Shown here in pieces: positions 1 to 64,000 of a DNA stretch of 64,000 bases. The translations under genes and the position numbers were made by a program. The notes below the pieces were generated by a model. The model worked only from the letters and a program-made list of their open reading frames with translations, had not been told where the DNA came from and searched no databases. How positions within the stretch are numbered: the first letter of the stretch is position 1; each line of letters opens with the position of its first letter. This stretch comes from Yoonia rosea (GTDB taxonomy: Bacteria > Pseudomonadota > Alphaproteobacteria > Rhodobacterales > Rhodobacteraceae), in NCBI RefSeq assembly GCF_900156505.1, contig NZ_FTPR01000004.1, forward strand, positions 1 to 64,000. The letters are read 5' to 3'.

Positions 1-279
1 ACAAAGTTCGAGGCAGAGGCCTATATTCTGACCAAGGAAGAGGGTGGTCGTCACACACCATTCTTCGCGAACTACCGTCCACAGTTCTACTTCCGGACCA
101 CTGACGTGACCGGCACAGTTGTTCTGCCCGAAGGCACCGAAATGGTGATGCCTGGCGACAACCTGAAGTTCAACGTCGAGCTGATCGCACCGATCGCGAT
201 GGAAGACGGCCTGCGCTTTGCGATCCGCGAAGGCGGCCGCACCGTCGGCGCCGGTGTTGTATCAAAGATTGTTGAATAA
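1..279 (+). CDS. tuf: Elongation factor Tu, C-terminal fragment (5' end outside window)
   Basis: The reading frame is open from the first base and encodes the last 92 residues of EF-Tu, the GTPase that brings aminoacyl-tRNA to the ribosome. The visible part is domain 3: it contains [20 protein letters not shown], the MPGDN turn and the C-terminal [17 protein letters not shown], all close to universal in bacterial EF-Tu. The GTPase domain lies upstream of the window. A strong hairpin terminator follows about 70 bases after the stop. In Roseobacters a tuf copy commonly sits just before tRNA-Trp and secE-nusG. Here about 2.7 kb of accessory genes lies between them. Confidence 0.97.
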
Positions 280-349
280 CAATCTTTGAAGTGGGTGGCA
301 GGTGATTGCGCCGCAATCGCCGAGAACCCACGACGGTGTTATGAATAAC

Positions 350-386
350 AAAGGCCGCTCCAATCGGGGCGGCCTTTTGGTTTTTG
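350..386 (+). terminator. Rho-independent terminator after tuf
   Basis: A 12-bp stem (350-361 with 366-377, one G-T pair) closes a 4-base loop AATC and runs into TTTTGGTTTTT. It is 70 bases after the tuf stop codon and before the acetyltransferase gene, so it should end the tuf transcript. Confidence 0.85.
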
Positions 387-479
387 CTGATATGTGCTAG
401 CCGGTTCGCGTAACCATTGGAGGCCGACATGGATCATTCAACGCTGTGACCTTTTCTCAACTCAGCACAAGGATGTCCC

Positions 480-1124
480 ATGACCTTTCCAACCCCCGAA
501 ACCCGAAATCCGGTTATTCTGCCTGACGGCAACGCACACGAAGGCACCGTCTTTCTTTCCGCGGCTGTTGATCATCCGCGGTTCGAGATTGGCGACTACA
601 CTTATGCCAGCGCGCATAAGCCGCCCGATGATTGGGCGCTCCATCTCGCGCCCTACCTCTATGCGTTTTCGCCCGAGAAGCTTCGGATCGGGAAATTTTG
701 CCAGTTGGCGGATGGTGTCACTTTCATCACCTCTTCCGCGAACCACCGCTACGATGGATTCTCGACGTTTCCCTTTATGATTTTCACTGGAGCAGGTCCG
801 GACGGCCCTTCCATGCCTGAACCCGGCCCCGATACAATTGTCGGCAATGACGTTTGGATCGGCCAAGGCGCTACCATTCTGCCCGGTGCCCGGATTGGCA
901 ACGGCGTGATCGTTGCGGCGGGTGCAGTTGTGGGCGGACATATCCCCGACTACGCGATTGTCAGGGGCAACCCCGCGCAAATCAGCAGGATGCGGTTTGA
1001 CGATGAGACGATTGCAGCCTTGCTTGGGATTGCGTGGTGGGATTGGGAGATCGACAGGATTGTTACCCAAGAGGCCACGATTGTCGGCGCTGACTTGGCC
1101 AAGCTTCGGAGCGGTACCGCGTAA
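480..1124 (+). CDS. CatB/Vat-type hexapeptide-repeat O-acetyltransferase
   Basis: This 214-residue protein belongs to the xenobiotic acetyltransferase group of left-handed beta-helix enzymes, which transfer acetyl from acetyl-CoA to hydroxyl groups of small molecules such as streptogramins or chloramphenicol. The sequence shows the early IGKFCQLADGVTFI strand, the SSANHRYDGFSTFPF segment with the likely catalytic His near residue 88, and hexapeptide turns such as IGNGVIVAAGAVV, ending in VRGNPAQ. Length matches the family (about 210). AAGGA lies 6 bases before the ATG. The natural substrate cannot be read from sequence. Chromosomal members are common in Rhodobacteraceae and often have no proven resistance role. 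It is a single gene between the tuf terminator and an MFS remnant. Confidence 0.85.
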   Translation: MTFPTPETRNPVILPDGNAHEGTVFLSAAVDHPRFEIGDYTYASAHKPPDDWALHLAPYLYAFSPEKLRIGKFCQLADGVTFITSSANHRYDGFSTFPFMIFTGAGPDGPSMPEPGPDTIVGNDVWIGQGATILPGARIGNGVIVAAGAVVGGHIPDYAIVRGNPAQISRMRFDDETIAALLGIAWWDWEIDRIVTQEATIVGADLAKLRSGTA

Positions 1125-1231
1125 AGTCAGCTGCGTCACCGCGCAAACGCACCTGCACTGACGGCCCAGTGGCCGTGGGTTATGATCTGCGTTTCAGTTG
1201 CGCCAAGGGTGAATGTCGGGAAGGGTCATGC

Positions 1232-1630
1232 ATGACCGCTGGTCGCGGGCTGATTCTGGCCATCCTGTTTTTCGCTCGGCTTACAATGGCTTTCCAGTTT
1301 CAGGCCGTTGCCGCGCTGTCGCCGCTCTTGATGGAGGCGTTCAGTATCGGATTGGCAGATATCGGCTTTCTGATCGGACTGTATTTTGCGCCGGGCATCT
1401 TGTTCGCATTGGGCGCGGGGCCGGCGATGACCTTGCCCGGAGATGTGCTGACGCCGAAATCGCGGTCTCTGGGGGTCGGCGTCTTTTTTACGATCTCCTA
1501 TGTCGTGATGATGGTGGGCCCCCGATTGGGCGGTGGATTGGCTGACGCGGGAATGATGATCATTGCCGGGGCAGTGATGTCGTTTGCGGCTGCGGTGTGT
1601 TTGCTGTTCTTTAGCCGCGCGACAGTTTAG
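1232..1630 (+). pseudogene. MFS transporter remnant with internal deletion
   Basis: The open frame encodes 132 residues, where major facilitator transporters have about 400. The N-terminal part (ARLTMAFQFQAVAALSPLLM, then IGLYFAPGILFALGAG) looks like transmembrane helices 1 and 2. The next residues, PGDVLTPKSRSLGVGVFFT, resemble the loop and helix normally near helix 10, and the protein then ends as an MFS C-terminus does. The middle seven or so helices are missing without a frameshift, the junction being near base 1420. The start chosen is the ATG at 1232, which has GGGAAGGG upstream. An in-frame extension upstream to 1169 exists but has no hydrophobic or conserved content. Transport activity is very unlikely. 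A small membrane protein with a new role is possible but not supported. Its stop overlaps the stop of the convergent DUF374 gene. Confidence 0.65.
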
Positions 1631-2316
1631 GGGCCGTGCGGCAGATCAATCATCGCATCTGCACGCGCGGTATTGGCGTCGATGAAACGGGCGATCTCCT
1701 CACGGAGATTTTCCAATTCGGCCGCGTCCGGCTTGCGTGGTACCTTTTTGGGAAAGCGGGCGAAAACATAGGCGCCTTTGCTGAATGGCCTTGGTATCAG
1801 TAACCTATCCCATGACTGCGCGCGTCGCTGACGGGTGGTTGAAAAAGCGTAGCAGAAAATCGGCAACCCTGTTGCGCGCGCCCATTCAAGCGGCGGATCC
1901 TTTAACTGCAATGCAGGCCCACGGGGACCATCAGCTGTCAGCCCGATGCTCACGCCGTCCTTCACGCGCTTCAGCACAGTGCGTGACGCCACGATATTTG
2001 AAACCTTGGCGGACATTTTCATCGGGCGCAGCCCCGACAGCTGGTGAACCGCCCCGACGACCCGCGCGATTGGTGAGGTATCATGCAAACTCGAGAGTGA
2101 TCCGCTTTCAACGGGCCAGTGATGCGCGATCATCATGAGCCGGCTGTGCCACATTACGAGCAGGACAGGCCCTTCCGCCATTGCGGCACGCAATTCGTCA
2201 ACGCCCTCGGACTGCCACCGTGTCGTGCGCTGTACCAGATTGAGATAGAGCAACACCAAACGTCCAACGGCGTTCACGAACCGTTCGGATTTCTCGATGC
2301 GTCTGCGCAGTGACAT
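1627..2316 (-). CDS. DUF374 lysophospholipid/lipid A-type acyltransferase
   Basis: A 229-residue protein of the DUF374 group, relatives of the PlsC/LpxL acyltransferases thought to acylate lipids at the inner membrane. It shows a short N-terminal hydrophobic stretch (GRLVLLYLNLVQ), the motif LLVMWHSRLMMI in the place of the acyltransferase H-x4-D region, and the LTADGPRGPALQLK block typical of DUF374. In other alphaproteobacteria this family is often encoded beside lipid A genes such as kdtA/waaA. No such neighbour is visible here. The exact acceptor is unknown. The 3' end overlaps the MFS remnant by four bases. Confidence 0.8.
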   Translation of the reverse strand: MSLRRRIEKSERFVNAVGRLVLLYLNLVQRTTRWQSEGVDELRAAMAEGPVLLVMWHSRLMMIAHHWPVESGSLSSLHDTSPIARVVGAVHQLSGLRPMKMSAKVSNIVASRTVLKRVKDGVSIGLTADGPRGPALQLKDPPLEWARATGLPIFCYAFSTTRQRRAQSWDRLLIPRPFSKGAYVFARFPKKVPRKPDAAELENLREEIARFIDANTARADAMIDLPHGP

Positions 2317-2531
2317 CTGGGGCCGTGCCTTTGGTTACGGGTCAGCCTCTGTTTTCGCAGGTCTGCACCTGAACACAAGCTGCGAGCGTCCTGAACGCGC
2401 CGCATATGAACACAATTCGACTAAAAACCGCATGATTTTGGCATAAGCCCGCCACTTTGGCCCTCTATCACGTCGCCGTGCTCATGGTGTGTTTTCCATG
2501 TTTTATTTTTTATCGAGTTACGGAGCCTACA

Positions 2532-2831
2532 ATGACCCCTTTGAAATCTATTGCGCTTTTTGTTGCCGTCAGCGTTGCTGCTGGCCCTGCTTTTGCAGAA
2601 GTTGTTTTGAACAATGAAAAGAGCCGCCTGTATGAGGCTGACTATGAAGCCGTTCTTGCCGAGAATGGCATTGAAGTCGGTGCAGCCGTCTTTGGATCGT
2701 ACGATGCCAGCTACGATGTTTATTTGACAGACGTAGATCTGTTTCCATCGCTTCTGGGTCACTACGATGCGGACTACGAAGTGGCCCTTGATCACGCAGC
2801 CTTTGGGCCGGTGGTGGTCGCTTCCCGCTAA
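2532..2831 (+). CDS. Small secreted protein with YxADYE-type repeats, unknown function
   Basis: This 99-residue product is not recognised. Residues 1-22 form a clean signal peptide ending AGPAFA before EVVLNN, so the mature protein of about 77 residues is predicted to be periplasmic or secreted. The mature part is acidic and contains three related aromatic-acidic motifs: LYEADYEAVL, SYDASYDVYL and HYDADYEVAL, with spacings of about 25 and 22 residues. An open frame continues 25 codons upstream, but ACGGAG lies a suitable distance before the ATG at 2532 and the signal peptide begins there. No partner gene is adjacent. It could be a small envelope protein or cation binder, but nothing in the sequence proves this. 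Confidence 0.6.
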   Translation: MTPLKSIALFVAVSVAAGPAFAEVVLNNEKSRLYEADYEAVLAENGIEVGAAVFGSYDASYDVYLTDVDLFPSLLGHYDADYEVALDHAAFGPVVVASR

Positions 2832-2885
2832 AGGCCCATTGACGGTTACGAAAATTCGGCCGGTTGCGGCTGCTTAGATATGGAT

Positions 2886-2908
2886 TGCGCCGATCTTGTG
2901 TCGGCGCA
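2886..2908. other. Hairpin in the 170-base spacer before tRNA-Trp
   Basis: TGCGCCGA (2886-2893) and TCGGCGCA (2901-2908) form a perfect 8-bp stem with a 7-base loop. No T-tract follows, so it is a poor intrinsic terminator. It may end the upstream small-protein transcript or be part of a short structured RNA. Further imperfect complementarity (ACCG and CGGT repeats) continues to about 2945. Confidence 0.35.
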
Positions 2909-2962
2909 GACCGTTCCCAAACCGAAATCGGACGGTCCGGCGGTTTCATGGCACCTTCCCTC

Positions 2963-2991
2963 TTGATCCCGCCTGAGTTTCGGACTACCTC
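2963..2991 (+). promoter_or_regulatory. Candidate sigma-70 promoter of tRNA-Trp
   Basis: TTGATC (2963-2968) and TACCTC (2986-2991) are separated by 17 bases, and the mature tRNA would begin 14 bases after the -10 hexamer. Spacing and position fit a tRNA promoter. The -10 matches consensus only in part. Confidence 0.35.
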
Positions 2992-3004
2992 GCTACTCGG
3001 TCAT

Positions 3005-3080
<76 letters not shown>

Positions 3081-3125
3081 GACCAGATCACCGACACGCT
3101 GGTGCGCGGAGGTTAGAGAGTTTCC

Positions 3126-4022
3126 ATGTCAGCGACGCCTCTTTCTGTCGCGTTCCATATCGGAGCGCACAAGACTGCCACCACACATCTGCAACGCGCG
3201 CTGAAATCTGCTGCGGATCAATTGGCAGGGCAGGGCGTGCAGTATTACGGCCCCGATACGCTACGGTTGCCGGGGCGGTCTTTGCAATCGCTCTTCGGGC
3301 TCAAACATCAAGCGCCGGATGGTATGGTCAAACGTCCAGCGGCCGAGCAATTGGCGCGGCTGCGCAAGGATGGCCATCGGTTGGTTTTCAGCGAGGAAAA
3401 CTTTATCGGTGCGTTGAACACGCCGAACGGTGGCAAGATGAAGCGGCGATACAAGGTCGCCGATACGCGACTGACGGGGCTGTCAGCAGCAATTGGCCAG
3501 AACATTGACGTCCACCTTGCTCTGCGCCGCCCGACGGCCTTTCTGAATTCAGCCTATTGCCAGCTTCTGTTGGGCGGGAGAGTGCAGCCGTTCAAGTCCT
3601 ACGTAAAAACCCATGGCATGAAGACAGTGGATTGGGTTGAGCTGGTCCGCCGCCTGCGTACGTCCCATGGCGTAGGCTCTGTCACGGTTTGGCGATACGA
3701 GGACTATGGTGCCGTCTTTCCGCATATCATTGCCGGATTGGTCGGGCAAGATGCCGCTGCTTCGGTGCGGCCACCGCGGCGACGTGTGAACCGTGGTTTG
3801 TCTGCCGCTGCTGTCGCGCAGGTGTTGGAACAGGCGGGCGATCTTACCGGACAGAATAGTGCAAGAGCGGCCCGCAAAGCACTTGCCGTCGAAGATGGCT
3901 ATGCGCCTTTTGACGGGTTCTCGGAAAAGGATCACGCCATGAGCGATGCGACCTATGCGCGCCAGATTGCGGAGATTGCGCAAATGGATGGCGTAACCTT
4001 GCTGCGCCCTGAGCTACTTTGA
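3126..4022 (+). CDS. Sulfotransferase-like P-loop protein
   Basis: A 298-residue protein whose N-terminus, VAFHIGAHKTATTHLQRAL, matches the 5'-phosphosulfate-binding loop of PAPS-dependent sulfotransferases (H-x-G-x-x-K-T-[AG]-T-[TS]). A later segment, RLVFSEENFIGAL, and the LALRRPTAFLNSAYCQLL stretch fit the second half of such a fold, where an Arg-Ser pair binds the 3'-phosphate. Overall identity to characterised enzymes appears low, so the acceptor (glycan, lipid or protein) is unknown. The gene sits between tRNA-Trp and secE, a place where most relatives have no gene. It ends 90 bases before secE and has no terminator of its own, so it may contribute read-through to secE. Confidence 0.6.
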   Translation: MSATPLSVAFHIGAHKTATTHLQRALKSAADQLAGQGVQYYGPDTLRLPGRSLQSLFGLKHQAPDGMVKRPAAEQLARLRKDGHRLVFSEENFIGALNTPNGGKMKRRYKVADTRLTGLSAAIGQNIDVHLALRRPTAFLNSAYCQLLLGGRVQPFKSYVKTHGMKTVDWVELVRRLRTSHGVGSVTVWRYEDYGAVFPHIIAGLVGQDAAASVRPPRRRVNRGLSAAAVAQVLEQAGDLTGQNSARAARKALAVEDGYAPFDGFSEKDHAMSDATYARQIAEIAQMDGVTLLRPELL

Positions 4023-4112
4023 CGTGTCACGATCACGCAGCCTTCCTTACGGGCTTGAATTTGCGGGTCAGAGGCCGTAAGTCCGTCATGTTTTTACAAA
4101 GGACGATCAGCC

Positions 4113-4313
4113 ATGGCACTCGCCAATCCCGTTAAGTTCATCCAGGAAGTCCGTTCAGAGGTGGGCAAAGTCGTATGGCCGACCCGCCGTGAAGTGGTGA
4201 TGACCACGATCATGGTGTTCATTATGGCGGCGCTGACGGCGATCTTTTTCTTTCTGGTCGATCTGCTGATCCGGACAGGTCTGAATGGCGTTCTGACTTA
4301 CTTTGGCAGCTAA
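4113..4313 (+). CDS. secE: Preprotein translocase subunit SecE
   Basis: A 66-residue single-span SecE, the clamp subunit of the SecYEG channel in the inner membrane. The amphipathic helix before the membrane holds the signature FIQEVRSEVGKVVWPTRREV (residues 9-28). It is followed by one hydrophobic helix, about residues 33-53. Length fits the short alphaproteobacterial form. AAAGGA lies 9 bases before the ATG. It precedes nusG by 186 bases, the usual order. Confidence 0.95.
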   Translation: MALANPVKFIQEVRSEVGKVVWPTRREVVMTTIMVFIMAALTAIFFFLVDLLIRTGLNGVLTYFGS

Positions 4314-4384
4314 TACGTCGCTTTTCCCGCCCGCCTCTTGAAAACTCTGTAAGGCAGCGGTATGAGCCAACAACTTCCGAAAAT

Positions 4385-4422
4385 GGCGTGCGGCGAATCA
4401 AGTTGCACGCCGCTTTTATTTT
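4385..4422 (+). terminator. Weak hairpin/attenuator between secE and nusG
   Basis: GGCGTGC (4385-4391) pairs with GCACGCC (4405-4411) across a 13-base loop, followed by GCTTTTATTTTC. The large loop and interrupted T-tract make it a weak terminator. It may reduce rather than stop transcription into nusG. Confidence 0.4.
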
Positions 4423-4499
4423 CGGGACTGGCGGTTCAACTGCCGAACTGAAATGCAATTGCGGCCTTTTGGCTGCGTGACGACAAGGTGCTCTGACAG

Positions 4500-5030
4500 A
4501 TGGCCAAACGTTGGTATTCGGTAAGCGTTCTCTCAAACTTTGAGAAGAAGATTGCAGAAGCGATCCGCACAAAGGCAGAAGAGCAGGGGCTCAGCGATCA
4601 GATCGATGAGGTTCTGGTGCCGACCGAAGAAGTGATCGAAATCCGCCGCAACAAGAAAGTGACCGCCGAGCGCCGCTTTATGCCGGGTTACGTTCTGGTC
4701 CATATGGAAATGTCGGACGAAGGGTATCACCTGATCAACTCGATCAACCGCGTCACAGGTTTCTTGGGCCCCCAAGGCCGCCCGATGCCGATGCGCGATG
4801 CCGAAGTACAGGCAATCCTTGGTCGCGTCCAAGAGGGTGAAGATGCGCCACGCACACTCATCCACTTCGAGATTGGCGAAAAGGTAAAAGTCAACGATGG
4901 TCCGTTCGAAGATTTCGACGGCATGGTCGAGGAAGTGGACGAAGAGAACCAGCGCCTGAAGGTGACGGTCTCTATCTTTGGCCGCGCCACACCGGTCGAG
5001 CTTGAATTTACGCAGGTCTCCAAGCAGTAA
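4500..5030 (+). CDS. nusG: Transcription termination/antitermination factor NusG
   Basis: A 176-residue NusG that binds RNA polymerase and links it to Rho or the ribosome. The NGN domain fills roughly residues 1-110, with [20 protein letters not shown] and the [14 protein letters not shown] strand. The KOW domain follows from about residue 122, with [20 protein letters not shown]. Length is typical. It lies just downstream of secE and is closed by a strong bidirectional terminator. The next ribosomal gene, rplK, is separated from it by two minus-strand genes. Confidence 0.97.
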
Positions 5031-5048
5031 CGGCGACCTCAGCAATTG

Positions 5049-5081
5049 AAAAAGGGGAGCGTCCGACGCTCCCCTTTTTTG
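5049..5081. terminator. Bidirectional terminator between nusG and the Rieske-type gene
   Basis: A 14-bp perfect stem (5049-5062 with 5066-5079) has a 3-base loop CCG. It carries A5 on the left and T6 on the right, so either strand yields a GC-rich hairpin followed by U residues. It serves the convergent nusG and Rieske-type genes. Confidence 0.9.
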
Positions 5082-5099
5082 TTTCTGCTGTTGTGTTCT

Positions 5100-5669
5100 T
5101 TAGGCCAGCGACAGCACAACCTGTGGGCCGTCTACTGTCAGCGTATAGTCAGGGATCGACAGGTACTCGCCTTCTGATGCGCCTGCGACCCCCATGCCGA
5201 CGGCATTATAGACCGATCCGTGCCGCGATCCGCGGTCAAGGCAAGCGAAAGGCGCCTCAGGGTTCCCCGTCAGGCCAATGGCCTTGCCACGATGCGTACA
5301 TAGCAGGTTCACGACAAAATATTCGGGGTTCTGGACCGTCCCCGCCCGATCATTCGCCGCGCCAAAGGCGACCTGCTCTGCCGTGCGCCGGTGCACCGCC
5401 ACGTATTGCATCATGCCTGTTGCCGAAAACTCTGCGTCATCTGTCGGGCGCGCGATCACGGCGACCTCACCGGGTTGCAACGCCGAAATCTCGACCTCGG
5501 CTGCGCCCGCAGAGACTGTAATCAACTGGTTCTCACCTGTGGGGCGGTCTTCTGGCAGGCCGGCCCATGCGGCCTCGAAATTCGTCTGCGCATTCAAGAT
5601 CGCAGGGCAGAGTAAAACGGCTGTGCTGGAAATTGTCGTCATCACATGGCGGCGGGTCATTTTTTGCAT
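5100..5669 (-). CDS. Rieske-type [2Fe-2S] protein with altered ligand spacing
   Basis: An exported protein of about 189 residues related to the iron-sulfur subunit of cytochrome bc1. The N-terminus MTRRHVMTTISSTAVLLCPA looks like a twin-arginine signal. The first ligand box is CTHRGK and the second lies in FACLDRGSRHGSVY, followed by the GEYLSIPDYTL strand common in Rieske subunits. In standard Rieske boxes (CTHLGC and CPCHGS) the second Cys and His are two residues apart; here Cys and His are six apart, and the extra disulfide cysteines are absent. The start at 5669 is preferred because AGGA lies 6 bases upstream; an alternative ATG at 5675 overlaps the previous stop. It follows a cytochrome b561 gene by two bases, so the two are probably a membrane electron-transfer pair. 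Confidence 0.7.
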   Translation of the reverse strand: MQKMTRRHVMTTISSTAVLLCPAILNAQTNFEAAWAGLPEDRPTGENQLITVSAGAAEVEISALQPGEVAVIARPTDDAEFSATGMMQYVAVHRRTAEQVAFGAANDRAGTVQNPEYFVVNLLCTHRGKAIGLTGNPEAPFACLDRGSRHGSVYNAVGMGVAGASEGEYLSIPDYTLTVDGPQVVLSLA

Positions 5670-5671
5670 GG

Positions 5672-6184
5672 TCATTCCTTTCGTGGGGTGAGGGTCATAT
5701 TCGACAAAGGCAAGTCCTTGTCCCAAAACCGGTGTTTCAGAACGGCGATGATGTGGATGGCAAACAGGGCCAAAAGGATCCATTTCAGCGTAAAATGCGC
5801 CTCAAGAAACCATTCGCCCGTGTCCGAGCGCGCAAGGCCTTGGTCAACGGCGGCGATCAGCAGGGGATCGCGCAGGCCCGAGGCGGCGATATACCCGGTC
5901 ACCAGATAGGCGATAAGGCATATGTAAAGCCCGGCATGAACGATTTTCGCCATGACCGCCTCGAGCGGGTGGTGGGGTTTGGCGGCCGGTGTTGCAGGAT
6001 GCCGGAAGCGGGCGATGAGGCGGGCGACCACCACAACGATCAAGATCTGGCCTGCGATCTGGTGCAGCTGCATCGTGTCTGCGTCAAGCCAATCATACGT
6101 ATACGCGAGGCCCGTCAACACCATCACGATCAGAACGGCAGCAGTAAGCCAGTGAAAAATGATCTGAGCTTTTGTATAGGTCAT
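5672..6184 (-). CDS. Cytochrome b561 family protein
   Basis: A 170-residue four-helix membrane protein of the bacterial cytochrome b561 type, which carries two b hemes and moves electrons between quinones and periplasmic partners. Hydrophobic helices begin at IIFHWLTAAVLIVMVLTGLA, with His residues in helix 1 (FHWL), LHQIAGQIL, the VHAGLYICL segment and AIHIIAVLKHRF, which fit the paired heme ligands. The start at 6184 has AAAGGA upstream. Upstream in-frame codons lack an ATG. It is the first gene of a two-gene minus-strand unit with the Rieske-type protein and is inserted between nusG and rplK. Confidence 0.85.
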   Translation of the reverse strand: MTYTKAQIIFHWLTAAVLIVMVLTGLAYTYDWLDADTMQLHQIAGQILIVVVVARLIARFRHPATPAAKPHHPLEAVMAKIVHAGLYICLIAYLVTGYIAASGLRDPLLIAAVDQGLARSDTGEWFLEAHFTLKWILLALFAIHIIAVLKHRFWDKDLPLSNMTLTPRKE

Positions 6185-6459
6185 CGCGCTTTCCTTTGAG
6201 ATCAATTTATTGCGGTTTCCCTAAAGGCAACTTCGTGGTGGATCACGTGCGCGTTATTGGCTGCCGCGATGTTGTATTTTTCAGCGCATTCGTGCCGAAA
6301 ACCACTTGCTAAACGGGGGGTGTCCGACTAAACGGCGCACTTGTCGCCTTGTGGGCGGCACTCATGTGGGAGGCGAGGTGCACGCGTGCGCCGGACCGGA
6401 CCACACAACGAAAAGCCCTGCGGTCGCGACCAAAGGGCGTTGGAATAGGAGATGGCTTC
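6185..6459 (+). promoter_or_regulatory. Divergent promoter region and rplK leader
   Basis: This 275-base spacer must hold the start of the cytochrome b561 unit (minus) and the promoter and leader of rplK-rplA (plus). I could not pick a convincing -35/-10 pair. Near the rplK end GCCCT (6415-6419) and AGGGC (6434-6438) flank the palindrome GGTCGCGACC, giving a leader hairpin 8-12 bases before the ribosome binding site. In other bacteria the L11 operon leader is the target of L1 autoregulation. That this hairpin has that role is inference. Confidence 0.4.
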
Positions 6460-6885
6460 ATGGCCAAGAAGATTATGGGTACGCTTAAACTGCAGGTCCC
6501 TGCAGGCGCTGCTAACCCGTCCCCACCAGTCGGCCCAGCATTGGGTCAGCGCGGCATCAACATCATGGAATTCTGTAAAGCGTTCAACGCCAAGACAGAA
6601 GGCATGGAAAAGAATGCCCCGTGCCCGACAGTGATCACATACTATCAGGACAAGTCGTTCACGATGGAAATCAAGACGCCGCCTGCGTCTTACTACATCA
6701 AGAAGGCCGCGAACCTGAAGTCTGGCAGCAAGACACCTGGCAAGGATGTTGCTGGTACAATCACAGGCAAGCAGGTGCGTGAAATCGCAGAAGCCAAAAT
6801 GAAGGACCTCAATGCGACGTCCATCGAAGGCGCAATGCTGATCATCGCGGGTTCCGCTCGCTCTATGGGCATCGAGGTGAAGTAA
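6460..6885 (+). CDS. rplK: 50S ribosomal protein L11
   Basis: A 141-residue L11, part of the GTPase-associated centre of the large subunit. It starts [20 protein letters not shown] and has the conserved [19 protein letters not shown] and [12 protein letters not shown] segments. The C-terminal RNA-binding domain ends [11 protein letters not shown]. The ATG at 6460 follows GGAG. Its stop overlaps the start of rplA by one base (TAATG), so the two are translationally coupled. Confidence 0.97.
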
Positions 6886-7586
6886 TGGCAAAATTTGGTA
6901 AGCGTACAACTGCAGCACGCGCTGCATTCGCAGAGAAACACAACGTCACCGTCACCGAAGCTGCTGCTTTGGTCAAAGACAACGCCACAGCAAAGTTCGA
7001 TGAAAGCATCGAAATCGCAATGGTGCTGGGCGTTGATCCACGTCACGCCGACCAGATGGTCCGTGGTACAGTGAATCTGCCACACGGCACAGGTAAAACC
7101 GTGCGCGTTGCTGTATTCGCACGCGGCGATAAAGCGGAAGAAGCGAAAGCGGCTGGCGCGGATATCGTTGGTGCAGAAGACCTGATGGAAACTGTTCAGG
7201 GCGGCAAGATCGATTTTGACCGCTGCATCGCGACACCTGACATGATGGCCATCGTCGGTCGTTTGGGTAAGGTTCTGGGCCCACGTAACCTGATGCCAAA
7301 CCCCCGCGTTGGCACAGTGACCATGGACATCAAGGAAGCTGTGGAAGCAGCAAAGGGTGGTCAGGTTCAGTTCAAAGCGGAAAAAGCTGGTGTGGTTCAC
7401 GCCGGTATCGGCAAATCCTCTTTCTCTGCACAGCAGATCGAAGAGAACATGAAAGCTTTTGTTGACGCGGTTGGCAAAGCCAAGCCGACGGGCGCAAAAG
7501 GCACCTACATGAAAAAGATCTCCGTCAGCTCAACAATGGGCCCGGGCGTATCTGTTGATGTCGCGTCTGCGACCGGCAACGTCTAA
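6885..7586 (+). CDS. rplA: 50S ribosomal protein L1
   Basis: A 233-residue L1, the protein of the mobile L1 stalk and in other bacteria the translational repressor of its own operon. It contains [17 protein letters not shown] and the signature [17 protein letters not shown]. The C-terminal [15 protein letters not shown] is also typical. Length is standard. It overlaps rplK by one base and is followed 24 bases after its stop by a hairpin that may separate L11-L1 from the L10-L12 unit. Confidence 0.97.
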
Positions 7587-7610
7587 ATCAATCTAGACAG
7601 ATGCAGATTT

Positions 7611-7644
7611 CGGCAGGCCGTTTGGCCTGCCGTTTGCGTTTTGG
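7611..7644 (+). terminator. Terminator/attenuator hairpin after rplA
   Basis: CGGCAGGCC (7611-7619) and GGCCTGCCG (7624-7632) form a perfect 9-bp stem with loop GTTT, followed by TTTGCGTTTT. The interrupted T-tract suggests partial termination before the rplJ leader. Confidence 0.65.
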
Positions 7645-8018
7645 AGTGGCGCGCGCGCTTTGCGTCCTACTAAATACGCTATTTCGATTGGCGCGATCCC
7701 TGCGCATCGGCGGCATTCGCCGCAAAACCTCAATAAATTGTAGCGCAGGACTTGGCTTTGGGGGCAATACACTCTAAGCGATACCGCAGGCCCGCGCGAT
7801 TGATTCGTCTGGGCCTTTATTCGTCCGAGACGGTGGGTTGGCCTTATGCCATTAATTCCTGCCTGAGACGGGAAGACCAGAATTCTTGAGGCTCTCCTCG
7901 GTTCCCTCTGGCTCGCCCCGTTTGCACATGGACTGTAGACTGTTGGGCGGCCTGAGCCGTTTGACAAAAGTAGAGCCGGTGCCGGGATCAAATCCGGTGC
8001 CAAACTTGGAGTAAAACT
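7645..8018 (+). promoter_or_regulatory. Long leader region of rplJ
   Basis: About 375 bases without a credible gene precede rplJ. Long rplJ leaders are known in other bacteria to bind the L10-(L12) complex for autogenous control and to hold the rplJ promoter. The last 45 bases contain CCGGTGCC twice and CCGGGAT-CAA-ATCCGG, which can form a small hairpin just before the ribosome binding site. I see no clear -35/-10 pair. Regulatory function is inferred from position. Confidence 0.45.
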
Positions 8019-8531
8019 GTGGATAGAGCACAAAAAGAACAGCTGGTCGACGATCTCGGCCAGATCTTTGAAAGCTCTGGCGTTGTAGTGGTTGCCCGCT
8101 ACGAAGGCATGACAGTTGCTGAAATGCAGGACCTGCGCGCGCACATGCGTGAAGCGGGCGGTTCCGTACGCGTTGCCAAGAACAAGCTCGCCAAAATCGC
8201 CCTCGAGGGCAAGCCATGCGCAAGCATCGGCCAATACCTCGAAGGCATGACTGTACTCGCTTACTCTGAAGACCCCGTCGCTGCGGCGAAGGTTGTCGAC
8301 AAGTATGCCAAAGAGAATGAAAAACTTGTCATTCTCGGCGGTGCTATGGGCGATACAGCGCTGGACGTCGCTGGTGTGAAAGCGGTTGCCGGTATGCCAT
8401 CACGCGAGGAGCTTATTGCTTCTATCGTGGGCTGCATCGGTGCACCTGCAAGCAACATCGCCGGGGCCATTGGCGCGCCTGCTTCGAACATCGCAAGCAT
8501 TCTCTCAACCATCGAAGAGAAAGCTGCATAA
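8019..8531 (+). CDS. rplJ: 50S ribosomal protein L10
   Basis: A 170-residue L10, the base of the L7/L12 stalk. It begins with a GTG codon (GTG-GAT-AGA, with TGGAG upstream) and encodes [37 protein letters not shown] and [14 protein letters not shown]. An Ala-rich C-terminal helix ending in STIEEKAA should bind L12 dimers. A GTG start here is consistent with translational control. rplL follows after 68 bases. Confidence 0.96.
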
Positions 8532-8599
8532 AGCATCTGAATTGACTTGGGGGCGTGCCCTCACGTTGGAACACACTTAAAACGAACGGAAAGCATAAA

Positions 8600-8974
8600 A
8601 TGGCTGATCTGAAAAAACTGGCTGAAGAGATTGTTGGTCTGACACTTCTCGAAGCACAAGAACTGAAAACCATCCTGAAGGACGACTACGGCATCGAGCC
8701 AGCAGCCGGTGGCGCTGTTATGATGGCTGGTCCTGCTGGTGACGCTGGTGCGGCTGCAGAAGAGAAGACAGAATTCGACGTCGTTCTCAAGAACGCTGGC
8801 GCATCCAAAATCAACGTCATCAAAGAAGTCCGCGGCATCACAGGTCTTGGCCTGAAAGAAGCCAAAGACCTCGTCGAAGCTGGTGGCAAAATCAAAGAAG
8901 GCGCGTCCAAGGACGAAGCCGAAGAGATCAAAGCAAAGCTGGAAGCAGCTGGCGCCGAGGTCGAGCTGGCCTAA
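8600..8974 (+). CDS. rplL: 50S ribosomal protein L7/L12
   Basis: A 124-residue L7/L12, the multi-copy stalk protein that recruits translation factors. It has the N-terminal dimerisation part [20 protein letters not shown], an Ala/Gly-rich hinge near residues 35-52, and the C-terminal domain with [20 protein letters not shown] and [12 protein letters not shown]. The ATG at 8600 follows ACGGA. Upstream in-frame codons are not conserved in this family. Confidence 0.97.
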
Positions 8975-9012
8975 GCCCGCTTTTGGCGAAGCACAATTCG
9001 CCCTGTAAACAA

Positions 9013-9050
9013 GGCTGGACTCGCATTTGCGGGTCCAGCCAAACCTGTCT
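9013..9050 (+). terminator. Attenuator-like hairpin between rplL and rpoB
   Basis: A 12-bp stem (9013-9024 with 9029-9040, one G-T pair) with loop ATTT is followed by AAACCTGTCTT, which has no clean T-tract. Partial termination or RNase III processing between rplL and rpoB is known in Escherichia coli. This hairpin is in the equivalent position. The rest of the 245-base spacer shows nothing I can identify. Confidence 0.6.
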
Positions 9051-9219
9051 TAGAGGTCGGCCAATGCGTTGACCGTCCTCTTGGGTAGGTTCCAAAAGTC
9101 GGGAGGGTGCCGGTGGGACGGCAGCCACGAATAGACTTTAGAACCCCCGGTCAAATGGGTGAAGCGTCGCGGCCCGGGCGATGTGGAACTCGAGAGACAA
9201 ACAAAAGGTGACACCGCAC

Positions 9220-12200
9220 ATGGCTTCTACTTTCCTTGGTCAGAAACGCCTGCGTAAGTACTACGGCAAAATCCGTGAAGTGCTTGAAATGCCGAACCTC
9301 ATCGAGGTTCAGAAATCCTCTTATGATCTGTTCCTGCGCTCCGGCGACAGCGACACGCCACTTGACGGCGAAGGCATCAAAGGTGTCTTCCAGTCGGTGT
9401 TTCCGATCAAGGATTTCAACGAAACCGCCGTTCTTGAATTCGTCAAGTACGAGCTGGAAAAGCCGAAATACGATGTCGAGGAATGCCAGCAGCGCGATAT
9501 GACCTACAGCGCGCCGCTGAAAGTGACCCTCCGTCTGATCGTGTTTGAAGTGGACGAAGACACAGGCGCGAAGTCGGTCAAGGACATCAAAGAGCAAGAC
9601 GTCTTCATGGGCGATATGCCTTTGATGACACCGAACGGTACCTTCGTTGTGAATGGCACCGAGCGTGTCATCGTATCGCAGATGCACCGCTCGCCCGGCG
9701 TTTTCTTTGACCATGACAAGGGCAAAACCCATTCTTCGGGTAAACTTTTGTTTGCCTGCCGCATTATCCCATACCGCGGTAGCTGGCTTGATTTTGAGTT
9801 CGACGCCAAGGACCTTGTGTTCTGCCGGATCGACCGTCGTCGCAAATTGCCTGTAACGACACTGCTTTATGCGCTGGGTCTGGATCAGGAAGGCATCATG
9901 AATGCCTATTATGACACCGTCGAATACAAGCTGGACAAAAAGGGCAAGGCGTGGACAACCAAGTTCTTCCCGGAGCGTGTTCGTGGCACACGTCCTGCTT
10001 TTGATCTGGTTGATGCGAAAACCGGCGAAGTCATCGCGAAAGCCGGCGAAAAGGTTACGCCGCGCTCGGTCAAGAAGCTGATTGATGCGGGCGACGTCAA
10101 AGAGCTGCTGGTGCCTTATGAAAACATCGTCGGCAAGTTCGTTGCACAAGATATCATCAACGAGGAAAACGGTGCGATCTACGTTGAGGCCGGTGACGAG
10201 CTGACACTCGAGATGGACAAAGATGGCGAAGTCATCGGCGGTACACTCAAGGATCTGGTCGATGCGGGTATCAAGACGATCCCTGTTCTGGATATCGATA
10301 ACATCAACGTGGGCGCGTATATGCGCAACACGATGGCGTCGGACAAGAACATGAACCGCGAAACCGCGCTGATGGATATCTACCGCGTCATGCGTCCGGG
10401 TGAGCCACCGACCGTTGATAGCGCGTCTGCGCTGTTCGACACGCTGTTCTTTGATAGCGAGCGCTATGACCTGTCCGCTGTGGGCCGCGTGAAGATGAAC
10501 ATGCGTCTTGATCTGGATGCCGAAGACACCATGCGCACCCTGCGCAAGGAAGACATCGTCGCCTGTATCAAAGCACTTGTCGAACTGCGTGACGGCAAGG
10601 GCGATATCGACGATATCGACCACCTTGGGAACCGTCGTGTGCGTTCTGTCGGCGAATTGATGGAAAACCAGTATCGCGTTGGTCTGCTGCGCATGGAGCG
10701 CGCGATCAAAGAGCGTATGTCTTCTGTCGAAATCGACACTGTGATGCCACAGGACCTGATCAACGCCAAGCCAGCCGCGGCTGCGGTGCGTGAATTCTTT
10801 GGCTCTTCGCAGCTGTCGCAGTTCATGGACCAAACCAACCCGCTGTCAGAAGTGACGCACAAGCGCCGCCTCTCCGCGCTTGGGCCCGGCGGTCTGACAC
10901 GCGAACGTGCGGGCTTTGAGGTGCGCGACGTGCACCCAACCCATTACGGCCGTATGTGTCCGATTGAAACACCGGAAGGTCCGAACATTGGTCTGATCAA
11001 CTCGCTTGCCACTTTTGCCCGCGTGAACAAATACGGCTTTATCGAAACACCTTATCGCAAGGTCACAGACGGCAAGGTGACGGACGAAGTGTCCTACATG
11101 TCCGCGACCGAGGAAATGCGTCACACTGTGGCGCAGGCCAACGCGAATATGGCACCTGATGGGTCGTTCAATAATGAACTGGTTTCAACCCGCAAGAATG
11201 GTGACTACACACTGTCCCCGCGTGAAAACGTGGACCTGATCGACGTGTCGCCAAAGCAGCTTGTTTCTGTTGCGGCGTCCCTGATCCCGTTCCTCGAAAA
11301 CGACGACGCCAACCGCGCCTTGATGGGCTCGAACATGCAACGTCAGGCGGTGCCACTTCTGCAGGCCGAGGCCCCATTGGTGGGTACCGGTATCGAAGAA
11401 GTGGTTGCGCGCGACAGTGGTGCGGCGATCATGGCGAAACGCGGCGGCATCATCGACCAGGTCGATGCGCAGCGTATCGTGATCCGTGCGACATCCGACC
11501 TTGAGCTGGGTGACGCAGGCGTCGACATCTACCGTATGCGCAAATTCCAGCGTTCGAACCAGAACACCTGCATCAACCAGCGTCCGCTGGTGAAAGTGGG
11601 TGATACGGTGCAAAAAGGTCAGGTGATTGCTGACGGTCCGTCCACCGATATCGGTGAATTGGCCCTTGGTAAGAACGTGGTCGTCGCGTTTATGCCGTGG
11701 AACGGTTACAACTACGAAGACTCCATCCTGATCTCTGAGCGTATCGTGCGCGACGACGTCTTCACCTCGATCCACATCGAGGAATTCGAAGTCGCCGCCC
11801 GTGACACAAAGCTTGGGCCAGAGGAAATCACACGCGATATTCCTAACGTCGGTGAGGAAGCCCTGCGCAACCTCGACGAAGCGGGGATCGTGTACATCGG
11901 TGCCGAAGTTGGCCCTGCAGATATCCTTGTGGGCAAGATCACACCAAAAGGCGAAAGCCCGATGACGCCAGAGGAAAAACTGCTGCGCGCCATCTTTGGT
12001 GAAAAAGCATCCGATGTGCGTGACACATCCTTGCGCCTGCCCCCCGGTGACTTTGGCACCGTGGTTGAGGTCCGCGTCTTTAACCGCCATGGCGTGGAAA
12101 AAGACGAACGTGCCCTGCAGATCGAGCGTGAAGAGGTTGAACGCCTTGCCCGTGACCGCGACGACGAGTTGGCGATCCTTGATCGCAACATCTATGCACG

Positions 12201-13359
12201 TTTGTGGGACATCATCTCTGGCAAGAAAGCTGCCAAAGGGCCAAAAGGCTTTAAGGCTGGTTCGATTGTCTCTGAGGAAAGCGTTGCCGATCTGTCCCGT
12301 GGACAGTGGTGGCAGCTTGCCATGGAAGACGAAGATGATGCGAAAATCGTTGAAGCACTGAACGAACAGTACGAAATCCAGAAACGTGCTATGGATGCGC
12401 GGTTCGAGGACAAAGTCGAGAAAGTGCGCCGCGGCGATGATCTGCCACCAGGCGTGATGAAGATGGTCAAAGTCTTTGTGGCTGTGAAGCGCAAGCTGCA
12501 GCCCGGCGATAAGATGGCCGGTCGTCACGGCAACAAAGGTGTTATTTCCAAGGTTGTGCCGATGGAAGACATGCCGTTCCTTGCGGACGGTACACCAGTG
12601 GACTTCTGTCTGAACCCGCTGGGCGTGCCATCGCGCATGAACGTCGGTCAGATCCTTGAAACACACATGGGCTGGGCCGCACGCGGTCTGGGTATCCAGA
12701 TTGACGAAGCGCTGGGTGAATACCGCCGCTCCGGTGATCTGACACCCGTGCGTGAGGCGATGCGCATTGCCTATGGCGATGATGTCTATGAAGAAGGCAT
12801 CGCTGGCATGGATGAGGAAAACCTCGTCGAGGCAGCAGGTAATGTCGTCAATGGTGTGCCGATTGCGACACCAGTCTTTGACGGTGCAAAAGAGGCTGAC
12901 GTGAACGATGCGCTGACGCGTGCCGGTTTCGACACCTCGGGTCAGTCGGTTCTTTTCGACGGTCGCACGGGCGAGCAGTTCTCGCGCAAAGTGACCGTAG
13001 GCGTGAAATACCTGCTGAAACTGCACCACCTTGTCGACGACAAGATCCACGCACGTTCCACCGGGCCTTACAGCCTTGTCACGCAGCAGCCTCTGGGTGG
13101 TAAAGCCCAGTTCGGTGGCCAGCGTTTCGGGGAAATGGAAGTCTGGGCACTGGAAGCATATGGCGCGGCTTACACCTTGCAGGAAATGCTGACTGTGAAG
13201 TCGGATGACGTGGCAGGGCGGACGAAGGTCTACGAAAGCATCGTCAAAGGCGAGGACAACTTTGAGGCCGGCGTGCCGGAGTCGTTCAACGTGCTCGTGA
13301 AAGAAGTCCGGGGTCTCGGCCTCAACATGGAACTCCTGGATGCGGAGGATGAGGAATAG
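9220..13359 (+). CDS. rpoB: DNA-directed RNA polymerase subunit beta
   Basis: A 1379-residue beta subunit. The start at 9220 ([20 protein letters not shown]) has AAGGTG upstream and matches alphaproteobacterial RpoB. An in-frame ATG 39 bases upstream is less likely. The rifampicin-binding region begins near residue 526 ([13 protein letters not shown]), and the Asp, His (VTHKRR) and Ser (LSALGPGG) associated with sensitivity are present. Further on are [30 protein letters not shown] and [14 protein letters not shown]. The C-terminal clamp ends [12 protein letters not shown]. It is co-oriented with rpoC, which starts 85 bases later. Confidence 0.98.
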
Positions 13360-13360
13360 T

Positions 13361-13409
13361 CAAAGTCTCATCGAGACTTTGCAGGCAGACTTTCGATGAA
13401 AGTCTGCCT
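13361..13409 (+). other. Two consecutive perfect hairpins in the rpoB-rpoC spacer
   Basis: CAAAGTCTC-ATC-GAGACTTTG (13361-13381) begins directly after the rpoB stop codon. A 12-bp stem AGGCAGACTTTC-GAT-GAAAGTCTGCCT (13383-13409) follows. Both have 3-base loops and share the AAAGTCT core, so alternative pairing between them is possible. No T-tract follows, so they are not terminators. They could set mRNA stability, processing or rpoC translation. Confidence 0.8.
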
Positions 13410-13444
13410 CCCTCCCCAACGCACCCCAATTCAAGGAATTGAAG

Positions 13445-16400
13445 ATGAACCAGGAACTGACAAACAACCCGTTTAACCCGCTCACACCGGCAAAAACGTT
13501 TGATGAAATCAAGGTGTCGCTGGCATCTCCCGAGCGGATCCTGTCGTGGTCCTTCGGAGAGATCAAAAAGCCCGAGACCATCAACTACCGTACGTTCAAG
13601 CCAGAGCGCGACGGTCTGTTCTGTGCGCGTATCTTTGGCCCGATCAAGGACTACGAATGCCTGTGCGGTAAGTATAAGCGCATGAAGTATCGCGGCGTTG
13701 TCTGCGAAAAATGCGGTGTTGAAGTTACGCTGCAAAAGGTTCGCCGCGAGCGGATGGGCCACATTGAACTGGCAGCACCCGTCGCACACATCTGGTTCCT
13801 CAAGTCGCTGCCATCCCGCATCGGCCTGATGCTGGACATGACGCTGCGCGATCTTGAGCGCATCCTGTACTTCGAAAACTACGTCGTGATCGAACCCGGC
13901 CTGACTGACCTGACTTATGGCCAGTTGATGACCGAGGAAGAGTTCAACGACGCACAGGACCTTTATGGCATGGATGCATTCCAGGCCAACATCGGTGCTG
14001 AAGCGATCCGCGAAATGCTGGCCCAGATTGATCTGGAATCGGAGGCAGAGACACTGCGCGCCGATCTGAAAGAGGCCACAGGCGAATTGAAGCCCAAGAA
14101 GATCATCAAGCGTTTGAAGATCGTCGAAAGCTTCCTTGAAAGCGGCAACCGCCCCGAGTGGATGGTGCTGACCGTGATCCCTGTGATCCCGCCAGAACTG
14201 CGCCCGCTGGTCCCACTGGATGGCGGCCGTTTCGCGACGTCTGACCTCAACGATCTTTATCGTCGTGTGATCAACCGCAACAACCGTCTGAAGCGTCTGA
14301 TCGAGTTGCGCGCACCTGACATCATCGTGCGGAACGAAAAGCGGATGTTGCAGGAATCTGTTGATGCGCTGTTCGACAATGGCCGTCGTGGCCGCGTGAT
14401 CACGGGTGCCAACAAGCGCCCGCTGAAATCGCTGTCCGATATGCTGAAGGGTAAGCAGGGTCGCTTCCGTCAGAACCTTTTGGGTAAGCGCGTCGACTTC
14501 TCGGGTCGTTCGGTCATCGTGACCGGTCCGGAACTGAAGCTGCACCAGTGTGGTCTGCCGAAAAAGATGGCGCTCGAGCTGTTCAAGCCGTTCATCTACT
14601 CGCGCCTTGAAGCCAAGGGTCTGTCCAGCACAGTCAAGCAAGCCAAGAAACTGGTCGAAAAAGAGCGTCCAGAGGTTTGGGATATCCTTGATGAGGTGAT
14701 CCGCGAACACCCTGTCATGCTGAACCGTGCGCCAACGCTGCACCGTTTGGGCATTCAGGCGTTTGAACCGGTTCTGATCGAAGGTAAGGCGATCCAGCTG
14801 CACCCGCTGGTCTGTTCTGCGTTTAACGCTGACTTTGACGGTGACCAGATGGCGGTTCACGTCCCGCTGAGCCTTGAGGCCCAGTTGGAAGCCCGCGTTC
14901 TGATGATGTCGACAAACAACGTGCTGTCGCCTGCGAACGGTGCGCCAATCATCGTGCCGTCACAGGATATGATCCTTGGTCTCTACTACACCACCATCAT
15001 GCGTCACGGCATGAAGGGCGAGGGCATGTCTTTCAGCGATATCGAAGAAGTCGAGCACGCGCTGACCGCGGGTGAAGTGCATCTGCACGCCAAGATCACG
15101 GCGCGGATGGTACAGATCGACGACGAAGGCAACGAAGTCATGACGCGGTTTGAGACCACACCGGGCCGTTTGCGTCTGGGTGCGTTGCTTCCGCTCAATG
15201 CCAAGGCGCCGTTTGCGCTGGTCAACCGTCTGCTGCGCAAGAAAGAAGTGCAGCAGGTCATCGACACCGTCTACCGCTACTGTGGTCAGAAAGAATCTGT
15301 CATCTTCTGTGACCAGATCATGACCATGGGCTTCCGCGAAGCGTTCAAGGCAGGCATCTCGTTCGGTAAGGACGATATGGTTGTTCCCGATACCAAGTGG
15401 GAACTGGTCGACGAGACACGCGAGCAGGTCAAAGACTTTGAACAGCAGTACATGGACGGCCTGATTACACAGGGCGAAAAGTACAACAAAGTTGTCGATG
15501 CCTGGTCAAAGGCCAACGACAAAGTCACCGACGCGATGATGACCACGATCTCCACCACACCGCTCTTGGCGGATGGTGCCGAAGGTGAGCCGAACTCGGT
15601 TTACATGATGGCCCACTCCGGTGCGCGTGGTTCGGTCACACAGATGAAGCAGCTGGGCGGTATGCGCGGTCTGATGGCCAAGCCGAACGGCGAGATCATC
15701 GAAACGCCGATCATCTCGAACTTTAAGGAAGGTCTGACCGTTCTTGAGTACTTCAACTCGACCCACGGTGCCCGTAAGGGTCTGTCGGACACGGCGTTGA
15801 AGACTGCGAACTCGGGTTACCTGACACGTCGTCTAGTGGACGTCGCCCAAGACTGCATCGTCCGTGAGGTCGATTGCGGAACAGAGCGTGCGATCACCGC
15901 AGAAGCCGCCGTGAACGATGGTGAAGTCGTTGCATCACTGGCCGAGCGTGTGCTGGGTCGTGTGTCTGCGGATGACGTCATTAAGCCGGGTACGGACGAA
16001 GTGATCGTCGAAGCAGGCGAGCTGATCGACGAGCGCAAGGCCGACATGATCGACATGGCCGCGATTGGCAAAATGCGTATCCGCAGCCCGCTGACCTGTG
16101 AAAGCGAAGATGGCGTTTGTGCGATGTGCTATGGCCGTGATCTGGCCCGCGGTACCCGCGTGAACATCGGCGAAGCTGTTGGTATCATCGCGGCACAGTC
16201 CATCGGTGAACCTGGTACACAGCTGACAATGCGGACGTTCCACATTGGTGGTGTTGCCCAAGGTGGCCAGCAGTCGTTCCTCGAGGCCTCACAGCCTGGT
16301 AAGATCGAATACCGTAATGCTCAGCTGCTTGAGAACGCAGCTGGCGAAATGGTTGTGATGGGCCGGAACATGGTTCTCGCGATTGTTGGTGAAGAGGGCG

Positions 16401-17692
16401 AAGAGCGCGCGACCCACAAGGTCGGCTATGGCTCCAAAGTGTTCGTCAAAGAGGGCGCATCTGTGCTGCGCGGCGATAAACTCTTTGAATGGGATCCCTA
16501 TACACTTCCAATCATCGCCGAGGCCTCTGGTACAGCCAAATACGTTGATCTGGTGAACGGTATCGCAGTCCGTGAAGACACCGACGATGCAACGGGTATG
16601 ACCCAGCGCATCGTGTCTGACTGGCGTGCGGCACCGAAGGGCAATGAGCTTGCTCCGAAGATCATCGTTCTTGGCAAGGATGGCGAAGTTGTCCTCAAAG
16701 AGGACGGCAACCCCGTTGCGTATCCAATGTCTGTGGATGCGGTTCTGTCGGTTGAAGACGGCGAAGAGATCAAAGCGGGTGATGTTGTCGCGCGTATCCC
16801 ACGTGAGGGTGCCAAGACGAAAGACATTACCGGTGGTCTGCCACGTGTGGCCGAACTGTTCGAAGCCCGTCGTCCAAAGGATCACGCAATCATCGCTGAA
16901 ATCGATGGCTACGTGCGCTTTGGCAAGGACTATAAGAACAAGCGCCGCATCGCGATTGAGTCTTCGGATGATGCAGACGTGAAGGTCGAATACATGGTGC
17001 CCAAGGGCAAGCACATTCCGGTTGCGGAAGGTGACTTTGTCCAGAAGGGTGACTACATCATGGACGGCAACCCAGCCCCGCACGATATTCTTGCGGTTAT
17101 GGGGGTCGAGGCCCTTGCGGACTATATGATCGACGAAGTGCAGGACGTTTATCGCCTGCAAGGTGTGAAGATCAACGACAAGCACATCGAAGTTATCGTG
17201 CGCCAGATGCTCCAGAAGTGGGAGATTCAGGACAGCGGTGACACCGTTCTGCTGAAAGGCGAGAACGTCGATAAGGCCGAGTTTGATGAAGCCAACGCGA
17301 AGGCACTTGCACGGGGCGACCGCCCTGCGACAGGCGAGCCGATCTTGTTGGGTATCACCAAGGCGTCGTTGCAGACCCGTTCGTTCATCTCTGCGGCATC
17401 GTTCCAGGAAACGACACGCGTTCTGACCGAAGCTTCCGTGCAAGGTAAGCGCGACAAGCTGATCGGCCTGAAAGAGAACGTGATCGTGGGCCGTCTGATC
17501 CCTGCCGGTACCGGTGGTGCAACACAGCAAATCCGCCGTGTTGCTGCAGATCGCGACAATGTCGTGATTGAAGCACGCCGCGAGGAAGCTGAAGAGGCCG
17601 CACGCCTTGCAGCTCCGATGGAGATGCCAGCGCAGTCCGAGGAAGATCAGGTCTTTGGCACCGCCGTTGAGACGTCCGAGGACGACGCATAA
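13445..17692 (+). CDS. rpoC: DNA-directed RNA polymerase subunit beta'
   Basis: A 1415-residue beta' subunit. AAGGA lies 7 bases before the ATG at 13445. The N-terminal zinc ribbon is [20 protein letters not shown]. The catalytic [16 protein letters not shown] lies at residues 461-476, with the three metal-binding aspartates present. The trigger-loop region MRTFHIGG and the second zinc site ([16 protein letters not shown]) are also seen. The C-terminus is acidic ([13 protein letters not shown]). A strong terminator follows 22 bases after the stop and closes the ribosomal/RNA polymerase block. Confidence 0.98.
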
Positions 17693-17714
17693 ACAAGCGT
17701 CTCTCTGAGCAAAG

Positions 17715-17746
17715 AAAGGCCCTCGCTTTGCGGGGGCCTTTTTTGT
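17715..17746 (+). terminator. Rho-independent terminator after rpoC
   Basis: A 12-bp stem (17715-17726 with 17730-17741) with loop TTT runs into TTTTTTG. The hairpin is GC-rich and is followed by a T-run. Confidence 0.9.
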
Positions 17747-17843
17747 TGTGCGTTTGCGCCATTGACGTGCCACAGAGATCAGCGGGCAGATTTTGCCTGC
17801 ATTATCATTTTGCGCCCGTCGTGATCCATTATATGGATGGCCT

Positions 17844-18722
17844 ATGACATTTGATCAGATCAAAACCTTTCTCTGGGTGGCGCGTCTTGGTGGCTTTCGC
17901 AAAGCGGCTGAACGGCTCAACCTGTCACAGCCTGCTGTCTCAACGCGCATTTCGAACCTCGAACAGGAACTCCGGGTTCCGCTTTTTGAGCGTGGCTTGG
18001 GGGAACCGGTTCTAACAAAACATGGCGCGTTGCTCCTGTCTTATGCCGAGCAGATGTTGTTCGTCGAAGAGGAGATCAAACAGCGCGTCGCGAACCCGTC
18101 TGAAACAGAAGGGCTGTTTCGCGTGGGCGCCTCGGAAACGATCGCTCAGGCTTGGCTGCCCGATTTCCTGAAAGCCTTCAGCCAGCAGTACCCGCGCGTC
18201 AACGTGGATCTGGCAGTTGATATTTCGCTTAACCTGCGCGCTGATCTGCTTGACCGCAAACTTGATTTGGCACTGTTGATGGGGCCCGTGTCCGAATTCT
18301 CGATCGAAAACGTTGCTCTGCCAGCTTTCCATTTGCACTGGTACCGTGCCGCTTCAAACCCGCAGGAGGATCTCAGCCGGATCCCGATCATTTCATATTC
18401 CAGCCAGACCCGGCCGCACCGCGAACTGATGTCGGAACTATCACGCCGCATCGGACCCAAGCTGCGGGTTTATTCGTCGGCGTCTCTGTCTGCGAGCCTC
18501 AAGATGATCGCAGCAGGAATCGCCGTTGGCCCCTATCCGCGCGCGTTGGCAAATGATCTGCTATCGGCGGGTCAGATTGTTGAATTCGATCCGGGCTTTC
18601 GCCCGAGTCCACTGGACTTCACAGCCTCATATCTGTCCGAACCGCGCAGTTTTCTTATTGAAACGAGTGCAGAGATTGCCCGCACTGTCGCGCAAGACTG
18701 GGATCTACGGCACGTCAGGTGA
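17844..18722 (+). CDS. LysR-family transcriptional regulator of the oxoproline operon
   Basis: A 292-residue LysR regulator. The N-terminal winged helix is clear: MTFDQIKTFLWVARLGGFRK then AAERLNLSQPAVSTRISNLE and PLFERG. It is followed by a substrate-binding-like effector domain from about residue 90. The ATG at 17844 is chosen because the family start aligns there; the ribosome binding site is weak. It is upstream of and in the same orientation as the operon for a D-glutamate-cyclase-family protein, a TRAP transporter and PxpABC, with a dyad (18732-18753) between them. It is therefore the probable controller of that operon. The inducer is unknown; 5-oxoproline or a related compound is the natural guess. 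In Bacillus subtilis the comparable locus carries an IclR-type regulator (KipR) instead. Confidence 0.9.
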   Translation: MTFDQIKTFLWVARLGGFRKAAERLNLSQPAVSTRISNLEQELRVPLFERGLGEPVLTKHGALLLSYAEQMLFVEEEIKQRVANPSETEGLFRVGASETIAQAWLPDFLKAFSQQYPRVNVDLAVDISLNLRADLLDRKLDLALLMGPVSEFSIENVALPAFHLHWYRAASNPQEDLSRIPIISYSSQTRPHRELMSELSRRIGPKLRVYSSASLSASLKMIAAGIAVGPYPRALANDLLSAGQIVEFDPGFRPSPLDFTASYLSEPRSFLIETSAEIARTVAQDWDLRHVR

Positions 18723-18731
18723 ATAAGAAAA

Positions 18732-18753
18732 TTTTATAGGTAACGATATAAAA
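18732..18753. promoter_or_regulatory. Candidate LysR operator upstream of the oxoproline operon
   Basis: TTTTATA (18732-18738) and TATAAAA (18747-18753) form a perfect inverted repeat with an 8-base spacer. It contains the T-N11-A type spacing of LysR boxes. It lies just after the LysR gene and 60 bases before the next gene, in AT-rich sequence that may also supply a -10 element. Confidence 0.5.
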
Positions 18754-18813
18754 TGATAATTTGCATGGAACAGCCCTAACATGTGATGCTTTATCAAGAA
18801 GAGCGGGGCTGCC

Positions 18814-19635
18814 ATGAACGCGAAATCTGTTTCCCACATCGATCTGGTCACCGCCACCGCGGTTGATGCACGCGCGGCGATCCGGTCAGGATCATATGCA
18901 GGGCACACCGCAGGTTTGGCGGCCGGTAAATTACAATGCAATCTTGCGATCTTGCCAGAACGTTATGCGCTCGATTTCTTGCGGTTTTGCCAGCGCAACC
19001 CCAAGCCTTGTCCGGTTGTCGGTGTAAGCGATACCGGCAATCCAGCGCTGCCGACGCTGGGCCAAAACATTGATATCCGCACTGATGTTTCCAAATATCG
19101 CATCTTCCGCGATGGCACGCTGGCCGATGAGGTCACCGATATCAGCGATGAATGGACTGATGATCTTGTTACGGTCGCACTGGGGTGTTCCTTTACCTTT
19201 GAGAATGCGCTCTTGCGCGCTGGCATTCCTGTGCGTCATATCGAGACAGGTTTGAATGTTCCGATGTTTCGCACCAAGATTGATCTGGTGCCGGCGGGTC
19301 GGTTTCACGGTCAAATGGTTGTCACCATGCGCCCCATTCCGGAACATCAGGTTGCCCAAGCGCATGAAATCAGTCGCCGTTTCCCTCAGGCTCATGGCGC
19401 GCCGATTGCGGTCGGCGATCCGGAAAAGATCGGGATTGCGGATCTGATGCAGCCTGATTGGGGTGATGCGGTTGAAATCAGAGCTGGCGAAGTGCCGGTT
19501 TACTGGGCCTGCGGTGTGACACCTCAGAACGTCCTGCTGGACGCCGGGCTGCCGCTCTGCATCACGCATTCGCCCGGTCATATGCTTATCGCCGATGTGG
19601 CCGAGGACGCCGAAACAACAATTCTAAAACAATAA
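18814..19635 (+). CDS. D-glutamate cyclase family / putative hydro-lyase (DUF1445, YcsI-like)
   Basis: A 273-residue protein of the DUF1445/YcsI family, with the family opening AAIRSGSYAGHTAGLAAGKL and the block VTVALGCSFTFENALLRAGI. A later segment is VPVYWACGVTPQN followed by ITHSPGHMLIADV. Bacterial members are named putative hydro-lyases. The related mammalian mitochondrial protein DGLUCY turns D-glutamate into 5-oxo-D-proline. Here the gene leads an operon with a TRAP transporter and 5-oxoprolinase subunits, as ycsI is linked with ycsF-kipI-kipA in Bacillus. A role in supplying or interconverting 5-oxoproline is inferred. The reaction of bacterial members is not settled by the sequence. 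Confidence 0.85.
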   Translation: MNAKSVSHIDLVTATAVDARAAIRSGSYAGHTAGLAAGKLQCNLAILPERYALDFLRFCQRNPKPCPVVGVSDTGNPALPTLGQNIDIRTDVSKYRIFRDGTLADEVTDISDEWTDDLVTVALGCSFTFENALLRAGIPVRHIETGLNVPMFRTKIDLVPAGRFHGQMVVTMRPIPEHQVAQAHEISRRFPQAHGAPIAVGDPEKIGIADLMQPDWGDAVEIRAGEVPVYWACGVTPQNVLLDAGLPLCITHSPGHMLIADVAEDAETTILKQ

Positions 19636-19664
19636 ACAAACGACCCAACAAGGAGACAAAAACT

Positions 19665-20696
19665 ATGAAGAAAGTCATATCCATCCTCGCGGCGACCACC
19701 GCACTCGCATCACCCGCCATAGCCGAAGATCTGTCCGTCGTCGGAAGCTGGTCCAGCCTGCCTCTGCACAACCAATATGAGGCACCCTTCTGGAGCACGA
19801 CATTGCCGGAAGCGTCGGGTGGCGGCATCAATGTTGAACTGACGACCCATAACCAGATGAGCCTCGGTCTTGGTGATATTTATCCACTGCTGGGTCAGGG
19901 CGTTTATGACGTCGCGATGACAGTGGCCGACTATGCCGTTGCCGATGCGCCTGAACTGGAAGGTCTGGATGTGCCGCTGGTTGCGCTGACTGCTGATGAG
20001 GCACGTGCAATGGTCGATGCTGCCCGCCCGATGGTCTCTGACATCTATCGCGACCGTTTCAATTCGCACGTACTTGCGATTGCGCCCTACCCACCACAGG
20101 TCGTTTTCTGCAACCACGAGATCACAAATCTGGCCGATCTTGAGGGTCTGAAGGTGCGCGCCTCTGGCCGGATGACCGCGAAGTTGCTGGAAGCACTTGG
20201 CGCGGAAGGCGTGAACGTTTCCTTCGCCGAAGTGCCGGGTGCGTTGCAGAACGGCGTTGTCGATTGTGCCGTCACAGGTGCCGGTTCGGGCTATAGCGCG
20301 GGTTGGTGGGAAGTTTCCACGCACTTGCTGCCCATTCCGCTTGGTGGTTGGGACTCGGTCGTGACTGCGATCAACCTGGATAAATGGAACAGCCTGAGTG
20401 CGGATGACCAAGCGCTGATCTCAAGCGAGATTGTCACCGGTTTTGAAGATCCGGCATGGGCCAGCGCCCAAGACGCATTGGTCAATGACATTGCCTGCCT
20501 GACAGGCAATGGTGAATGCCCATCAGGTGATGCGCGCTCCATGACCTTGGTTGAGGTGAGCGACGCAGACTTTACGCGGGCACGCGACATCCTGACAACC
20601 GAAGTTCTTCCTGAATGGGCAGAGCGCGCAGGTGGTGATTGGGCGGCCCGTTGGAATGAAAGCGTCGGCGCCGTTGTTGGTGTGACAATCAACTAA
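19665..20696 (+). CDS. TRAP transporter solute-binding protein (DctP type)
   Basis: A 343-residue periplasmic binding protein of a TRAP transporter. A signal peptide (MKKVISILAATTALASPAIA, cut before ED) is followed by the DctP fold. The segment NLADLEGLKVRASGRMTAKL holds an Arg in the place that usually binds the ligand carboxylate, and FAEVPGALQNGVVDCAVTGA is the typical following strand. Spacing to the neighbours (29 bases before, 25 after) supports one operon. Operon context suggests 5-oxoproline, D-glutamate or another small carboxylate as ligand. That is inference. Confidence 0.88.
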   Translation: MKKVISILAATTALASPAIAEDLSVVGSWSSLPLHNQYEAPFWSTTLPEASGGGINVELTTHNQMSLGLGDIYPLLGQGVYDVAMTVADYAVADAPELEGLDVPLVALTADEARAMVDAARPMVSDIYRDRFNSHVLAIAPYPPQVVFCNHEITNLADLEGLKVRASGRMTAKLLEALGAEGVNVSFAEVPGALQNGVVDCAVTGAGSGYSAGWWEVSTHLLPIPLGGWDSVVTAINLDKWNSLSADDQALISSEIVTGFEDPAWASAQDALVNDIACLTGNGECPSGDARSMTLVEVSDADFTRARDILTTEVLPEWAERAGGDWAARWNESVGAVVGVTIN

Positions 20697-20721
20697 AAGC
20701 AAAGTCAGGGGACGTGTTGAG

Positions 20722-21270
20722 ATGGAATTTAAGCTGATTCATCGTCTGCGGGTGATCAACAAAGGCGTGGCGCTGGTCGTGGGTTTCGGCCTGCTCCTGT
20801 GTGCTGCCTTTGTGCTCGTGGATATTATCATGCGCCAGATCGGCTCGTCCCTTGGCGGCACAGAAGAGATCGCGGGTTATGCGATGGCGCTCGCGACCTC
20901 TTGGGGCATGTCCTACACGCTGCTTGAGCTGGGGCATGTCCGCATTGATCTGCTGCGCACGAAATTCCAATCCTTCGGAAAGGCGCTGTTTGATGTCTTT
21001 TCGATGATCATCATGTCCGGTGTGATCATCACGATCGCCATCAAAGCATGGCCGGTTGTCGAACGGTCCATCACCAATGGATCGCGCGCGAACACGCCGC
21101 TTGAGACGCCACTGGCTTGGGTGCAGTTGCCATGGTTTGCGGGCTGGGTCTGGTTTGCGGCCATGTCCACGATCACGACGCTTTGCGCGCTTAGCTTGCT
21201 GGCCAAACGCAGACATGCCGAAACAGAAAGCATCATTGGTGCCTTCGCTGAGCAGGAGACACTGCAATGA
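20722..21270 (+). CDS. TRAP transporter small permease (DctQ type)
   Basis: A 182-residue inner-membrane protein with four hydrophobic helices, starting with GVALVVGFGLLLCAAFVLVD. The conserved region around ATSWGMSYTLLELGHVRIDL fits DctQ, where a short loop carries GHVRVD. It should pair with the following large permease, with which it overlaps by four bases (ATGA). Confidence 0.87.
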   Translation: MEFKLIHRLRVINKGVALVVGFGLLLCAAFVLVDIIMRQIGSSLGGTEEIAGYAMALATSWGMSYTLLELGHVRIDLLRTKFQSFGKALFDVFSMIIMSGVIITIAIKAWPVVERSITNGSRANTPLETPLAWVQLPWFAGWVWFAAMSTITTLCALSLLAKRRHAETESIIGAFAEQETLQ

Positions 21271-22550
21271 TCGGCTATGTGTCTATCGGCCTTTTGGGGC
21301 TGCTTGCGCTTTCCATTCCTGTCGGGATCGTCCTGTTTCTGTTGGGGTTCGGGATTGATATCTTCTTTTCCAATTTTCCCCTGACGCGTGGCCTTGGGAA
21401 TATGGTGTGGTCGTCATCAAATTCGGCTACCCTCATTGCCATCCCGTTCTTTGTACTGCTGGGTGAAATCCTTGTGCGCAGTGGTGTTGCAACGCGGACC
21501 TATGCCGCCCTTGACCGCTGGGTGTCTTGGCTGCCGGGTGGTCTGGTGCATGCCAATATCGCCACCGCGACCATGTTTTCGGCGACCTCGGGGTCATCTG
21601 TTGCGACGGCTGCCACGGTGGCGACTGTTGCCATGCCGCAGGCCGAGAAGCTGGGGTATGATCCCAAACTCTTTTCCGGTGCGATCGCTGCGGGTGGGAC
21701 GCTGGGCATTATGATACCACCGTCGATCAACCTGATCGTTTACGGGTTCCTGACACAATCCTCTATTCCGCAGCTCTTTCTTGCGGGGTTGATCCCCGGT
21801 ATTGCGCTGGCGATTGCCTTTATGGTCGTGACGGCGATTATCTGCATGATCCGGCCTGATCTGGGTGGCGTGCGCCGCACGTTTCCATTCCCGCAGATGC
21901 TGCGCGCATTGATTGACCTGATCCCGATCCTGATCCTTTTCGGCCTGATCGTGGGGTCGATCTACGGTGGCTGGGCCACCCCGACCGAGGCCGCAGCCGT
22001 TGGTGTGGCGGGCGCATTTTTGATTGCGCTGGCCTTCGGTGGTGTGTCTTGGGACATGTTGCTGCAAAGTCTGACGGGGACAGTCAAGATCACATCAATG
22101 ATCATGCTGATCGTGATTGGTGCGTCGTTCCTGAATTTCACGCTGGCCTCTGCGGGGCTCGGGCGGGAACTGACAGAATTTATGACGGGGCTTGGCTTAA
22201 CACCGCTTAAGACGATCCTTGTCGTGGTCGTGCTTTACATCGTTTTGGGGTTCTTCATTGAAACCCTGTCTCTGATGGTTGTGACCATTCCGATCATCGT
22301 GCCGCTGGTGGTTGCGCAGGGCTATGATGTGATCTGGTTCGGTATCCTGATGATTGTCCTGATCGAGATGGCCCTGATCACACCGCCAGTAGGTCTGAAT
22401 CTCTATGTTGTGCAGGGCGCGCGCAAATCGGGCAGCCTGAACGAAGTGATGCTGGGGGCCTTGCCCTATTGCCTGACCATGCTTGCGATGGCATTTCTTC
22501 TCATCGCTTTCCCAAGCATCGCACTTTTCCTTCCTAACTTCCTGCAATAA
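21267..22550 (+). CDS. TRAP transporter large permease (DctM type)
   Basis: A 427-residue sodium-coupled membrane subunit with about 12 helices. The DctM signature regions are present: VWSSSNSATLIAIPFFVLLG near the start, ATMFSATSGSSVATAATVAT, and AAGGTLGIMIPPSINLIVYG. A repeat-related segment, MALITPPVGLNLYVVQGARK, lies near the C-terminus. It completes the TRAP system with the two preceding genes and is followed after 12 bases by pxpA. Confidence 0.93.
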   Translation: MIGYVSIGLLGLLALSIPVGIVLFLLGFGIDIFFSNFPLTRGLGNMVWSSSNSATLIAIPFFVLLGEILVRSGVATRTYAALDRWVSWLPGGLVHANIATATMFSATSGSSVATAATVATVAMPQAEKLGYDPKLFSGAIAAGGTLGIMIPPSINLIVYGFLTQSSIPQLFLAGLIPGIALAIAFMVVTAIICMIRPDLGGVRRTFPFPQMLRALIDLIPILILFGLIVGSIYGGWATPTEAAAVGVAGAFLIALAFGGVSWDMLLQSLTGTVKITSMIMLIVIGASFLNFTLASAGLGRELTEFMTGLGLTPLKTILVVVVLYIVLGFFIETLSLMVVTIPIIVPLVVAQGYDVIWFGILMIVLIEMALITPPVGLNLYVVQGARKSGSLNEVMLGALPYCLTMLAMAFLLIAFPSIALFLPNFLQ

Positions 22551-22562
22551 GGGCCGGAGGCG

Positions 22563-23324
22563 ATGCAGATTGACCTGAACGCTGACCTTGGAGAAGGCTT
22601 TGGCCCGTGGTCCATGGGTGATGACAGCCAGATGATGACGCTGGTCACCTCGGCCAGTATCGCCTGCGGGGGGCATGCGGGCGATCCAGAGACGATGTAC
22701 CGGACGTTGATGCAGGCCAAGCAAAACGGGGTGAGCGTTGGCGCGCATCCGGGGTATGCGGATCGCGAAGGCTTTGGCCGCCGTGTGATCCCCATGTCAC
22801 CGGATGAGATCGGGCGGATGTGTGCCGCACAGATCGGTGCGCTGATGGGGGTCGCGGCACTGGTTGGGGTGCCTGTGACCTACGTCAAACCGCATGGGGC
22901 GCTGGGCAATCTAGCAGCGCGGGATCGTACGGTCGCAGATGCCCTTGTCGCGGCTGTGCAGAGGATTGATCCCGCATTGGCCATCCTCGCCATCTCTGGC
23001 ACTCAAAGCGAAGAGGCCGCACGGGCCGCAGGCGTGCCTGTGTTTTCGGAAATCTTTGCTGATCGCGGCTATCTTTCCTCGGGGCAGCTCGTGCCGCGCA
23101 ACCAAGAAGGTGCGATGATCCACGACGCGACGGAGGCCGCCGCGCGTTTGATGGGCTTTCTGCAAAGCGGTCTGATGCCAGTGGTGGATGGCGACCCTAT
23201 CAAACTTGCAGCGCATTCGATCTGTGTGCATGGTGACAGCCCGGGGGCTGTGGACATGACACGCACAATTTCTAACTATCTCACAGCGCAGGGTGTCGCG
23301 TTCAGACCGTTTATCGCGCCCTAA
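22563..23324 (+). CDS. pxpA: 5-oxoprolinase subunit A (LamB/YcsF family)
   Basis: A 253-residue LamB/YcsF protein, beginning MQIDLNADLGEGFGPWSMGD and containing IACGGHAGDPETM, SVGAHPGYADREGFGRR, the YVKPHGALGNLAARD segment and ICVHGDSPGAV. In Escherichia coli PxpA acts with PxpB and PxpC as an ATP-dependent 5-oxoprolinase that opens 5-oxoproline to L-glutamate. All three subunits are encoded here in a row. GGAGGC lies just before the ATG. Confidence 0.93.
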   Translation: MQIDLNADLGEGFGPWSMGDDSQMMTLVTSASIACGGHAGDPETMYRTLMQAKQNGVSVGAHPGYADREGFGRRVIPMSPDEIGRMCAAQIGALMGVAALVGVPVTYVKPHGALGNLAARDRTVADALVAAVQRIDPALAILAISGTQSEEAARAAGVPVFSEIFADRGYLSSGQLVPRNQEGAMIHDATEAAARLMGFLQSGLMPVVDGDPIKLAAHSICVHGDSPGAVDMTRTISNYLTAQGVAFRPFIAP

Positions 23325-23332
23325 GGATGCTT

Positions 23333-24022
23333 ATGGAACCTCGATTTAAACCCGTAGCTGATCATGCTTTGCTGGTGACTTTCTCTGATGCAATCAGCGA
23401 AGAGGCCCATGCGGCTGTCATTGCGCTTGATCAGGCAATCGCAGCAGATGTGCCGGATGGCGTGATTGAAACGGTGCCTGCGCTAGTCAATCTTCTGGTG
23501 TCGTTTGACCCGATCAAGACGGACCACGGTGCTGTTGAAAGCCATCTGCGGACACAGCTTGAAGGTCTGGAAAGCCAGAAGATCATTGGCGTCGAACGAC
23601 AGGTTCAGGTCTGCTACGAGGGCCCTTTCGCCCCTGATCTGGAAGCCGTTGCTGCGGCGACAGGGCTGTCGCAGGAGGCAGTCATCAACGCGCATCTTGC
23701 GGGGGATTTTCATGTTCTAATGTATGGGTTCTCGCCCGGTTACGCCTATCTGTCCGGGGTACCAGAGGCGATCCAAGTGCCGCGCAAGCCCGCCCCCGTG
23801 CGCGGTGTGCCCGCTGGTAGTGTGATTATCGCAGGGCCACAATGTCTGATTACAACGCTGACGATGCCCACAGGCTGGTCGATCATCGGGCGGTCCCCGA
23901 CTCCGATTTTCACAGGAAACCCAGACCATCCGTTCCTTTTTGATGTGGGTGATCGGGTGGTGTTTGAACGTGTTGACCTCAAAACCTATGAAGAGCTTTG
24001 CAAGGAAAAGGTCGATGGCTAG
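23333..24022 (+). CDS. pxpB: 5-oxoprolinase subunit B (KipI family)
   Basis: A 229-residue KipI/PxpB protein. It has RFKPVADHALLVTFSDAISE at the start, then VQVCYEGPFAPDLEAVA, the family hallmark MYGFSPGYAYLSGVPE and the RSPTPIFTGNPDHPFL segment. The ATG at 23333 is preferred because AAGGA lies 5 bases before it. An ATG at 23327 would add two residues. The gene starts within 10 bases of the pxpA stop and overlaps pxpC by eight bases. In Bacillus KipI also inhibits the sporulation kinase KinA. There is no reason to expect that role here. Confidence 0.92.
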   Translation: MEPRFKPVADHALLVTFSDAISEEAHAAVIALDQAIAADVPDGVIETVPALVNLLVSFDPIKTDHGAVESHLRTQLEGLESQKIIGVERQVQVCYEGPFAPDLEAVAAATGLSQEAVINAHLAGDFHVLMYGFSPGYAYLSGVPEAIQVPRKPAPVRGVPAGSVIIAGPQCLITTLTMPTGWSIIGRSPTPIFTGNPDHPFLFDVGDRVVFERVDLKTYEELCKEKVDG

Positions 24023-25016
24023 CGCAAAATTCTCTGTCTCATTTGCAGGGCCATTGGTCACAATGCAGGATGTGGGCCGTCCGGGTCACATGCGCTATGG
24101 TGTGGCGGCGTCCGGCCCGATGGATCGTCTGGCCTTTGATGCGGCCCATGCAGCACTTGGCAACAAGGCAGGCTCGAACGCGATCGAGATTTCCCTTGGT
24201 GGTCTGATGCTGCAATGCACCGAAGGATCGGTCAGCGTGGCGATCACCGGTGGTGATTTTGTCGTCGAACATGCAGGGCAAAAGACAAGTTCATGGACCA
24301 TCCTGACAATCCGCAAAGGCGAGAAGCTGGCAATCCGTGCGGGCAAGGCAGGCAGTTGGGCCTATCTGGCTTTCGCGGGTGATCTGGCGTCTGAGACATG
24401 GCTTGGAAGTCAAGCCACTCACGCATCCTCTGGCTTTGGTGGGGGTGTTGTGCAAGGCGGACAAGCGCTTGTCGTGGCTGATGCGGCTGTGCGCGAAGAG
24501 CGCGAGGGCGAGATCGCGCAGCCGGACTTTGCATCTGACGGCGCGATGCGCGTCGTGCTGGGCCCGCAGGACCAGTATTTTACAGCTGAAGCGATAGAGC
24601 ACCTTTTAAGCGCGCCTTTCGCCCTGTCAGATGCCTACGACCGGATGGGGATGCGGCTGAATGGCCCGACCCTCGAGATGGAGCGCGCTTTGTCTATCCC
24701 GTCAGAGCCGATTGTGCGTGGGGCCATTCAGGTCTCGGGCGACGGTGTGCCGACAGTTCTTCTCGCGGATCATCAAACAACGGGCGGCTATCCAAAGATA
24801 GCGACTGTGATTTCATGTGACACAGACCGGCTGACCCAGCTGCGCGCGGGTCAGAAGATTCGTTTTGCGTCAGTCTCAACGCAGCAGGCCGTTGATGCGG
24901 CACGCGATTACGCAGAGCGAAAGGCGCAATACCTCGCGCAGATTTCGATCGCGCGAGGTACCTTGGCACAAAGACTGATGCGCGAAAATCTGATCCACGC
25001 CTGGGCGGACGATTAA
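24015..25016 (+). CDS. pxpC: 5-oxoprolinase subunit C (KipA, biotin-dependent carboxylase-like)
   Basis: A 333-residue KipA/PxpC protein. Typical features are MQDVGRPGHMRYGVAASGPM, the following ALGNKAGSNAIEISLGG segment, VVLGPQDQYFT, SDAYDRMGMRLNGP and VLLADHQTTGGYPKIATV. It is the last gene of the operon. Only 21 bases separate it from the end of the convergent ettA gene, and I see no intrinsic terminator there. Confidence 0.93.
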   Translation: MASAKFSVSFAGPLVTMQDVGRPGHMRYGVAASGPMDRLAFDAAHAALGNKAGSNAIEISLGGLMLQCTEGSVSVAITGGDFVVEHAGQKTSSWTILTIRKGEKLAIRAGKAGSWAYLAFAGDLASETWLGSQATHASSGFGGGVVQGGQALVVADAAVREEREGEIAQPDFASDGAMRVVLGPQDQYFTAEAIEHLLSAPFALSDAYDRMGMRLNGPTLEMERALSIPSEPIVRGAIQVSGDGVPTVLLADHQTTGGYPKIATVISCDTDRLTQLRAGQKIRFASVSTQQAVDAARDYAERKAQYLAQISIARGTLAQRLMRENLIHAWADD

Positions 25017-25037
25017 CGCGGCATCAATCGGGCGGCT

Positions 25038-26693
25038 TTAGCGCACGAATTTCTTATGCTTCATCCGCTTCGGCTCAAGCGCATCTGCGCCCAACCGTGC
25101 CTTCTTGTCTTCTTCGTAGTCGGTAAACGCGCCTTGGAACCACTCCACATGGGCGTCGCCCTCGAAGGCAAGGATATGCGTGCAAATCCGGTCAAGGAAG
25201 AAGCGGTCGTGGCTGATCACCACGGCGCAGCCCGCGAAATCGACCAACGCGTCTTCGAGCGCGCGGAGCGTTTCCACGTCCAGATCGTTGGTTGGTTCGT
25301 CAAGCAGCAGGACGTTGCCGCCTGATTTCAGCAGCTTGGCCATATGCACGCGGTTGCGTTCACCGCCCGACAAGAGCCCTACCTTCTTTTGCTGGTCCCC
25401 GCCTTTGAAGTTGAAGGCCGAGCAATAGGCGCGGCTGTTCATCGAGGCATCGCCAAGTTCAATAATCTCTGCGCCGCCTGTGATTTCTTCCCAAACCGTG
25501 CTGTCAGGGTTCAGCGCGTCACGCGACTGGTCGACGTAAGACAGTTTGACGGTTTCGCCATATTCAACGGTGCCCTCATCAGGCTGGGCCTGACCGGTCA
25601 GCATCGAGAACAGCGTGGATTTACCTGCACCGTTCGGGCCGATCACGCCGACGATCCCGCCGGGGGGCAGATCAAAGCTGAGGCCTTCGATCAAGAGCTT
25701 GTCGCCCATGGCCTTTTTCAGACCATCCACCGCAATCACTTTGGATCCGAGCCGTGGACCGTTGGGGATGATGATCTGGGCGCGGCCCATTTTCTCGCGC
25801 TCGGACTGGTTGGCCATTTCGTTATAGGCCGCGATCCGTGCCTTGGATTTCGCCTGCCGCGCTTTAGCACCTTGGCGCATCCATTCCAGTTCGCGTTGCA
25901 GGGTGCGTTGCTTGGATTTGTCGTCCTTTGCTTCGCGCTCCAGCCGCTTGGCTTTGGCCTCAAGCCAGCTTGAATAGTTGCCTTCATGCGGAATGCCAGA
26001 GCCGCGGTCGAGTTCCAGAATCCAGCCGGTGATCGCATCAAGGAAATAACGGTCGTGGGTGACGATGAGGATCGTGCCTTTGTAGTCAATCAGGTGCTGT
26101 TGCAGCCATGCGATGGTTTCCGCGTCAAGGTGGTTGGTCGGTTCGTCGAGCAGCAGCATATCAGGTGCGTCCAGCAAGAGCTGGCAAAGTGCGACACGGC
26201 GCTTTTCACCGCCTGAAAGTGTGGTGACGTCTGCATCATCGGGTGGGCAGCGCAGGGCCTCCATCGAGATATCAATCTGCGCGTCCAGATCCCAGAGGTT
26301 CTGGCTGTCGATTTCATCCTGAAGCCGGGCCATTTCGTCGGCGGTTTCTTCCGAGTAGTTCATGGCAACTTCGTTGTAGCGATCAAGAATCGCCTTCTTG
26401 TCGGCCACGCCCAGCATCACGTTTTCACGCACGGTCAGGTTCGGATCAAGTTCGGGCTCTTGCGGCAGGTACCCCACACGCGCGCCTTCGGCGGCCCACG
26501 CCTCACCGCTGAATTCCTTGTCCTGACCGGCCATAATCCGCATCAGTGTCGATTTACCGGTGCCGTTGACACCGACGACGCCGATTTTCACGCCAGGCAG
26601 AAAGTTCAGGCGGATATTTTCAAAAACCTTTTTCCCGCCAGGATAGGTTTTGGACACGCCGTCCATGAAATAGACGAATTGATTGGCAGCCAT
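25038..26693 (-). CDS. ettA: Energy-dependent translational throttle protein EttA (ABC-F ATPase)
   Basis: A 551-residue ABC-F protein with two ATPase domains and no membrane part. It binds the ribosomal E site and gates the first elongation step according to energy charge. Domain 1 carries GVVGVNGTGKSTLMRIMAG and TLSGGEKRRVALC, with DMLLLDEPTNHLD. The linker includes KQRTLQRELEWMRQGAKARQ. Domain 2 has GPNGAGKSTLFSMLTG and LLSGGERNRVHMA. Length and the opening VYFMDGVSKTYPGGKKVFEN match EttA rather than Uup or YheS. The ATG at 26693 follows GGAGCG. Confidence 0.94.
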   Translation of the reverse strand: MAANQFVYFMDGVSKTYPGGKKVFENIRLNFLPGVKIGVVGVNGTGKSTLMRIMAGQDKEFSGEAWAAEGARVGYLPQEPELDPNLTVRENVMLGVADKKAILDRYNEVAMNYSEETADEMARLQDEIDSQNLWDLDAQIDISMEALRCPPDDADVTTLSGGEKRRVALCQLLLDAPDMLLLDEPTNHLDAETIAWLQQHLIDYKGTILIVTHDRYFLDAITGWILELDRGSGIPHEGNYSSWLEAKAKRLEREAKDDKSKQRTLQRELEWMRQGAKARQAKSKARIAAYNEMANQSEREKMGRAQIIIPNGPRLGSKVIAVDGLKKAMGDKLLIEGLSFDLPPGGIVGVIGPNGAGKSTLFSMLTGQAQPDEGTVEYGETVKLSYVDQSRDALNPDSTVWEEITGGAEIIELGDASMNSRAYCSAFNFKGGDQQKKVGLLSGGERNRVHMAKLLKSGGNVLLLDEPTNDLDVETLRALEDALVDFAGCAVVISHDRFFLDRICTHILAFEGDAHVEWFQGAFTDYEEDKKARLGADALEPKRMKHKKFVR

Positions 26694-27011
26694 TGGGGAC
26701 GCTCCGATAAAGTCAGGGTTCCGCCTTAGATAACCATGCAAAGGGGCAGGGGCAATGCAAAGGACGCCATGATTTATCTTCATCGTCTGCCCTGTGTCAG
26801 TGAACCTGACCGCATGTCTTGTGGGGGGCATAACCAAGCGGGCCGAGGACATCAGCGAAACGCAGGATCCGGCTTTACCGGTCTCGGATGAAGCCTTGGT
26901 CGTTGGGGTGTTTCAGAAGCGCTGTGCGTTGTGGAAGACGTTGACCGGGATCGCCCACAGTCACCTATGGCCGAGAAAAAAGCCCCGCAAGAGCGGGGCC
27001 TTTGGTGGTGA
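26694..27011. other. 318-base intergenic region, ettA upstream side
   Basis: This stretch holds the promoter side of ettA and, at its right end, the terminator of the PilJ-domain gene. A plus-strand open frame (26794-27222) crosses into the PilJ gene but resembles no protein family I know and has no clear ribosome binding site. I see no RNA gene here. Confidence 0.5.
26976..26999 (-). terminator. Rho-independent terminator of the PilJ-domain gene
   Basis: On the minus strand GCCCCGC and GCGGGGC (26999-26982) flank a 4-base loop and are followed by six T. It lies 13 bases after the stop codon of the PilJ-domain gene. Confidence 0.88.
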
Positions 27012-27974
27012 TCAAAGCGACAGTTTGGATGCTTCCGAAATGAGCCCCACAGCCCTGTTCATATTGCCGGTCATGAGGTTAGCTGTCAGAAAGGCGACCC
27101 CCAGTTGCCCCGGATCGAGGGTTCTGCCGGCTGCGATTTCTGCAATCAGGGGGGACAACGTCTCCATATTTCCGGCAACAACAGTCAAGCCATCCGCGAT
27201 ATCGTTGTTCTTGGCCTGCTGAATGCCAGCCTCGGGCAGGCCGAAACGCAAGGCATAGAGCGTGTTCCTGAAAATCTCGTCGGTCGCCACCAAATCGGCG
27301 CTGCTGGGTTCGACATTCACGCCAGAGGCAATCAGACAGATGTTCTTGGAAATACGTTGCGCAAGCATGCGCTGCCGTCCTGCAAGATCAATTGCGATCG
27401 CGTCGCTCTGCAAAACAGAAGTTTGGCTCGCGTATTGGCCGGTTATCTGCACCACCAACCGTTGGGCAATCTCCAGCAAAGGCGCGCTTTGATCAGCGAT
27501 TGCGGTGATGTCGGCGACAGACCCGTCGCCGGCCTCGACCTTATCTGCCAGTACGGAGATGGGACCCCATAGTTCACGGAGCTTTGCGATACCTGCCAGC
27601 GTCTTGCGGTGCTCTTCGACACCAATGATGCCAAGGTCTGGATTTCCGAATTCAAGCGCGTCGGTGATCAGTGCAAACTCTGCGGTGGCGGTCGCCAAAG
27701 TGTCGCGGCTTGCCTGTGTTTCGACCCCGGCCTGCAAATAGCATGATGCCGCGACAATGCGTTGGCTAAGCATGCGCAGTTTACCCGAGAAGTCGATGCG
27801 CTCGCTTGATCCGTTGTCTTCTACAAACTGTGCGGGTTGGATCAGGCCGGACAAAGCAGAGGCTTGGTTATCGGCGTGAACCGATGTCGAAAACGCAAGG
27901 CTTGTCACAGTTGCCGTCAGGATTGATTTGATGATGCGGGAAAAAAAGACGTCGTTCGTCGTTATACAGGTCAT
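27012..27974 (-). CDS. Exported protein with two PilJ/NarX-like sensory domains
   Basis: A 320-residue protein with a signal peptide (cleavage after SVHA near residue 34). The rest carries two copies of the type IV pili methyl-accepting chemotaxis N-terminal (PilJ) domain. Each copy has the hallmark of that family: SGKLRMLSQRIVAASC near residue 63 and AGRQRMLAQRISKNIC near residue 200. The related NarX P-box (GxxRMLSQR) binds nitrate/nitrite. There is no transmembrane helix after the signal, no HAMP domain and no methyl-accepting or kinase domain, so this is a free periplasmic sensory module. A partner receptor is not encoded nearby. GGAG lies 8 bases before the start. Confidence 0.75.
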   Translation of the reverse strand: MTCITTNDVFFSRIIKSILTATVTSLAFSTSVHADNQASALSGLIQPAQFVEDNGSSERIDFSGKLRMLSQRIVAASCYLQAGVETQASRDTLATATAEFALITDALEFGNPDLGIIGVEEHRKTLAGIAKLRELWGPISVLADKVEAGDGSVADITAIADQSAPLLEIAQRLVVQITGQYASQTSVLQSDAIAIDLAGRQRMLAQRISKNICLIASGVNVEPSSADLVATDEIFRNTLYALRFGLPEAGIQQAKNNDIADGLTVVAGNMETLSPLIAEIAAGRTLDPGQLGVAFLTANLMTGNMNRAVGLISEASKLSL

Positions 27975-28199
27975 GGACCGTACTCCAGGTGTCGGCGTAA
28001 CATGCCGAATTTACATAACTGAGTTATGACGCCCGGATTACACGACCCCCCGCAGCGTTCAGAACCCCTCACTCACATGGGAAAGGACGCTTTCCCTACG
28101 TCACTCTTAGAAAGAGGAATTGAGGCTTAATCGCGGCGAAGGCGTGAAATTTTTTAAGATTTTTTCGTGTAAGTAAGCGGTCCGCATTATCCTGATGTC

Positions 28200-28229
28200 A
28201 AAAAAAACCCCGCCAGACTGGCGGGGTTT
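28200..28229 (-). terminator. Rho-independent terminator of the xdh-purine transport operon
   Basis: On the minus strand AAACCCCGCCA and TGGCGGGGTTT (28229-28205) form an 11-bp stem with a 3-base loop and are followed by T8. It lies about 20 bases after the stop of the BMP-family gene. The remaining spacer up to 27974 should hold the PilJ-domain gene promoter, which I could not define. Confidence 0.92.
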
Positions 28230-28250
28230 CTCGTTCACGCGTGATGTCGC

Positions 28251-29324
28251 TTACTGCGGAATTTCAGCAGTGATGCCTTCAACGTAAAAGTTCATACCTG
28301 CCAAAGTGCCATCGTCAGCGACTTCACCATCGGCCAGCCAGACAGACCCGTCCTGACGGTTAATCGGGCCTGTAAAAGCGTGGTATTCGCCAGTGCGCAG
28401 GCGCTCGATCAGGTCCTCGGCAGAGGCTTTGACGTCAGCAGGCACCGCGTCGGTGATTTCACCGATGCCGACCATGCCTGGGCCAATGCCGTCCCAAGTG
28501 TCCATGCTTTCCCATGTGCCATCAATCACGGCTTGCGTGCGGGCGATGTAGTAAGGTGCCCAGTCGTCGATGATGGATGATACACGTGGGAAGGGTGCGA
28601 ACTCCGCCATATCGGATGCCTGACCAAATGTCACAACATTGCCAGCGGCCTGCGCTGCGGCCTGTGGTGCCGTCGAATCTGTGTGCTGCAGGATCACGTC
28701 AGCGCCTTGTTCGATCAGAACATTGGCGGCTTCGGCTTCTTTTGCAGGGTCAAACCATGTGTAGGCCCAGATGATGCGGAATTCGACGTCAGGGTTCACT
28801 TCCTTCGCGTGCAGGTAGGCTGCGTTGATACCGCGAATAACTTCGGGGATCGGGTAGGACGCGATGTAGCCGATGATGTTGCTTTCGGTCATTTGGCCCG
28901 CAATATGGCCCTGCACTGCGCGGCCCTCATAGAAACGTGCCGAATAGGTCGATACGTTGTCAGCGCGCTTATACCCTGTGGCGTGCTCGAACTTTACGTC
29001 AGGGAACTGGGCCGCGACGTTGATCGTTGCATCCATATAGCCGAAGGATGTGGTGAAAATCAGGTCAGCACCTTGCAGCGCCATCTGTGTCATCACACGT
29101 TCTGCGTCAGGGCCTTCTGGCACGCTTTCCACAAAGACGGTTTCAACCGCGTCGCCAAAATGCTCTTCCACGGCTAGACGGCCTTTGTTGTGCTCATATG
29201 TCCAGCCGCCGTCGCCGATCGGCCCGACGTAGACAAAGCCAACGGTCGTGGTGTCTTGGGCGATGGCCCCTGTTGCAAGGCCAAGTGCGAGCGCAGCACT
29301 GGCCAGTAGTGTTTTCGTTGTCAT
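28251..29324 (-). CDS. BMP-family ABC transporter substrate-binding protein (purine/nucleoside)
   Basis: A 357-residue periplasmic binding protein of the basic membrane protein (BMP/PnrA) family. A signal peptide ends TGAIAQ, followed by TVGFVYVGPIGDGGWTYEHN, which is the characteristic BMP opening. The segment DLIFTTSFGYMDATINVA and ADVILQHTDSTAPQ line the ligand cleft. AAGGGG precedes the start. It is the last gene of a run with two permeases, an ATPase and xdhABC. Those neighbours indicate a purine base or nucleoside as ligand. Confidence 0.9.
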   Translation of the reverse strand: MTTKTLLASAALALGLATGAIAQDTTTVGFVYVGPIGDGGWTYEHNKGRLAVEEHFGDAVETVFVESVPEGPDAERVMTQMALQGADLIFTTSFGYMDATINVAAQFPDVKFEHATGYKRADNVSTYSARFYEGRAVQGHIAGQMTESNIIGYIASYPIPEVIRGINAAYLHAKEVNPDVEFRIIWAYTWFDPAKEAEAANVLIEQGADVILQHTDSTAPQAAAQAAGNVVTFGQASDMAEFAPFPRVSSIIDDWAPYYIARTQAVIDGTWESMDTWDGIGPGMVGIGEITDAVPADVKASAEDLIERLRTGEYHAFTGPINRQDGSVWLADGEVADDGTLAGMNFYVEGITAEIPQ

Positions 29325-29354
29325 GTGTTTCCCCTTGGTGGTCTTGTTGTCGCC

Positions 29355-30269
29355 TCAACGTGAGGCATGGAAAGATTGGCCCAGTGACCCGGGCGCACGT
29401 CCAGCCCGCATAATAACCAGAACCGCGATAGTGGCTAGATAGGGCGCCATAGAAAGATACTCGACCGCAATGGCCGCGCCTGCTGCTTGCAGGTTAAGCT
29501 GCAACACGGTGACGCCGCCGAACAAATAGGCACCCAGCAAAAGCCGCCCCGGACGCCAGCTTGCAAAGACGACGATGGCCAGCGCGATCCAGCCCGCACC
29601 CGCGGTCATGCCTTCGGTCCATTGCGGCACGCGCACAAGGCTGAGGTAGGCACCACCCAAGCCCGCACAGGCCCCGCCGAACATGATGGCAAGCATCCGG
29701 ACACGGATAACATGATACCCCAGCGCATGGGCTGCTTCATGGTTTTCACCGACCGCGCGCAGGATCAGCCCTGCACGTGAATAGCGCAAAAATCCCCAGA
29801 CGGCGGCAACCAGCGCGAGCCCCACGTAAACCATCGGATCGTGCTGAAATACAATCGGGCCAATCACCGGAATGTCGCCCAATATCGGGATATACCAATC
29901 CGGAAAGGCGGGCGCCTTGATCCCGATATAGCCTTGGCCCATGAGCGCCGACAGCCCCAGCCCGAAGAGCGTCAGCGCAAGGCCGGTTGCCACCTGATTG
30001 GACAGTAAAAACTGGGTCAGAAAGCCAAAGATGAGTGAAATAAGCGCACCGCCAACAGCCGCGCCCGCAAATCCCATCCAGGGTGAATTGGTGCCGACCG
30101 CCACGACAAAGCCGCAGACGGCCCCGGTAATCATCATCCCCTCAACGCCAAGGTTCAGAACGCCGGCACGTTCGACCACCAACTCGCCTATTGCGGCGAG
30201 CATGATCGGCGTTGCTGCGACCATCAGGGAGGCGAGCAAAAGGACGGGGTTGATCGAAGAGAGGTCCAT
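29355..30269 (-). CDS. ABC transporter permease, nucleoside/purine type (second permease)
   Basis: A 304-residue membrane protein of the branched-chain/BPD2 permease family found with BMP proteins. It shows ANPIMLAAIGELV-like opening helices (ATPIMLAAIGELVVERAGVL), then NLGVEGMMITGAVCGF and the SNQVATGLALTLFGLGLSAL segment. A conserved cytoplasmic stretch, RAVGENHEAAHALGYHVIRV, is the EAA-like loop contacting the ATPase. Its start overlaps the stop of the preceding permease gene by one base (TGATG). Confidence 0.9.
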   Translation of the reverse strand: MDLSSINPVLLLASLMVAATPIMLAAIGELVVERAGVLNLGVEGMMITGAVCGFVVAVGTNSPWMGFAGAAVGGALISLIFGFLTQFLLSNQVATGLALTLFGLGLSALMGQGYIGIKAPAFPDWYIPILGDIPVIGPIVFQHDPMVYVGLALVAAVWGFLRYSRAGLILRAVGENHEAAHALGYHVIRVRMLAIMFGGACAGLGGAYLSLVRVPQWTEGMTAGAGWIALAIVVFASWRPGRLLLGAYLFGGVTVLQLNLQAAGAAIAVEYLSMAPYLATIAVLVIMRAGRAPGSLGQSFHASR

Positions 30270-31345
30270 CAGTGCGCCTTTCTTGCCAAGGTGATCCGGT
30301 AGTTGGTCAGCACATCCACCGCGAGCAGGAAGAACAACAACATGCCTTGCAGAATCTGGATCGCGGCAATTGGTAGGCCAAGGTTTGACTGGGCAATCTC
30401 GCCGCCGATATAGGTCAGTGCCATCAGCCCGCCTGCCAGCAAAATACCAACAGGGTGCAGACGCCCCAGAAACGCCACGATAATTGCGGTAAACCCGTAG
30501 CCCACGTTAAAGTCGATACTGACCTGCCCGGCAGGTCCCGCAACCTCGAACAACCCCGCAAGCCCTGCCAAAGCCCCCGAGATCCCCATGCAGATCAGGA
30601 TCAGCTTGCCCGGGTTCACCCCTGCGAACCGCGCGGCACGCGGGCTTTGCCCCGACAGGCGCACGTTGAACCCGAAGAGATGTCGTGACAGGGCGATATA
30701 GGCAAAGATCACCGCGATCAGGGCCGTAACGACCCCCCAGTGCATGCCTGCCGATTGTGTGATCCAGCTTGAAGCAGAGGGATATTGCGCAAGGTTCCGG
30801 CTGCCGGGAAAGCCCATACCTTCGGGGTTGCGCAAAGCACCCAGTGCCATTGAGGCCAGCAGTTGCTCGGCCACATAAACTAGCATCAGCGACACAAGAA
30901 TTTCGTTGGTGCCGAATTTGACCCGCAGCAAGCCGGGGATCATCGCCCACAACAGCCCGCCCAAAGCGCCCGCGACAACCATCAATGGCAGGATGATGAA
31001 ACTCTCCATCGGATAGAAGGCGAGGCCCACAGCGGCCCCGCAAATCGCACCGACGATATACTGCCCCTCGGCCCCGATGTTCCAGATGCCCGCGCGAAAG
31101 CCAAAAGACAGACCAATCGCGATCAGCACCAAAGGCGCGCCCTTAATCAAAAGCTGCGGACGATAGAACCATGCAAATTCCGAGAACAGTGGATCCAGAA
31201 AAATCGTCCGGATTGTGACAAGCGGATCTTGCCCAAGGGCGGCAAACAGCAGTCCCCCAAAAAACATTGTCAAGAGGACCGCGACAATCGGGGTCGCAAA
31301 GGTCCATGCACGCGAAGGCTGCGGGCGCTTTTCCAGCATAATCAT
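30269..31345 (-). CDS. ABC transporter permease, nucleoside/purine type (first permease)
   Basis: A 358-residue membrane protein pairing with the next permease. It contains IAIGLSFGFRAGIWNIGAEG, then GALGGLLWAMIPGLLRVKFG with TNEILVSLMLVYVAEQLL, and the cytoplasmic loop FNVRLSGQSPRAARFAGVNP. AGGGGG lies a few bases before the ATG at 31345. It starts 48 bases after the ATPase gene ends. Confidence 0.9.
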   Translation of the reverse strand: MIMLEKRPQPSRAWTFATPIVAVLLTMFFGGLLFAALGQDPLVTIRTIFLDPLFSEFAWFYRPQLLIKGAPLVLIAIGLSFGFRAGIWNIGAEGQYIVGAICGAAVGLAFYPMESFIILPLMVVAGALGGLLWAMIPGLLRVKFGTNEILVSLMLVYVAEQLLASMALGALRNPEGMGFPGSRNLAQYPSASSWITQSAGMHWGVVTALIAVIFAYIALSRHLFGFNVRLSGQSPRAARFAGVNPGKLILICMGISGALAGLAGLFEVAGPAGQVSIDFNVGYGFTAIIVAFLGRLHPVGILLAGGLMALTYIGGEIAQSNLGLPIAAIQILQGMLLFFLLAVDVLTNYRITLARKAH

Positions 31346-31393
31346 GTGCAGCCCCCTGACTTTCCATGTCCAATCAAACTTCCGCCGGAGGCC

Positions 31394-32917
31394 CTACGCA
31401 TCAACATGCGCTACCTCCATATCATGGGCACCACCCAGCATCAGGCCAATCTCTTCCACCGTCAGCCCGGCTGCGGATCGCGGCGCCGAAAGACGCCCTT
31501 CGTTCAAAGCAGCAAAGCGGTCCGAAATCTCCATCAACTCGTCCAGATCCTGACTGATCACAATCACGGCCGCACCTTTGGCTGCCAGATCAAGCAGCGC
31601 CTGCCGGATCGCGGCGGCAGCAGAGGCATCAACACCCCATGTCGGCTGGTTCACGACCAGTACCTCGGGGGCTTGCATGATCTCGCGTCCGATTACGAAT
31701 TTCTGCAGGTTTCCGCCGGACAGTGACCTTGCCGCATTTTGCGGCCCCGGCGTGCGCACGTCAAAAGCGGCAATCACCCCTTCGGCGAATTTCCGTGCTT
31801 TGGCCCAATGCAGAAACCCGTTTGTTGTCAGTTTCTCGCGCGTCATAGCTGTCAGGATTGCGTTTTCCGTGAGGCTCATATCAGGTGCTGCGGCATGGCC
31901 CATCCGTTCTTCTGGAGCAGCGAGAATGCCGATCTTGCGCCGCGCGTTGGGGGCAAGGTGGCCGATAGGCTGACCCTTATAGTGGATCATTGCCTTTGCC
32001 GTCTTCATTTCACCTGACAAGGCCGCGACCAGCTCATCCTGCCCATTGCCTGCAACGCCACCAATCCCCAGCACCTCGCCCTTGCGCACCTCCAAGACGA
32101 TATCCCGCAAAGGCGTGCCAAAACGATGCGGTGCTTTCGCGCTCAGGTTCTTGAGTGCCAGAACGGTTTCACCTGCAGGCTTGTCTTCTTTGTGCGGCAC
32201 ATGCAGCGTGCTGCCCACCATCAGTTCAGCCATATCCCGTGCCGAGGTTGTGCGCGGATCGCAGGTGCCGACGACCTGCCCAAGCCGCAGGACCGTGGCA
32301 TTGTCACAAAGTGCGCGAATTTCCTCAAGTTTATGCGAGATATAGAGGATCGCCGTGCCTTCGCGGCTCAGCTTTCGCAGCGTTTCGAAAAGGATTGCCA
32401 CCTCTTGCGGGGTAAGGACCGATGTCGGCTCATCCATGATCAAAAGCTTGGGGTCCTGCAAAAGGCAGCGAATAATCTCGACCCTTTGGCGCTCGCCTGC
32501 CGACAGTTCACCCACGATCCTGTCCGGATCAAGCGGCAGACCGTATTGATCCGACACCTGCCGCACCCGCGCTGCAATCTCGGCCTGTGGCGGCGGGTTT
32601 TCCATGCCAAGCGCGATGTTCTCGGCCACGTTCATCGCATCGAAAAGCGAGAAATGCTGGAATACCATTGCAACGCCTGCCGCGCGGGCCGCGCGGGGTT
32701 CGGCGGGCTGGAAGGGTTCTCCCTCCAATGTCATCGTCCCGCTGTCAGGTTTGACCAATCCATAGATGGTTTTGACAAGTGTCGATTTGCCTGCCCCGTT
32801 CTCACCTAAGAGCGCATGGACTTCGCCGCGCCCGATATCAAACGAGACGTCTTTGTTCGCGACGACACCGGGATAGGCTTTGGTCAGCCCCCAAAGGCGC
32901 AACAGCGGTTCCGTCAT
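31394..32917 (-). CDS. ABC transporter ATP-binding protein, double-domain nucleoside/sugar type
   Basis: A 507-residue ATPase with two nucleotide-binding halves, as in the RbsA/NupO group. The first half has HALLGENGAGKSTLVKTIYG, ELSAGERQRVEIIRCLLQ and LLIMDEPTSVLTP. The second is degenerate in its Walker A (GIGGVAGNGQDELVAAL) but keeps SLSGGNLQKFVIGREIM. Such asymmetry is normal for this group. Its start overlaps the stop of xdhC by four bases, so purine oxidation and uptake genes are co-transcribed. Confidence 0.92.
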   Translation of the reverse strand: MTEPLLRLWGLTKAYPGVVANKDVSFDIGRGEVHALLGENGAGKSTLVKTIYGLVKPDSGTMTLEGEPFQPAEPRAARAAGVAMVFQHFSLFDAMNVAENIALGMENPPPQAEIAARVRQVSDQYGLPLDPDRIVGELSAGERQRVEIIRCLLQDPKLLIMDEPTSVLTPQEVAILFETLRKLSREGTAILYISHKLEEIRALCDNATVLRLGQVVGTCDPRTTSARDMAELMVGSTLHVPHKEDKPAGETVLALKNLSAKAPHRFGTPLRDIVLEVRKGEVLGIGGVAGNGQDELVAALSGEMKTAKAMIHYKGQPIGHLAPNARRKIGILAAPEERMGHAAAPDMSLTENAILTAMTREKLTTNGFLHWAKARKFAEGVIAAFDVRTPGPQNAARSLSGGNLQKFVIGREIMQAPEVLVVNQPTWGVDASAAAAIRQALLDLAAKGAAVIVISQDLDELMEISDRFAALNEGRLSAPRSAAGLTVEEIGLMLGGAHDMEVAHVDA

Positions 32918-33651
32918 GCAGTGCGCTCCCTTGTCTGGCGTGCCTGAGGGCTAATCATCGCAGTTGCGACGCCAAGTGCAATCGCCGCAGGGTGTTTTCC
33001 AAGCGCGGGATCCCCGATTGGACACGCGATGCGCGAGACTTGTGCCGGCGCATGCCCCAATGCCGCGAGGCGCGATCTGAATCGTGCCCATTTTGTCGCT
33101 GAACCGATCAATCCGGCACTGTGAAATCCATGGTTCAGCAGTGCGTGGCAGAGGGCGAGGTCGATTTCATGGCTATAGGTGAGAATCAGGTGATCGGCAT
33201 CAAGGGGAGCATGTTTGACAATCAGGGCAGGGTCTTTGGCGACAAGGGTTGTGACATCCGTTTCTGGAAAACGCTCTGCGCCTGTATCCACCCAAGTGAT
33301 GGTAAAATCCGGCAAAGGCGCCATCACATTGACCAAAGCGCGCCCGACGTGACCTGCCCCGTAAATCCACAACGGACGGGCAGGGGGAGTGGTCATCGCC
33401 TCCGCCTCTTCCCACAACAGGCTGACCGATCCGCCACAACATTGGCCCAACGCAGGGCCAAGCGGCATCGTGGCACTGTGGTTGCTTCGGCCATCGCGCA
33501 ACATGCGGCGCGCCTCAAGCATGGCCTCCCATTCCAACGTGCCGCCCCCGATGGTGCCTTCTGTTCGGTCCGCCCAGACGAGCATCTGTGTCCCTGCCTC
33601 GCGCGGGACAGACCCTGCGGTCTTGGTCACGGTGATGCGGATCGCTGTCAT
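32914..33651 (-). CDS. xdhC: Xanthine dehydrogenase accessory protein XdhC
   Basis: A 245-residue XdhC, which binds molybdenum cofactor, protects its sulfurated form and inserts it into xanthine dehydrogenase. Hallmarks are ITVTKTAGSVPREAGTQMLV, GTIGGGTLEWEAMLEAR and LGPALGQCCGGSVSL with the paired Cys, then the nucleotide-binding-like LWIYGAGHVGRALVNVM. It overlaps xdhB and the transporter ATPase gene by four bases each. It is a little shorter than Rhodobacter XdhC. Confidence 0.92.
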   Translation of the reverse strand: MTAIRITVTKTAGSVPREAGTQMLVWADRTEGTIGGGTLEWEAMLEARRMLRDGRSNHSATMPLGPALGQCCGGSVSLLWEEAEAMTTPPARPLWIYGAGHVGRALVNVMAPLPDFTITWVDTGAERFPETDVTTLVAKDPALIVKHAPLDADHLILTYSHEIDLALCHALLNHGFHSAGLIGSATKWARFRSRLAALGHAPAQVSRIACPIGDPALGKHPAAIALGVATAMISPQARQTRERTA

Positions 33652-35981
33652 GCGCGCGCCCTTTTGATGGCGCGCAGCACCTCTTCGGCGGTCGCCGGTG
33701 CTTGCAGGTCAGGGTATGTCGGGCCACAAGCCGCCACCGCGTCGGACAAAGCCAAAAACGCGGATGTGCCCAGCATGAAAGGCGGCTCACCCACCGCTTT
33801 GGAGCGGTAGATCGTCTGCGCGGGGTTGGGTTGATCCCAAAGAGCCACGTTGAACACATCGGGCCGGTCCGAACAGGCGGGGATTTTATAGGTCGCTGGC
33901 GCATGGGTGCGCAGCCGCCCTTTGTCGTCCCAAACCAGCTCTTCCGTGGTCAGCCAACCGGCACCTTGGACATAGCCGCCTTCGACCTGTCCGATATCGA
34001 GCGCGGGGTTCAGCGATGCGCCCGCATCATGCAAAATGTCGGCGCGCAGAATACGGTTTTCCCCTGTCAGCGTGTCGATCACCACCTCGGTTACGGCTGC
34101 ACCTTGGGCGAAATAGAAGAACGGTGTGCCGGTGCCCTTGATGCGGTCCCACGCCAGATCGGGCGTTTTGTAAAAGCCGGTCGCCGACAGGCTGACGCGG
34201 TTCAGGTAAGCGGTCTGCGCGGCTTCGGCGAACGTCATCTCGGCATTACCGACAAAGACGCGACTGTTCTCAAAACGCACGCTGGCGGCATCCGTCTGGT
34301 GCAGTTCTGCAAGACAGGCCGCAATCCGCGCGCGGAGGATATCGCAAGCATTGGCCACCGCCATCCCGTTCAGATCCGTCCCTGATGACGCCGCCGTGGC
34401 CGAGGTGTTGGGCACCTTGCCCGTATCCGTTGCTGTGATCTTGACCGCCGAAACGTCTATACCAAAGCGGTGGGCGGCGACCTGCGCCACCTTCTGAAAC
34501 AGCCCTTGGCCCATTTCCGTCCCGCCGTGGTTCATATGGACCGAGCCGTCCTGATAAACATGGACCAGCGCGCCTGCCTGATTGAGGTGGGTCAGCGTGA
34601 ATGAAATACCAAATTTCACAGGGCTGAAGGCAATGCCTTTCTTTAGCACCTCCTGGCCTGTGTTCCACTCAGCGATGGCGGCACGGCGCGCATGATAGTT
34701 GGAAGACGCCAGCAGCGCCTCGGTCATCTCGTGCAGGATAAAGTCCTTGACGGGCATGTGATAGGGCGTGGTCTGAACGGCGGGTTTGGGCGAATGTTCC
34801 GCACCAAACCGCTTGCCGGTTCCCGGCCCTTCGGCCTGTATTCCGGCATAGTAATTGCGCTGACGCACCACGACAGGATCAAGGCCCAGTTCGGCCGCTA
34901 TATGATCCATCACCCGCTCGATCCCCAAAACCCCCTGCGGGCCGCCGAACCCGCGAAAGGCGGTGGCGGATTGTGTATTGGTCTTGAACCTGTGCGAAGT
35001 GATCCGCGCGACAGGCAGATGATAGGCGTTATCGGCATGCAACATCGCGCGGTCGGCCACGGGGAGTGACAGATCAAGCGCCCAACCGCACCGCGTCATC
35101 TGGGTGAAATCAACGCCTGTGAGGCGCCCCTCACCATCAAAGCCTGCGTCATAGGTGATCCTGAAATCGTGCCGCTTGCCGGTGATCATCATGTCATCGT
35201 CACGGTCATAACGCATCTTGCAAGGCTTGCCTGTCAGCCGCGCGGCCACGGCGCAACCCACCGCGAGCGCATTGCCCTGGCTCTCTTTGCCGCCGAACCC
35301 GCCCCCCATGCGGCGCACTTCGCAGCGCACGGCATGCATGGGAACGCCCAGTGCCTCGGCCACCTTGTGCTGGATTTCCGTGGGGTGTTGGGTCGAACTC
35401 TGCACGACCATGTCCCCGCCTTCCTGCGGCAGGGCCAAAGCGGCCTGGCCTTCAAGGTAGAAATGTTCCTGCCCGCCCATGGTGATCGTTCCCGTGATGC
35501 GGTGTGGCGCAGTGTTCAGGGCGCTTTCCACATCACCTTTGGTCCAGATGCGGGGGCCGTCTTCAAAGCGGCTATCGGCGGCGATCGCATCGTCGATTGT
35601 CAGGATCGGCGTTTCTTCGGCATAGTCGATGGTCGCCAACCGCGCAGCCTTGCGCGCCGCCAGATGCGAGTGTGCGACCACCATAAAGAGGGGTTGACCG
35701 TAATAATGCACACGCCCCGTCGCCAGCAGCGGTTCATCATGCGCCGATGGCGAGACATCATTGGCAAAGGGCAGATCACCTGCCGTCAGCACAGCGACAA
35801 CGCCGGCAGCGCTCTTCACCTTTTCAAGGTTCATCGCGCGCACGGTGCCGCAGGCGATCTCGGCCATGCCAAAAGCCAGATGCAGTGTGCCAGTTGGTGT
35901 CGGGATATCGTCGATGTAACGCGCAGCCCCAATTACATGCAGGGTGGCGGCATCATGTGGCAGGGGTTTGGCAACGCTCAT
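33648..35981 (-). CDS. xdhB: Xanthine dehydrogenase molybdopterin-binding subunit
   Basis: A 777-residue large subunit that oxidises hypoxanthine to xanthine and urate at a molybdenum centre. It begins [20 protein letters not shown], with the ARYIDDIP entry motif. [20 protein letters not shown] contributes the Gln and Glu loops, [20 protein letters not shown] binds cofactor, and [20 protein letters not shown] holds the active-site Arg. Near the end is the [14 protein letters not shown] motif (here [11 protein letters not shown]), with the catalytic Glu. The ATG at 35981 overlaps the xdhA stop by four bases. A longer upstream open frame lies inside xdhA and is not used. Confidence 0.95.
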
Positions 35982-37333
35982 GCTGACACCTCCAGGACAG
36001 AGGTGGCCTGACCGCTGAGGTCCGCAAAATAGCGCTGCAGCAGGTTCTGCGCGACCTTCAGGCGGTAGTCTGCGCTGGCGCGCATGTCGGACATGGGTGT
36101 GTAATCCTGCGCGAAGAGGCCAGCGGCATCTGTGATTGTCGCAGAGGTCCACGGTTGGCCGATGAGCGCCGCCTCAACCCCATGCGCGCGGTGCGGGGTG
36201 CCCGCCATGCCGCCAAAGGCGATACGTGCCTCGCTGATGACGCCGTTCACAACCGTGACATTGAAGCAGCCGCAAACGGCCGAGATATCCTGATCGAAGC
36301 GTTTCGAGATTTTATAGCAGCGCAGCGCGGGTGCGTTTTTGGGCAGCGTTACGCCGGTTACCAACTCGCCCGGGGCGCGGTCTTGTTTGCCATAGGCGAT
36401 AAAGAAATCCTCAATTGGCAAATCGCGCGTCTTGGTGCCATGGCGCAGGTGCAAGGTGGCGCCAAGTGCGATGAGTGCGGGTGGGTTGTCGCCGATGGGC
36501 GAGCCGTTCGCGATATTCCCGCCGATGGTCGCCGCATTGCGCACCTGCTCCGAACCATAACGCCGGATCATTTCGGCGTAGGAAGGGTGCGTTTTGCGGA
36601 TGACGGCCAAGGCTTCTGTCATTGTGACGGCAGCCCCGAAATGAATGTCGTCCTGTGTTTCGGTGATCTCGCGCAGCGGTTTGCAGCGGTTCAGAAAAGC
36701 GACTTTGGGCAGGTCGCGCAGTTGTTTGGTGACCCAAAGGCCGACATCCGTCGCACCCGCAATCAGTGTCGCGTCAGGGTTGGAGGCGTACCAACCGGCC
36801 AACGCATCCAGGGTTTCCGGCGCGTCTGGGACGCCATCAACAGCGGGGATCTCATCTTTGATCCATGCGGGCACCTTTGCGGCCTCTGCCGCCTGCGCCG
36901 CCCGAACGATCGGTGCGTAACCGGTGCAGCGGCACAGATTCCCCGCCAGCACATCATCATGATCGGTGCGCCCTTGCAGATGCCCGGTTACCATCGCCGC
37001 TATAAACCCCGGTGTGCAGAACCCGCATTGCGATCCGTGATGTTCGATCATTGCCTGCTGGACAGGATGCAGGGTCCCGTCAGGGGCGCTGATGCCTTCG
37101 ACGGTACGCACGGCCTTGCCATGCAGTTGCGGCAAGAACAGGATACAAGCGTTGAGCGCACGCGCCCCGTCCGCGTCCGTCACCATGACAGTGCAGGCCC
37201 CGCAGTCGCCTTCGTTGCAGCCTTCCTTGGTGCCGCAAAGACCCTGATCCTCGCGCAGCCATTCGAGCAAGGTGCGGGTCGGTTCCGCTTCCACCTGCAC
37301 GGTTTCCCCGTTGAGAAGAAACGTGACGTTCAT
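35978..37333 (-). CDS. xdhA: Xanthine dehydrogenase small subunit (2x[2Fe-2S], FAD)
   Basis: A 451-residue subunit carrying electrons from the molybdenum centre to NAD. The first [2Fe-2S] domain has [18 protein letters not shown] and the second has [13 protein letters not shown] with [14 protein letters not shown]. The FAD domain follows, with [15 protein letters not shown] and [20 protein letters not shown]. It is the first gene of a seven-gene operon (xdhABC and a four-gene importer). A 23-bp dyad lies 44 bases before its start. Confidence 0.95.
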
Positions 37334-37376
37334 GATTTAAACCCGTCGCCTTACCGAATGTCTGTCAGGGCGCGAC

Positions 37377-37399
37377 GATGTCGATGCGACGTAGACATC
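37377..37399. promoter_or_regulatory. Candidate operator upstream of xdhA
   Basis: GATGTC (37377-37382) and GACATC (37394-37399) are perfect inverted half-sites 11 bases apart, with extra symmetric matches inside the spacer. The site is 44 bases before the xdhA start codon, where a purine- or urate-responsive regulator could act. No such regulator gene is adjacent. Confidence 0.45.
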
Positions 37400-37505
37400 A
37401 GCCCTTTTTCAGACGTTATGAAACCCGTGTCGGGATCGTTTGGCAAGGCATTTTACAAGAACCCTGCGGGATAAGTCGGCAGATGCCTATTCTGGTAGCA
37501 GTTAG

Positions 37506-37970
37506 CTAGGTCGGTTGCCCGATGCTTTTGGCAAAGCTTGTCAGGGTCTCCAATGCGCCCGCCCAGCCATGCTGTACTTCATCAAGCGTATCGGGACCGG
37601 AAAAGGACGAGACTGCGACGGTGATGTTCAATGCGGTTTGTGCGCCCTTACTTTCCAGCAGATAGGTGACAAGACTTGTAGACACGGCTTCACCGCCGAA
37701 AATCAGAGTCTCTGTAAACACGGCGCGTTCCGGTGCTGCGAGATTGTACCAGCGGGTTTCCACAAGAAACTCGGGCGCATCAACAGGCCCGAACCGGTGC
37801 ACATCCACTCCGCCGACACGCAGATCGGCGGCATCGGTTTCCAACAGGGTAGATGCATCCGGCCCGTTCCATTTCTCGCGCTCTTTGGCATCTGTCAGAA
37901 CCTGCCACAGTCGGTCCGCCGGCAGGGGAAGCAAACGGTGCATATCGAAAGATTTTGTATCAAGTGGCAT
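37506..37970 (-). CDS. SRPBCC (AHSA1-type) domain protein
   Basis: A 154-residue START/Bet v1-like protein of the AHSA1 group, with a single lipid- or ligand-binding fold. It opens HRLLPLPADRLWQVLTDAKE with REKWNGPDA, and has LVETRWYNLAAPERAVFTET and ends with the typical GWAGALETLTSFAKSIG helix. Its start codon directly abuts the stop of an ArsR regulator. ArsR-SRPBCC pairs are widespread and presumably sense and handle one compound. The ligand is unknown. Confidence 0.85.
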   Translation of the reverse strand: MPLDTKSFDMHRLLPLPADRLWQVLTDAKEREKWNGPDASTLLETDAADLRVGGVDVHRFGPVDAPEFLVETRWYNLAAPERAVFTETLIFGGEAVSTSLVTYLLESKGAQTALNITVAVSSFSGPDTLDEVQHGWAGALETLTSFAKSIGQPT

Positions 37971-38318
37971 TCAATGGTCCTTTTCTTTTGCGGCTATCTG
38001 GTGCGCCAGTGCGTCGAGGTTGTTCATCCGGTTCTCCCAAATCTCGCGTTGCCACGCGAGCCAGCCTTGCGCTGCGATCAACGGCGCTGCTTCGATATGA
38101 CAGGTCCGCACGCGCCCCTTTTTGATTGAACGGACAATTCCCGTCTCTTCGAGGACTTTGAGGTGCCGCATGAATGTGGGTAGCGCCATTTTATGCGGGC
38201 TGTGCAATTCGCTGACACTCGCGGGGCCAGAGGCAAGCCGTTCGATAACTGCGCGGCGGGTGGGGTCGGACATGGCGCCGAAAAAGGAATCAAGTTGCTT
38301 GGTCATACGGTCGAGCAT
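37971..38318 (-). CDS. ArsR-family transcriptional regulator
   Basis: A winged-helix repressor of about 115 residues with GAMSDPTRRAVIERLASGPA, the recognition region ALPTFMRHLKVLEETGIVRS and GRVRTCHIEAAPLI. It lacks the ELCVCDL metal box, so it is of the non-metal, SRPBCC-linked type. Several ATG codons are possible (38336, 38318, 38306) and none has a good ribosome binding site. 38318 is a compromise that keeps the family N-terminus. A dyad at 38340-38359 lies just upstream and could serve self-repression. Confidence 0.82.
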   Translation of the reverse strand: MLDRMTKQLDSFFGAMSDPTRRAVIERLASGPASVSELHSPHKMALPTFMRHLKVLEETGIVRSIKKGRVRTCHIEAAPLIAAQGWLAWQREIWENRMNNLDALAHQIAAKEKDH

Positions 38319-38339
38319 TTGCCGCAATGCGGTCATTGT

Positions 38340-38359
38340 CAATATAGTTAGTCATATTG
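38340..38359. promoter_or_regulatory. Candidate ArsR operator
   Basis: CAATAT (38340-38345) and ATATTG (38354-38359) are a perfect inverted repeat with an 8-base spacer, in AT-rich sequence right before the ArsR gene. Spacing and composition are typical of ArsR-type operators. Confidence 0.55.
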
Positions 38360-38424
38360 CTAAGTAATAAGCCAAGACTCGCTTCCACGCTTGCAGCGGC
38401 GCAGGCATTCGCTACCTTGCGGAT

Positions 38425-41400
38425 ATGACAGCTGACCCCCGATTCATTCACCTGCGTGTCCACACGGAATATTCCCTGCTGGAAGGCGCGATCCCGACCA
38501 AAAAGCTGCCCGGTTTGATTGCCGGAATGGGCATGCCCGCTGTCGCGGTGACCGACAGCAACAACATGTTCAATGCGCTTGAATTTTCCGAAGGGGCAGC
38601 GAAAGCGGGGGTGCAACCGATCATCGGCTGTCAGCTTGACGTGACCTATATGCCCGCCGAGCCGGGCAAACGGCCCGAAGCACCCGCGCCCATCGTGCTG
38701 CTGGCGCAATCCGAAGCGGGGTATATGAACCTGATGAAGCTGAATTCTTGCGCCTATCTGGATGCGCAAGGACAGTTGCCGCAGGTCACCCTTGAAGAAC
38801 TGGCGCAGTACCACACGGGTCTGATTTGTCTGTCAGGTGGCCCTGATGGGCCATTGGGCCGTCTGTTGCGCCAAGGCCAGCGGCCAAAGGCCGAGGCGTT
38901 CCTCGACAGGCTTGCCGCGATTTACCCTGACAGGCTTTATGTCGAATTGCAGCGTCACCCGGGCGATGGATTGCCCGAGGCCGAAAGGCTCTCGGAGCGC
39001 GGGCATATTGAAATGGCCTACGCGAAAAACCTGCCGCTGGTCGCCACAAATGACGTCTATTTCCCCAAGACCGAACTGTACGAGGCGCATGACGCACTGA
39101 TCTGTATCGCGGAAGGCGCCTATGTCGACCAGCAAGAGCCACGCCGCCGTTTGACGCCGCAGCACTATTTGAAATCACCGCAAGAGATGGCAACATTGTT
39201 TGCCGATCTGCCCGAGGCGATTGAAAACACGGTCGAGATCGCAAAACGCTGTGCATTCAAAGCTTATAAGCGCGCGCCCATTCTGCCCAAATTTGCCGAT
39301 GACGAAGTGGCCGAATTGCGGCGTCAGGCGCAAGAGGGGCTAAAAGCGCGTTTGGCGGTGATTCCCCATGCGGCCGAGGTGGTGGAATACGAAAAACGCC
39401 TCGAATTCGAGCTTGGGATCATCGAAGGCATGGGGTTCCCCGGTTACTTTCTGATCGTTGCCGACTTTATCAAATGGGCCAAGGATCAGGGTATTCCTGT
39501 CGGGCCGGGCCGTGGGTCTGGCGCGGGGTCTTTGGTTGCCTATGCGCTGTTGATCACTGATCTTGATCCGCTGCGCTATTCACTGCTGTTCGAACGGTTC
39601 CTCAATCCTGAACGTGTGTCGATGCCTGACTTTGACATCGACTTTTGCATGGACCGCCGCGAAGAGGTGATCCGCTACGTGCAGGAAAAGTACGGGCGCG
39701 ATAAGGTCGGGCAGATCATCACCTTCGGTGCGCTCTTGTCCAAGGCCGCCGTGCGGGACGTGGGCCGCGTGCTGCAGATGCCATACGGACAGGTGGACCG
39801 TTTGTCCAAGATGATCCCTGTGGAAGGCGTGAAACCCGTTTCAATTGAAAAGGCGCTGGCCGATGAACCCCGCCTGCGCGAAGAGGCCAAGAATGAAGAG
39901 GTTGTTGACCGCCTGCTGACCTATGCCCAGCAGGTCGAGGGTCTGCTCCGCAATGCCTCAACCCACGCGGCGGGTGTCGTGATTGGCGACCGTCCGCTGG
40001 ATGAACTGGTGCCGCTTTATCAGGACCCGCGTTCAGACATGCCCGCCACCCAATTCAACATGAAATGGGTTGAGCAGGCAGGGTTGGTAAAATTCGACTT
40101 TCTGGGCCTGAAAACTCTGACTGTGATCCAGAACGCGGTGGAACTGGTCAAAAAGACTGGCCGTCCGCTGAATATCGCCGCAGATGGCACCAAGCTTTAC
40201 GACGCGCTTGAAGGGTTTGAATATGACATCGGGGCGATCCCGCTGGATGATGAAAAATCCTATGCGCTGTATTCCAGCGCCAAAACCACGGCCGTGTTTC
40301 AGGTGGAATCCAGCGGTATGATGGATGCGCTCAAGCGCATGAAACCAACCTGCATCGAAGATATCGTGGCGCTTGTGGCGCTCTATCGCCCCGGCCCGAT
40401 GGAGAACATCCCGACCTATTGTGAGGTCAAGAACGGGCAAAAGGAACTGGAATCGATCCACCCGTCGATTGACCATATCCTGAAAGAAACCCAAGGCATC
40501 ATCGTCTATCAGGAACAGGTGATGGAGATCGCGCAGGTTATGGCGGGCTATTCGCTTGGTGGCGCGGATTTGCTGCGCCGCGCGATGGGTAAAAAGATCG
40601 CCGAGGAAATGGCCAAGGAACGCCCGAAGTTTGAGGAAGGCGCCAAGGCCAACGGGGTAGACCCCAAGAAAGCCCGCGAGGTTTTCGACCTTTTGGAAAA
40701 ATTCGCCAACTACGGCTTCAACAAATCCCACGCGGCGGCCTATGCGGTGGTCAGCTATCAAACGGCATGGCTGAAAGCGAACCACCCTGTCGAATTTATG
40801 GCTGGCGTGATGAATTGCGATATCCACCTCACGGATAAACTGGGCGTTTATTTCCAAGAGGTCAAAAAGGGGTTGGGTATTGAATATACCCCGCCTTGCG
40901 TGAACCGCAGTCAGGCAACCTTTGACGTTCAGGATCAAAAGCTTGTCTATGCGCTGGGCGCGCTGAAAAATGTGGGCGTCGAGGCGATGAGGTTGATCGT
41001 TGCAGGGCGCGCGGACCGCGCATTTGTGAACCTATACGACTTTGCCCGCCGCTGTGATCTGAAACGTATCGGAAAGCGCCCGCTTGAGATGCTGGCGCGG
41101 GCAGGGGCCTTTGATGTGCTTGACCCGAACCGCCGCCGCGTGATGCTGAGCCTTGATGCGCTGACCGCTTATTCTGCTGCAATCCATGATCAAAAATCCT
41201 CAAATCAGGTGTCGCTCTTCGGGGATGCGGGCGAGGATCTGCCGGAGCCACGGCTGATGGATGGCGCAGATTGGTTGCCTGCCGAGCGGCTTGCCGAAGA
41301 GTTCAAGGCCATCGGGTTTTATCTGTCGGGCCACCCACTCGATGACTATATGGGCGCGCTGAAGCGCAAGCAGGTGTTGACGCTGGACGAAGTGATCGCC

Positions 41401-41922
41401 AAGGCCGAACGTGGGGCCTGTGTGGTGAAGATGGCCGGTACCGTGTCGGGCCGGCAAGAACGTAAATCGGCGCGCGGCAACCGCTTTGCCTTTGCGCAAC
41501 TGTCTGATCCGACGGGCCAATATGAGGTGACGCTGTTTTCGGATGTCTTGGAAAACGCCCGTGAATTTCTTGAAACCGGCAGTCAGGTCGTCATGACCTG
41601 TGAGGCCACGATGGAGGCCGATCAGCTCAAGCTGTTGGGTCGTTCGGTCGGTCCTGTGGATGCGATGGTGGCTGATGCAGGTGGTGCAGGTCTGCGGGTA
41701 TTCATTGACGGGCCAGACGTGATCGGATCGGTCGCCACTGTGCTCGGGAACGCTGCCAAAGGGTCTGTACGTGCCTCAAGAGGACCAATCTATTTTTGTT
41801 TGATGCGCGACGATCTTCCCGGAGAGGTCGAGCTTGATCTGGGCGAGGAATTTCCGGTCAACCCGCAGATCAAAGGTGCGCTACGCAGCTTGGGCGGTGT
41901 GATCGAAGTGGAAGACGCCTAG
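38425..41922 (+). CDS. dnaE: DNA polymerase III subunit alpha
   Basis: A 1165-residue replicative polymerase subunit (DnaE1 type). The PHP domain begins at once with HLRVHTEYSLLEGAIPTKKL. The polymerase core has VGPGRGSGAGSLVAYAL and the catalytic aspartates at 402 and 404 (PDFDID), with the third at 558 (KFDFLGLKTL). The GFNKSHAAAYAVVSYQ segment and an OB-fold region near residue 1010 (AGTVSGRQERKSARGNRFAF) follow. Length matches the family. The last four bases overlap the convergent hypothetical gene. Confidence 0.97.
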   Translation: MTADPRFIHLRVHTEYSLLEGAIPTKKLPGLIAGMGMPAVAVTDSNNMFNALEFSEGAAKAGVQPIIGCQLDVTYMPAEPGKRPEAPAPIVLLAQSEAGYMNLMKLNSCAYLDAQGQLPQVTLEELAQYHTGLICLSGGPDGPLGRLLRQGQRPKAEAFLDRLAAIYPDRLYVELQRHPGDGLPEAERLSERGHIEMAYAKNLPLVATNDVYFPKTELYEAHDALICIAEGAYVDQQEPRRRLTPQHYLKSPQEMATLFADLPEAIENTVEIAKRCAFKAYKRAPILPKFADDEVAELRRQAQEGLKARLAVIPHAAEVVEYEKRLEFELGIIEGMGFPGYFLIVADFIKWAKDQGIPVGPGRGSGAGSLVAYALLITDLDPLRYSLLFERFLNPERVSMPDFDIDFCMDRREEVIRYVQEKYGRDKVGQIITFGALLSKAAVRDVGRVLQMPYGQVDRLSKMIPVEGVKPVSIEKALADEPRLREEAKNEEVVDRLLTYAQQVEGLLRNASTHAAGVVIGDRPLDELVPLYQDPRSDMPATQFNMKWVEQAGLVKFDFLGLKTLTVIQNAVELVKKTGRPLNIAADGTKLYDALEGFEYDIGAIPLDDEKSYALYSSAKTTAVFQVESSGMMDALKRMKPTCIEDIVALVALYRPGPMENIPTYCEVKNGQKELESIHPSIDHILKETQGIIVYQEQVMEIAQVMAGYSLGGADLLRRAMGKKIAEEMAKERPKFEEGAKANGVDPKKAREVFDLLEKFANYGFNKSHAAAYAVVSYQTAWLKANHPVEFMAGVMNCDIHLTDKLGVYFQEVKKGLGIEYTPPCVNRSQATFDVQDQKLVYALGALKNVGVEAMRLIVAGRADRAFVNLYDFARRCDLKRIGKRPLEMLARAGAFDVLDPNRRRVMLSLDALTAYSAAIHDQKSSNQVSLFGDAGEDLPEPRLMDGADWLPAERLAEEFKAIGFYLSGHPLDDYMGALKRKQVLTLDEVIAKAERGACVVKMAGTVSGRQERKSARGNRFAFAQLSDPTGQYEVTLFSDVLENAREFLETGSQVVMTCEATMEADQLKLLGRSVGPVDAMVADAGGAGLRVFIDGPDVIGSVATVLGNAAKGSVRASRGPIYFCLMRDDLPGEVELDLGEEFPVNPQIKGALRSLGGVIEVEDA

Positions 41923-42212
41923 GCAAAGGGATCAAGCCTTGCGATGGCTTTCGCATGATTGATCACGCAATAATTCCTGCGTTCGTCTTCGAATTCGGGA
42001 ATCGCGGCGCTGAGTGCGGCCATATCCTTTACGGCCAGAACCATAGCTTCGCCCCCTTCACCACCGAATTCCTTGGTTTCTGCGGTTGTGAAAACGATCC
42101 CCATGACAATGTTGCTTGCCGGAAAAAGTTCGACCGGATGCGTTTGGCTAAGCGCTTCAATCCGTGGGCTCAACCGTTCAGATGTTTCGCGTGGCAGTGT
42201 CACAATTGCCAT
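41919..42212 (-). CDS. Hypothetical protein, 97 residues
   Basis: Not recognised. The product is acidic and soluble with no signal peptide or membrane helix. It starts MAIVTLPRETSERLSPRIEA and contains GIVFTTAETKEFGGEGGEAM followed by an ALSAAIPEFEDERRNYCVIN stretch. No good Shine-Dalgarno sequence is visible. Its reading frame tail overlaps the dnaE stop by four bases, as in other convergent pairs here. It could be a small alpha/beta protein. Confidence 0.5.
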   Translation of the reverse strand: MAIVTLPRETSERLSPRIEALSQTHPVELFPASNIVMGIVFTTAETKEFGGEGGEAMVLAVKDMAALSAAIPEFEDERRNYCVINHAKAIARLDPFA

Positions 42213-42363
42213 TTTTTAACCCTATTCGTGCTTGCGCTGTGAAAAATGTGGCAGATTAGCGCGCTGTTTATCTCTTTTAGTCTAGGATAGTTCCACAGCT
42301 CCTTAACATGGTCTAAATTAAATGTAATAGAGTGCAAAACGTATTTTTAACTAGGTAGCCGCG

Positions 42364-43494
42364 ATGCCATTTCTTTTTGACTGGACAACCTTTTCAAGCC
42401 CGAACGGGACCACGACGCTCACCAATACGTCTGGACCGGGGCTAGGAAATTCGACGACGTTTACGTCGACGGCATCAAGCTCGGCAGGTGCAAATAATCC
42501 GGGTTATTTTAACAATTTTGGTGGGTCAATTTTTGCTCAGCGCGTCCCCGCAGGAGAATCGGCCAACCTCGCCTTGGATTTCGATGACGGGGTCAAGAAT
42601 CTGTCTTTCGAAATTTTCGACCTCGATGCGAATGGGAATGCTTGGTCGGATGTCGTGACGATCACGGCATTGGATGCAAACGGGAATCCGGTTACGCCGA
42701 TTTTTTCGAATTTGGAAACTTATCACGTCCTGTTAGACCCAAATACAGTCGCTGCGAATGATACCAGTTCCGCCGCGGTTGACGGCCCGGGGGCTGCGGA
42801 CTCTATTTCGGTAACCTTCGGCTCACCTGTTGTCAGCGTGGTGATTTCGTTCTCGGGCAACAGTGACAACGGCATTCGGTCAGGCGCGGTCGGTCTAGGT
42901 GACTTTACCGGTGATATCGTTTGTTTTGCGCATGATACGATGATCGAGACGAATGAAGGGCAGGTTGCTGTGCAGGTTCTGCGCGTCGGTGATCTGGTGC
43001 GCACAAAGGACAATGGCCTGCAGCCGATCCGCTGGATCGGGTCGCGGACCGTTGATGCTGTTGGCCGGTTCGCGCCGATCGAGATTGCCGCAGATGTGCT
43101 TGGCAACGACCGGCCGCTTGTTCTGTCGCCGCAGCACCGTGTGATGCTGAGTGGTTGGCAGGCCGAGTTGTTGTTCGGCGTCCCAGAGGTGCTGGTGGCG
43201 GCGAAGCATCTGGTTGATGATAAGAAAATTCTGCGCCGTGAAGGTGGCACGGTGACCTATTTTCACATGATGTTCGATCAGCATGAAATTGTTTATGCTG
43301 ATGGCGCGCCTTGTGAGAGCTTCCATCCTGGACATGTGGGCATCTCCGGCATGGATGATGCGCAACGCGACGAAATATTCGCGCTGTTTCCGGAGCTGGA
43401 ACAGGATTTCGCCGGGTTCGGACCATTGGCACGTATGTGCTTGAAGTCCGCTGAGGGCCGTATGATTGCGCAGATGATCCATCTTCGGCACTAG
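42364..43494 (+). CDS. Hint-domain (hedgehog/intein-like) protein
   Basis: A 376-residue protein with a Hint_2-type autoprocessing domain of the kind abundant in Roseobacters. Residues 1-183 are Gly/Ser/Thr/Asn-rich beta structure with acidic repeats (DFDDGVKNLSFEIFDLDANG), like extracellular adhesin-type proteins. The Hint domain starts at Cys187 (VCFAHDTMIETNEGQVAVQV), continues with LRVGDLVRTKDNGLQPIRWI and LSPQHRVMLSG (residues 255-265), and ends near YFHMMFDQHEIVYADG and CESFHPG. There is no classical signal peptide, so a type I-like export route is possible. No intein C-terminal His-Asn is present, so hedgehog-like N-terminal cleavage rather than splicing is expected. The upstream 150 bases are AT-rich. 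Confidence 0.85.
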   Translation: MPFLFDWTTFSSPNGTTTLTNTSGPGLGNSTTFTSTASSSAGANNPGYFNNFGGSIFAQRVPAGESANLALDFDDGVKNLSFEIFDLDANGNAWSDVVTITALDANGNPVTPIFSNLETYHVLLDPNTVAANDTSSAAVDGPGAADSISVTFGSPVVSVVISFSGNSDNGIRSGAVGLGDFTGDIVCFAHDTMIETNEGQVAVQVLRVGDLVRTKDNGLQPIRWIGSRTVDAVGRFAPIEIAADVLGNDRPLVLSPQHRVMLSGWQAELLFGVPEVLVAAKHLVDDKKILRREGGTVTYFHMMFDQHEIVYADGAPCESFHPGHVGISGMDDAQRDEIFALFPELEQDFAGFGPLARMCLKSAEGRMIAQMIHLRH

Positions 43495-43594
43495 CTTGAT
43501 TGCGCCGCGATAGTGTTGTGGTGCTTATCTGTAAGAGGCACTATGCCATCCGTGCCATTTTGCGCGAAGGATGATCAGGGGCGCGATGCGTTGC

Positions 43595-44311
43595 CTACGG
43601 GCGGACCGAAGGTTTGGTTTGACTGCTGCCTTCGATCAGAAACTTGCCTGCGGCCCAACCCTCAATGCCGGGATCAGCCAGCGTCGCAACCTTGCACCAG
43701 CGCCCTCCTTCGGCCATGCGGCATCCCAGGTTGCGCATGATTTGACCGTTGGACAGGCGGGCGAGACGGTCCGCCTCCAGAGACGGGGCCGCGCGCAGGT
43801 TCAGCGTACTGCCGGATGTCGCGACCTGATAGAAATCGGGCCCGCCCTGCAGCCCGTCGGCAAAATCACCCTGAACAACGACGCCTGTGTCGCCATTGAT
43901 GCCGATGGTCAGCGTATAGTCAGATGTTTCACCCCGCCGCGCGGCGCTGCGCATCAAATAGACCGAGACCGTATATTCGCCTGATAAGGGCAGGACCCCG
44001 TCGAAGGCATTCAGCTCTGGTGTCATCTGGCTGACAGCCATTGCTTCACCCCCGGGGCCAGCGCCGGGAGCGTAGAGATTGAAATACGTGGCCAAGTTTG
44101 AAGGGGTGAGAGTGACGGTCATACGTTGGCCCGCCTCGGCCCCGATTGTATAGAGGACGACGTCACGTCCTGTGACCGTGTCAGTGAGCGTGGTGCCAGA
44201 GCCTCCGGCCGCAAAGCGGACCTGTACGGTCCGCGTGTCATCTTGGGCCGTCGCGATCACCGGGGCGGTCAAGGTCAGTGCGAAGGCGAGAAAGAAAGAG
44301 ATGGCATTCAT
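43595..44311 (-). CDS. Exported SH3b-domain protein with N-terminal beta-sandwich
   Basis: A 238-residue exported protein. A signal peptide ends VIATAQ near residue 23. Residues 24-140 look like a beta-sandwich of the pre-peptidase C-terminal type, with DVVLYTIGAEAGQRMTVTLT and GEYTVSVYLMRSAARRGE. Residues about 162-228 form a bacterial SH3 domain (LNLRAAPSLEADRLARLSNG, with RWCKV and GWAAGKFL). It may bind peptidoglycan or another envelope component. No partner is adjacent. Confidence 0.75.
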   Translation of the reverse strand: MNAISFFLAFALTLTAPVIATAQDDTRTVQVRFAAGGSGTTLTDTVTGRDVVLYTIGAEAGQRMTVTLTPSNLATYFNLYAPGAGPGGEAMAVSQMTPELNAFDGVLPLSGEYTVSVYLMRSAARRGETSDYTLTIGINGDTGVVVQGDFADGLQGGPDFYQVATSGSTLNLRAAPSLEADRLARLSNGQIMRNLGCRMAEGGRWCKVATLADPGIEGWAAGKFLIEGSSQTKPSVRP

Positions 44312-44410
44312 CGCAGGGGGCTTTCACGGCTTGGTTCAAAAGGCGTGTTTGGAACGTCTATACCATCCAAGGCACATTTCGCCAAAACCTTACCACGTCG
44401 GGATATACGT

Positions 44411-44614
44411 CTACCAGTGCGGCGGTCGCTGGTCGGCCAAGGGGACCGTGCCACCTGCATCCATTTCGCGCCCTGCTTCGCGTTCCATCAGCATCGCCAA
44501 ACGCCGTTGCGCCACAGCCAATTCGGTTTCCTGCCGGGCGACGATATCCGACAAGTCTTCGACTGTTCGGGTCAGGTGTGCGATCTTTTCTTCAAGGTGC
44601 GTGATGTTTGTCAT
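44411..44614 (-). CDS. slyX: SlyX family protein
   Basis: A 67-residue coiled-coil protein of unknown function. The family pattern is clear: an N-terminal helix THLEEKIAHLTRTVEDLSDI continuing VARQETELAVAQRRLAML, and a C-terminal tail ending RPPHW, the conserved P-P-H-aromatic ending. The ATG at 44614 matches the family start; seven upstream codons are not conserved. The 190 bases from here to hisS hold nothing I can identify beyond promoter space. Confidence 0.85.
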   Translation of the reverse strand: MTNITHLEEKIAHLTRTVEDLSDIVARQETELAVAQRRLAMLMEREAGREMDAGGTVPLADQRPPHW

Positions 44615-44805
44615 AGCCGCATCATAGCGCTGCAACGATGCCGCGAAAAGGGCCGCGCTGCGGATTGTGTCGGTGGTCGGAATTTGAGTATTTTTGGCAA
44701 GATGATGTCAGGGCAATGCTTTGAACTGTGCCTGGGGTGCATTGCCCCTGTCACAATGGCGGGTTAAACGGCGCTTGAACAGAAGTGACCGGCAGGATCA
44801 AGTGC

Positions 44806-46299
44806 ATGGCCAAGATCAAGAAACAGCCCCGCCCCAAGGCGCAGACGCCCAAAGGGTTTCAGGATTATTTCGGCGCGGACGTGACTGCGCGCAATGAAAT
44901 GCTGGCCACGATTGCGGGGGTTTATCATCGCTACGGGTTTGATGCCTTGGAAACGTCCGCCGTTGAAACGGTCGAGGCTCTGGGCAAGTTCCTGCCCGAT
45001 GTAGACCGCCCGAATGAGGGTGTCTTTGCATGGGAAGAAGATAACGACTGGCTGGCACTCCGCTATGATCTGACGGCCCCTTTGGCGCGTGTCGCGGCTC
45101 AGTATCGCAATGATCTGCCGTCACCTTACCGCCGTTATGCAATGGGCCCTGTGTGGCGCAATGAAAAGCCGGGACCGGGGCGGTTCCGGCAGTTCTACCA
45201 GTGTGATGCCGATACGGTCGGGGCGGGGTCCGTGGCCGCAGATGCAGAGATATGCGCGATGCTGGCAGACACGCTGGAAGCGGTGGGGATCGAGCGCGGG
45301 GATTACATTATCCGCGTGAACAACCGCAAAGTTCTGAACGGGGTGATGGAAGTCGCAGGACTGTCCGGTGACGACAAAGAGGCCGAGCGCGGGATTGTGC
45401 TGCGCGCGATTGATAAGTTGGATCGGCTGGGGGCGGATGGTGTGAGGGCACTGTTGGGTGAAGGCCGCAAGGACGCCAGTGGTGATTTTACCAAGGGTGC
45501 CGGGCTGGCGGATGCGCAGGCCGAGGTCGTGATGGGCTTCATGGAAGCCAAGCGCGACACCGGTGCGGCGACTGTTGCACGGTTGAATGAACTGGTGGGC
45601 GGATCAGCGATTGGTCTAGAGGGTGTGCAAGAGCTCGAAACCATCGCGGCGCTGTTAGAGGCGCAAGGCTATACAGCTGAGAGGATCGAGATTGACCCCT
45701 CTGTCGTTCGTGGTCTCGGCTACTACACCGGCCCTGTCTATGAGGCTGAGCTGACCTTTGAAGTCACCGACGAAAAGGGCCGTCCGCGTAACTTTGGTTC
45801 CGTTGCTGGCGGCGGACGTTATGATGATCTGGTGAAACGCTTTACGGGGCAGGAAGTGCCTGCGACCGGTGTGTCGATTGGTGTGGACCGTTTGCTGGCC
45901 GCCTTGCGCGCTAAGGGGCGCATGGATCAGACGGCAATGGGGCCGGTCGTCGTCACGGTCATGGATCGCGACCGGATGGCGGACTATCAAACCATGGTGG
46001 CCGAGCTTCGGAATCCGAACGATGGCGGCGAACCTATCCGCGCGGAGGTCTATCTGGGCAACCCCAAGAACTTTGGCAATCAGTTGAAATATGCCGACAA
46101 GCGCGCGTCGCCTGTCGCGATCATCGCGGGCAGTGATGAATTCGACAAAGGCATCGTGCAGATCAAGGACCTGATCCTTGGTGCCGAGATTGCCAAGAAC
46201 GCGACGCTGGAAGAGTGGAAGGACCGCCCCAGCCAATACGAGGTGCCGCGCGACCAGATGCTTGCGAAGGTGCGCGAAATTTTGGCCGAGCACAGCTGA
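44806..46299 (+). CDS. hisS: Histidine-tRNA ligase
   Basis: A 497-residue class II synthetase that charges tRNA-His. It has [20 protein letters not shown] at the start and motif 2 at residues 112-137 ([20 protein letters not shown]). The histidine-binding [14 protein letters not shown] and motif 3 ([15 protein letters not shown]) follow, then the C-terminal anticodon domain. AGGA lies 9 bases before the ATG. Its stop overlaps the start of hisZ by one base. The hisS-hisZ-hisG order is characteristic of alphaproteobacteria. Confidence 0.95.
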
Positions 46300-47372
46300 T
46301 GCCAACCTCAACTGATACATTGGCCGAGGCGCGGCGTCTGCGTGATCTCTTTGCCGCCAAAGGGGCGCAGGTGATCAAGGCCGACGTGCTGCAATCGGCA
46401 GAGACCCTTCTTGATCTTTACGGCGAGGATATCCGCGCGCGCGCCTATCTGACGTCTGATCCATTGCGCGGCGAGATGGTACTGCGCCCTGATTTTACGG
46501 TCCCAGTTGTGCAGATGCATATGGAGGCCCGTGCAGATCCTGCGCGCTATACCTATTCCGGCAAGGTATTCCGCAAGCAGGAAACCGACGAAACCCGCGC
46601 GAATGAGTTTGTGCAGGTGGGCTATGAGGTGTTTGACGGTGCAAATCCCGCAGGTGCCGATGCCGAGGTTTTTGCAGCTATCGCACAGGGGCTTGCCGGG
46701 CTGCCTGTGCGGGCTGCCACGGGTGATATCGGGGTGCTGATGGCGGCGGTGCGCGGGCTGCAGACGACTGATGATCGCAAGGCGGCGCTCATGCGGCATA
46801 TCTGGCGGCCGCAGCGGTTTCGCGCCTTGTTGAAGCGGTTTGGCAGCGCGGCCGTAACGCCTGCCCGTGCCGCGCTTTTGGCTGCGGATGATCCTTTTGC
46901 ACAGGCAGGGCCCGAAATCGGGTTGCGCACCCGTGTAGAAGTGCAGGCGCGCATTGATGCCCTGCGTGCCGATGCAGCGGCACCGCCGATTGCCACCGAA
47001 GAGATTGCGGTGATCGATGCGATCTTGGGTCTGCGCGAAACGGCTCCAAACGTCCTGAGTGCCCTGCGCGATATGGCAGTCGATATGCCTGCAATTGGTG
47101 ATGCGGTTGCCACCATGAACGCCCGACTTGAAGCCCTGTCCAAGCACGGTGTTGATGTCGCCAGTCTCGAGTTCGAAGGCAGTTACGGGCGCACGTCGCT
47201 GGAGTACTATGACGGGTTTGTTTTCGGGTTTTACGCCATTGATCGTCCGGACCAGCCGCCTGTTGCGTCCGGTGGCCGCTATGATGCGCTGACGGCGCGA
47301 TTGGGTCAGGGCCGTGCAGTGCCTGCGGTGGGTGGCGTGATTCGCCCCGATCTGGCTGTGGGGTTACGCTGA
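46299..47372 (+). CDS. hisZ: ATP phosphoribosyltransferase regulatory subunit
   Basis: A 357-residue paralogue of histidyl-tRNA synthetase that lost charging activity and regulates the short HisG. It keeps the class II core (LRGEMVLRPDFTVPVVQMHM and the YSGKVFRKQETDE motif-2 remnant, FEGSYGRTSLEYYDGFVFGF) but has no anticodon domain. It starts at the ATG overlapping the hisS stop (TGATG) and ends in the same way on hisG. Confidence 0.94.
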   Translation: MPTSTDTLAEARRLRDLFAAKGAQVIKADVLQSAETLLDLYGEDIRARAYLTSDPLRGEMVLRPDFTVPVVQMHMEARADPARYTYSGKVFRKQETDETRANEFVQVGYEVFDGANPAGADAEVFAAIAQGLAGLPVRAATGDIGVLMAAVRGLQTTDDRKAALMRHIWRPQRFRALLKRFGSAAVTPARAALLAADDPFAQAGPEIGLRTRVEVQARIDALRADAAAPPIATEEIAVIDAILGLRETAPNVLSALRDMAVDMPAIGDAVATMNARLEALSKHGVDVASLEFEGSYGRTSLEYYDGFVFGFYAIDRPDQPPVASGGRYDALTARLGQGRAVPAVGGVIRPDLAVGLR

Positions 47373-48061
47373 TGTTGAAACTGGGTGTGCCGTCCAAGGG
47401 GCGGTTGATGGAAAAGACCTTTGACTGGTTTGGTGCGCGTGGGATCAGCCTGCGTAAATCAGGCTCTGATCGTGAATATGCGGCAGCCGTTGACGGGTTT
47501 GAGGGGCTTGAACTGGTGCTGTTGTCAGCGGGAGAAATTCCGCGTGAGTTGGCATCAGGGAATATTCATCTCGGTGTGACGGGGTCTGATCTGGTGCGCG
47601 AGAAGCTGGCCAATTGGGACAGCCGTGTTGCGGAACTTGCGCCGATGGGCTTTGGCGGGGCTGATCTGATTGTCGCGGTCCCGCAGGCCTGGGTTGATGT
47701 CAATACGCTGGATGATCTGGATGCAACGGCGGCAGCGTTTCGACAAAAACACGGGTTCCGGCTGCGGATCGCGACGAAATACCACCGTCTGGTGCGTGAA
47801 TTTTTGCGCGAGCAGGGCGTGGCAGATTATCAGATTGTGGATAGTCAGGGCGCAACCGAAGGCACGGTCAAGAATGAGACTGCCGAGGCGATTGCCGATA
47901 TCACTTCGACCGGTGAAACACTGCGCGCCAATGGTTTGAAGATCTTGGATGACGGGCTGATTCATGCGTCCCAGGCGACCCTGTTTCGCGGGCGGCGCAA
48001 TGACTGGACCGATGAGCAACGCAAGAAGCTGAAGGCGCTGCAGTTGGTGCTGGGGATCTAG
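47372..48061 (+). CDS. hisG: ATP phosphoribosyltransferase catalytic subunit, short form
   Basis: A 229-residue HisG, the first enzyme of histidine synthesis, in the short form that lacks the C-terminal histidine-binding domain and needs HisZ. It starts LKLGVPSKGRLMEKTFDWFG. The ELVLLSAGEIPRELASGNIH and LGVTGSDLVRE segments and the phosphate-binding DITSTGETLRANGL loop are present. It overlaps hisZ by one base and its stop overlaps that of the convergent YkgJ-type gene. Confidence 0.95.
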   Translation: MLKLGVPSKGRLMEKTFDWFGARGISLRKSGSDREYAAAVDGFEGLELVLLSAGEIPRELASGNIHLGVTGSDLVREKLANWDSRVAELAPMGFGGADLIVAVPQAWVDVNTLDDLDATAAAFRQKHGFRLRIATKYHRLVREFLREQGVADYQIVDSQGATEGTVKNETAEAIADITSTGETLRANGLKILDDGLIHASQATLFRGRRNDWTDEQRKKLKALQLVLGI

Positions 48062-48849
48062 GCCTGCGCAGCCCTGACCGCGTCACGGCAGGCGGTGTCG
48101 AGCGCCGAAGGTTTGTGGCGGGCTTTTGCGAGACCGGTTTCAGTGTCATCGCCAGCCACTGCCGATGCGGCAGTTGCCGCCATGCTATAGCTGTGGACCT
48201 GTGTGATGCCTTTCAAAGCTTGCCGGCACAGGGCATGGATCACCAGATAATCCAGGTGGCTACCGAGAAGGCCTGCACCTTTCTCTGTCCCGCCTGCGGC
48301 ATTGCTTTCGCAGGCAAGGGCATCCGTCGACAGAAATGAACGGCAGATCATCGGGCGTGCCTCGTAGGCGCGGCAACTGCGTGTTTCGGGGTCAAGTGCG
48401 GGGCATGCCTCTGGGTGCCACGCACGGCCATCGGGTTGGCCCGCAAGCGGACTTGCGGCTTGGTGGAGTTGCGTAGCCTCAAAGGCCGTGATCACGCCAC
48501 CCTCGCCACCTGAGAGGATACAGCAAAAGGCGCATCCTTGGGTGCAGGCCGCATTTGTCACGGCCTCGGGTGGGGCTTTCATGATCTCGTCGCGGACGGC
48601 GTGGCCCAATCGCCATGCGGCTTTCCCGCTGGCCATTTCCGCAACGACCTCACTGACGGGCATACCGTAGGTTTGAGCGGTTTGCAGGAAAGAAGTGAGG
48701 ATGCGTTTGGCGCGATCCTCCTGCGGCTTGCCTGCGCCTTTGACCTTGGCTTTGGCCACCCGCCCGGCAATATCGGCCACAGTGATCGCGCCTGGCGTAT
48801 TGCCTTTCTGGGCGCGCCTGCGGGCCGCGCGGGAAGATGCTGGTTTCAT
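48058..48849 (-). CDS. YkgJ-type cysteine-cluster protein
   Basis: A 263-residue protein with a metal-binding cysteine cluster: ACTQGCAFCC near residue 100, then CPALDPETRSCRAYEARPMI and CRSFLSTDALAC. These patterns fit the YkgJ family, thought to bind zinc or an iron-sulfur cluster. The N-terminus is basic (SSRAARRRAQKG) and about 80 residues precede the cluster, longer than the core family. Upstream codons before 48849 lack support. Function is unknown. Confidence 0.75.
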   Translation of the reverse strand: MKPASSRAARRRAQKGNTPGAITVADIAGRVAKAKVKGAGKPQEDRAKRILTSFLQTAQTYGMPVSEVVAEMASGKAAWRLGHAVRDEIMKAPPEAVTNAACTQGCAFCCILSGGEGGVITAFEATQLHQAASPLAGQPDGRAWHPEACPALDPETRSCRAYEARPMICRSFLSTDALACESNAAGGTEKGAGLLGSHLDYLVIHALCRQALKGITQVHSYSMAATAASAVAGDDTETGLAKARHKPSALDTACRDAVRAAQA

Positions 48850-48911
48850 ACTGCGCCCTTGGATGCCATTGTCGTGGCTGACTATAGAAGGCACGGGCGG
48901 GGCGTCCAGTG

Positions 48912-50444
48912 TTAGCCCTGCAATCTGTCCCGCAAGAAACGTCGCAGAATCTTGCCGGATGCGGATTTCGGGATCTCATCCACGAAATAGACCTGGTGGA
49001 GCTGCTTATAGGTGGCAAGGCGTGCCGCGATATGGGCGTTGATGGTGTCCTGATCGGGGGCAAGATCGCCCGCCACGACAAAGGCGACAGGCAGTTCGCC
49101 CGCTTCATCGTCTGGCAGGCCCACAACCGCAGCATCTGTGATGCCGTCCATGGCGACCAACGTGGCCTCCAACTCTGCCGGAGCCACCTGAAAGCCTTTG
49201 TATTTGATCAGTTCTTTCAGGCGGTCGGTGATGAACATATAGCCATCTTCGTCAATCTTCGCGATGTCACCGGTCCGCAGCCAGCCGTCATCTGTGATGG
49301 TTTGCGCGGTGGCCTGCAGGTTGTTGAGATAGCCTTGCATGACCTGCGGCCCTTTGATCCAGAGCTCGCCTTCTGCGCCTGCGGGCAGGTTCTGTCCGGT
49401 CTCGATATCGACGATCCGGCAAGTGGTGTTGGGCGCGGTGATGCCTGCCGCACCAGAGCGCGGCGCATGGCGCGGAACCACGTGGGAGACGGGGCTGAGT
49501 TCGGTCATGCCATAACCTTGCAGCGCGTTGCAGCCCAGCCTCGCTGCAATCGCGTCGGAGAGATCGGCGCCGGAAGGAGCAGCGGCGATGAATACCTCTT
49601 GCAGCCCTGATAGGTCATAGTCATCGACGAGCGGATGTTTGGCCAGTGCAAGGGCGACAGGGGGCACGACCCACATGCGCTGGGCCTTGTAGTCTTGGCT
49701 GATTTGCAGGAATTGCGGCAGGTCAAAGCGCGGCATTGTCACCAACGCGCCGCCGCCGCCGAGATGGATATTCATCAGAACGGTCATACCGTAGATGTGG
49801 AAGAACGGCAGGAAGGCGGCAGTCACTTCGCCCGCCTGAAAATCGGCGGCGACGATGGATTGATCGACATTGATCACAAGATTGCGGTGCGAGAGCATGA
49901 CACCTTTGGGCAGGCCGGTTGTGCCAGAGGAATAGGGCAGAACCACGGTAAATGCGTCAAGGTCCACAGGAACTTGCGCTGGAATGGGATCGCGGAAAAG
50001 GGCTGCGTACTCCGACGTGCCAATGGCGATAACCGCGGTGTCGCCTGCGCCTGCTTGCGCCGTCTCCATGAAGTCGGGGATCGTAAAAAGAAGTTCGGCA
50101 CCGGCATCGCGCATCTGGTGCGCGACCTCGCTCGCGGTATAGGTCGGGTTCAGCGTTGTGATTGTCCCGCCACCCCAGGCGACTGCGTGAAAGACCACGC
50201 AATACTCGGGCATGTTGGGGGCCATGATTGCCACCGTATGCCCTGCGCCAAAGCCTGCTGCGGCCAATCCTCCCGCCATGCGCTTGACCTGATCCATGAA
50301 TGCGGCGGCGGTCATGCTGCGCCCGCTGGGGCCATCTGTCAGCACAACGTCGTTGGGGCGGCTTTCAAGGTTTTGGAAAACACGCTCGGTGATCGTCAGG
50401 TCTGTCGCAGGGACGTCGGGGTATGGACTTGTGAAAATGGTCAT
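48912..50444 (-). CDS. AMP-binding acyl-/4-coumarate-CoA ligase family protein
   Basis: A 510-residue ANL-superfamily enzyme that activates a carboxylic acid as acyl-adenylate and then CoA thioester. Motifs in order are VVLPYSSGTTGLPKGVMLSH (P-loop), GYGMTELSPVSHV, LRTGDIAKIDEDGYMFITDR and LKELIKYKGFQVAPAELEA. The C-terminal catalytic lysine lies in PKSASGKILRRFLRD. It resembles plant-type 4-coumarate ligases more than long-chain FadD. The substrate cannot be told. The start at 50444 has GGAGGAG 8 bases upstream. Confidence 0.9.
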   Translation of the reverse strand: MTIFTSPYPDVPATDLTITERVFQNLESRPNDVVLTDGPSGRSMTAAAFMDQVKRMAGGLAAAGFGAGHTVAIMAPNMPEYCVVFHAVAWGGGTITTLNPTYTASEVAHQMRDAGAELLFTIPDFMETAQAGAGDTAVIAIGTSEYAALFRDPIPAQVPVDLDAFTVVLPYSSGTTGLPKGVMLSHRNLVINVDQSIVAADFQAGEVTAAFLPFFHIYGMTVLMNIHLGGGGALVTMPRFDLPQFLQISQDYKAQRMWVVPPVALALAKHPLVDDYDLSGLQEVFIAAAPSGADLSDAIAARLGCNALQGYGMTELSPVSHVVPRHAPRSGAAGITAPNTTCRIVDIETGQNLPAGAEGELWIKGPQVMQGYLNNLQATAQTITDDGWLRTGDIAKIDEDGYMFITDRLKELIKYKGFQVAPAELEATLVAMDGITDAAVVGLPDDEAGELPVAFVVAGDLAPDQDTINAHIAARLATYKQLHQVYFVDEIPKSASGKILRRFLRDRLQG

Positions 50445-50490
50445 GCAGGGCTCCTCCTGCACGGATCATGGCACAGGGTTTGCCGCCTGC

Positions 50491-50922
50491 CTAGCGGACA
50501 CCGATGGCAGCAAGAGCCTTGGAAAGTTCGGGTGGCAGGGCCTCTTCGTCCTGCCGGCCCTCGGGCAGGTCGCGGGGGGCGTCGTCTACGGTCAGATACC
50601 GCCAGCCCTGAAAGGCGCGTTTAGGTGTGGCCTCGACGCGGATCAGGCCCGGTTTGCATACGATGGCGCAGCGGCGGATGCCGTCGCCGCCGATGTATTC
50701 ATCAAGTCGCGCAATGGGCTGACGGCAAAGGATCACGCCTTTGATAACCCAGAAGATCGAACCGTCATTCAGGATCTCTTCAGCCCGTTTCGGCCACATG
50801 CGGGTGATGTGGCGTGGCAGCCCGTCTTGGGTCTGCGCACGCGCCGTTGCCTGCCATGCAGAGAGATCGGCGACCGTTTCGGTGCCGACAGAGAGCTTCA
50901 GGATGTGGACGGTTTTCGACAT
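50491..50922 (-). CDS. DUF1489 family protein
   Basis: A 143-residue protein of the DUF1489 family, nearly confined to alphaproteobacteria and uncharacterised. It has KTVHILKLSVGTETVADLSA, the RHITRMWPKRAEEILNDGSI segment with FWVIKG, and a later CRQPIARLDEY. No signal peptide or membrane helix. The start at 50922 is preceded by GGGGGGGA. It lies 46 bases upstream of the acyl-CoA ligase gene on the same strand. Their co-transcription is possible but no functional link is known. Confidence 0.82.
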   Translation of the reverse strand: MSKTVHILKLSVGTETVADLSAWQATARAQTQDGLPRHITRMWPKRAEEILNDGSIFWVIKGVILCRQPIARLDEYIGGDGIRRCAIVCKPGLIRVEATPKRAFQGWRYLTVDDAPRDLPEGRQDEEALPPELSKALAAIGVR

Positions 50923-51133
50923 CAATCCCCCCCGGGATAAGTGGTAGATAACGTGGATAGGCTGCACGGCAAGGCTTGGCTGAAAAAAGGTTTATGTGGT
51001 GGCCCGCTTGAGATCAACCGCTATATATGGTACTTTCAACTGCGGCAATTTTGGTCTGATTTAGTCGTTTCCAACCCAACACCCAACACGTAAGATGCAG
51101 GCCTTGCCAGTACCGATGAGGAGATTCCCCGCC

Positions 51134-53416
51134 ATGACCGCGTTTTCCGCCCCTATTGCTGAACAAATCTGGGACATGAAGTACCGGTTCAAGGATGCGG
51201 GCGGTACGCCGATCGACGAAACGGTCGAAGACACATGGAAGCGTATTGCCGGTGCGTTGGCTGCGGTTGAGGCTGATCCCAAAGCATGGGAAGGCAAATT
51301 CTACGACGCGCTAGCGGATTTCAAATATCTGCCTGCGGGCCGGATCACGGCAGGGGCTGGCACGGCGCGGTCGGTAACGCTGTTCAACTGTTTTGTCATG
51401 GGCACGGTCCCTGACAGCATGGGGGGCATCTTTGACATGCTCAAAGAGGCGGCGCTGACCATGCAGCAGGGCGGCGGGATCGGCTATGATTTCTCGACGA
51501 TCCGCCCCAAGGGTGCGAGCGTGATGGGCGTGGCGGCAGATGCTTCTGGTCCGCTGTCCTTCATGGATGTCTGGGATGCGATGTGCCGCACGATTATGTC
51601 GGCCGGTTCGCGCCGCGGCGCGATGATGGCGACAATGCGCTGCGATCACCCTGATGTAGAAGATTTCATCACGGCTAAATCCGATCCTGCGCGTCTGCGC
51701 ATGTTCAACATGTCCGTGCTGATTACCGATCCGTTTATGGATGCGGTGAAGGCAGACGGGTCGTGGGATCTGGTCTTTGGCGGACAGGTCTACCGCACGG
51801 TACAGGCGCGTGATCTGTGGGATGCGATCATGCGGTCGACCTATGATTACGCTGAACCGGGTGTGATTTTCATCGACCGGATCAACCAGATGAATAACCT
51901 CAATTATTGTGAAACAATTGCGGCAACAAACCCCTGCGGCGAGCAACCTTTGCCGCCTTACGGGGCATGTTTGCTGGGCTCGATCAATATGGCGCGTCTG
52001 GTCAGTAACCCGTTTGAAAATGCGGCCACTCTGGATGAGGGTGCTCTGACCGATCTCGTCGCGACAGCGGTGCGGATGATGGACAATGTGGTGGACGCAT
52101 CGCGGTTCCCGCTTGAGGCACAGCAGGCCGAGGCCAAGGCCAAGCGTCGCATTGGTCTGGGCGTTACGGGTCTGGCCGATGCGCTGTTGATGGTCGGCCT
52201 GCGCTACGGGTCGGAAGAGGCGGCAGCGCAGACGGATAAATGGATGCACCAGATTGCGCGTGCGGCCTATCTGGCCTCTGTTGAGCTTGCGAAAGAAAAA
52301 GGGTCTTTCCCGCTGTTCGATGCGGAGAAGTTTCTGGCCAGCGGCGCAATGAAACACATGGATGACGACGTAAAAGATGCAATCCGTCAAAATGGCATAA
52401 GAAATGCACTTTTGACGTCGATTGCGCCGACCGGCACGATCAGCCTTTATGCAGGTAACGTGTCGTCCGGGATCGAGCCTGTGTTTGCCTATGCCTACAC
52501 GCGCAAGGTTCTCCAAAAAGACGGTTCGCGCACCGAGGAAGAGGTTGTGGATTACGCGGTTCAGTTGTGGCGTGATCTGAAAGGTGATGCACCTTTGCCC
52601 GACTATTTTGTGAATGCACAAACGCTCGCCCCGCTGGATCATGTGCGCATGCAGGCGGCGGCACAGAAGTGGATCGACAGCTCGATCTCCAAGACAATCA
52701 ACTGTCCCGAGGATATCAGCTTCGATGACTTCAAAGAGGTCTACATGGCTGCATGGGATCAGGGCTGCAAAGGCTGCACCACCTACCGTCCGAATGATGT
52801 GACCGGATCCGTCCTGTCGGTTTCGCAAGAGGCGTCACCGTCCGAAGTTCCGGCGCAGGTCCGGCAAGAGGGTGAAGGGGCTGAAGTCGTCTACATGTCC
52901 GAGCCGCTGGACCGCCCGCAAGAGTTGGAGGGCGCGACCTATAAACTGAAGTGGCCCGATAGCGAGCATGCGATTTACATCACCGTGAACGATCTGGTGA
53001 TTGCGGGGCATCGGCGCCCGTTCGAGGTGTTTATCAATTCCAAGAATATGGAACACTTTGCCTGGACCGTGGCGCTCACGCGCATGATCTCGGCGGTGTT
53101 CCGGCGCGGTGGCGATGTGTCTTTCGTGGTTGAGGAACTCAAGGCCGTATTCGATCCGCGTGGTGGCGCTTGGATGCAGGGTAAATATGTGCCGTCTATT
53201 CTGGCTGCGATTGGTGGCGTCATTGAAAAACACATGGTCGCTACCGGTTTTCTGGCAGGTGAGGGCATGGGCCTGAAGGCCGATCCGCAGGCGGACGTTG
53301 TTGCCATCAACGGTGGACCGCGCGGCAAGGCGTGCTCGTCGTGTGGATCCTACGACCTGCGCATGGTTGAGGGGTGCATGACCTGCGGGTCCTGCGGCTA
53401 TTCCAAATGCGGCTAA
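51134..53416 (+). CDS. nrdJ: Adenosylcobalamin-dependent (class II) ribonucleotide reductase
   Basis: A 760-residue class II reductase that makes deoxyribonucleotides from ribonucleotides with or without oxygen, using adenosylcobalamin to form its radical. Residues 80-125 hold the first redox cysteine (VTLFNCFVMGTVPDSMGGIF) and QQGGGIGYDFSTIRPKG. The active site is NPCGEQPLPPYGACLLGSIN (residues 266-285), and IAPTGTISLYAGNVSSGIEP is the phosphate loop. A TSCPD-type domain and a zinc-ribbon-like Cys-rich tail (CSSCGSYDLRMVEGCMTCGS) end it. GAGGAGA precedes the ATG. It converges on, and overlaps by four bases, a B12-uptake operon. No riboswitch is seen directly upstream of nrdJ. Confidence 0.95.
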   Translation: MTAFSAPIAEQIWDMKYRFKDAGGTPIDETVEDTWKRIAGALAAVEADPKAWEGKFYDALADFKYLPAGRITAGAGTARSVTLFNCFVMGTVPDSMGGIFDMLKEAALTMQQGGGIGYDFSTIRPKGASVMGVAADASGPLSFMDVWDAMCRTIMSAGSRRGAMMATMRCDHPDVEDFITAKSDPARLRMFNMSVLITDPFMDAVKADGSWDLVFGGQVYRTVQARDLWDAIMRSTYDYAEPGVIFIDRINQMNNLNYCETIAATNPCGEQPLPPYGACLLGSINMARLVSNPFENAATLDEGALTDLVATAVRMMDNVVDASRFPLEAQQAEAKAKRRIGLGVTGLADALLMVGLRYGSEEAAAQTDKWMHQIARAAYLASVELAKEKGSFPLFDAEKFLASGAMKHMDDDVKDAIRQNGIRNALLTSIAPTGTISLYAGNVSSGIEPVFAYAYTRKVLQKDGSRTEEEVVDYAVQLWRDLKGDAPLPDYFVNAQTLAPLDHVRMQAAAQKWIDSSISKTINCPEDISFDDFKEVYMAAWDQGCKGCTTYRPNDVTGSVLSVSQEASPSEVPAQVRQEGEGAEVVYMSEPLDRPQELEGATYKLKWPDSEHAIYITVNDLVIAGHRRPFEVFINSKNMEHFAWTVALTRMISAVFRRGGDVSFVVEELKAVFDPRGGAWMQGKYVPSILAAIGGVIEKHMVATGFLAGEGMGLKADPQADVVAINGGPRGKACSSCGSYDLRMVEGCMTCGSCGYSKCG

Positions 53417-54468
53417 AGCGGATTGCGCCGCAGTAGCCAGATAAAGAACAGCCCGCCGATCAAACCGGTGACGATCCCGATAGGGATGTCATCGGGGGCC
53501 ATGACCGTGCGCGCAAAGATATCTGCCCAAAGCAGAAAAATCGCGCCGAAAAGTGCCGAGACCGGCAGGACGCGCGTGTAATCGCCGCCGACAATCAGGC
53601 GTACGATATGGGGGATCATCAGGCCGACAAAGCCGATGATGCCTGAAAAAGCCACCATGACGCCGGTGATCAGCGCGCCGACCACGAAGATCGTCAGGCG
53701 AAACCGGCCGACGGGAATGCCCAAAGTCGCGGCGGTCTCATCCCCGATCGTCATTGCGTTGAGGTTGCCAGCGTTGGCCCAAAGATAGGCACCGCAAACC
53801 AGAAGGATCGCCAGCGGATAAATCAACTGGCTCCATTGGGCGAGACCGAGGCCGCCGAGCATCCAGAAAACGACGGTGTGAACAGCGCGAGGATCGCCCA
53901 GAAAGATCAGGACATTCGCGGCGGACATCACAATGAACGATACCGCGACGCCAGCCAGCACCAGTCTGTCTGCGGAGGTGGCAGTGGCGAATTGGGCAAC
54001 GCCGAGCACGAGAAGCGTAGCGCCGAGTGCACCAAGAAAGGCCATCAGCGGCACGGTGAGCAGGCCGAGGAAAAGCCCTGTGTGCAAAAGCGCGAGGATC
54101 GCGCCGAACGCCCCGCCAGCAGAGATACCCAAGAGATGCGGGTCGGCCAGCGGATTGCGCGTGACCGCTTGCAGGCTCGCCCCGACGATGGCGAGGCCGG
54201 CGCCAACCAGACAGGCCAGGATCGCGCGGGGAAAGCGAATGTCCCAGACGATGGCCTCGCGCCCGGCGGACCAATCAGGGGTGATCAGAAAAGGCATTAC
54301 TTTATGCAGCAATATCCCCCAGACCGTCGGAAGCGGGACCGAAACCGCACCGACACTGACCGCCGTGGAGAGCGATAGAAACAGCAAGACAGACCCCAGC
54401 CCGAAGGTCAGCCGAAGTCGCGCCTTCTGGGGGTTGAGCGTAGTGGTCAGTCTGCGCGCCTCATCCAT
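53413..54468 (-). CDS. btuC: FecCD/BtuC-type ABC transporter permease, probable vitamin B12 importer
   Basis: A 351-residue membrane protein with about ten helices. Typical BtuC/FecCD segments are IVWDIRFPRAILACLVGAGL, AIVGASLQAVTRNPLADPHL and GISAGGAFGAILALL, with FSGIIGFVGLMIPHIVRLIV and PVSALFGAIFLLWADIFART near the end. FecCD permeases carry siderophores, heme or cobalamin. B12 is favoured because the operon is under a cobalamin riboswitch. The start is three bases after the stop of the binding-protein gene. Confidence 0.85.
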   Translation of the reverse strand: MDEARRLTTTLNPQKARLRLTFGLGSVLLFLSLSTAVSVGAVSVPLPTVWGILLHKVMPFLITPDWSAGREAIVWDIRFPRAILACLVGAGLAIVGASLQAVTRNPLADPHLLGISAGGAFGAILALLHTGLFLGLLTVPLMAFLGALGATLLVLGVAQFATATSADRLVLAGVAVSFIVMSAANVLIFLGDPRAVHTVVFWMLGGLGLAQWSQLIYPLAILLVCGAYLWANAGNLNAMTIGDETAATLGIPVGRFRLTIFVVGALITGVMVAFSGIIGFVGLMIPHIVRLIVGGDYTRVLPVSALFGAIFLLWADIFARTVMAPDDIPIGIVTGLIGGLFFIWLLRRNPL

Positions 54469-54471
54469 CTG

Positions 54472-55416
54472 TTAATTGATGCGGAATGCTGCAGCGAGTG
54501 TCTTCACGGCTTCGATGTTGCGCGGGCCCGGCGTTGCCTCGACATACTCAAGCACGACAAAACGGTCGTTCTTGACAGCGTCAAGGTTTGCGAAGGCGGG
54601 GTTGGACACCAAGAAGTCGCGTTTTTGCGCAGCAGTCACTTCGCCATAATTCACGATGACGATAATTTCGGGGTTTGCCGCGACAACGGCCTCCCAGCCG
54701 ACGGTGGTCCAGCTTTTGTCGAGATCATCCAAGATGTTCTCACCACCCGCCGCTGCGATCAGCGCGTTCGGCATGGCATAGCGGCCTGCCGTAAAGGGCG
54801 CATCCTCGCCGCTGTCATAAACAAAGACGCGCGGGGCGTCGGGCAGGGGTGGCAGATCGGCAAGGTAGGTGGCGAGGTCGGCTTGGTAGCCAGCGATCAG
54901 GGCCTCTGCGCGGTCAGACACACCAAAGACTGCGCCAAGATTGCGCAAGTCATTGTACATGTCATCCATTGAGGCCGCGGTCCGCGCGCCTGTTCCGCCG
55001 ATGTGAATGCAGCTTTCCGTGAGTTCATACACCGCGATGCCAAAGGGAGCGAGCGTTTCGGGGGTCACTTCGCCACCCACACGCATGCCATAGTTCCAAC
55101 CCGCAAAGTAGAAATCCGCCTCTGCACCGATCAGCACCTCCTTGGAGGGGTATTGTTCGGAGAGTTCAGGTAGTTCAGCGACCCCTGCGCGCATGGTTTC
55201 GTCAAGTTTGTTCCAGCCGGAAATGCCTGTGTAGCCGACCATGCGGTCAGTCAGGCCCAGCACCAGCATCATTTCGGTGAGGTTGATGTCATTGGACACG
55301 GCGGCTTTTGGTGGGGCGTCGAAAGTCACCGTGCGCTCACAACTTTGGACGGTGGTTTGGGCAAAGGCGCTGGTTGCCGCGAAGCTGAGGATGGCGGTTG
55401 TCAGGTACAATTTCAT
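54472..55416 (-). CDS. btuF: BtuF-type ABC transporter substrate-binding protein, probable cobalamin binder
   Basis: A 314-residue periplasmic protein of the class III (FepB/BtuF) binding-protein family. A signal peptide ends ATSAFAQ. It is followed by VTFDAPPKAAVSNDINLTEM with LVLGLTDRMVGYTG, a helix backbone between lobes, and VGWEAVVAANPEIIVIVNYG. Ligand assignment rests on the riboswitch and neighbours, since siderophore-binding relatives look similar. It is 12 bases downstream of the ATPase gene. Confidence 0.82.
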   Translation of the reverse strand: MKLYLTTAILSFAATSAFAQTTVQSCERTVTFDAPPKAAVSNDINLTEMMLVLGLTDRMVGYTGISGWNKLDETMRAGVAELPELSEQYPSKEVLIGAEADFYFAGWNYGMRVGGEVTPETLAPFGIAVYELTESCIHIGGTGARTAASMDDMYNDLRNLGAVFGVSDRAEALIAGYQADLATYLADLPPLPDAPRVFVYDSGEDAPFTAGRYAMPNALIAAAGGENILDDLDKSWTTVGWEAVVAANPEIIVIVNYGEVTAAQKRDFLVSNPAFANLDAVKNDRFVVLEYVEATPGPRNIEAVKTLAAAFRIN

Positions 55417-55428
55417 GTGTGGGGTTCT

Positions 55429-56211
55429 TTAGGTTGGCAGATGAAAGGACAGGTGGCTGGAGTCGCTAGGTGCGAGCTTTTCGCGGCGGGCATTCACCCG
55501 GAACGTGTCAGAGACCAGTGTTTCGGTCAGCAGAGCGTCAGGCGAGCCGAAGCCACGGGGGTGGCCGTTTTCCAGCACAAGAATATCGTCGCAGATATTG
55601 GCGGCCATGTTGAGATCGTGCAGTGACACGACGATGGTCAGATCAAGCTGCCGGATGAGCGCAAGCACTTCGAGTTGGTGGCGGATATCAAGGTGGTTTG
55701 TCGGTTCATCCAGGATCAGGATTTGCGGTTGCTGCGCCAGCGCACGCGCGACCATGACACGTTGGCGTTCGCCCCCCGAAAGCGTACTGAAATCGCGGTG
55801 TTCAAGCCCTCGCAGATCAAGCAGGGCGATGACCTCGTCGATGACCGCACGGTCTTGGGTGCCTGCGCTGGCATAGCCTTCGCGGTGCGGCGTGCGCCCG
55901 AGCGCGATGATTTCACGCACGCTCAGACCAAAGGCAGCAGCCTGTTCTTGCAGAACGGCGGCGACATGCTGTGCGGTTTTACGGGCGGGCATGGCCCAGA
56001 TGTTTTGACCGTTGATTTCTACCCTCCCTGTGCTGGGCGCTTGGTAGCGATAGAGCAGGCGCAACAGCGTGGATTTGCCCGCGCCGTTGGGCCCGACGAT
56101 GCCAAGCACACGGCCTGCAGCGATCTCAAAACTTGTCGGGTGCAGAACGGGGTCCATGCGCCGGTGGGGGCGCCAGCTTGCGTCGGTTACCTTCAGATGT
56201 GCGCCGCTCAT
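55429..56211 (-). CDS. btuD: BtuD/FecE-type ABC transporter ATP-binding protein
   Basis: A 260-residue ATPase with VLGIVGPNGAGKSTLLRLLY (Walker A), TLSGGERQRVMVARALAQQP (signature) and ILILDEPTNHLDIRHQLEVL (Walker B). The Q-loop is AVLQEQAAAFGL and the switch His is in VVSLHDLNMAANIC. The ATG at 56211 overlaps the stop of the DUF1636 gene by four bases. It should energise the BtuC-type permease. Confidence 0.88.
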   Translation of the reverse strand: MSGAHLKVTDASWRPHRRMDPVLHPTSFEIAAGRVLGIVGPNGAGKSTLLRLLYRYQAPSTGRVEINGQNIWAMPARKTAQHVAAVLQEQAAAFGLSVREIIALGRTPHREGYASAGTQDRAVIDEVIALLDLRGLEHRDFSTLSGGERQRVMVARALAQQPQILILDEPTNHLDIRHQLEVLALIRQLDLTIVVSLHDLNMAANICDDILVLENGHPRGFGSPDALLTETLVSDTFRVNARREKLAPSDSSHLSFHLPT

Positions 56212-56615
56212 GACGCAAGCACCTTGCTGTCTTGCAGGGCGATCATTGCGGCTGGCACCCGGGCCAGTGTCGATTTGCGCAATTTGCCGGGCCGGTCCAC
56301 CGAGGAACACCAGCCGTCGTGCAGCACAGCGTATTGTTTGGCAAAGTCGACGAGGTCGTCGATGTCATCCTCGGGTGTGATATCGCCGAAAAGATAGGTC
56401 GCCTTTTGTGTGCCATGATAGGCGACCGTACAGGGGCGGTCGCAGCCTGCCATGCAGGCAACGCCCGAAATGGCAAAGTCTTCGGCAATGCTATCGCCCG
56501 CTGCGGCAATCGCTTTGCGCAGTTTTTCAATAAGTTCGTATCCGGGGCGGCATTCCGTCCCTTTATGTCTACACGATGTGCAGACCGTGATGCGGTGTTG
56601 TGTTGTCCGGTCCAT
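56208..56615 (-). CDS. DUF1636 metal/[2Fe-2S]-binding-type protein, first gene of the B12 uptake operon
   Basis: A 135-residue protein of the DUF1636 family. Four cysteines fit a thioredoxin-like ferredoxin pattern: ITVCTSCRHKGTECRPG near the N-terminus and GVACMAGCDRPCTVAYHG in the middle. The C-terminal part has TYLFGDITPEDDIDDLVDFA. The family is repeatedly seen with cobalt or cobalamin genes, but its job is not established; electron delivery for cobalamin reduction or cobalt handling are possibilities. GGAGGG, 5 bases before the ATG, is partly paired in a hairpin below the cobalamin riboswitch. Confidence 0.82.
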   Translation of the reverse strand: MDRTTQHRITVCTSCRHKGTECRPGYELIEKLRKAIAAAGDSIAEDFAISGVACMAGCDRPCTVAYHGTQKATYLFGDITPEDDIDDLVDFAKQYAVLHDGWCSSVDRPGKLRKSTLARVPAAMIALQDSKVLAS

Positions 56616-56685
56616 GCAGCCCTCCGCGCATAAGCGGGGGGACGAAAGGGCATGTTTGTGCGGCCAATAGAGCCTTGTTCACCAT
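56569..56685 (-). other. Possible leader ORF overlapping the DUF1636 start
   Basis: A 38-codon frame begins at tandem ATGs (56688 and 56685) with GGAGCGGAG just upstream. It runs through the hairpin that holds the DUF1636 ribosome binding site and ends inside the DUF1636 gene in another frame. Translation of it would open that hairpin. It is too short to judge by composition. Confidence 0.25.
56620..56641 (-). promoter_or_regulatory. Shine-Dalgarno-sequestering hairpin of the DUF1636 gene
   Basis: On the minus strand CCCCCCGC and GCGGAGGG (56641-56634 and 56627-56620) pair with one C-A mismatch around a 6-base loop. The right arm is the ribosome binding site GGAGGG. This is the expected form of a translational expression platform for the riboswitch upstream. 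Confidence 0.6.
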
Positions 56686-56749
56686 CATGTTCTCCGCTCC
56701 GGACACCCCGCCCGGTTTGAGTTTCTCGCGGCACCTCTCGGCACCCTTT

Positions 56750-56938
56750 GATGGCAGGTCTCCTGACTTCGCGGGTCGCTGCTTACCCGATCCTTCCCGA
56801 ACTTGCGCTCAGTGGTGATCATCGGGGTCGCTCGCCGCTCACAGTTGCGGGGGCAGTCACGGATTCGGCGCGCTTTGGCTCTTCCTCACCGTATTCCCTT
56901 TTCATCCCAGACGCATTTTCGGCGACCGGGAACCATCA
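56750..56938 (-). promoter_or_regulatory. Cobalamin riboswitch
   Basis: Read on the minus strand this 189-base element has the conserved cobalamin aptamer parts in order. They are GGTTCCCGG with AAAAGGGAATACGGTG, then CCGTGACTGCCCCCGCAACT followed by GTGAGCGG, and GGGAAGG. It ends with AAGCAGCGACCCGCGAAGTC and AGGAGACCTGCC. CACTG stands where the family's GCCACTG junction segment is expected. It lies 135 bases before DUF1636-btuD-btuF-btuC and should switch them off when adenosylcobalamin is plentiful. Confidence 0.95.
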
Positions 56939-56941
56939 TCT

Positions 56942-56972
56942 ATAGTGTTTGCGATTCCGAAGGAGGGGTCAA
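56942..56972 (-). promoter_or_regulatory. Candidate promoter of the riboswitch-controlled operon
   Basis: On the minus strand TTGACC (56972-56967) and CACTAT (56947-56942) are 19 bases apart and place the transcript start just before the aptamer. A second TTGACA lies further upstream. Confidence 0.4.
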
Positions 56973-57029
56973 GGGCTGAGTTGACAAGTGGCGGTGTCAA
57001 TCCAGCGGTTTGAATCTGCCGGTCATGTC

Positions 57030-57350
57030 TTAGAGCAGCAGATCGCCCAATCCGAATTGTGCTCCGATCACGCCGATGATGATCCCGATCGGCAGGGCAA
57101 AAAAAAGTGCCAGCGGCTTGCGCGGCTTTTGGAGTTGTTGCGGGGCTGAGAACCGCCCGATGGAAATAAAGTTGATCACGCGCTCGATGAGGAAGTAAAA
57201 AACCAGCCCCCCTGCGCATAGCCCCAATATCACCACGATACTGCCCCATGCGCCTACAGCCGCAAGGTCCACAAGGCCATTAATCGCCAGGCCAAGAAAA
57301 ACGCCAACGGCCAAGATGGCAATCCAGTTGATCCAGTCAAACATCTGCAT
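57030..57350 (-). CDS. Small membrane protein of unknown function
   Basis: A protein of about 106 residues with three hydrophobic segments: IAILAVGVFLGLAINGLVDL, WGSIVVILGLCAGGLVFYFL and ALFFALPIGIIIGVIGAQFG. The loop between the last two is basic (QLQKPRKP). The start could be 57350 or 57344; neither has a clear ribosome binding site. It begins 28 bases after the GMC oxidoreductase gene ends, so the two probably share a transcript. No family is recognised. Confidence 0.6.
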   Translation of the reverse strand: MQMFDWINWIAILAVGVFLGLAINGLVDLAAVGAWGSIVVILGLCAGGLVFYFLIERVINFISIGRFSAPQQLQKPRKPLALFFALPIGIIIGVIGAQFGLGDLLL

Positions 57351-57377
57351 GGATTGCCGTGGTCTCAAGGTGTCTTC

Positions 57378-58988
57378 CTATGCATCTTCCAGGATCAGGT
57401 CAGAGGCCTTTTCCCCGATCATGATCGCGGGCGCATTTGTGTTGCCAGATACAATTTCTGGCATGATCGAACAATCCGCGACACGCAGTCCTGCAATCCC
57501 GTGCACCCGCAGCCGCGCGTCAACTACAGACTCTTTGCCTTGACCCATCTTGCAGGTGCCTGTCGGGTGATAGATCGACGCGGTATTGTTGCGCGCCCAG
57601 TCCAGCGTTGCATCGTAGTCATCCATCGGCAGGCTCGGATTGGGCCGGAATTCTGCGCTGATTTTCGACGTGAGCGGGGCGTGTCGTGCTATTTTGCGCG
57701 CAATGTTGACGCCAGCGACGACTGTGCGGCAGTCGGTTTCGGTCGACAGATAGTTGGGGATGATTTTGGGATAGGTCCTGGGATCGCTGCTTTGAAGCCT
57801 GATCTCGCCTTTGCTTTCGGGGCGTAGCTGACAGACCGACATCGTGAACGCCGAGAATTTATCGGCCCCTTTGCCGGGGTTTTCGGCCGAGAGTGGCTGG
57901 ACGTGGAACTGGATATCCGGTGTCTCCACGTCTTCGCGTGTTTTCAGAAAGCCTGTGGCAAGACTGGCGGCCATGGTCATGGGACCGGCGCGGAACATCA
58001 GATATTTCAGGCCGATCTTGGCCTGTCCGAACAGCGAACCGACCTCATCATTCAGGGTAGGTTCGTTGCATTTATAGACCAGTCGCGCCTGTAAATGATC
58101 CTGCATGTTCTTTCCCACACCCGGCAGGTCATGCACCACGTTGATGCCGTTTTCGCCCAGTTGCGCCGCCTCGCCAATGCCCGAGAGCATGAGGATTTGT
58201 GGTGAATTGATCGCACCGCCCGAGAGCACGATTTCCTTGCGTGCCTTGATGGTTTGCACAGTGCCGCTGCGGTCGGTGTAGGTCACGCCTGTGGCGCGCC
58301 TGCCTTCGATAATGACCTTTTCGACCTGCGCATGGGTGATGATTTGCAGGTTCTCGCGCGATTTGACCGGATTAAGATAGGCCACCGCTGCACTGCACCG
58401 GCGTCCGTTGCGCGAGGTGAGCTGGAAAAAGCCCACGCCTTCCTGCTCGGCGCCATTGTAGTCGGGATTGAACTTATAGCCTGCGGCCTGCGCCGCTGCG
58501 ACCCATGCATCGGTGATCGGACGTTGGATGCGCATGTTGGAAACCGACAGCGGCCCTTGGTCGCCGTGGTATTCATCCGCACCGCGTTCGTTTTTCTCGG
58601 CGCGTTTGAACAAGGGCAATACATCGTCCCAGCCCCAGCCGGCATTTCCCATCTGGCGCCAGCGGTCATAATCCTGCGGCTGTCCGCGGACATAGAGCAG
58701 ACCATTGAGTGATGATGATCCGCCCAGAACTTTGCCGCGGGGCCATTCTATCGACCGCCCATTCAGGCCCGGATCAGGCTCTGTCTTGTAGCACCAGTCC
58801 ACCTTTGGGTTGTGGATCGTTTTGAAATACCCCACCGGAATATGGATCCAGGGGTTAAGATCGCGCCCACCGGCTTCAAGCAGAATCACCTTGTGTGCAG
58901 GATTCGCACTGAGGCGATTTGCAAGTACACAGCCTGCAGAACCTGCGCCTACAACTATAAAATCAGCTTCCACTGCATCTTTCTCCAT
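57378..58988 (-). CDS. GMC-family FAD-dependent alcohol dehydrogenase (choline dehydrogenase-like)
   Basis: A 536-residue flavoprotein of the glucose-methanol-choline family that oxidises an alcohol to an aldehyde. The FAD-binding GxGxxG is DFIVVGAGSAGCVLANRLSA. Next come WPRGKVLGGSSSLNGLLYVR and VVLSGGAINSPQILMLSGIG-type sequence (EIVLSGGAINSPQILMLSGI). The C-terminal catalytic region has SIYHPTGTCKMGQG and NTNAPAIMIGEKASDLIL. The His-Pro pair fits the family's active site. The ATG at 58988 is preceded by an in-frame GTG. It is divergent from a TRAP transporter, so the alcohol or its precursor is probably what that transporter imports. Choline itself is not proven. Confidence 0.88.
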   Translation of the reverse strand: MEKDAVEADFIVVGAGSAGCVLANRLSANPAHKVILLEAGGRDLNPWIHIPVGYFKTIHNPKVDWCYKTEPDPGLNGRSIEWPRGKVLGGSSSLNGLLYVRGQPQDYDRWRQMGNAGWGWDDVLPLFKRAEKNERGADEYHGDQGPLSVSNMRIQRPITDAWVAAAQAAGYKFNPDYNGAEQEGVGFFQLTSRNGRRCSAAVAYLNPVKSRENLQIITHAQVEKVIIEGRRATGVTYTDRSGTVQTIKARKEIVLSGGAINSPQILMLSGIGEAAQLGENGINVVHDLPGVGKNMQDHLQARLVYKCNEPTLNDEVGSLFGQAKIGLKYLMFRAGPMTMAASLATGFLKTREDVETPDIQFHVQPLSAENPGKGADKFSAFTMSVCQLRPESKGEIRLQSSDPRTYPKIIPNYLSTETDCRTVVAGVNIARKIARHAPLTSKISAEFRPNPSLPMDDYDATLDWARNNTASIYHPTGTCKMGQGKESVVDARLRVHGIAGLRVADCSIMPEIVSGNTNAPAIMIGEKASDLILEDA

Positions 58989-59079
58989 CACTGTGAAAAA
59001 ACTCTATGCAGATTGCGAATACTATACTAGGCTTTTTTGGAACTATTAGTCTCAATAATTGACATCATGGGAGGAAGTC

Positions 59080-60312
59080 ATGGGAGTGAGTGATAAACTA
59101 AGCGGTATTTCGCGGAGGGATCTGTTCAAGTTGGCAGGCCAATACGGAATGAGCTCGACGCTAATGGCAGCGGGTACATTTGGCGGGGCAATGAGCCTTG
59201 CAAATTTGGCCTCCGCAGCAGAATCAACCTATGAGCGCCGCTTCTCGAAAGAGGCCAAATATAATCTCAAGTTCGGCGCAGCGGGCTTTAACGCGCGCAA
59301 CCTGCTGATCGAGCGCGCTGGTGCGCTGGAATTTGCACGTGATCTGGAGGCACGTACAGACGGCGAGATTCGCATCGAGTTTATCGGCGACAACCAGATC
59401 TGTGGTCAAACATCCTGTGCCGAGAAAACGCAGCAAGGTATCGTTGATATCTACGCTGCTTCGACACAGAACTCTGCTGGTACTGCGCCCTATCTGAACG
59501 TTTTGGATTATGCCTATATGTTCCGCAACCGTGCGGACCAGTATCACTTCCTCTATTCACCGGCGTCCATGCGTCTGCTGCGTGAACCCTATGAAAAGCG
59601 CCACGGTCTGAAATTCCTGTTCAGCCACGCCGAACTGCGCGGCATCCAGCTGGGTATGAACTTTGACGACAAGCCGACGATCACATCTGTCGAGCAGCTG
59701 GCCGGTACAAAGAATCGCGTAACCGGAACACAGCTTGGTCGCATCGCGATGGAAGCGCTGAACCTGAACCCTGTTCCTGTGGCTTGGGAAGAAACACTTG
59801 ATGGCCTCAAGCAGGGTCTGATTGATGGTGCGGAAACATGGGCGTCGGCCGTGGCTTATGCCAACATGGCGCCTGTGGTGTCCCAGTCGGTTCACCTGAA
59901 CTTCTTCTGCGGTACCGAGCACACAGCAATGTCTGCTTCGGTCTTTGATAGCCTTGAAGGGTATCTGCAGGATGCGGTGATGGAATCATCCTATTGGGCG
60001 CAAACACATGTGCAGGCTGCAAACGAAGTGGCCCTGATCAACACCGTTGGCCAGTCCGATCCTCAGCTGCCAAACACGATCTTTGCACAGAATGGTGTGC
60101 GGAACGCGTTCCTGTCGGCTGAAGAGATCAAAAAGGCCGAAGAAATGTGCTCACCTGAGTATCAGCCAGCACTCTGGGAGGAGTGGCGCGAGCGCCTGAA
60201 CGGCTGGTCCGGTGGTCTGGACACATATCAGGAGATCTATGACGAGGTCCGCACAATTGACGCGAACACCTTGCCCGAGAACGTCGAACCACGCCGCTGG
60301 TGGAAGAGCTAA
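59080..60312 (+). CDS. TRAP transporter solute-binding protein (DctP type) with twin-arginine signal
   Basis: A 410-residue periplasmic binding protein. The N-terminus has a Tat motif (ISRRDLFKLAGQYG) and a hydrophobic stretch ending LANLASAAES. Further on EFARDLEARTDGEIRIEFIG, GIVDIYAASTQNSAGTAPYL and NRVTGTQLGRIAMEALNLNP, with the conserved ligand-binding region, fit DctP proteins. A long C-terminal tail (after residue 350) is present. GGAGGAAG precedes the ATG at 59080. It is divergent from the GMC oxidoreductase gene. The ligand is unknown. Confidence 0.87.
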   Translation: MGVSDKLSGISRRDLFKLAGQYGMSSTLMAAGTFGGAMSLANLASAAESTYERRFSKEAKYNLKFGAAGFNARNLLIERAGALEFARDLEARTDGEIRIEFIGDNQICGQTSCAEKTQQGIVDIYAASTQNSAGTAPYLNVLDYAYMFRNRADQYHFLYSPASMRLLREPYEKRHGLKFLFSHAELRGIQLGMNFDDKPTITSVEQLAGTKNRVTGTQLGRIAMEALNLNPVPVAWEETLDGLKQGLIDGAETWASAVAYANMAPVVSQSVHLNFFCGTEHTAMSASVFDSLEGYLQDAVMESSYWAQTHVQAANEVALINTVGQSDPQLPNTIFAQNGVRNAFLSAEEIKKAEEMCSPEYQPALWEEWRERLNGWSGGLDTYQEIYDEVRTIDANTLPENVEPRRWWKS

Positions 60313-60337
60313 CGCGGCCTTTCTCTGAGGTACGATG

Positions 60338-60376
60338 AAAGGGCCGACCGAATGGGAGTTCGGTCGGCCCTTTTCA
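60338..60376 (+). terminator. Intra-operon terminator hairpin between TRAP binding protein and permease genes
   Basis: A 15-bp stem (60338-60352 with 60359-60373) has a 6-base loop and ends in TTTT, with further pairing of GATG/CATC around one bulged T. It lies 25 bases after the binding-protein stop and 60 bases before the small permease gene. Partial termination here would give more binding protein than permease. Confidence 0.8.
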
Positions 60377-60436
60377 TCACAAGAAGAAAATAGCTGCATG
60401 CATGCAGTATAGGGACACATTAGGGGGGAGACCTAA

Positions 60437-61105
60437 ATGTCGATAATCGCTGAAGCAGTGGCCGTTATTCCGGCCTTGTTCTCGGGCAGTGCGTGGGAGA
60501 AGCGTCAGGCATTCGATGCGGATGGCATGTGGCTCTTCTGTTTTGTCTACACGTTTCTGGGCGGTCTTGCTGCGCATTACTTCTACAGATTCTTTCCTTT
60601 TATGGAGCGCCATCTGGAACGCACGATTTCCGTCGTGATGTATCTGATCATTGCAGGCATCATCTGTTGGGGCGTGATTGACCGGTTTGTCTTTTCCAGC
60701 CAGTGGTCCGGATCGACGACGATCCCGCCGTTCCTTTTCATGGTCATGGCATGGTTTGCATGTTCGTATAACGTGAAACTGCGGACACACCTGAGCTTTA
60801 GCGAGTTCCGATCAAAGATGCCGCCGACCGGTCAGATGGCGACACTGACATTGGATGCGGCCCTCTGGCTGGGCTTCTGCTGGATTGCGATCACCACATC
60901 GCTGCGCTTTACCGCACTTTCCGCGGACAACTTCCAATTGGTCGATGGCGTAGATGACGTCATGAAATGGTGGTTCTACACAACGATACCCATTGCTTTC
61001 ACGCTCATGGCCGGTCGTGTGTTCGGAAACTGGATTGAAGACTGGAACAACTACAAGTCTGGTGACCAGATCATCAAGCAAGCCGTCATCGGGGGAGACG
61101 TCTAA
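60437..61105 (+). CDS. TRAP transporter small permease (DctQ type, long form)
   Basis: A 222-residue membrane protein with four or more helices, longer than the usual 160-190. It includes GMWLFCFVYTFLGGLAAHYF, an early helix pair, TISVVMYLIIAGIICWGVID and the GSTTIPPFLFMVMAWFACSY segment with VKLRTHLSFSEFR (a DctQ-like loop). GGGGAGA precedes the ATG. It overlaps the large permease by one base (TAATG). Confidence 0.78.
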   Translation: MSIIAEAVAVIPALFSGSAWEKRQAFDADGMWLFCFVYTFLGGLAAHYFYRFFPFMERHLERTISVVMYLIIAGIICWGVIDRFVFSSQWSGSTTIPPFLFMVMAWFACSYNVKLRTHLSFSEFRSKMPPTGQMATLTLDAALWLGFCWIAITTSLRFTALSADNFQLVDGVDDVMKWWFYTTIPIAFTLMAGRVFGNWIEDWNNYKSGDQIIKQAVIGGDV

Positions 61106-62463
61106 TGGCTGACAGTACATTGATTACACTTATTTCATTGGGCGTGACGCTGTTCTTCATGCTCGGAACACCCGTGCTGCTGGTCATCTTTTACTGGGTC
61201 ATCGGCATCAGTTTTGTGATCGACCTGCCTTTGGCAAATACAGGTAACGAGCTGATCAACGTGTTCAGCAAAGGCTTTGCCCTGCTGGCGATGCCGCTGT
61301 TTATCCTCACCGGTGACCTGATCAACCAATCGGGGATTGCGCGACGATTGTCGGATTTTGCCTATTCGGTTCTGGGCTGGCTGCGCGGCGGTCTTGCCAT
61401 GGCTTCGATTGCGGCCTGTGGTTTGTTTGCTGCGATCTCGGGGTCCAACTCGGCGACGACGGCGACAATCGGTTCGATGCTGCACCCCGAAATGGTCAAG
61501 GGCAACTACGATGAACGCTTCTCGGCGGCGACTGCTGCTGCGGGGGGTACAGTGGGGATCATCATTCCACCGTCCATCATCTTCATCGTATATGGCTTCT
61601 TGCTGAACCTGCCGATCTCTGACCTGTTTGTCGCGGGTATCATTCCGGGGGCCTTGATGGTTCTGGGCATGATGACCGCAGCTTTCATCATCTGCACGAT
61701 CAACGGTTGGGGTGTTCTGATCGGCCTGTCGGTTTCGCGGATGATCAAGACCGGCATTGGCGCTTGGTTGGGCTTCTTTGCCATCGGTCTGGTGCTGTGG
61801 GGTATCTACACCGGTAAGTTCTCGCCCACCGAGGCCGCAGGTGTGACCGTTGGCTTTTGTGTGTTTGTTGGTCTTGTATCCTATCCACTCAACCGGTTGA
61901 TGGGCAGCGCGTCCGATGTTGCTGTAGAGCAAAAAAGCTATGCGTCGATGTTTGTTGTCGAAGGCTTTACCGTTCCGCAGATCCCTTCGATTGTGTCCCG
62001 GTCTGCACAGATTTCGGGCATCCTTGTTCCGCTCATTGCGGTGTCGGTTGCGATGCAGCAGGTCATGTCATCCTTGGGTGCCAGAGACTTTATTGGTGAG
62101 TTCGTGACCGGTATGGGGGGGTACTACGCGGTGCTATTCACATCCATGGCGATTGTTTTCGTGACTGGCATGATTCTTGAATCCTTGCCCGTGACGATCA
62201 TTCTTGCGCCGATACTTGCGCCAATTGCAGCTTCGGTCGGCATTGATCCGATCCATTTTGCCGTTGTCTTTCTTGTTGGCGCATCCATCGGGTTTGTAAC
62301 GCCGCCCTACGGGCTTAACCTTTATGTCGCCTCCGGTGTAACAGGTGTGCCCTACTTCCGGTTGTTGCGCTACATCGTGCCCTACCTTATTGCACTGATT
62401 GCAGTCTGGTTCTTTGTGGCACTTGTTCCGGAAACTGCGCTCGCGATTTTGCCGGATAGATAA
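61105..62463 (+). CDS. TRAP transporter large permease (DctM type)
   Basis: A 452-residue membrane protein with the DctM pattern: FSKGFALLAMPLFILTGDLI, SIAACGLFAAISGSNSATTA and AAAGGTVGIIIPPSIIFIVY in the first half, and ASIGFVTPPYGLNLYVASGV in the second. It couples sodium flow to uptake with the preceding small permease. The IclR regulator gene starts eight bases after its stop. Confidence 0.93.
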   Translation: MADSTLITLISLGVTLFFMLGTPVLLVIFYWVIGISFVIDLPLANTGNELINVFSKGFALLAMPLFILTGDLINQSGIARRLSDFAYSVLGWLRGGLAMASIAACGLFAAISGSNSATTATIGSMLHPEMVKGNYDERFSAATAAAGGTVGIIIPPSIIFIVYGFLLNLPISDLFVAGIIPGALMVLGMMTAAFIICTINGWGVLIGLSVSRMIKTGIGAWLGFFAIGLVLWGIYTGKFSPTEAAGVTVGFCVFVGLVSYPLNRLMGSASDVAVEQKSYASMFVVEGFTVPQIPSIVSRSAQISGILVPLIAVSVAMQQVMSSLGARDFIGEFVTGMGGYYAVLFTSMAIVFVTGMILESLPVTIILAPILAPIAASVGIDPIHFAVVFLVGASIGFVTPPYGLNLYVASGVTGVPYFRLLRYIVPYLIALIAVWFFVALVPETALAILPDR

Positions 62464-62470
62464 TGTGACG

Positions 62471-63247
62471 ATGATTGACGACAATGACGAGGCCGCCGGC
62501 CAAATCCCGACCAATCTTAGGCTCTTGTTGCTTTTAGAAGAAGTCGCGAAGGCCGGTGTCCCCGTCACGCCGTCTGTCATCAACGAGACCATGAAGCTGC
62601 CGAAGCCTACGATCCACAGGCTTTTTGCCACGGCAGAGGCGGAAGGTTTCCTGCAACGCGACATTGACGGCCGGTCCTATAGCCCCGGCCGTCGGATGCG
62701 GATCCTTGCGATCAATACACTTTCGTCCGAGCGGATCAGAACTGTGCGTCTGGCAGTCCTGAAGTCTTTGGCGCTATCAGTCGGTGAGACCTGTAATCTT
62801 GCGATCCCGGAACGCGAGGGCATGTTCTATCTGGACCGCGTGGAAACCCATTGGCCGTTGCGCATTCAGCTGCCTGTCGGCACGCAGGTGCCCTTTCACT
62901 GTACCGCCAGCGGGAAAATGTATCTGTCAACGCTGCGGCCCGATTATCTTGACCGATTTCTGAAGAACAACGAGTTGCGCCGGCAAACAGACAAGACAAT
63001 CACCGATCCTGCGCTGCTCCGAGAGGAATTGGCGAAGACGCGGGAGCGGGGGTATGCCACGGATGATCAGGAATTCATGCCCGGCATGAGCGCCATTGCT
63101 GTGCCTATTCTCGATGACCGTGGGAGGCTTTTGTCGACACTTTCGATCCATGCGCCCGAACAACGGGTGCAGGTCGCGGAATTGACAAAACATCTCGAGA
63201 CCTTGCGCGATGCTGCGGACGAGTTGGCTGCGATTGCCGGACGGTGA
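62471..63247 (+). CDS. IclR-family transcriptional regulator
   Basis: A 258-residue IclR protein. The winged-helix part spans about residues 12-75 (LRLLLLLEEVAKAGVPVTPS, KLPKPTIHRLFATAEAEGFL). The effector domain has AIPEREGMFYLDRVETHWPL, PFHCTASGKMYLS and AKTRERGYATDDQEFMPGMS. The ATG at 62471 is chosen. A GTG six bases earlier is an alternative. It closes the TRAP operon and probably controls the divergent GMC/TRAP promoters in response to the substrate or its oxidation product. Confidence 0.9.
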   Translation: MIDDNDEAAGQIPTNLRLLLLLEEVAKAGVPVTPSVINETMKLPKPTIHRLFATAEAEGFLQRDIDGRSYSPGRRMRILAINTLSSERIRTVRLAVLKSLALSVGETCNLAIPEREGMFYLDRVETHWPLRIQLPVGTQVPFHCTASGKMYLSTLRPDYLDRFLKNNELRRQTDKTITDPALLREELAKTRERGYATDDQEFMPGMSAIAVPILDDRGRLLSTLSIHAPEQRVQVAELTKHLETLRDAADELAAIAGR

Positions 63248-63307
63248 CCGCAGCCTATAGGCGCTGAAGGAAATGCGTCTTTGAACCTGCGCTGGAATTG
63301 CGTCATA

Positions 63308-63321
63308 TTGAGTGCAGCCAA
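63308..63321 (+). promoter_or_regulatory. Possible FNR-type box upstream of fnrL
   Basis: TTGAGTGCAGCCAA matches the FNR consensus TTGAY-N4-RTCAA at the outer TTGA and CAA and the inner purine, but differs at two positions. It lies 20 bases before the fnrL start, where it could mediate self-control. The rest of the 94-base spacer shows nothing else. Confidence 0.3.
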
Positions 63322-63341
63322 TAAGATCGGGGAATCCCAAA

Positions 63342-64000
63342 ATGACGCTTGCTGTGCCAAAGTTGCGCTCCTGCAATGATTGTCCCATTCGCTATAGCGC
63401 TGTCTGTTCCAAATGTGAGCCGGACGAATTGCTTCAATTGGAAGAGATCAAGTATTACCGGACATATGCTGCGGGTCAGCCGATCTTTTTTGGTGGTGAC
63501 CCGCTGGAATTTGTCGGTTCGGTTGTGTCGGGGGTCTCCAGCCTGATGCGGACGTTGCCTGATGGCCGTGTGCAGATGGTGGGTTTGCTTTTGCCGGGCG
63601 ATTTTATGGGACGGCCCAATCGCGACACGATCGACTGTGACGTGGTCGCAGAAACCGACGTCATGCTGTGTTGTTTCCGGCGCAAACCCTTTGAGAAGAT
63701 GATCCTTGATACGCCGCATGTCGGCCAGCGCCTGCTTGAAATGACTTTGGATGAATTGGATGCAGCCCGCGAGTGGATGCTGGTGCTGGGACGCAAGACC
63801 GCGCGCGAGAAAATCGCGTCCTTGCTGCATATGATCGCGGTACGCATGGCATCGCTGCAGCCCGGTGAGACGGCAGAGACGACATTCACATTGCCAATCA
63901 CCCGCGAGACGATGGCCAACTATCTGGGCCTGACGATTGAGACGGTCAGCCGCCAGATGTCCGCCTTGAAGAAAGACGGGCTGATCGCCTTTGATGAACG
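63342..64000 (+). CDS. fnrL: FnrL, oxygen-sensing Crp/Fnr-family regulator (3' end outside window)
   Basis: The first 219 residues of an FnrL-type regulator. The N-terminus has CNDCPIRYSAVCSKCEPDEL, a cysteine cluster (residues 11, 14, 22 and 25) of the kind that binds an oxygen-labile [4Fe-4S] cluster in Rhodobacter FnrL. A further Cys in the domain is in TIDCDVVAE. The cyclic-nucleotide-like fold follows (GLLLPGDFMGRP), then a dimer helix (AREWMLVLGRKTAREKIASL). The Crp-type helix-turn-helix is TRETMANYLGLTIETVSRQM, with the E-x-x-S-R of FNR DNA recognition. The gene runs off the window just before its end. It should control the switch to low-oxygen respiration. Confidence 0.92.
   Translation, partial: MTLAVPKLRSCNDCPIRYSAVCSKCEPDELLQLEEIKYYRTYAAGQPIFFGGDPLEFVGSVVSGVSSLMRTLPDGRVQMVGLLLPGDFMGRPNRDTIDCDVVAETDVMLCCFRRKPFEKMILDTPHVGQRLLEMTLDELDAAREWMLVLGRKTAREKIASLLHMIAVRMASLQPGETAETTFTLPITRETMANYLGLTIETVSRQMSALKKDGLIAFDE

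Follow-up and report, generated by a model that had tools for sequence, protein, structure and literature searches.

The window, a 64,000-nucleotide stretch of Yoonia rosea DNA, carries eight genes arranged head to tail on the + strand at positions 17844-25016, in the order LysR, DUF1445, DctP/DctQ/DctM, PxpA/PxpB/PxpC. A Pfam profile search places all eight products above the curated cut-offs, and these matches, together with matches to NCBIfam models, bear out the sequence-only reading of the locus as a LysR regulator, a DUF1445 protein, a TRAP transporter, and PxpABC. The features are as follows:

17844..18722, + strand: LysR-type regulator (Pfam HTH_1 and LysR_substrate), with ATG at 17844
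18723..18813, + strand: A+T-rich gap between the LysR and DUF1445 genes, seen in the sequence
18814..19635, + strand: DUF1445/PF07286 protein, 273 aa (YcsI family, "putative hydro-lyase", Pfam "D-glutamate cyclase"; PF07286 4.3e-65; NF003969 6.1e-122; PDB relatives 2pif and 3db9)
19186..19188, + strand: codon of Cys125, between strand 118-124 and helix 126-135 in the AF2 model
19510..19512, + strand: codon of Cys233, between strand 226-232 and helix 235-244 in the AF2 model
19665..20696, + strand: DctP, TRAP substrate-binding protein (PF03480 1.9e-18; AF2 model pLDDT 90.2)
20722..21270, + strand: DctQ, TRAP small membrane subunit (PF04290 3.6e-17)
21267..22550, + strand: DctM, TRAP large membrane subunit (PF06808 1.3e-81; TIGR00786)
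22563..23324, + strand: PxpA, 5-oxoprolinase subunit (PF03746 (LamB_YcsF) 3.5e-93; NF003814; 2dfa full length, 214 bits)
23327..24022, + strand: PxpB, 5-oxoprolinase subunit (PF02682 (CT_C_D) 1.1e-58; 2phc_B 147 bits)
24015..25016, + strand: PxpC, 5-oxoprolinase subunit (PF02626 (CT_A_B) 3.3e-75; 3mml_A 131 bits; YbgK 5dud_A 123 bits)

Two starts differ from those in the mechanical list of open reading frames. Specifically, the list opens the LysR gene at TTG 17793, and we judged ATG 17844 from the sequence to be the better start; PxpC most likely starts at ATG 24015, with its first 8 bases inside the 3' end of the PxpB gene, and not at TTG 23940. The DctQ and DctM genes overlap by 4 bases and the intergenic gaps from DUF1445 to PxpC are 29, 25, 12, and 2 bases, and DUF1445 to PxpC are therefore likely to lie on one transcript. 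The LysR-type protein is the probable regulator of the operon; comparison with 16 related loci gave LysR matches of 48-85% identity. The gap at 18723..18813 is a possible site of the promoter/operator; a sigma70-like match (9/12) is present at 18733-18760, with a region total of 3 against a shuffle mean of 3.0, which is no excess.

Association of DUF1445 with 5-oxoprolinases

To survey the neighbourhood of DUF1445, we counted as linked any 5-oxoprolinase-type gene, Pxp or OXP (a fused HyuA-HyuB oxoprolinase-family protein), within about 9 kb. The first set comprises 44 DUF1445 copies in 43 of 299 genomes of the source's phylum, and the second set comprises 80 further loci, for a total of 124. 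Linkage is present for 24 of the 44 copies (18 Pxp and 6 OXP) and 50 of the 80 loci (33 Pxp, 16 OXP, and 1 both), including 16/18 Bacillota loci in the second set. By our own arithmetic, one randomly placed PxpA in a 5-Mb genome would fall within 9 kb of a given gene in ~0.4% of cases. The linkage from which the sequence-only reading argued thus extends well beyond this one genome, contrary to the refuting case that the reading itself had named, and in five phyla the DUF1445-oxoprolinase contexts are rearranged yet still joined.

Co-occurrence points the same way. PxpA or OXP is present in 43/43 DUF1445 genomes and in 95/256 others (Fisher 5.6e-17), where the 43 comprise 35 with PxpA and 8 more with an OXP of 900 bits or more; with a broader OXP count (all 72 genomes) the values are 43/43 and 106/256 (2.8e-15). 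Counted by genus, 28/28 DUF1445 genera have PxpA or OXP, where 92/153 genera have one (9.2e-8). In all 35 DUF1445 genomes with PxpA, a PF02626 (PxpC) gene is also present whose frame is shorter than 1000 aa. OXP alone is not significantly enriched (12/43 DUF1445 genomes versus 44/256, p 0.14). Linkage and co-occurrence counts together establish that DUF1445 keeps company with 5-oxoprolinase beyond chance.

The partners of DUF1445 change repeatedly. The oxoprolinase is either PxpABC or OXP, the carrier is TRAP, Liv-type ABC, Nramp-like, or MFS, and the DUF1445 tree requires at least 10 Pxp/OXP changes and at least 12 carrier changes. In particular, one orthologous LysR-DUF1445-TRAP cassette (DctP 76-91%) precedes PxpABC in some loci, a distant PxpBCA (PxpA 41-43%) in others, and OXP in others still; the cassette is also found on a named Sulfitobacter plasmid. 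The proposal that, relative to Bacillus subtilis, the enzymes are kept while transporter and regulator are swapped accordingly holds for DUF1445 with a 5-oxoprolinase, but not for the oxoprolinase itself, which in some relatives is replaced by the non-homologous OXP. Carrier and regulator types do change round DUF1445, but the function of the B. subtilis carrier is disputed: YcsG is described as a Mn2+ importer (PMC10448178), whereas PxpT, which is similar to YcsG, is described as required for growth of Corynebacterium glutamicum on 5-oxoproline (PMC13274462), so that "swapped transporter" may compare unlike functions. The interpretation offered in that reading is, overall, partly supported.

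Loci lacking a linked oxoprolinase bear on two alternatives. No oxoprolinase gene is present in the flank of 50/124 DUF1445 loci (20/44 and 30/80 in the two sets), as would be expected if the neighbourhood were coincidental or DUF1445 were a hitch-hiking gene that shares no pathway; given the linkage, co-occurrence, genus, and swapping counts and the joined contexts across five phyla, we consider this extremely improbable. Among the 30 second-set genomes with an unlinked locus, 18 have PxpA elsewhere and, of the remaining 12, 11 have an OXP relative (54-68% identity), which in one genome is fragmented, such that 29/30 retain some 5-oxoprolinase-type gene. The imported compound could instead be another amide or lactam acid, processed in some species by DUF2848 and an amidase, with Pxp/OXP as downstream salvage: DUF2848 shares the DUF1445 strand in 18/124 loci (with Pfam matches at one such locus), where an amidase accompanies it in 13 cases and no oxoprolinase is on that strand in 10. 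DUF2848 is, however, absent from the window locus, and that count of 29/30 also argues against such a role, which we regard as improbable.

The oxoprolinase, the transporter, and the predicted pathway

The three subunits PxpA, PxpB, and PxpC are encoded together in the window. PxpA passes the NCBIfam subfamily model NF003814; PxpB scores 137.6 bits against TIGR00370, slightly under the cut-off of 145.55; and PxpC is at the cut-off of TIGR00724 (230.2) and well under that of the PxpC equivalog NF045499 (184.9 of 500). The PxpC gene is the sole PF02626 match in its genome (G000), and no OXP of the fused type was found there. The OXPs of loci L061 and L064 have Hydant_A_N, Hydantoinase_A, and Hydantoinase_B in one chain, the architecture of the eukaryotic-type fused 5-oxoprolinase; the nearest solved full-length relative of OXP is named N-methylhydantoinase (7hk5), and OXP is taken as a putative 5-oxoprolinase by family assignment.

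The DctP, DctQ, and DctM genes make up a complete DctPQM TRAP set by Pfam. A profile of 24 DctPs related to the window DctP retrieves 70 PDB sequences (E up to 1e-10), with 2pfz and 2pfy ranking first and 6wgm seventh; the titles of 2pfz and 2pfy describe Bordetella DctP6 and DctP7 "binding pyroglutamic acid". With the window DctP as a single query, 5iga, 5i5p, and 5im2 score slightly above 2pfz. By fold, 4n4u ranks first and 2pfy second, and receptors of lactate, sialate, and ferulate score about as well. Locus L109 has two DctPs downstream of DUF1445, with best matches to 2pfz (328 bits) and 2pfy (237 bits). R165 of the window DctP, which we take to be the conserved carboxylate Arg of TRAP receptors, is invariant in the 24 aligned DctPs and aligns with Arg of the L109 receptors. 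The window DctP is identical to those two receptors at 61/318 and 70/319 aligned positions, and at this ~20% identity we rejected its placement as a close sequence member of the 2pfy/2pfz/6wgm clade. Despite the lack of close membership, its nearest solved family by profile is that of the pyroglutamate receptors.

We conclude that the operon probably imports and uses 5-oxoproline (pyroglutamate), a degree of confidence that covers the pathway assignment and not the chemistry of DUF1445. We infer the substrate, the stereochemistry, the regulation, and every catalytic step. Specifically, the LysR protein would respond to 5-oxoproline, the TRAP transporter would take up a 5-oxoproline-type acid, and PxpABC would open the ring with ATP to yield glutamate. 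DUF1445 would handle the D side and thereby save D-5-oxoproline, or D-glutamate that cyclises, from loss.

Candidate reactions of DUF1445

The DUF1445 protein matches PF07286 over its full length (profile positions 1-143 of 143, 218 bits), exceeds the cut-off of the NCBIfam equivalog NF003969 (405.6, cut-off 324), and is modelled by AF2 with a pLDDT of 92.8. The alignment has 31 columns invariant in 34 sequences, including R173, H194, and E130, a set that looks catalytic. Cys125 and Cys233 are both at strand-to-helix junctions of the AF2 model and change together: of 44 profile-found copies, 41 have C and 3 have S at position 125, and the same 41 and 3 have C and S at position 233. Foldseek against the PDB (E up to 0.001) returns only 2pif, 3db9, and NrpR-like 3nek (5 chains).

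The mechanism that we propose for DUF1445, at less than even odds, is that of a 5-oxoproline racemase, with the thiols of Cys125 and Cys233 as two acid/base groups that would invert D- to L-5-oxoproline and so feed an L-specific oxoprolinase. Two results speak against this step: the Foldseek search of the PDB (E up to 0.001) found none of the known two-cysteine racemase/epimerase folds (DapF, proline racemase, Asp/Glu racemase), and the DUF1445-containing mouse DGLUCY is reported to give 5-oxo-D-proline.

No less plausible than the racemase step, and likewise short of an even chance, is that DUF1445 is a D-glutamate cyclase, converting peptidoglycan D-glutamate to 5-oxo-D-proline that PxpABC would open, with any inversion by MurI at the glutamate level. 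This activity is not a new proposal, being already the Pfam name of PF07286, and is in line with the linkage to 5-oxoprolinase. Mouse DGLUCY (the mammalian D-glutamate cyclase), a DUF1445-DUF4392 protein, is reported to make 5-oxo-D-proline and no L-glutamate from D-glutamate, in passages that assign the activity to neither domain (PMC5339696). Without inversion elsewhere, however, a cyclase followed by a configuration-keeping oxoprolinase would spend ATP to regenerate D-glutamate, in a futile loop. DUF4392 is also missing from the DUF1445 strand in 114/124 loci. DGLUCY is said to be stimulated by Mn2+, which, like an acidic metal site, would fit the DUF4392 half as the cyclase better than DUF1445. 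Such a site is described for stand-alone DUF4392 (PMC5132392). That DUF1445 does something else is slightly less probable than either reaction.

One such role is non-enzymatic: DUF1445 would bind a C5 acid, or regulate in response to one, in the manner of the NrpR ligand-binding domain. NrpR-like MJ0159 (3nek) matches the DUF1445 model at 1.5e-6, after its own family, but with a TM-score of just 0.38, and Pfam NRD1_2 matches at 5.8e-5 with 22.9 bits, under the cut-off of 25. A LysR match is already present in 72/124 DUF1445 flanks, the invariant columns look catalytic, and the domain is half of a mammalian enzyme; we consider this role quite improbable.

DUF4392 is beside DUF1445 and Pxp in 10/124 loci, which thus have both halves of DGLUCY as separate genes. 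A combined scheme, unlikely to hold in full, would make DUF1445 a cofactor-free 5-oxoproline racemase (Cys125/Cys233) with an NrpR-like fold new for such enzymes, and DUF4392 a metal-dependent D-glutamate cyclase, giving D-glutamate to D-5-oxoproline to L-5-oxoproline to L-glutamate. A lactam route of D-glutamate recycling would then be encoded whole in DUF1445-PxpABC-DUF4392 operons, and mammalian DGLUCY would be a fused remnant, its DUF1445 half having another or a lost activity.

Two crystal structures of DUF1445 proteins have been deposited without a function, and the name of the family comes from a mammalian enzyme with two domains. The steady association of DUF1445 with 5-oxoprolinases of two non-homologous types limits the question of its role to a small number of stereochemical reactions on glutamate and 5-oxoproline, all easy to assay; such a role would also bring a D-isomer step into bacterial pyroglutamate turnover. 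Operons with the DGLUCY halves as separate genes allow one to ask which half does what.

Comparison with known systems

The structural-genomics proteins PSPTO_5379 (2pif) and Atu3911 (3db9), whose deposit titles give no function, share the family and fold of the window DUF1445 protein, at 54% and 48% identity in structural alignment. DUF1445 is also the N-terminal domain of mammalian DGLUCY (GLUCM), but DUF4392 (PF14336) has no match in the window's genome, and the DGLUCY pairing in one protein or operon was not found there. A table of split GLUCM homologues from gut bacteria already lists six, in passages that mention no oxoprolinase link (PMC12547972).

Bordetella DctP6 (2pfz) and DctP7 (2pfy) and the marine-metagenome 6wgm are, by PDB title, already known TRAP receptors of pyroglutamate, the role proposed for the window DctP. 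A value of 0.3 uM is given for DctP7, and the DctP6/DctP7 genes are described as near a 5-oxoprolinase gene (PMC13274462); relatives of both occur in the DUF1445-OXP locus L109. The window DctP, in contrast, forms a separate, distant clade, and the window has PxpABC and not a fused enzyme.

The B. subtilis operon pxpA(ycsF)-ycsG-ycsI-pxpB(kipI)-pxpC(kipA) joins PxpABC and DUF1445 as in the window, but with an Nramp-like carrier/Mn importer and KipR in place of TRAP and LysR (PMC10448178); the order PxpA-Nramp-DUF1445-PxpB-PxpC is seen in Bacillus tequilensis locus L107. Among 14 control genomes, B. subtilis has the sole PF07286 match, with none in C. glutamicum. C. glutamicum pxpTABC, described as needed for growth on 5-oxo-L-proline, combines a carrier with PxpABC as the window does, but its carrier is the Nramp-type PxpT and its regulator is PxpR, unlike the TRAP and LysR of the window (PMC13274462).

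Operon architecture and genome context

The sequence-only reading had described a LysR gene, a DUF1445 gene, a full TRAP transporter and PxpABC in one array, and gene coordinates and domains bear out this eight-gene arrangement. The genes run head-to-tail, with an rpoC-like gene upstream and a convergent ABC-ATPase-like gene downstream, both recognised by eye.

Genes of the operon and its borders
13439-17692, rpoC-like gene, upstream of the operon
17844-18722, + strand, LysR regulator, gene 1 of eight
18814-19635, + strand, DUF1445 protein, gene 2 of eight
19665-20696, + strand, DctP (TRAP substrate receptor), gene 3 of eight
20722-21270, + strand, DctQ, gene 4 of eight
21267-22550, + strand, DctM, gene 5 of eight
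22563-23324, + strand, PxpA, gene 6 of eight
23327-24022, + strand, PxpB, gene 7 of eight
24015-25016, + strand, PxpC, gene 8 of eight
25038-26852, - strand, ABC-ATPase-like gene, downstream of the operon

Promoter and terminator scans of the operon gave matches no more frequent than in shuffled sequences. The genome (G000; 3.5 Mb in 5 contigs) contains one DUF1445 gene and one PxpC (PF02626) gene. A second PxpA lies on another contig (locus L074, G000:C1:2055290-2056003), and neither PxpB nor PxpC is matched next to it; since the PF02626 gene is single, the window operon is the only complete PxpABC of this genome. No DUF4392 match was found in the genome, nor any match at 1e-100 to OXP, the fused HyuA-HyuB oxoprolinase-family protein; its one Hydantoinase_B gene belongs to a pair coding for separate subunits, which resembles OXP weakly.

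Linkage and co-occurrence of DUF1445 with 5-oxoprolinase genes

The first set consisted of 299 genomes from the phylum of the window, which its nearest named relatives indicate to be Pseudomonadota. In this set we found DUF1445 (PF07286) in 43 genomes (44 copies), PxpA (PF03746) in 92, and OXP in 72 at 1e-100, 56 of these at 900 bits or more. ORFs in flanks of ~18 kb round each DUF1445 copy (shorter at contig ends; the window for its own locus) were compared with reference proteins. On either strand, Pxp genes were present in the flanks of 18 of the 44 copies and OXP in those of 6; counting the same strand only lowered these numbers to 17 and 4. For the second set, GTDB species genomes were searched with patterns that include both cysteine motifs; this gave at least 594 loci, of which the nearest 80, all named, were kept. 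Among these nearest 80, 33 had Pxp, 16 OXP, 1 both, and 30 neither. Specifically, Pxp was present at 14, OXP at 15 and neither at 27 of the 56 pseudomonadotal loci; Pxp was present at 16 of 18 loci in Bacillota and 3 of 3 in Rokuibacteriota; the single loci of Chloroflexota and Actinomycetota had both types and OXP, respectively; and the one unplaced genome had neither. The linkage on which the sequence-only reading had relied is far wider than one genome (18 plus 6 of 44 copies; 50 of 80 loci).

The association extends to whole genomes. PxpA or OXP (at least 900 bits) is present in 43/43 genomes with DUF1445 and 95/256 without (Fisher 5.6e-17, ignoring kinship and genome size), or in 43/43 and 106/256 when all 72 OXP genomes are counted (2.8e-15). 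The 900-bit line was chosen after the scores were known and omits some full-length two-piece OXPs (e.g. in G131, G214 and G256), all in DUF1445-free genomes. A comparison by genus, which lessens the kinship effect, gives 28/28 DUF1445 genera and 92/153 among all genera (9.2e-8). PxpA alone is enriched (35/43 versus 57/256; 1.2e-13); OXP alone is not significantly so, either at 900 bits (12/43 versus 44/256; p 0.14) or over all 72 genomes (15/43 versus 57/256; p 0.08). The co-occurrence signal sits in PxpA and in the PxpA/OXP union. All 35 genomes carrying PxpA and DUF1445 have a PF02626 gene with a frame below 1000 aa, too short for urea carboxylase. Of the 30 second-set genomes without an oxoprolinase at the DUF1445 locus, 18 have PxpA elsewhere (one in fragments), 11 encode a relative of OXP that is 54-68% identical (split into pieces in one case), and the last, the small MAG G307, has only hits of 31-36%.

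Exchange of partners round DUF1445 and the TRAP ligand

DUF1445 is the fixed point of these loci, and carriers and oxoprolinase types vary round it. Across the 124 loci of both sets, the carrier is TRAP at 53, Nramp-like at 16, Liv-type ABC at 15, MFS at 10, and none was recognised at 30 (one label per locus, either strand, with priority Liv > Nramp > TRAP > MFS). A quick tree built from the 124 DUF1445 proteins requires no fewer than 10 changes of oxoprolinase type, counted over the 73 rows labelled Pxp or OXP (the 50 that lack both types and the one that has both are left out), and no fewer than 12 changes of carrier type, counted over the 94 rows with a carrier label.

In the window clade, the 16 loci compared have a common LysR-DUF1445-DctPQM cassette with different genes downstream. 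The cassette is closely similar in 15 of the 16 (DctP 76-91%, DctM 79-96% identity) and more distant in L149 (DctP 38%). Downstream of it lie PxpABC in the window; PxpB-PxpC, with no PxpA match, in L076; a distant PxpB-PxpC-PxpA set (PxpA 41-43%) in L062, L081, L082 and L086; OXP in L061, L078, L080, L083 (partial, at a contig end) and L161; and neither Pxp nor OXP in L065, L069, L075, L077 and L079. OXP has the domains Hydant_A_N, Hydantoinase_A and Hydantoinase_B, as in the eukaryotic-type 5-oxoprolinase; its best solved relative is named an N-methylhydantoinase, so its substrate is assigned at the family level. Beside DUF1445, two unrelated kinds of enzyme that probably catalyse the same reaction replace one another, which points to 5-oxoproline itself as what they have in common.

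The OXP-type cassette L161 (NZ_CP136685.1 176886-184905) lies on a named Sulfitobacter plasmid that is typed conjugative, with an integrase gene nearby, and may therefore move. In one further plasmid region, from Klebsiella (L162, NZ_CP058744.1), we read an Nramp-PxpA-DUF1445-PxpBC-biotin carboxylase cluster; of the 239 plasmid records that match DUF1445, 93 are from Klebsiella. Biotin carboxylase or biotinyl protein genes lie beside PxpB/PxpC at nine loci, mostly of the Nramp-like type (L032-L035, L047, L101, L111, L114, L126). DUF2848 is encoded on the DUF1445 strand at 18 loci, mostly beside TRAP genes and with or without oxoprolinase (L036, L038, L056, L059, L060, L066-L068, L090, L093, L096, L098, L102, L108, L113, L116, L127, L145); 13 of the 18 also have an amidase.

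A Polaromonas MAG locus, L109, has the order LysR-DUF1445-DctP-DctM-DctP-OXP. Its two DctPs best match 2pfz (328 bits) and 2pfy (237 bits), then 6wgm; the PDB titles name the first two as Bordetella DctP6 and DctP7 "binding pyroglutamic acid" and the third as a marine receptor "specific for pyroglutamate". For DctP7, PMC13274462 gives 0.3 uM. The window DctP forms a clade separate from these L109 relatives of pyroglutamate receptors (~20% identity), and a single-sequence search with it places 5iga, 5i5p and 5im2 slightly above 2pfz. A profile of its relatives (alignment A2; 24 of the 38 DUF1445-adjacent DctPs that score over 150 bits, lower-scoring ones being left out) places 2pfz and 2pfy at the top of 70 PDB sequences and 6wgm seventh. 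Comparison of the DctP model with PDB folds ranks 4n4u first, 2pfy second, 6wgm ninth and 2pfz fifteenth, interspersed with receptors for different ligands; since all TRAP receptors score alike by fold, this ranking is uninformative on the ligand. We regard 5-oxoproline as the likeliest ligand of the window system. The operon would import 5-oxoproline through the TRAP transporter and open it with ATP, by PxpABC, to glutamate, a function we consider probable.

A PPQ motif, present in the window DctP clade and in DctP6/DctP7-like receptors, was considered as a marker of 5-oxoproline receptors and dropped, because it is absent from other DUF1445-adjacent DctPs and present in 1 of 11 other DctPs of the window's genome; the 18.8-kb stretch round that one matches none of the 5-oxoproline reference proteins used.

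The role of DUF1445 and the halves of mammalian D-glutamate cyclase

NrpR is a 2-oxoglutarate sensor, and paired cysteines at strand ends and helix starts resemble those of two-base racemases. In the AF2 model of the window DUF1445 protein (pLDDT 92.8), C125 and C233 are each positioned at a strand end/helix start. A Foldseek search with this model returned the protein's own family, then NrpR-like MJ0159 (E 1.5e-6, TM-score 0.38), and no racemase folds; the Pfam match to the NrpR domain is sub-threshold. A relationship to NrpR would fit a C5-acid pocket. A possible likeness to two-base racemases lies in the paired cysteines, but the fold is different. Both residues are cysteine in 41 and serine in 3 of the 44 profile-found first-set copies (alignment A1 comprises 34 of the 44 sequences). 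The second set supplies 80 of the 121 Cys-Cys copies over both sets, a count biased by its cysteine-motif patterns and its restriction to the nearest loci, and only the 44-copy set counts for conservation. The Ser-Ser copies (L071-L073) are divergent, share a neighbour set and have no linked oxoprolinase. The neighbours scanned, those of L072, are flagellar.

We tentatively favour a 5-oxoproline racemase: DUF1445 would turn D-5-oxoproline into the L form, making the operon productive on both isomers. A D-glutamate cyclase is just as likely. PMC5339696 reports for the mouse DUF1445-DUF4392 protein, DGLUCY, taken as a whole, that it converts D-glutamate to 5-oxo-D-proline and makes no L-glutamate; this retention of the D form runs contrary to racemisation. 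Coupled to a configuration-keeping oxoprolinase, however, a cyclase would return D-glutamate and burn ATP, and we prefer the racemase reading on this ground. Some third role is only slightly less likely than either.

DUF4392 is rare (6/299 genomes, 4 of them with DUF1445); PMC5132392 describes the stand-alone protein as a metalloprotein that acts as a phosphatase in vitro. DUF4392, DUF1445 and Pxp occur on one strand at 10/124 loci (2/44 and 8/80 in the two sets: L052, L053, L105, L115, L136, L140, L147, L151, L153, L154), with DUF4392 confirmed by PF14336 at all ten, including the two in G234 and G126. Gene orders include DUF1445-PxpABC-DUF4392 and DUF1445-DUF4392-PxpABC, and gene ends overlap in many. 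Judged by domain content, both halves of mammalian D-glutamate cyclase are separate neighbouring genes at these loci. The long DUF1445 frame of L064, the only frame scanned for a bacterial fusion, has no DUF4392. In Ralstonia, a 7.5-kb frame with an open end (L141:1-7570, - strand), divergent to a LysR-DUF1445-MFS locus, contains two PF14336 stretches, an Asp/Glu racemase domain and DUF4781.

Several elements have precedents. TRAP receptors for pyroglutamate are already known; cyclase activity is already in the family name of DUF1445; and PMC12547972 tabulates six split GLUCM (DGLUCY) homologues in gut bacteria, so the split itself is already known. In the open-licence literature we found no occurrence of "oxoproline racemase" (among 5.39 million papers) and no paper tying the split to 5-oxoprolinase; the main PxpABC paper lies outside that literature and may discuss ycsI. 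What is new is the swap of oxoprolinase type round DUF1445 and the operons carrying both DGLUCY halves.
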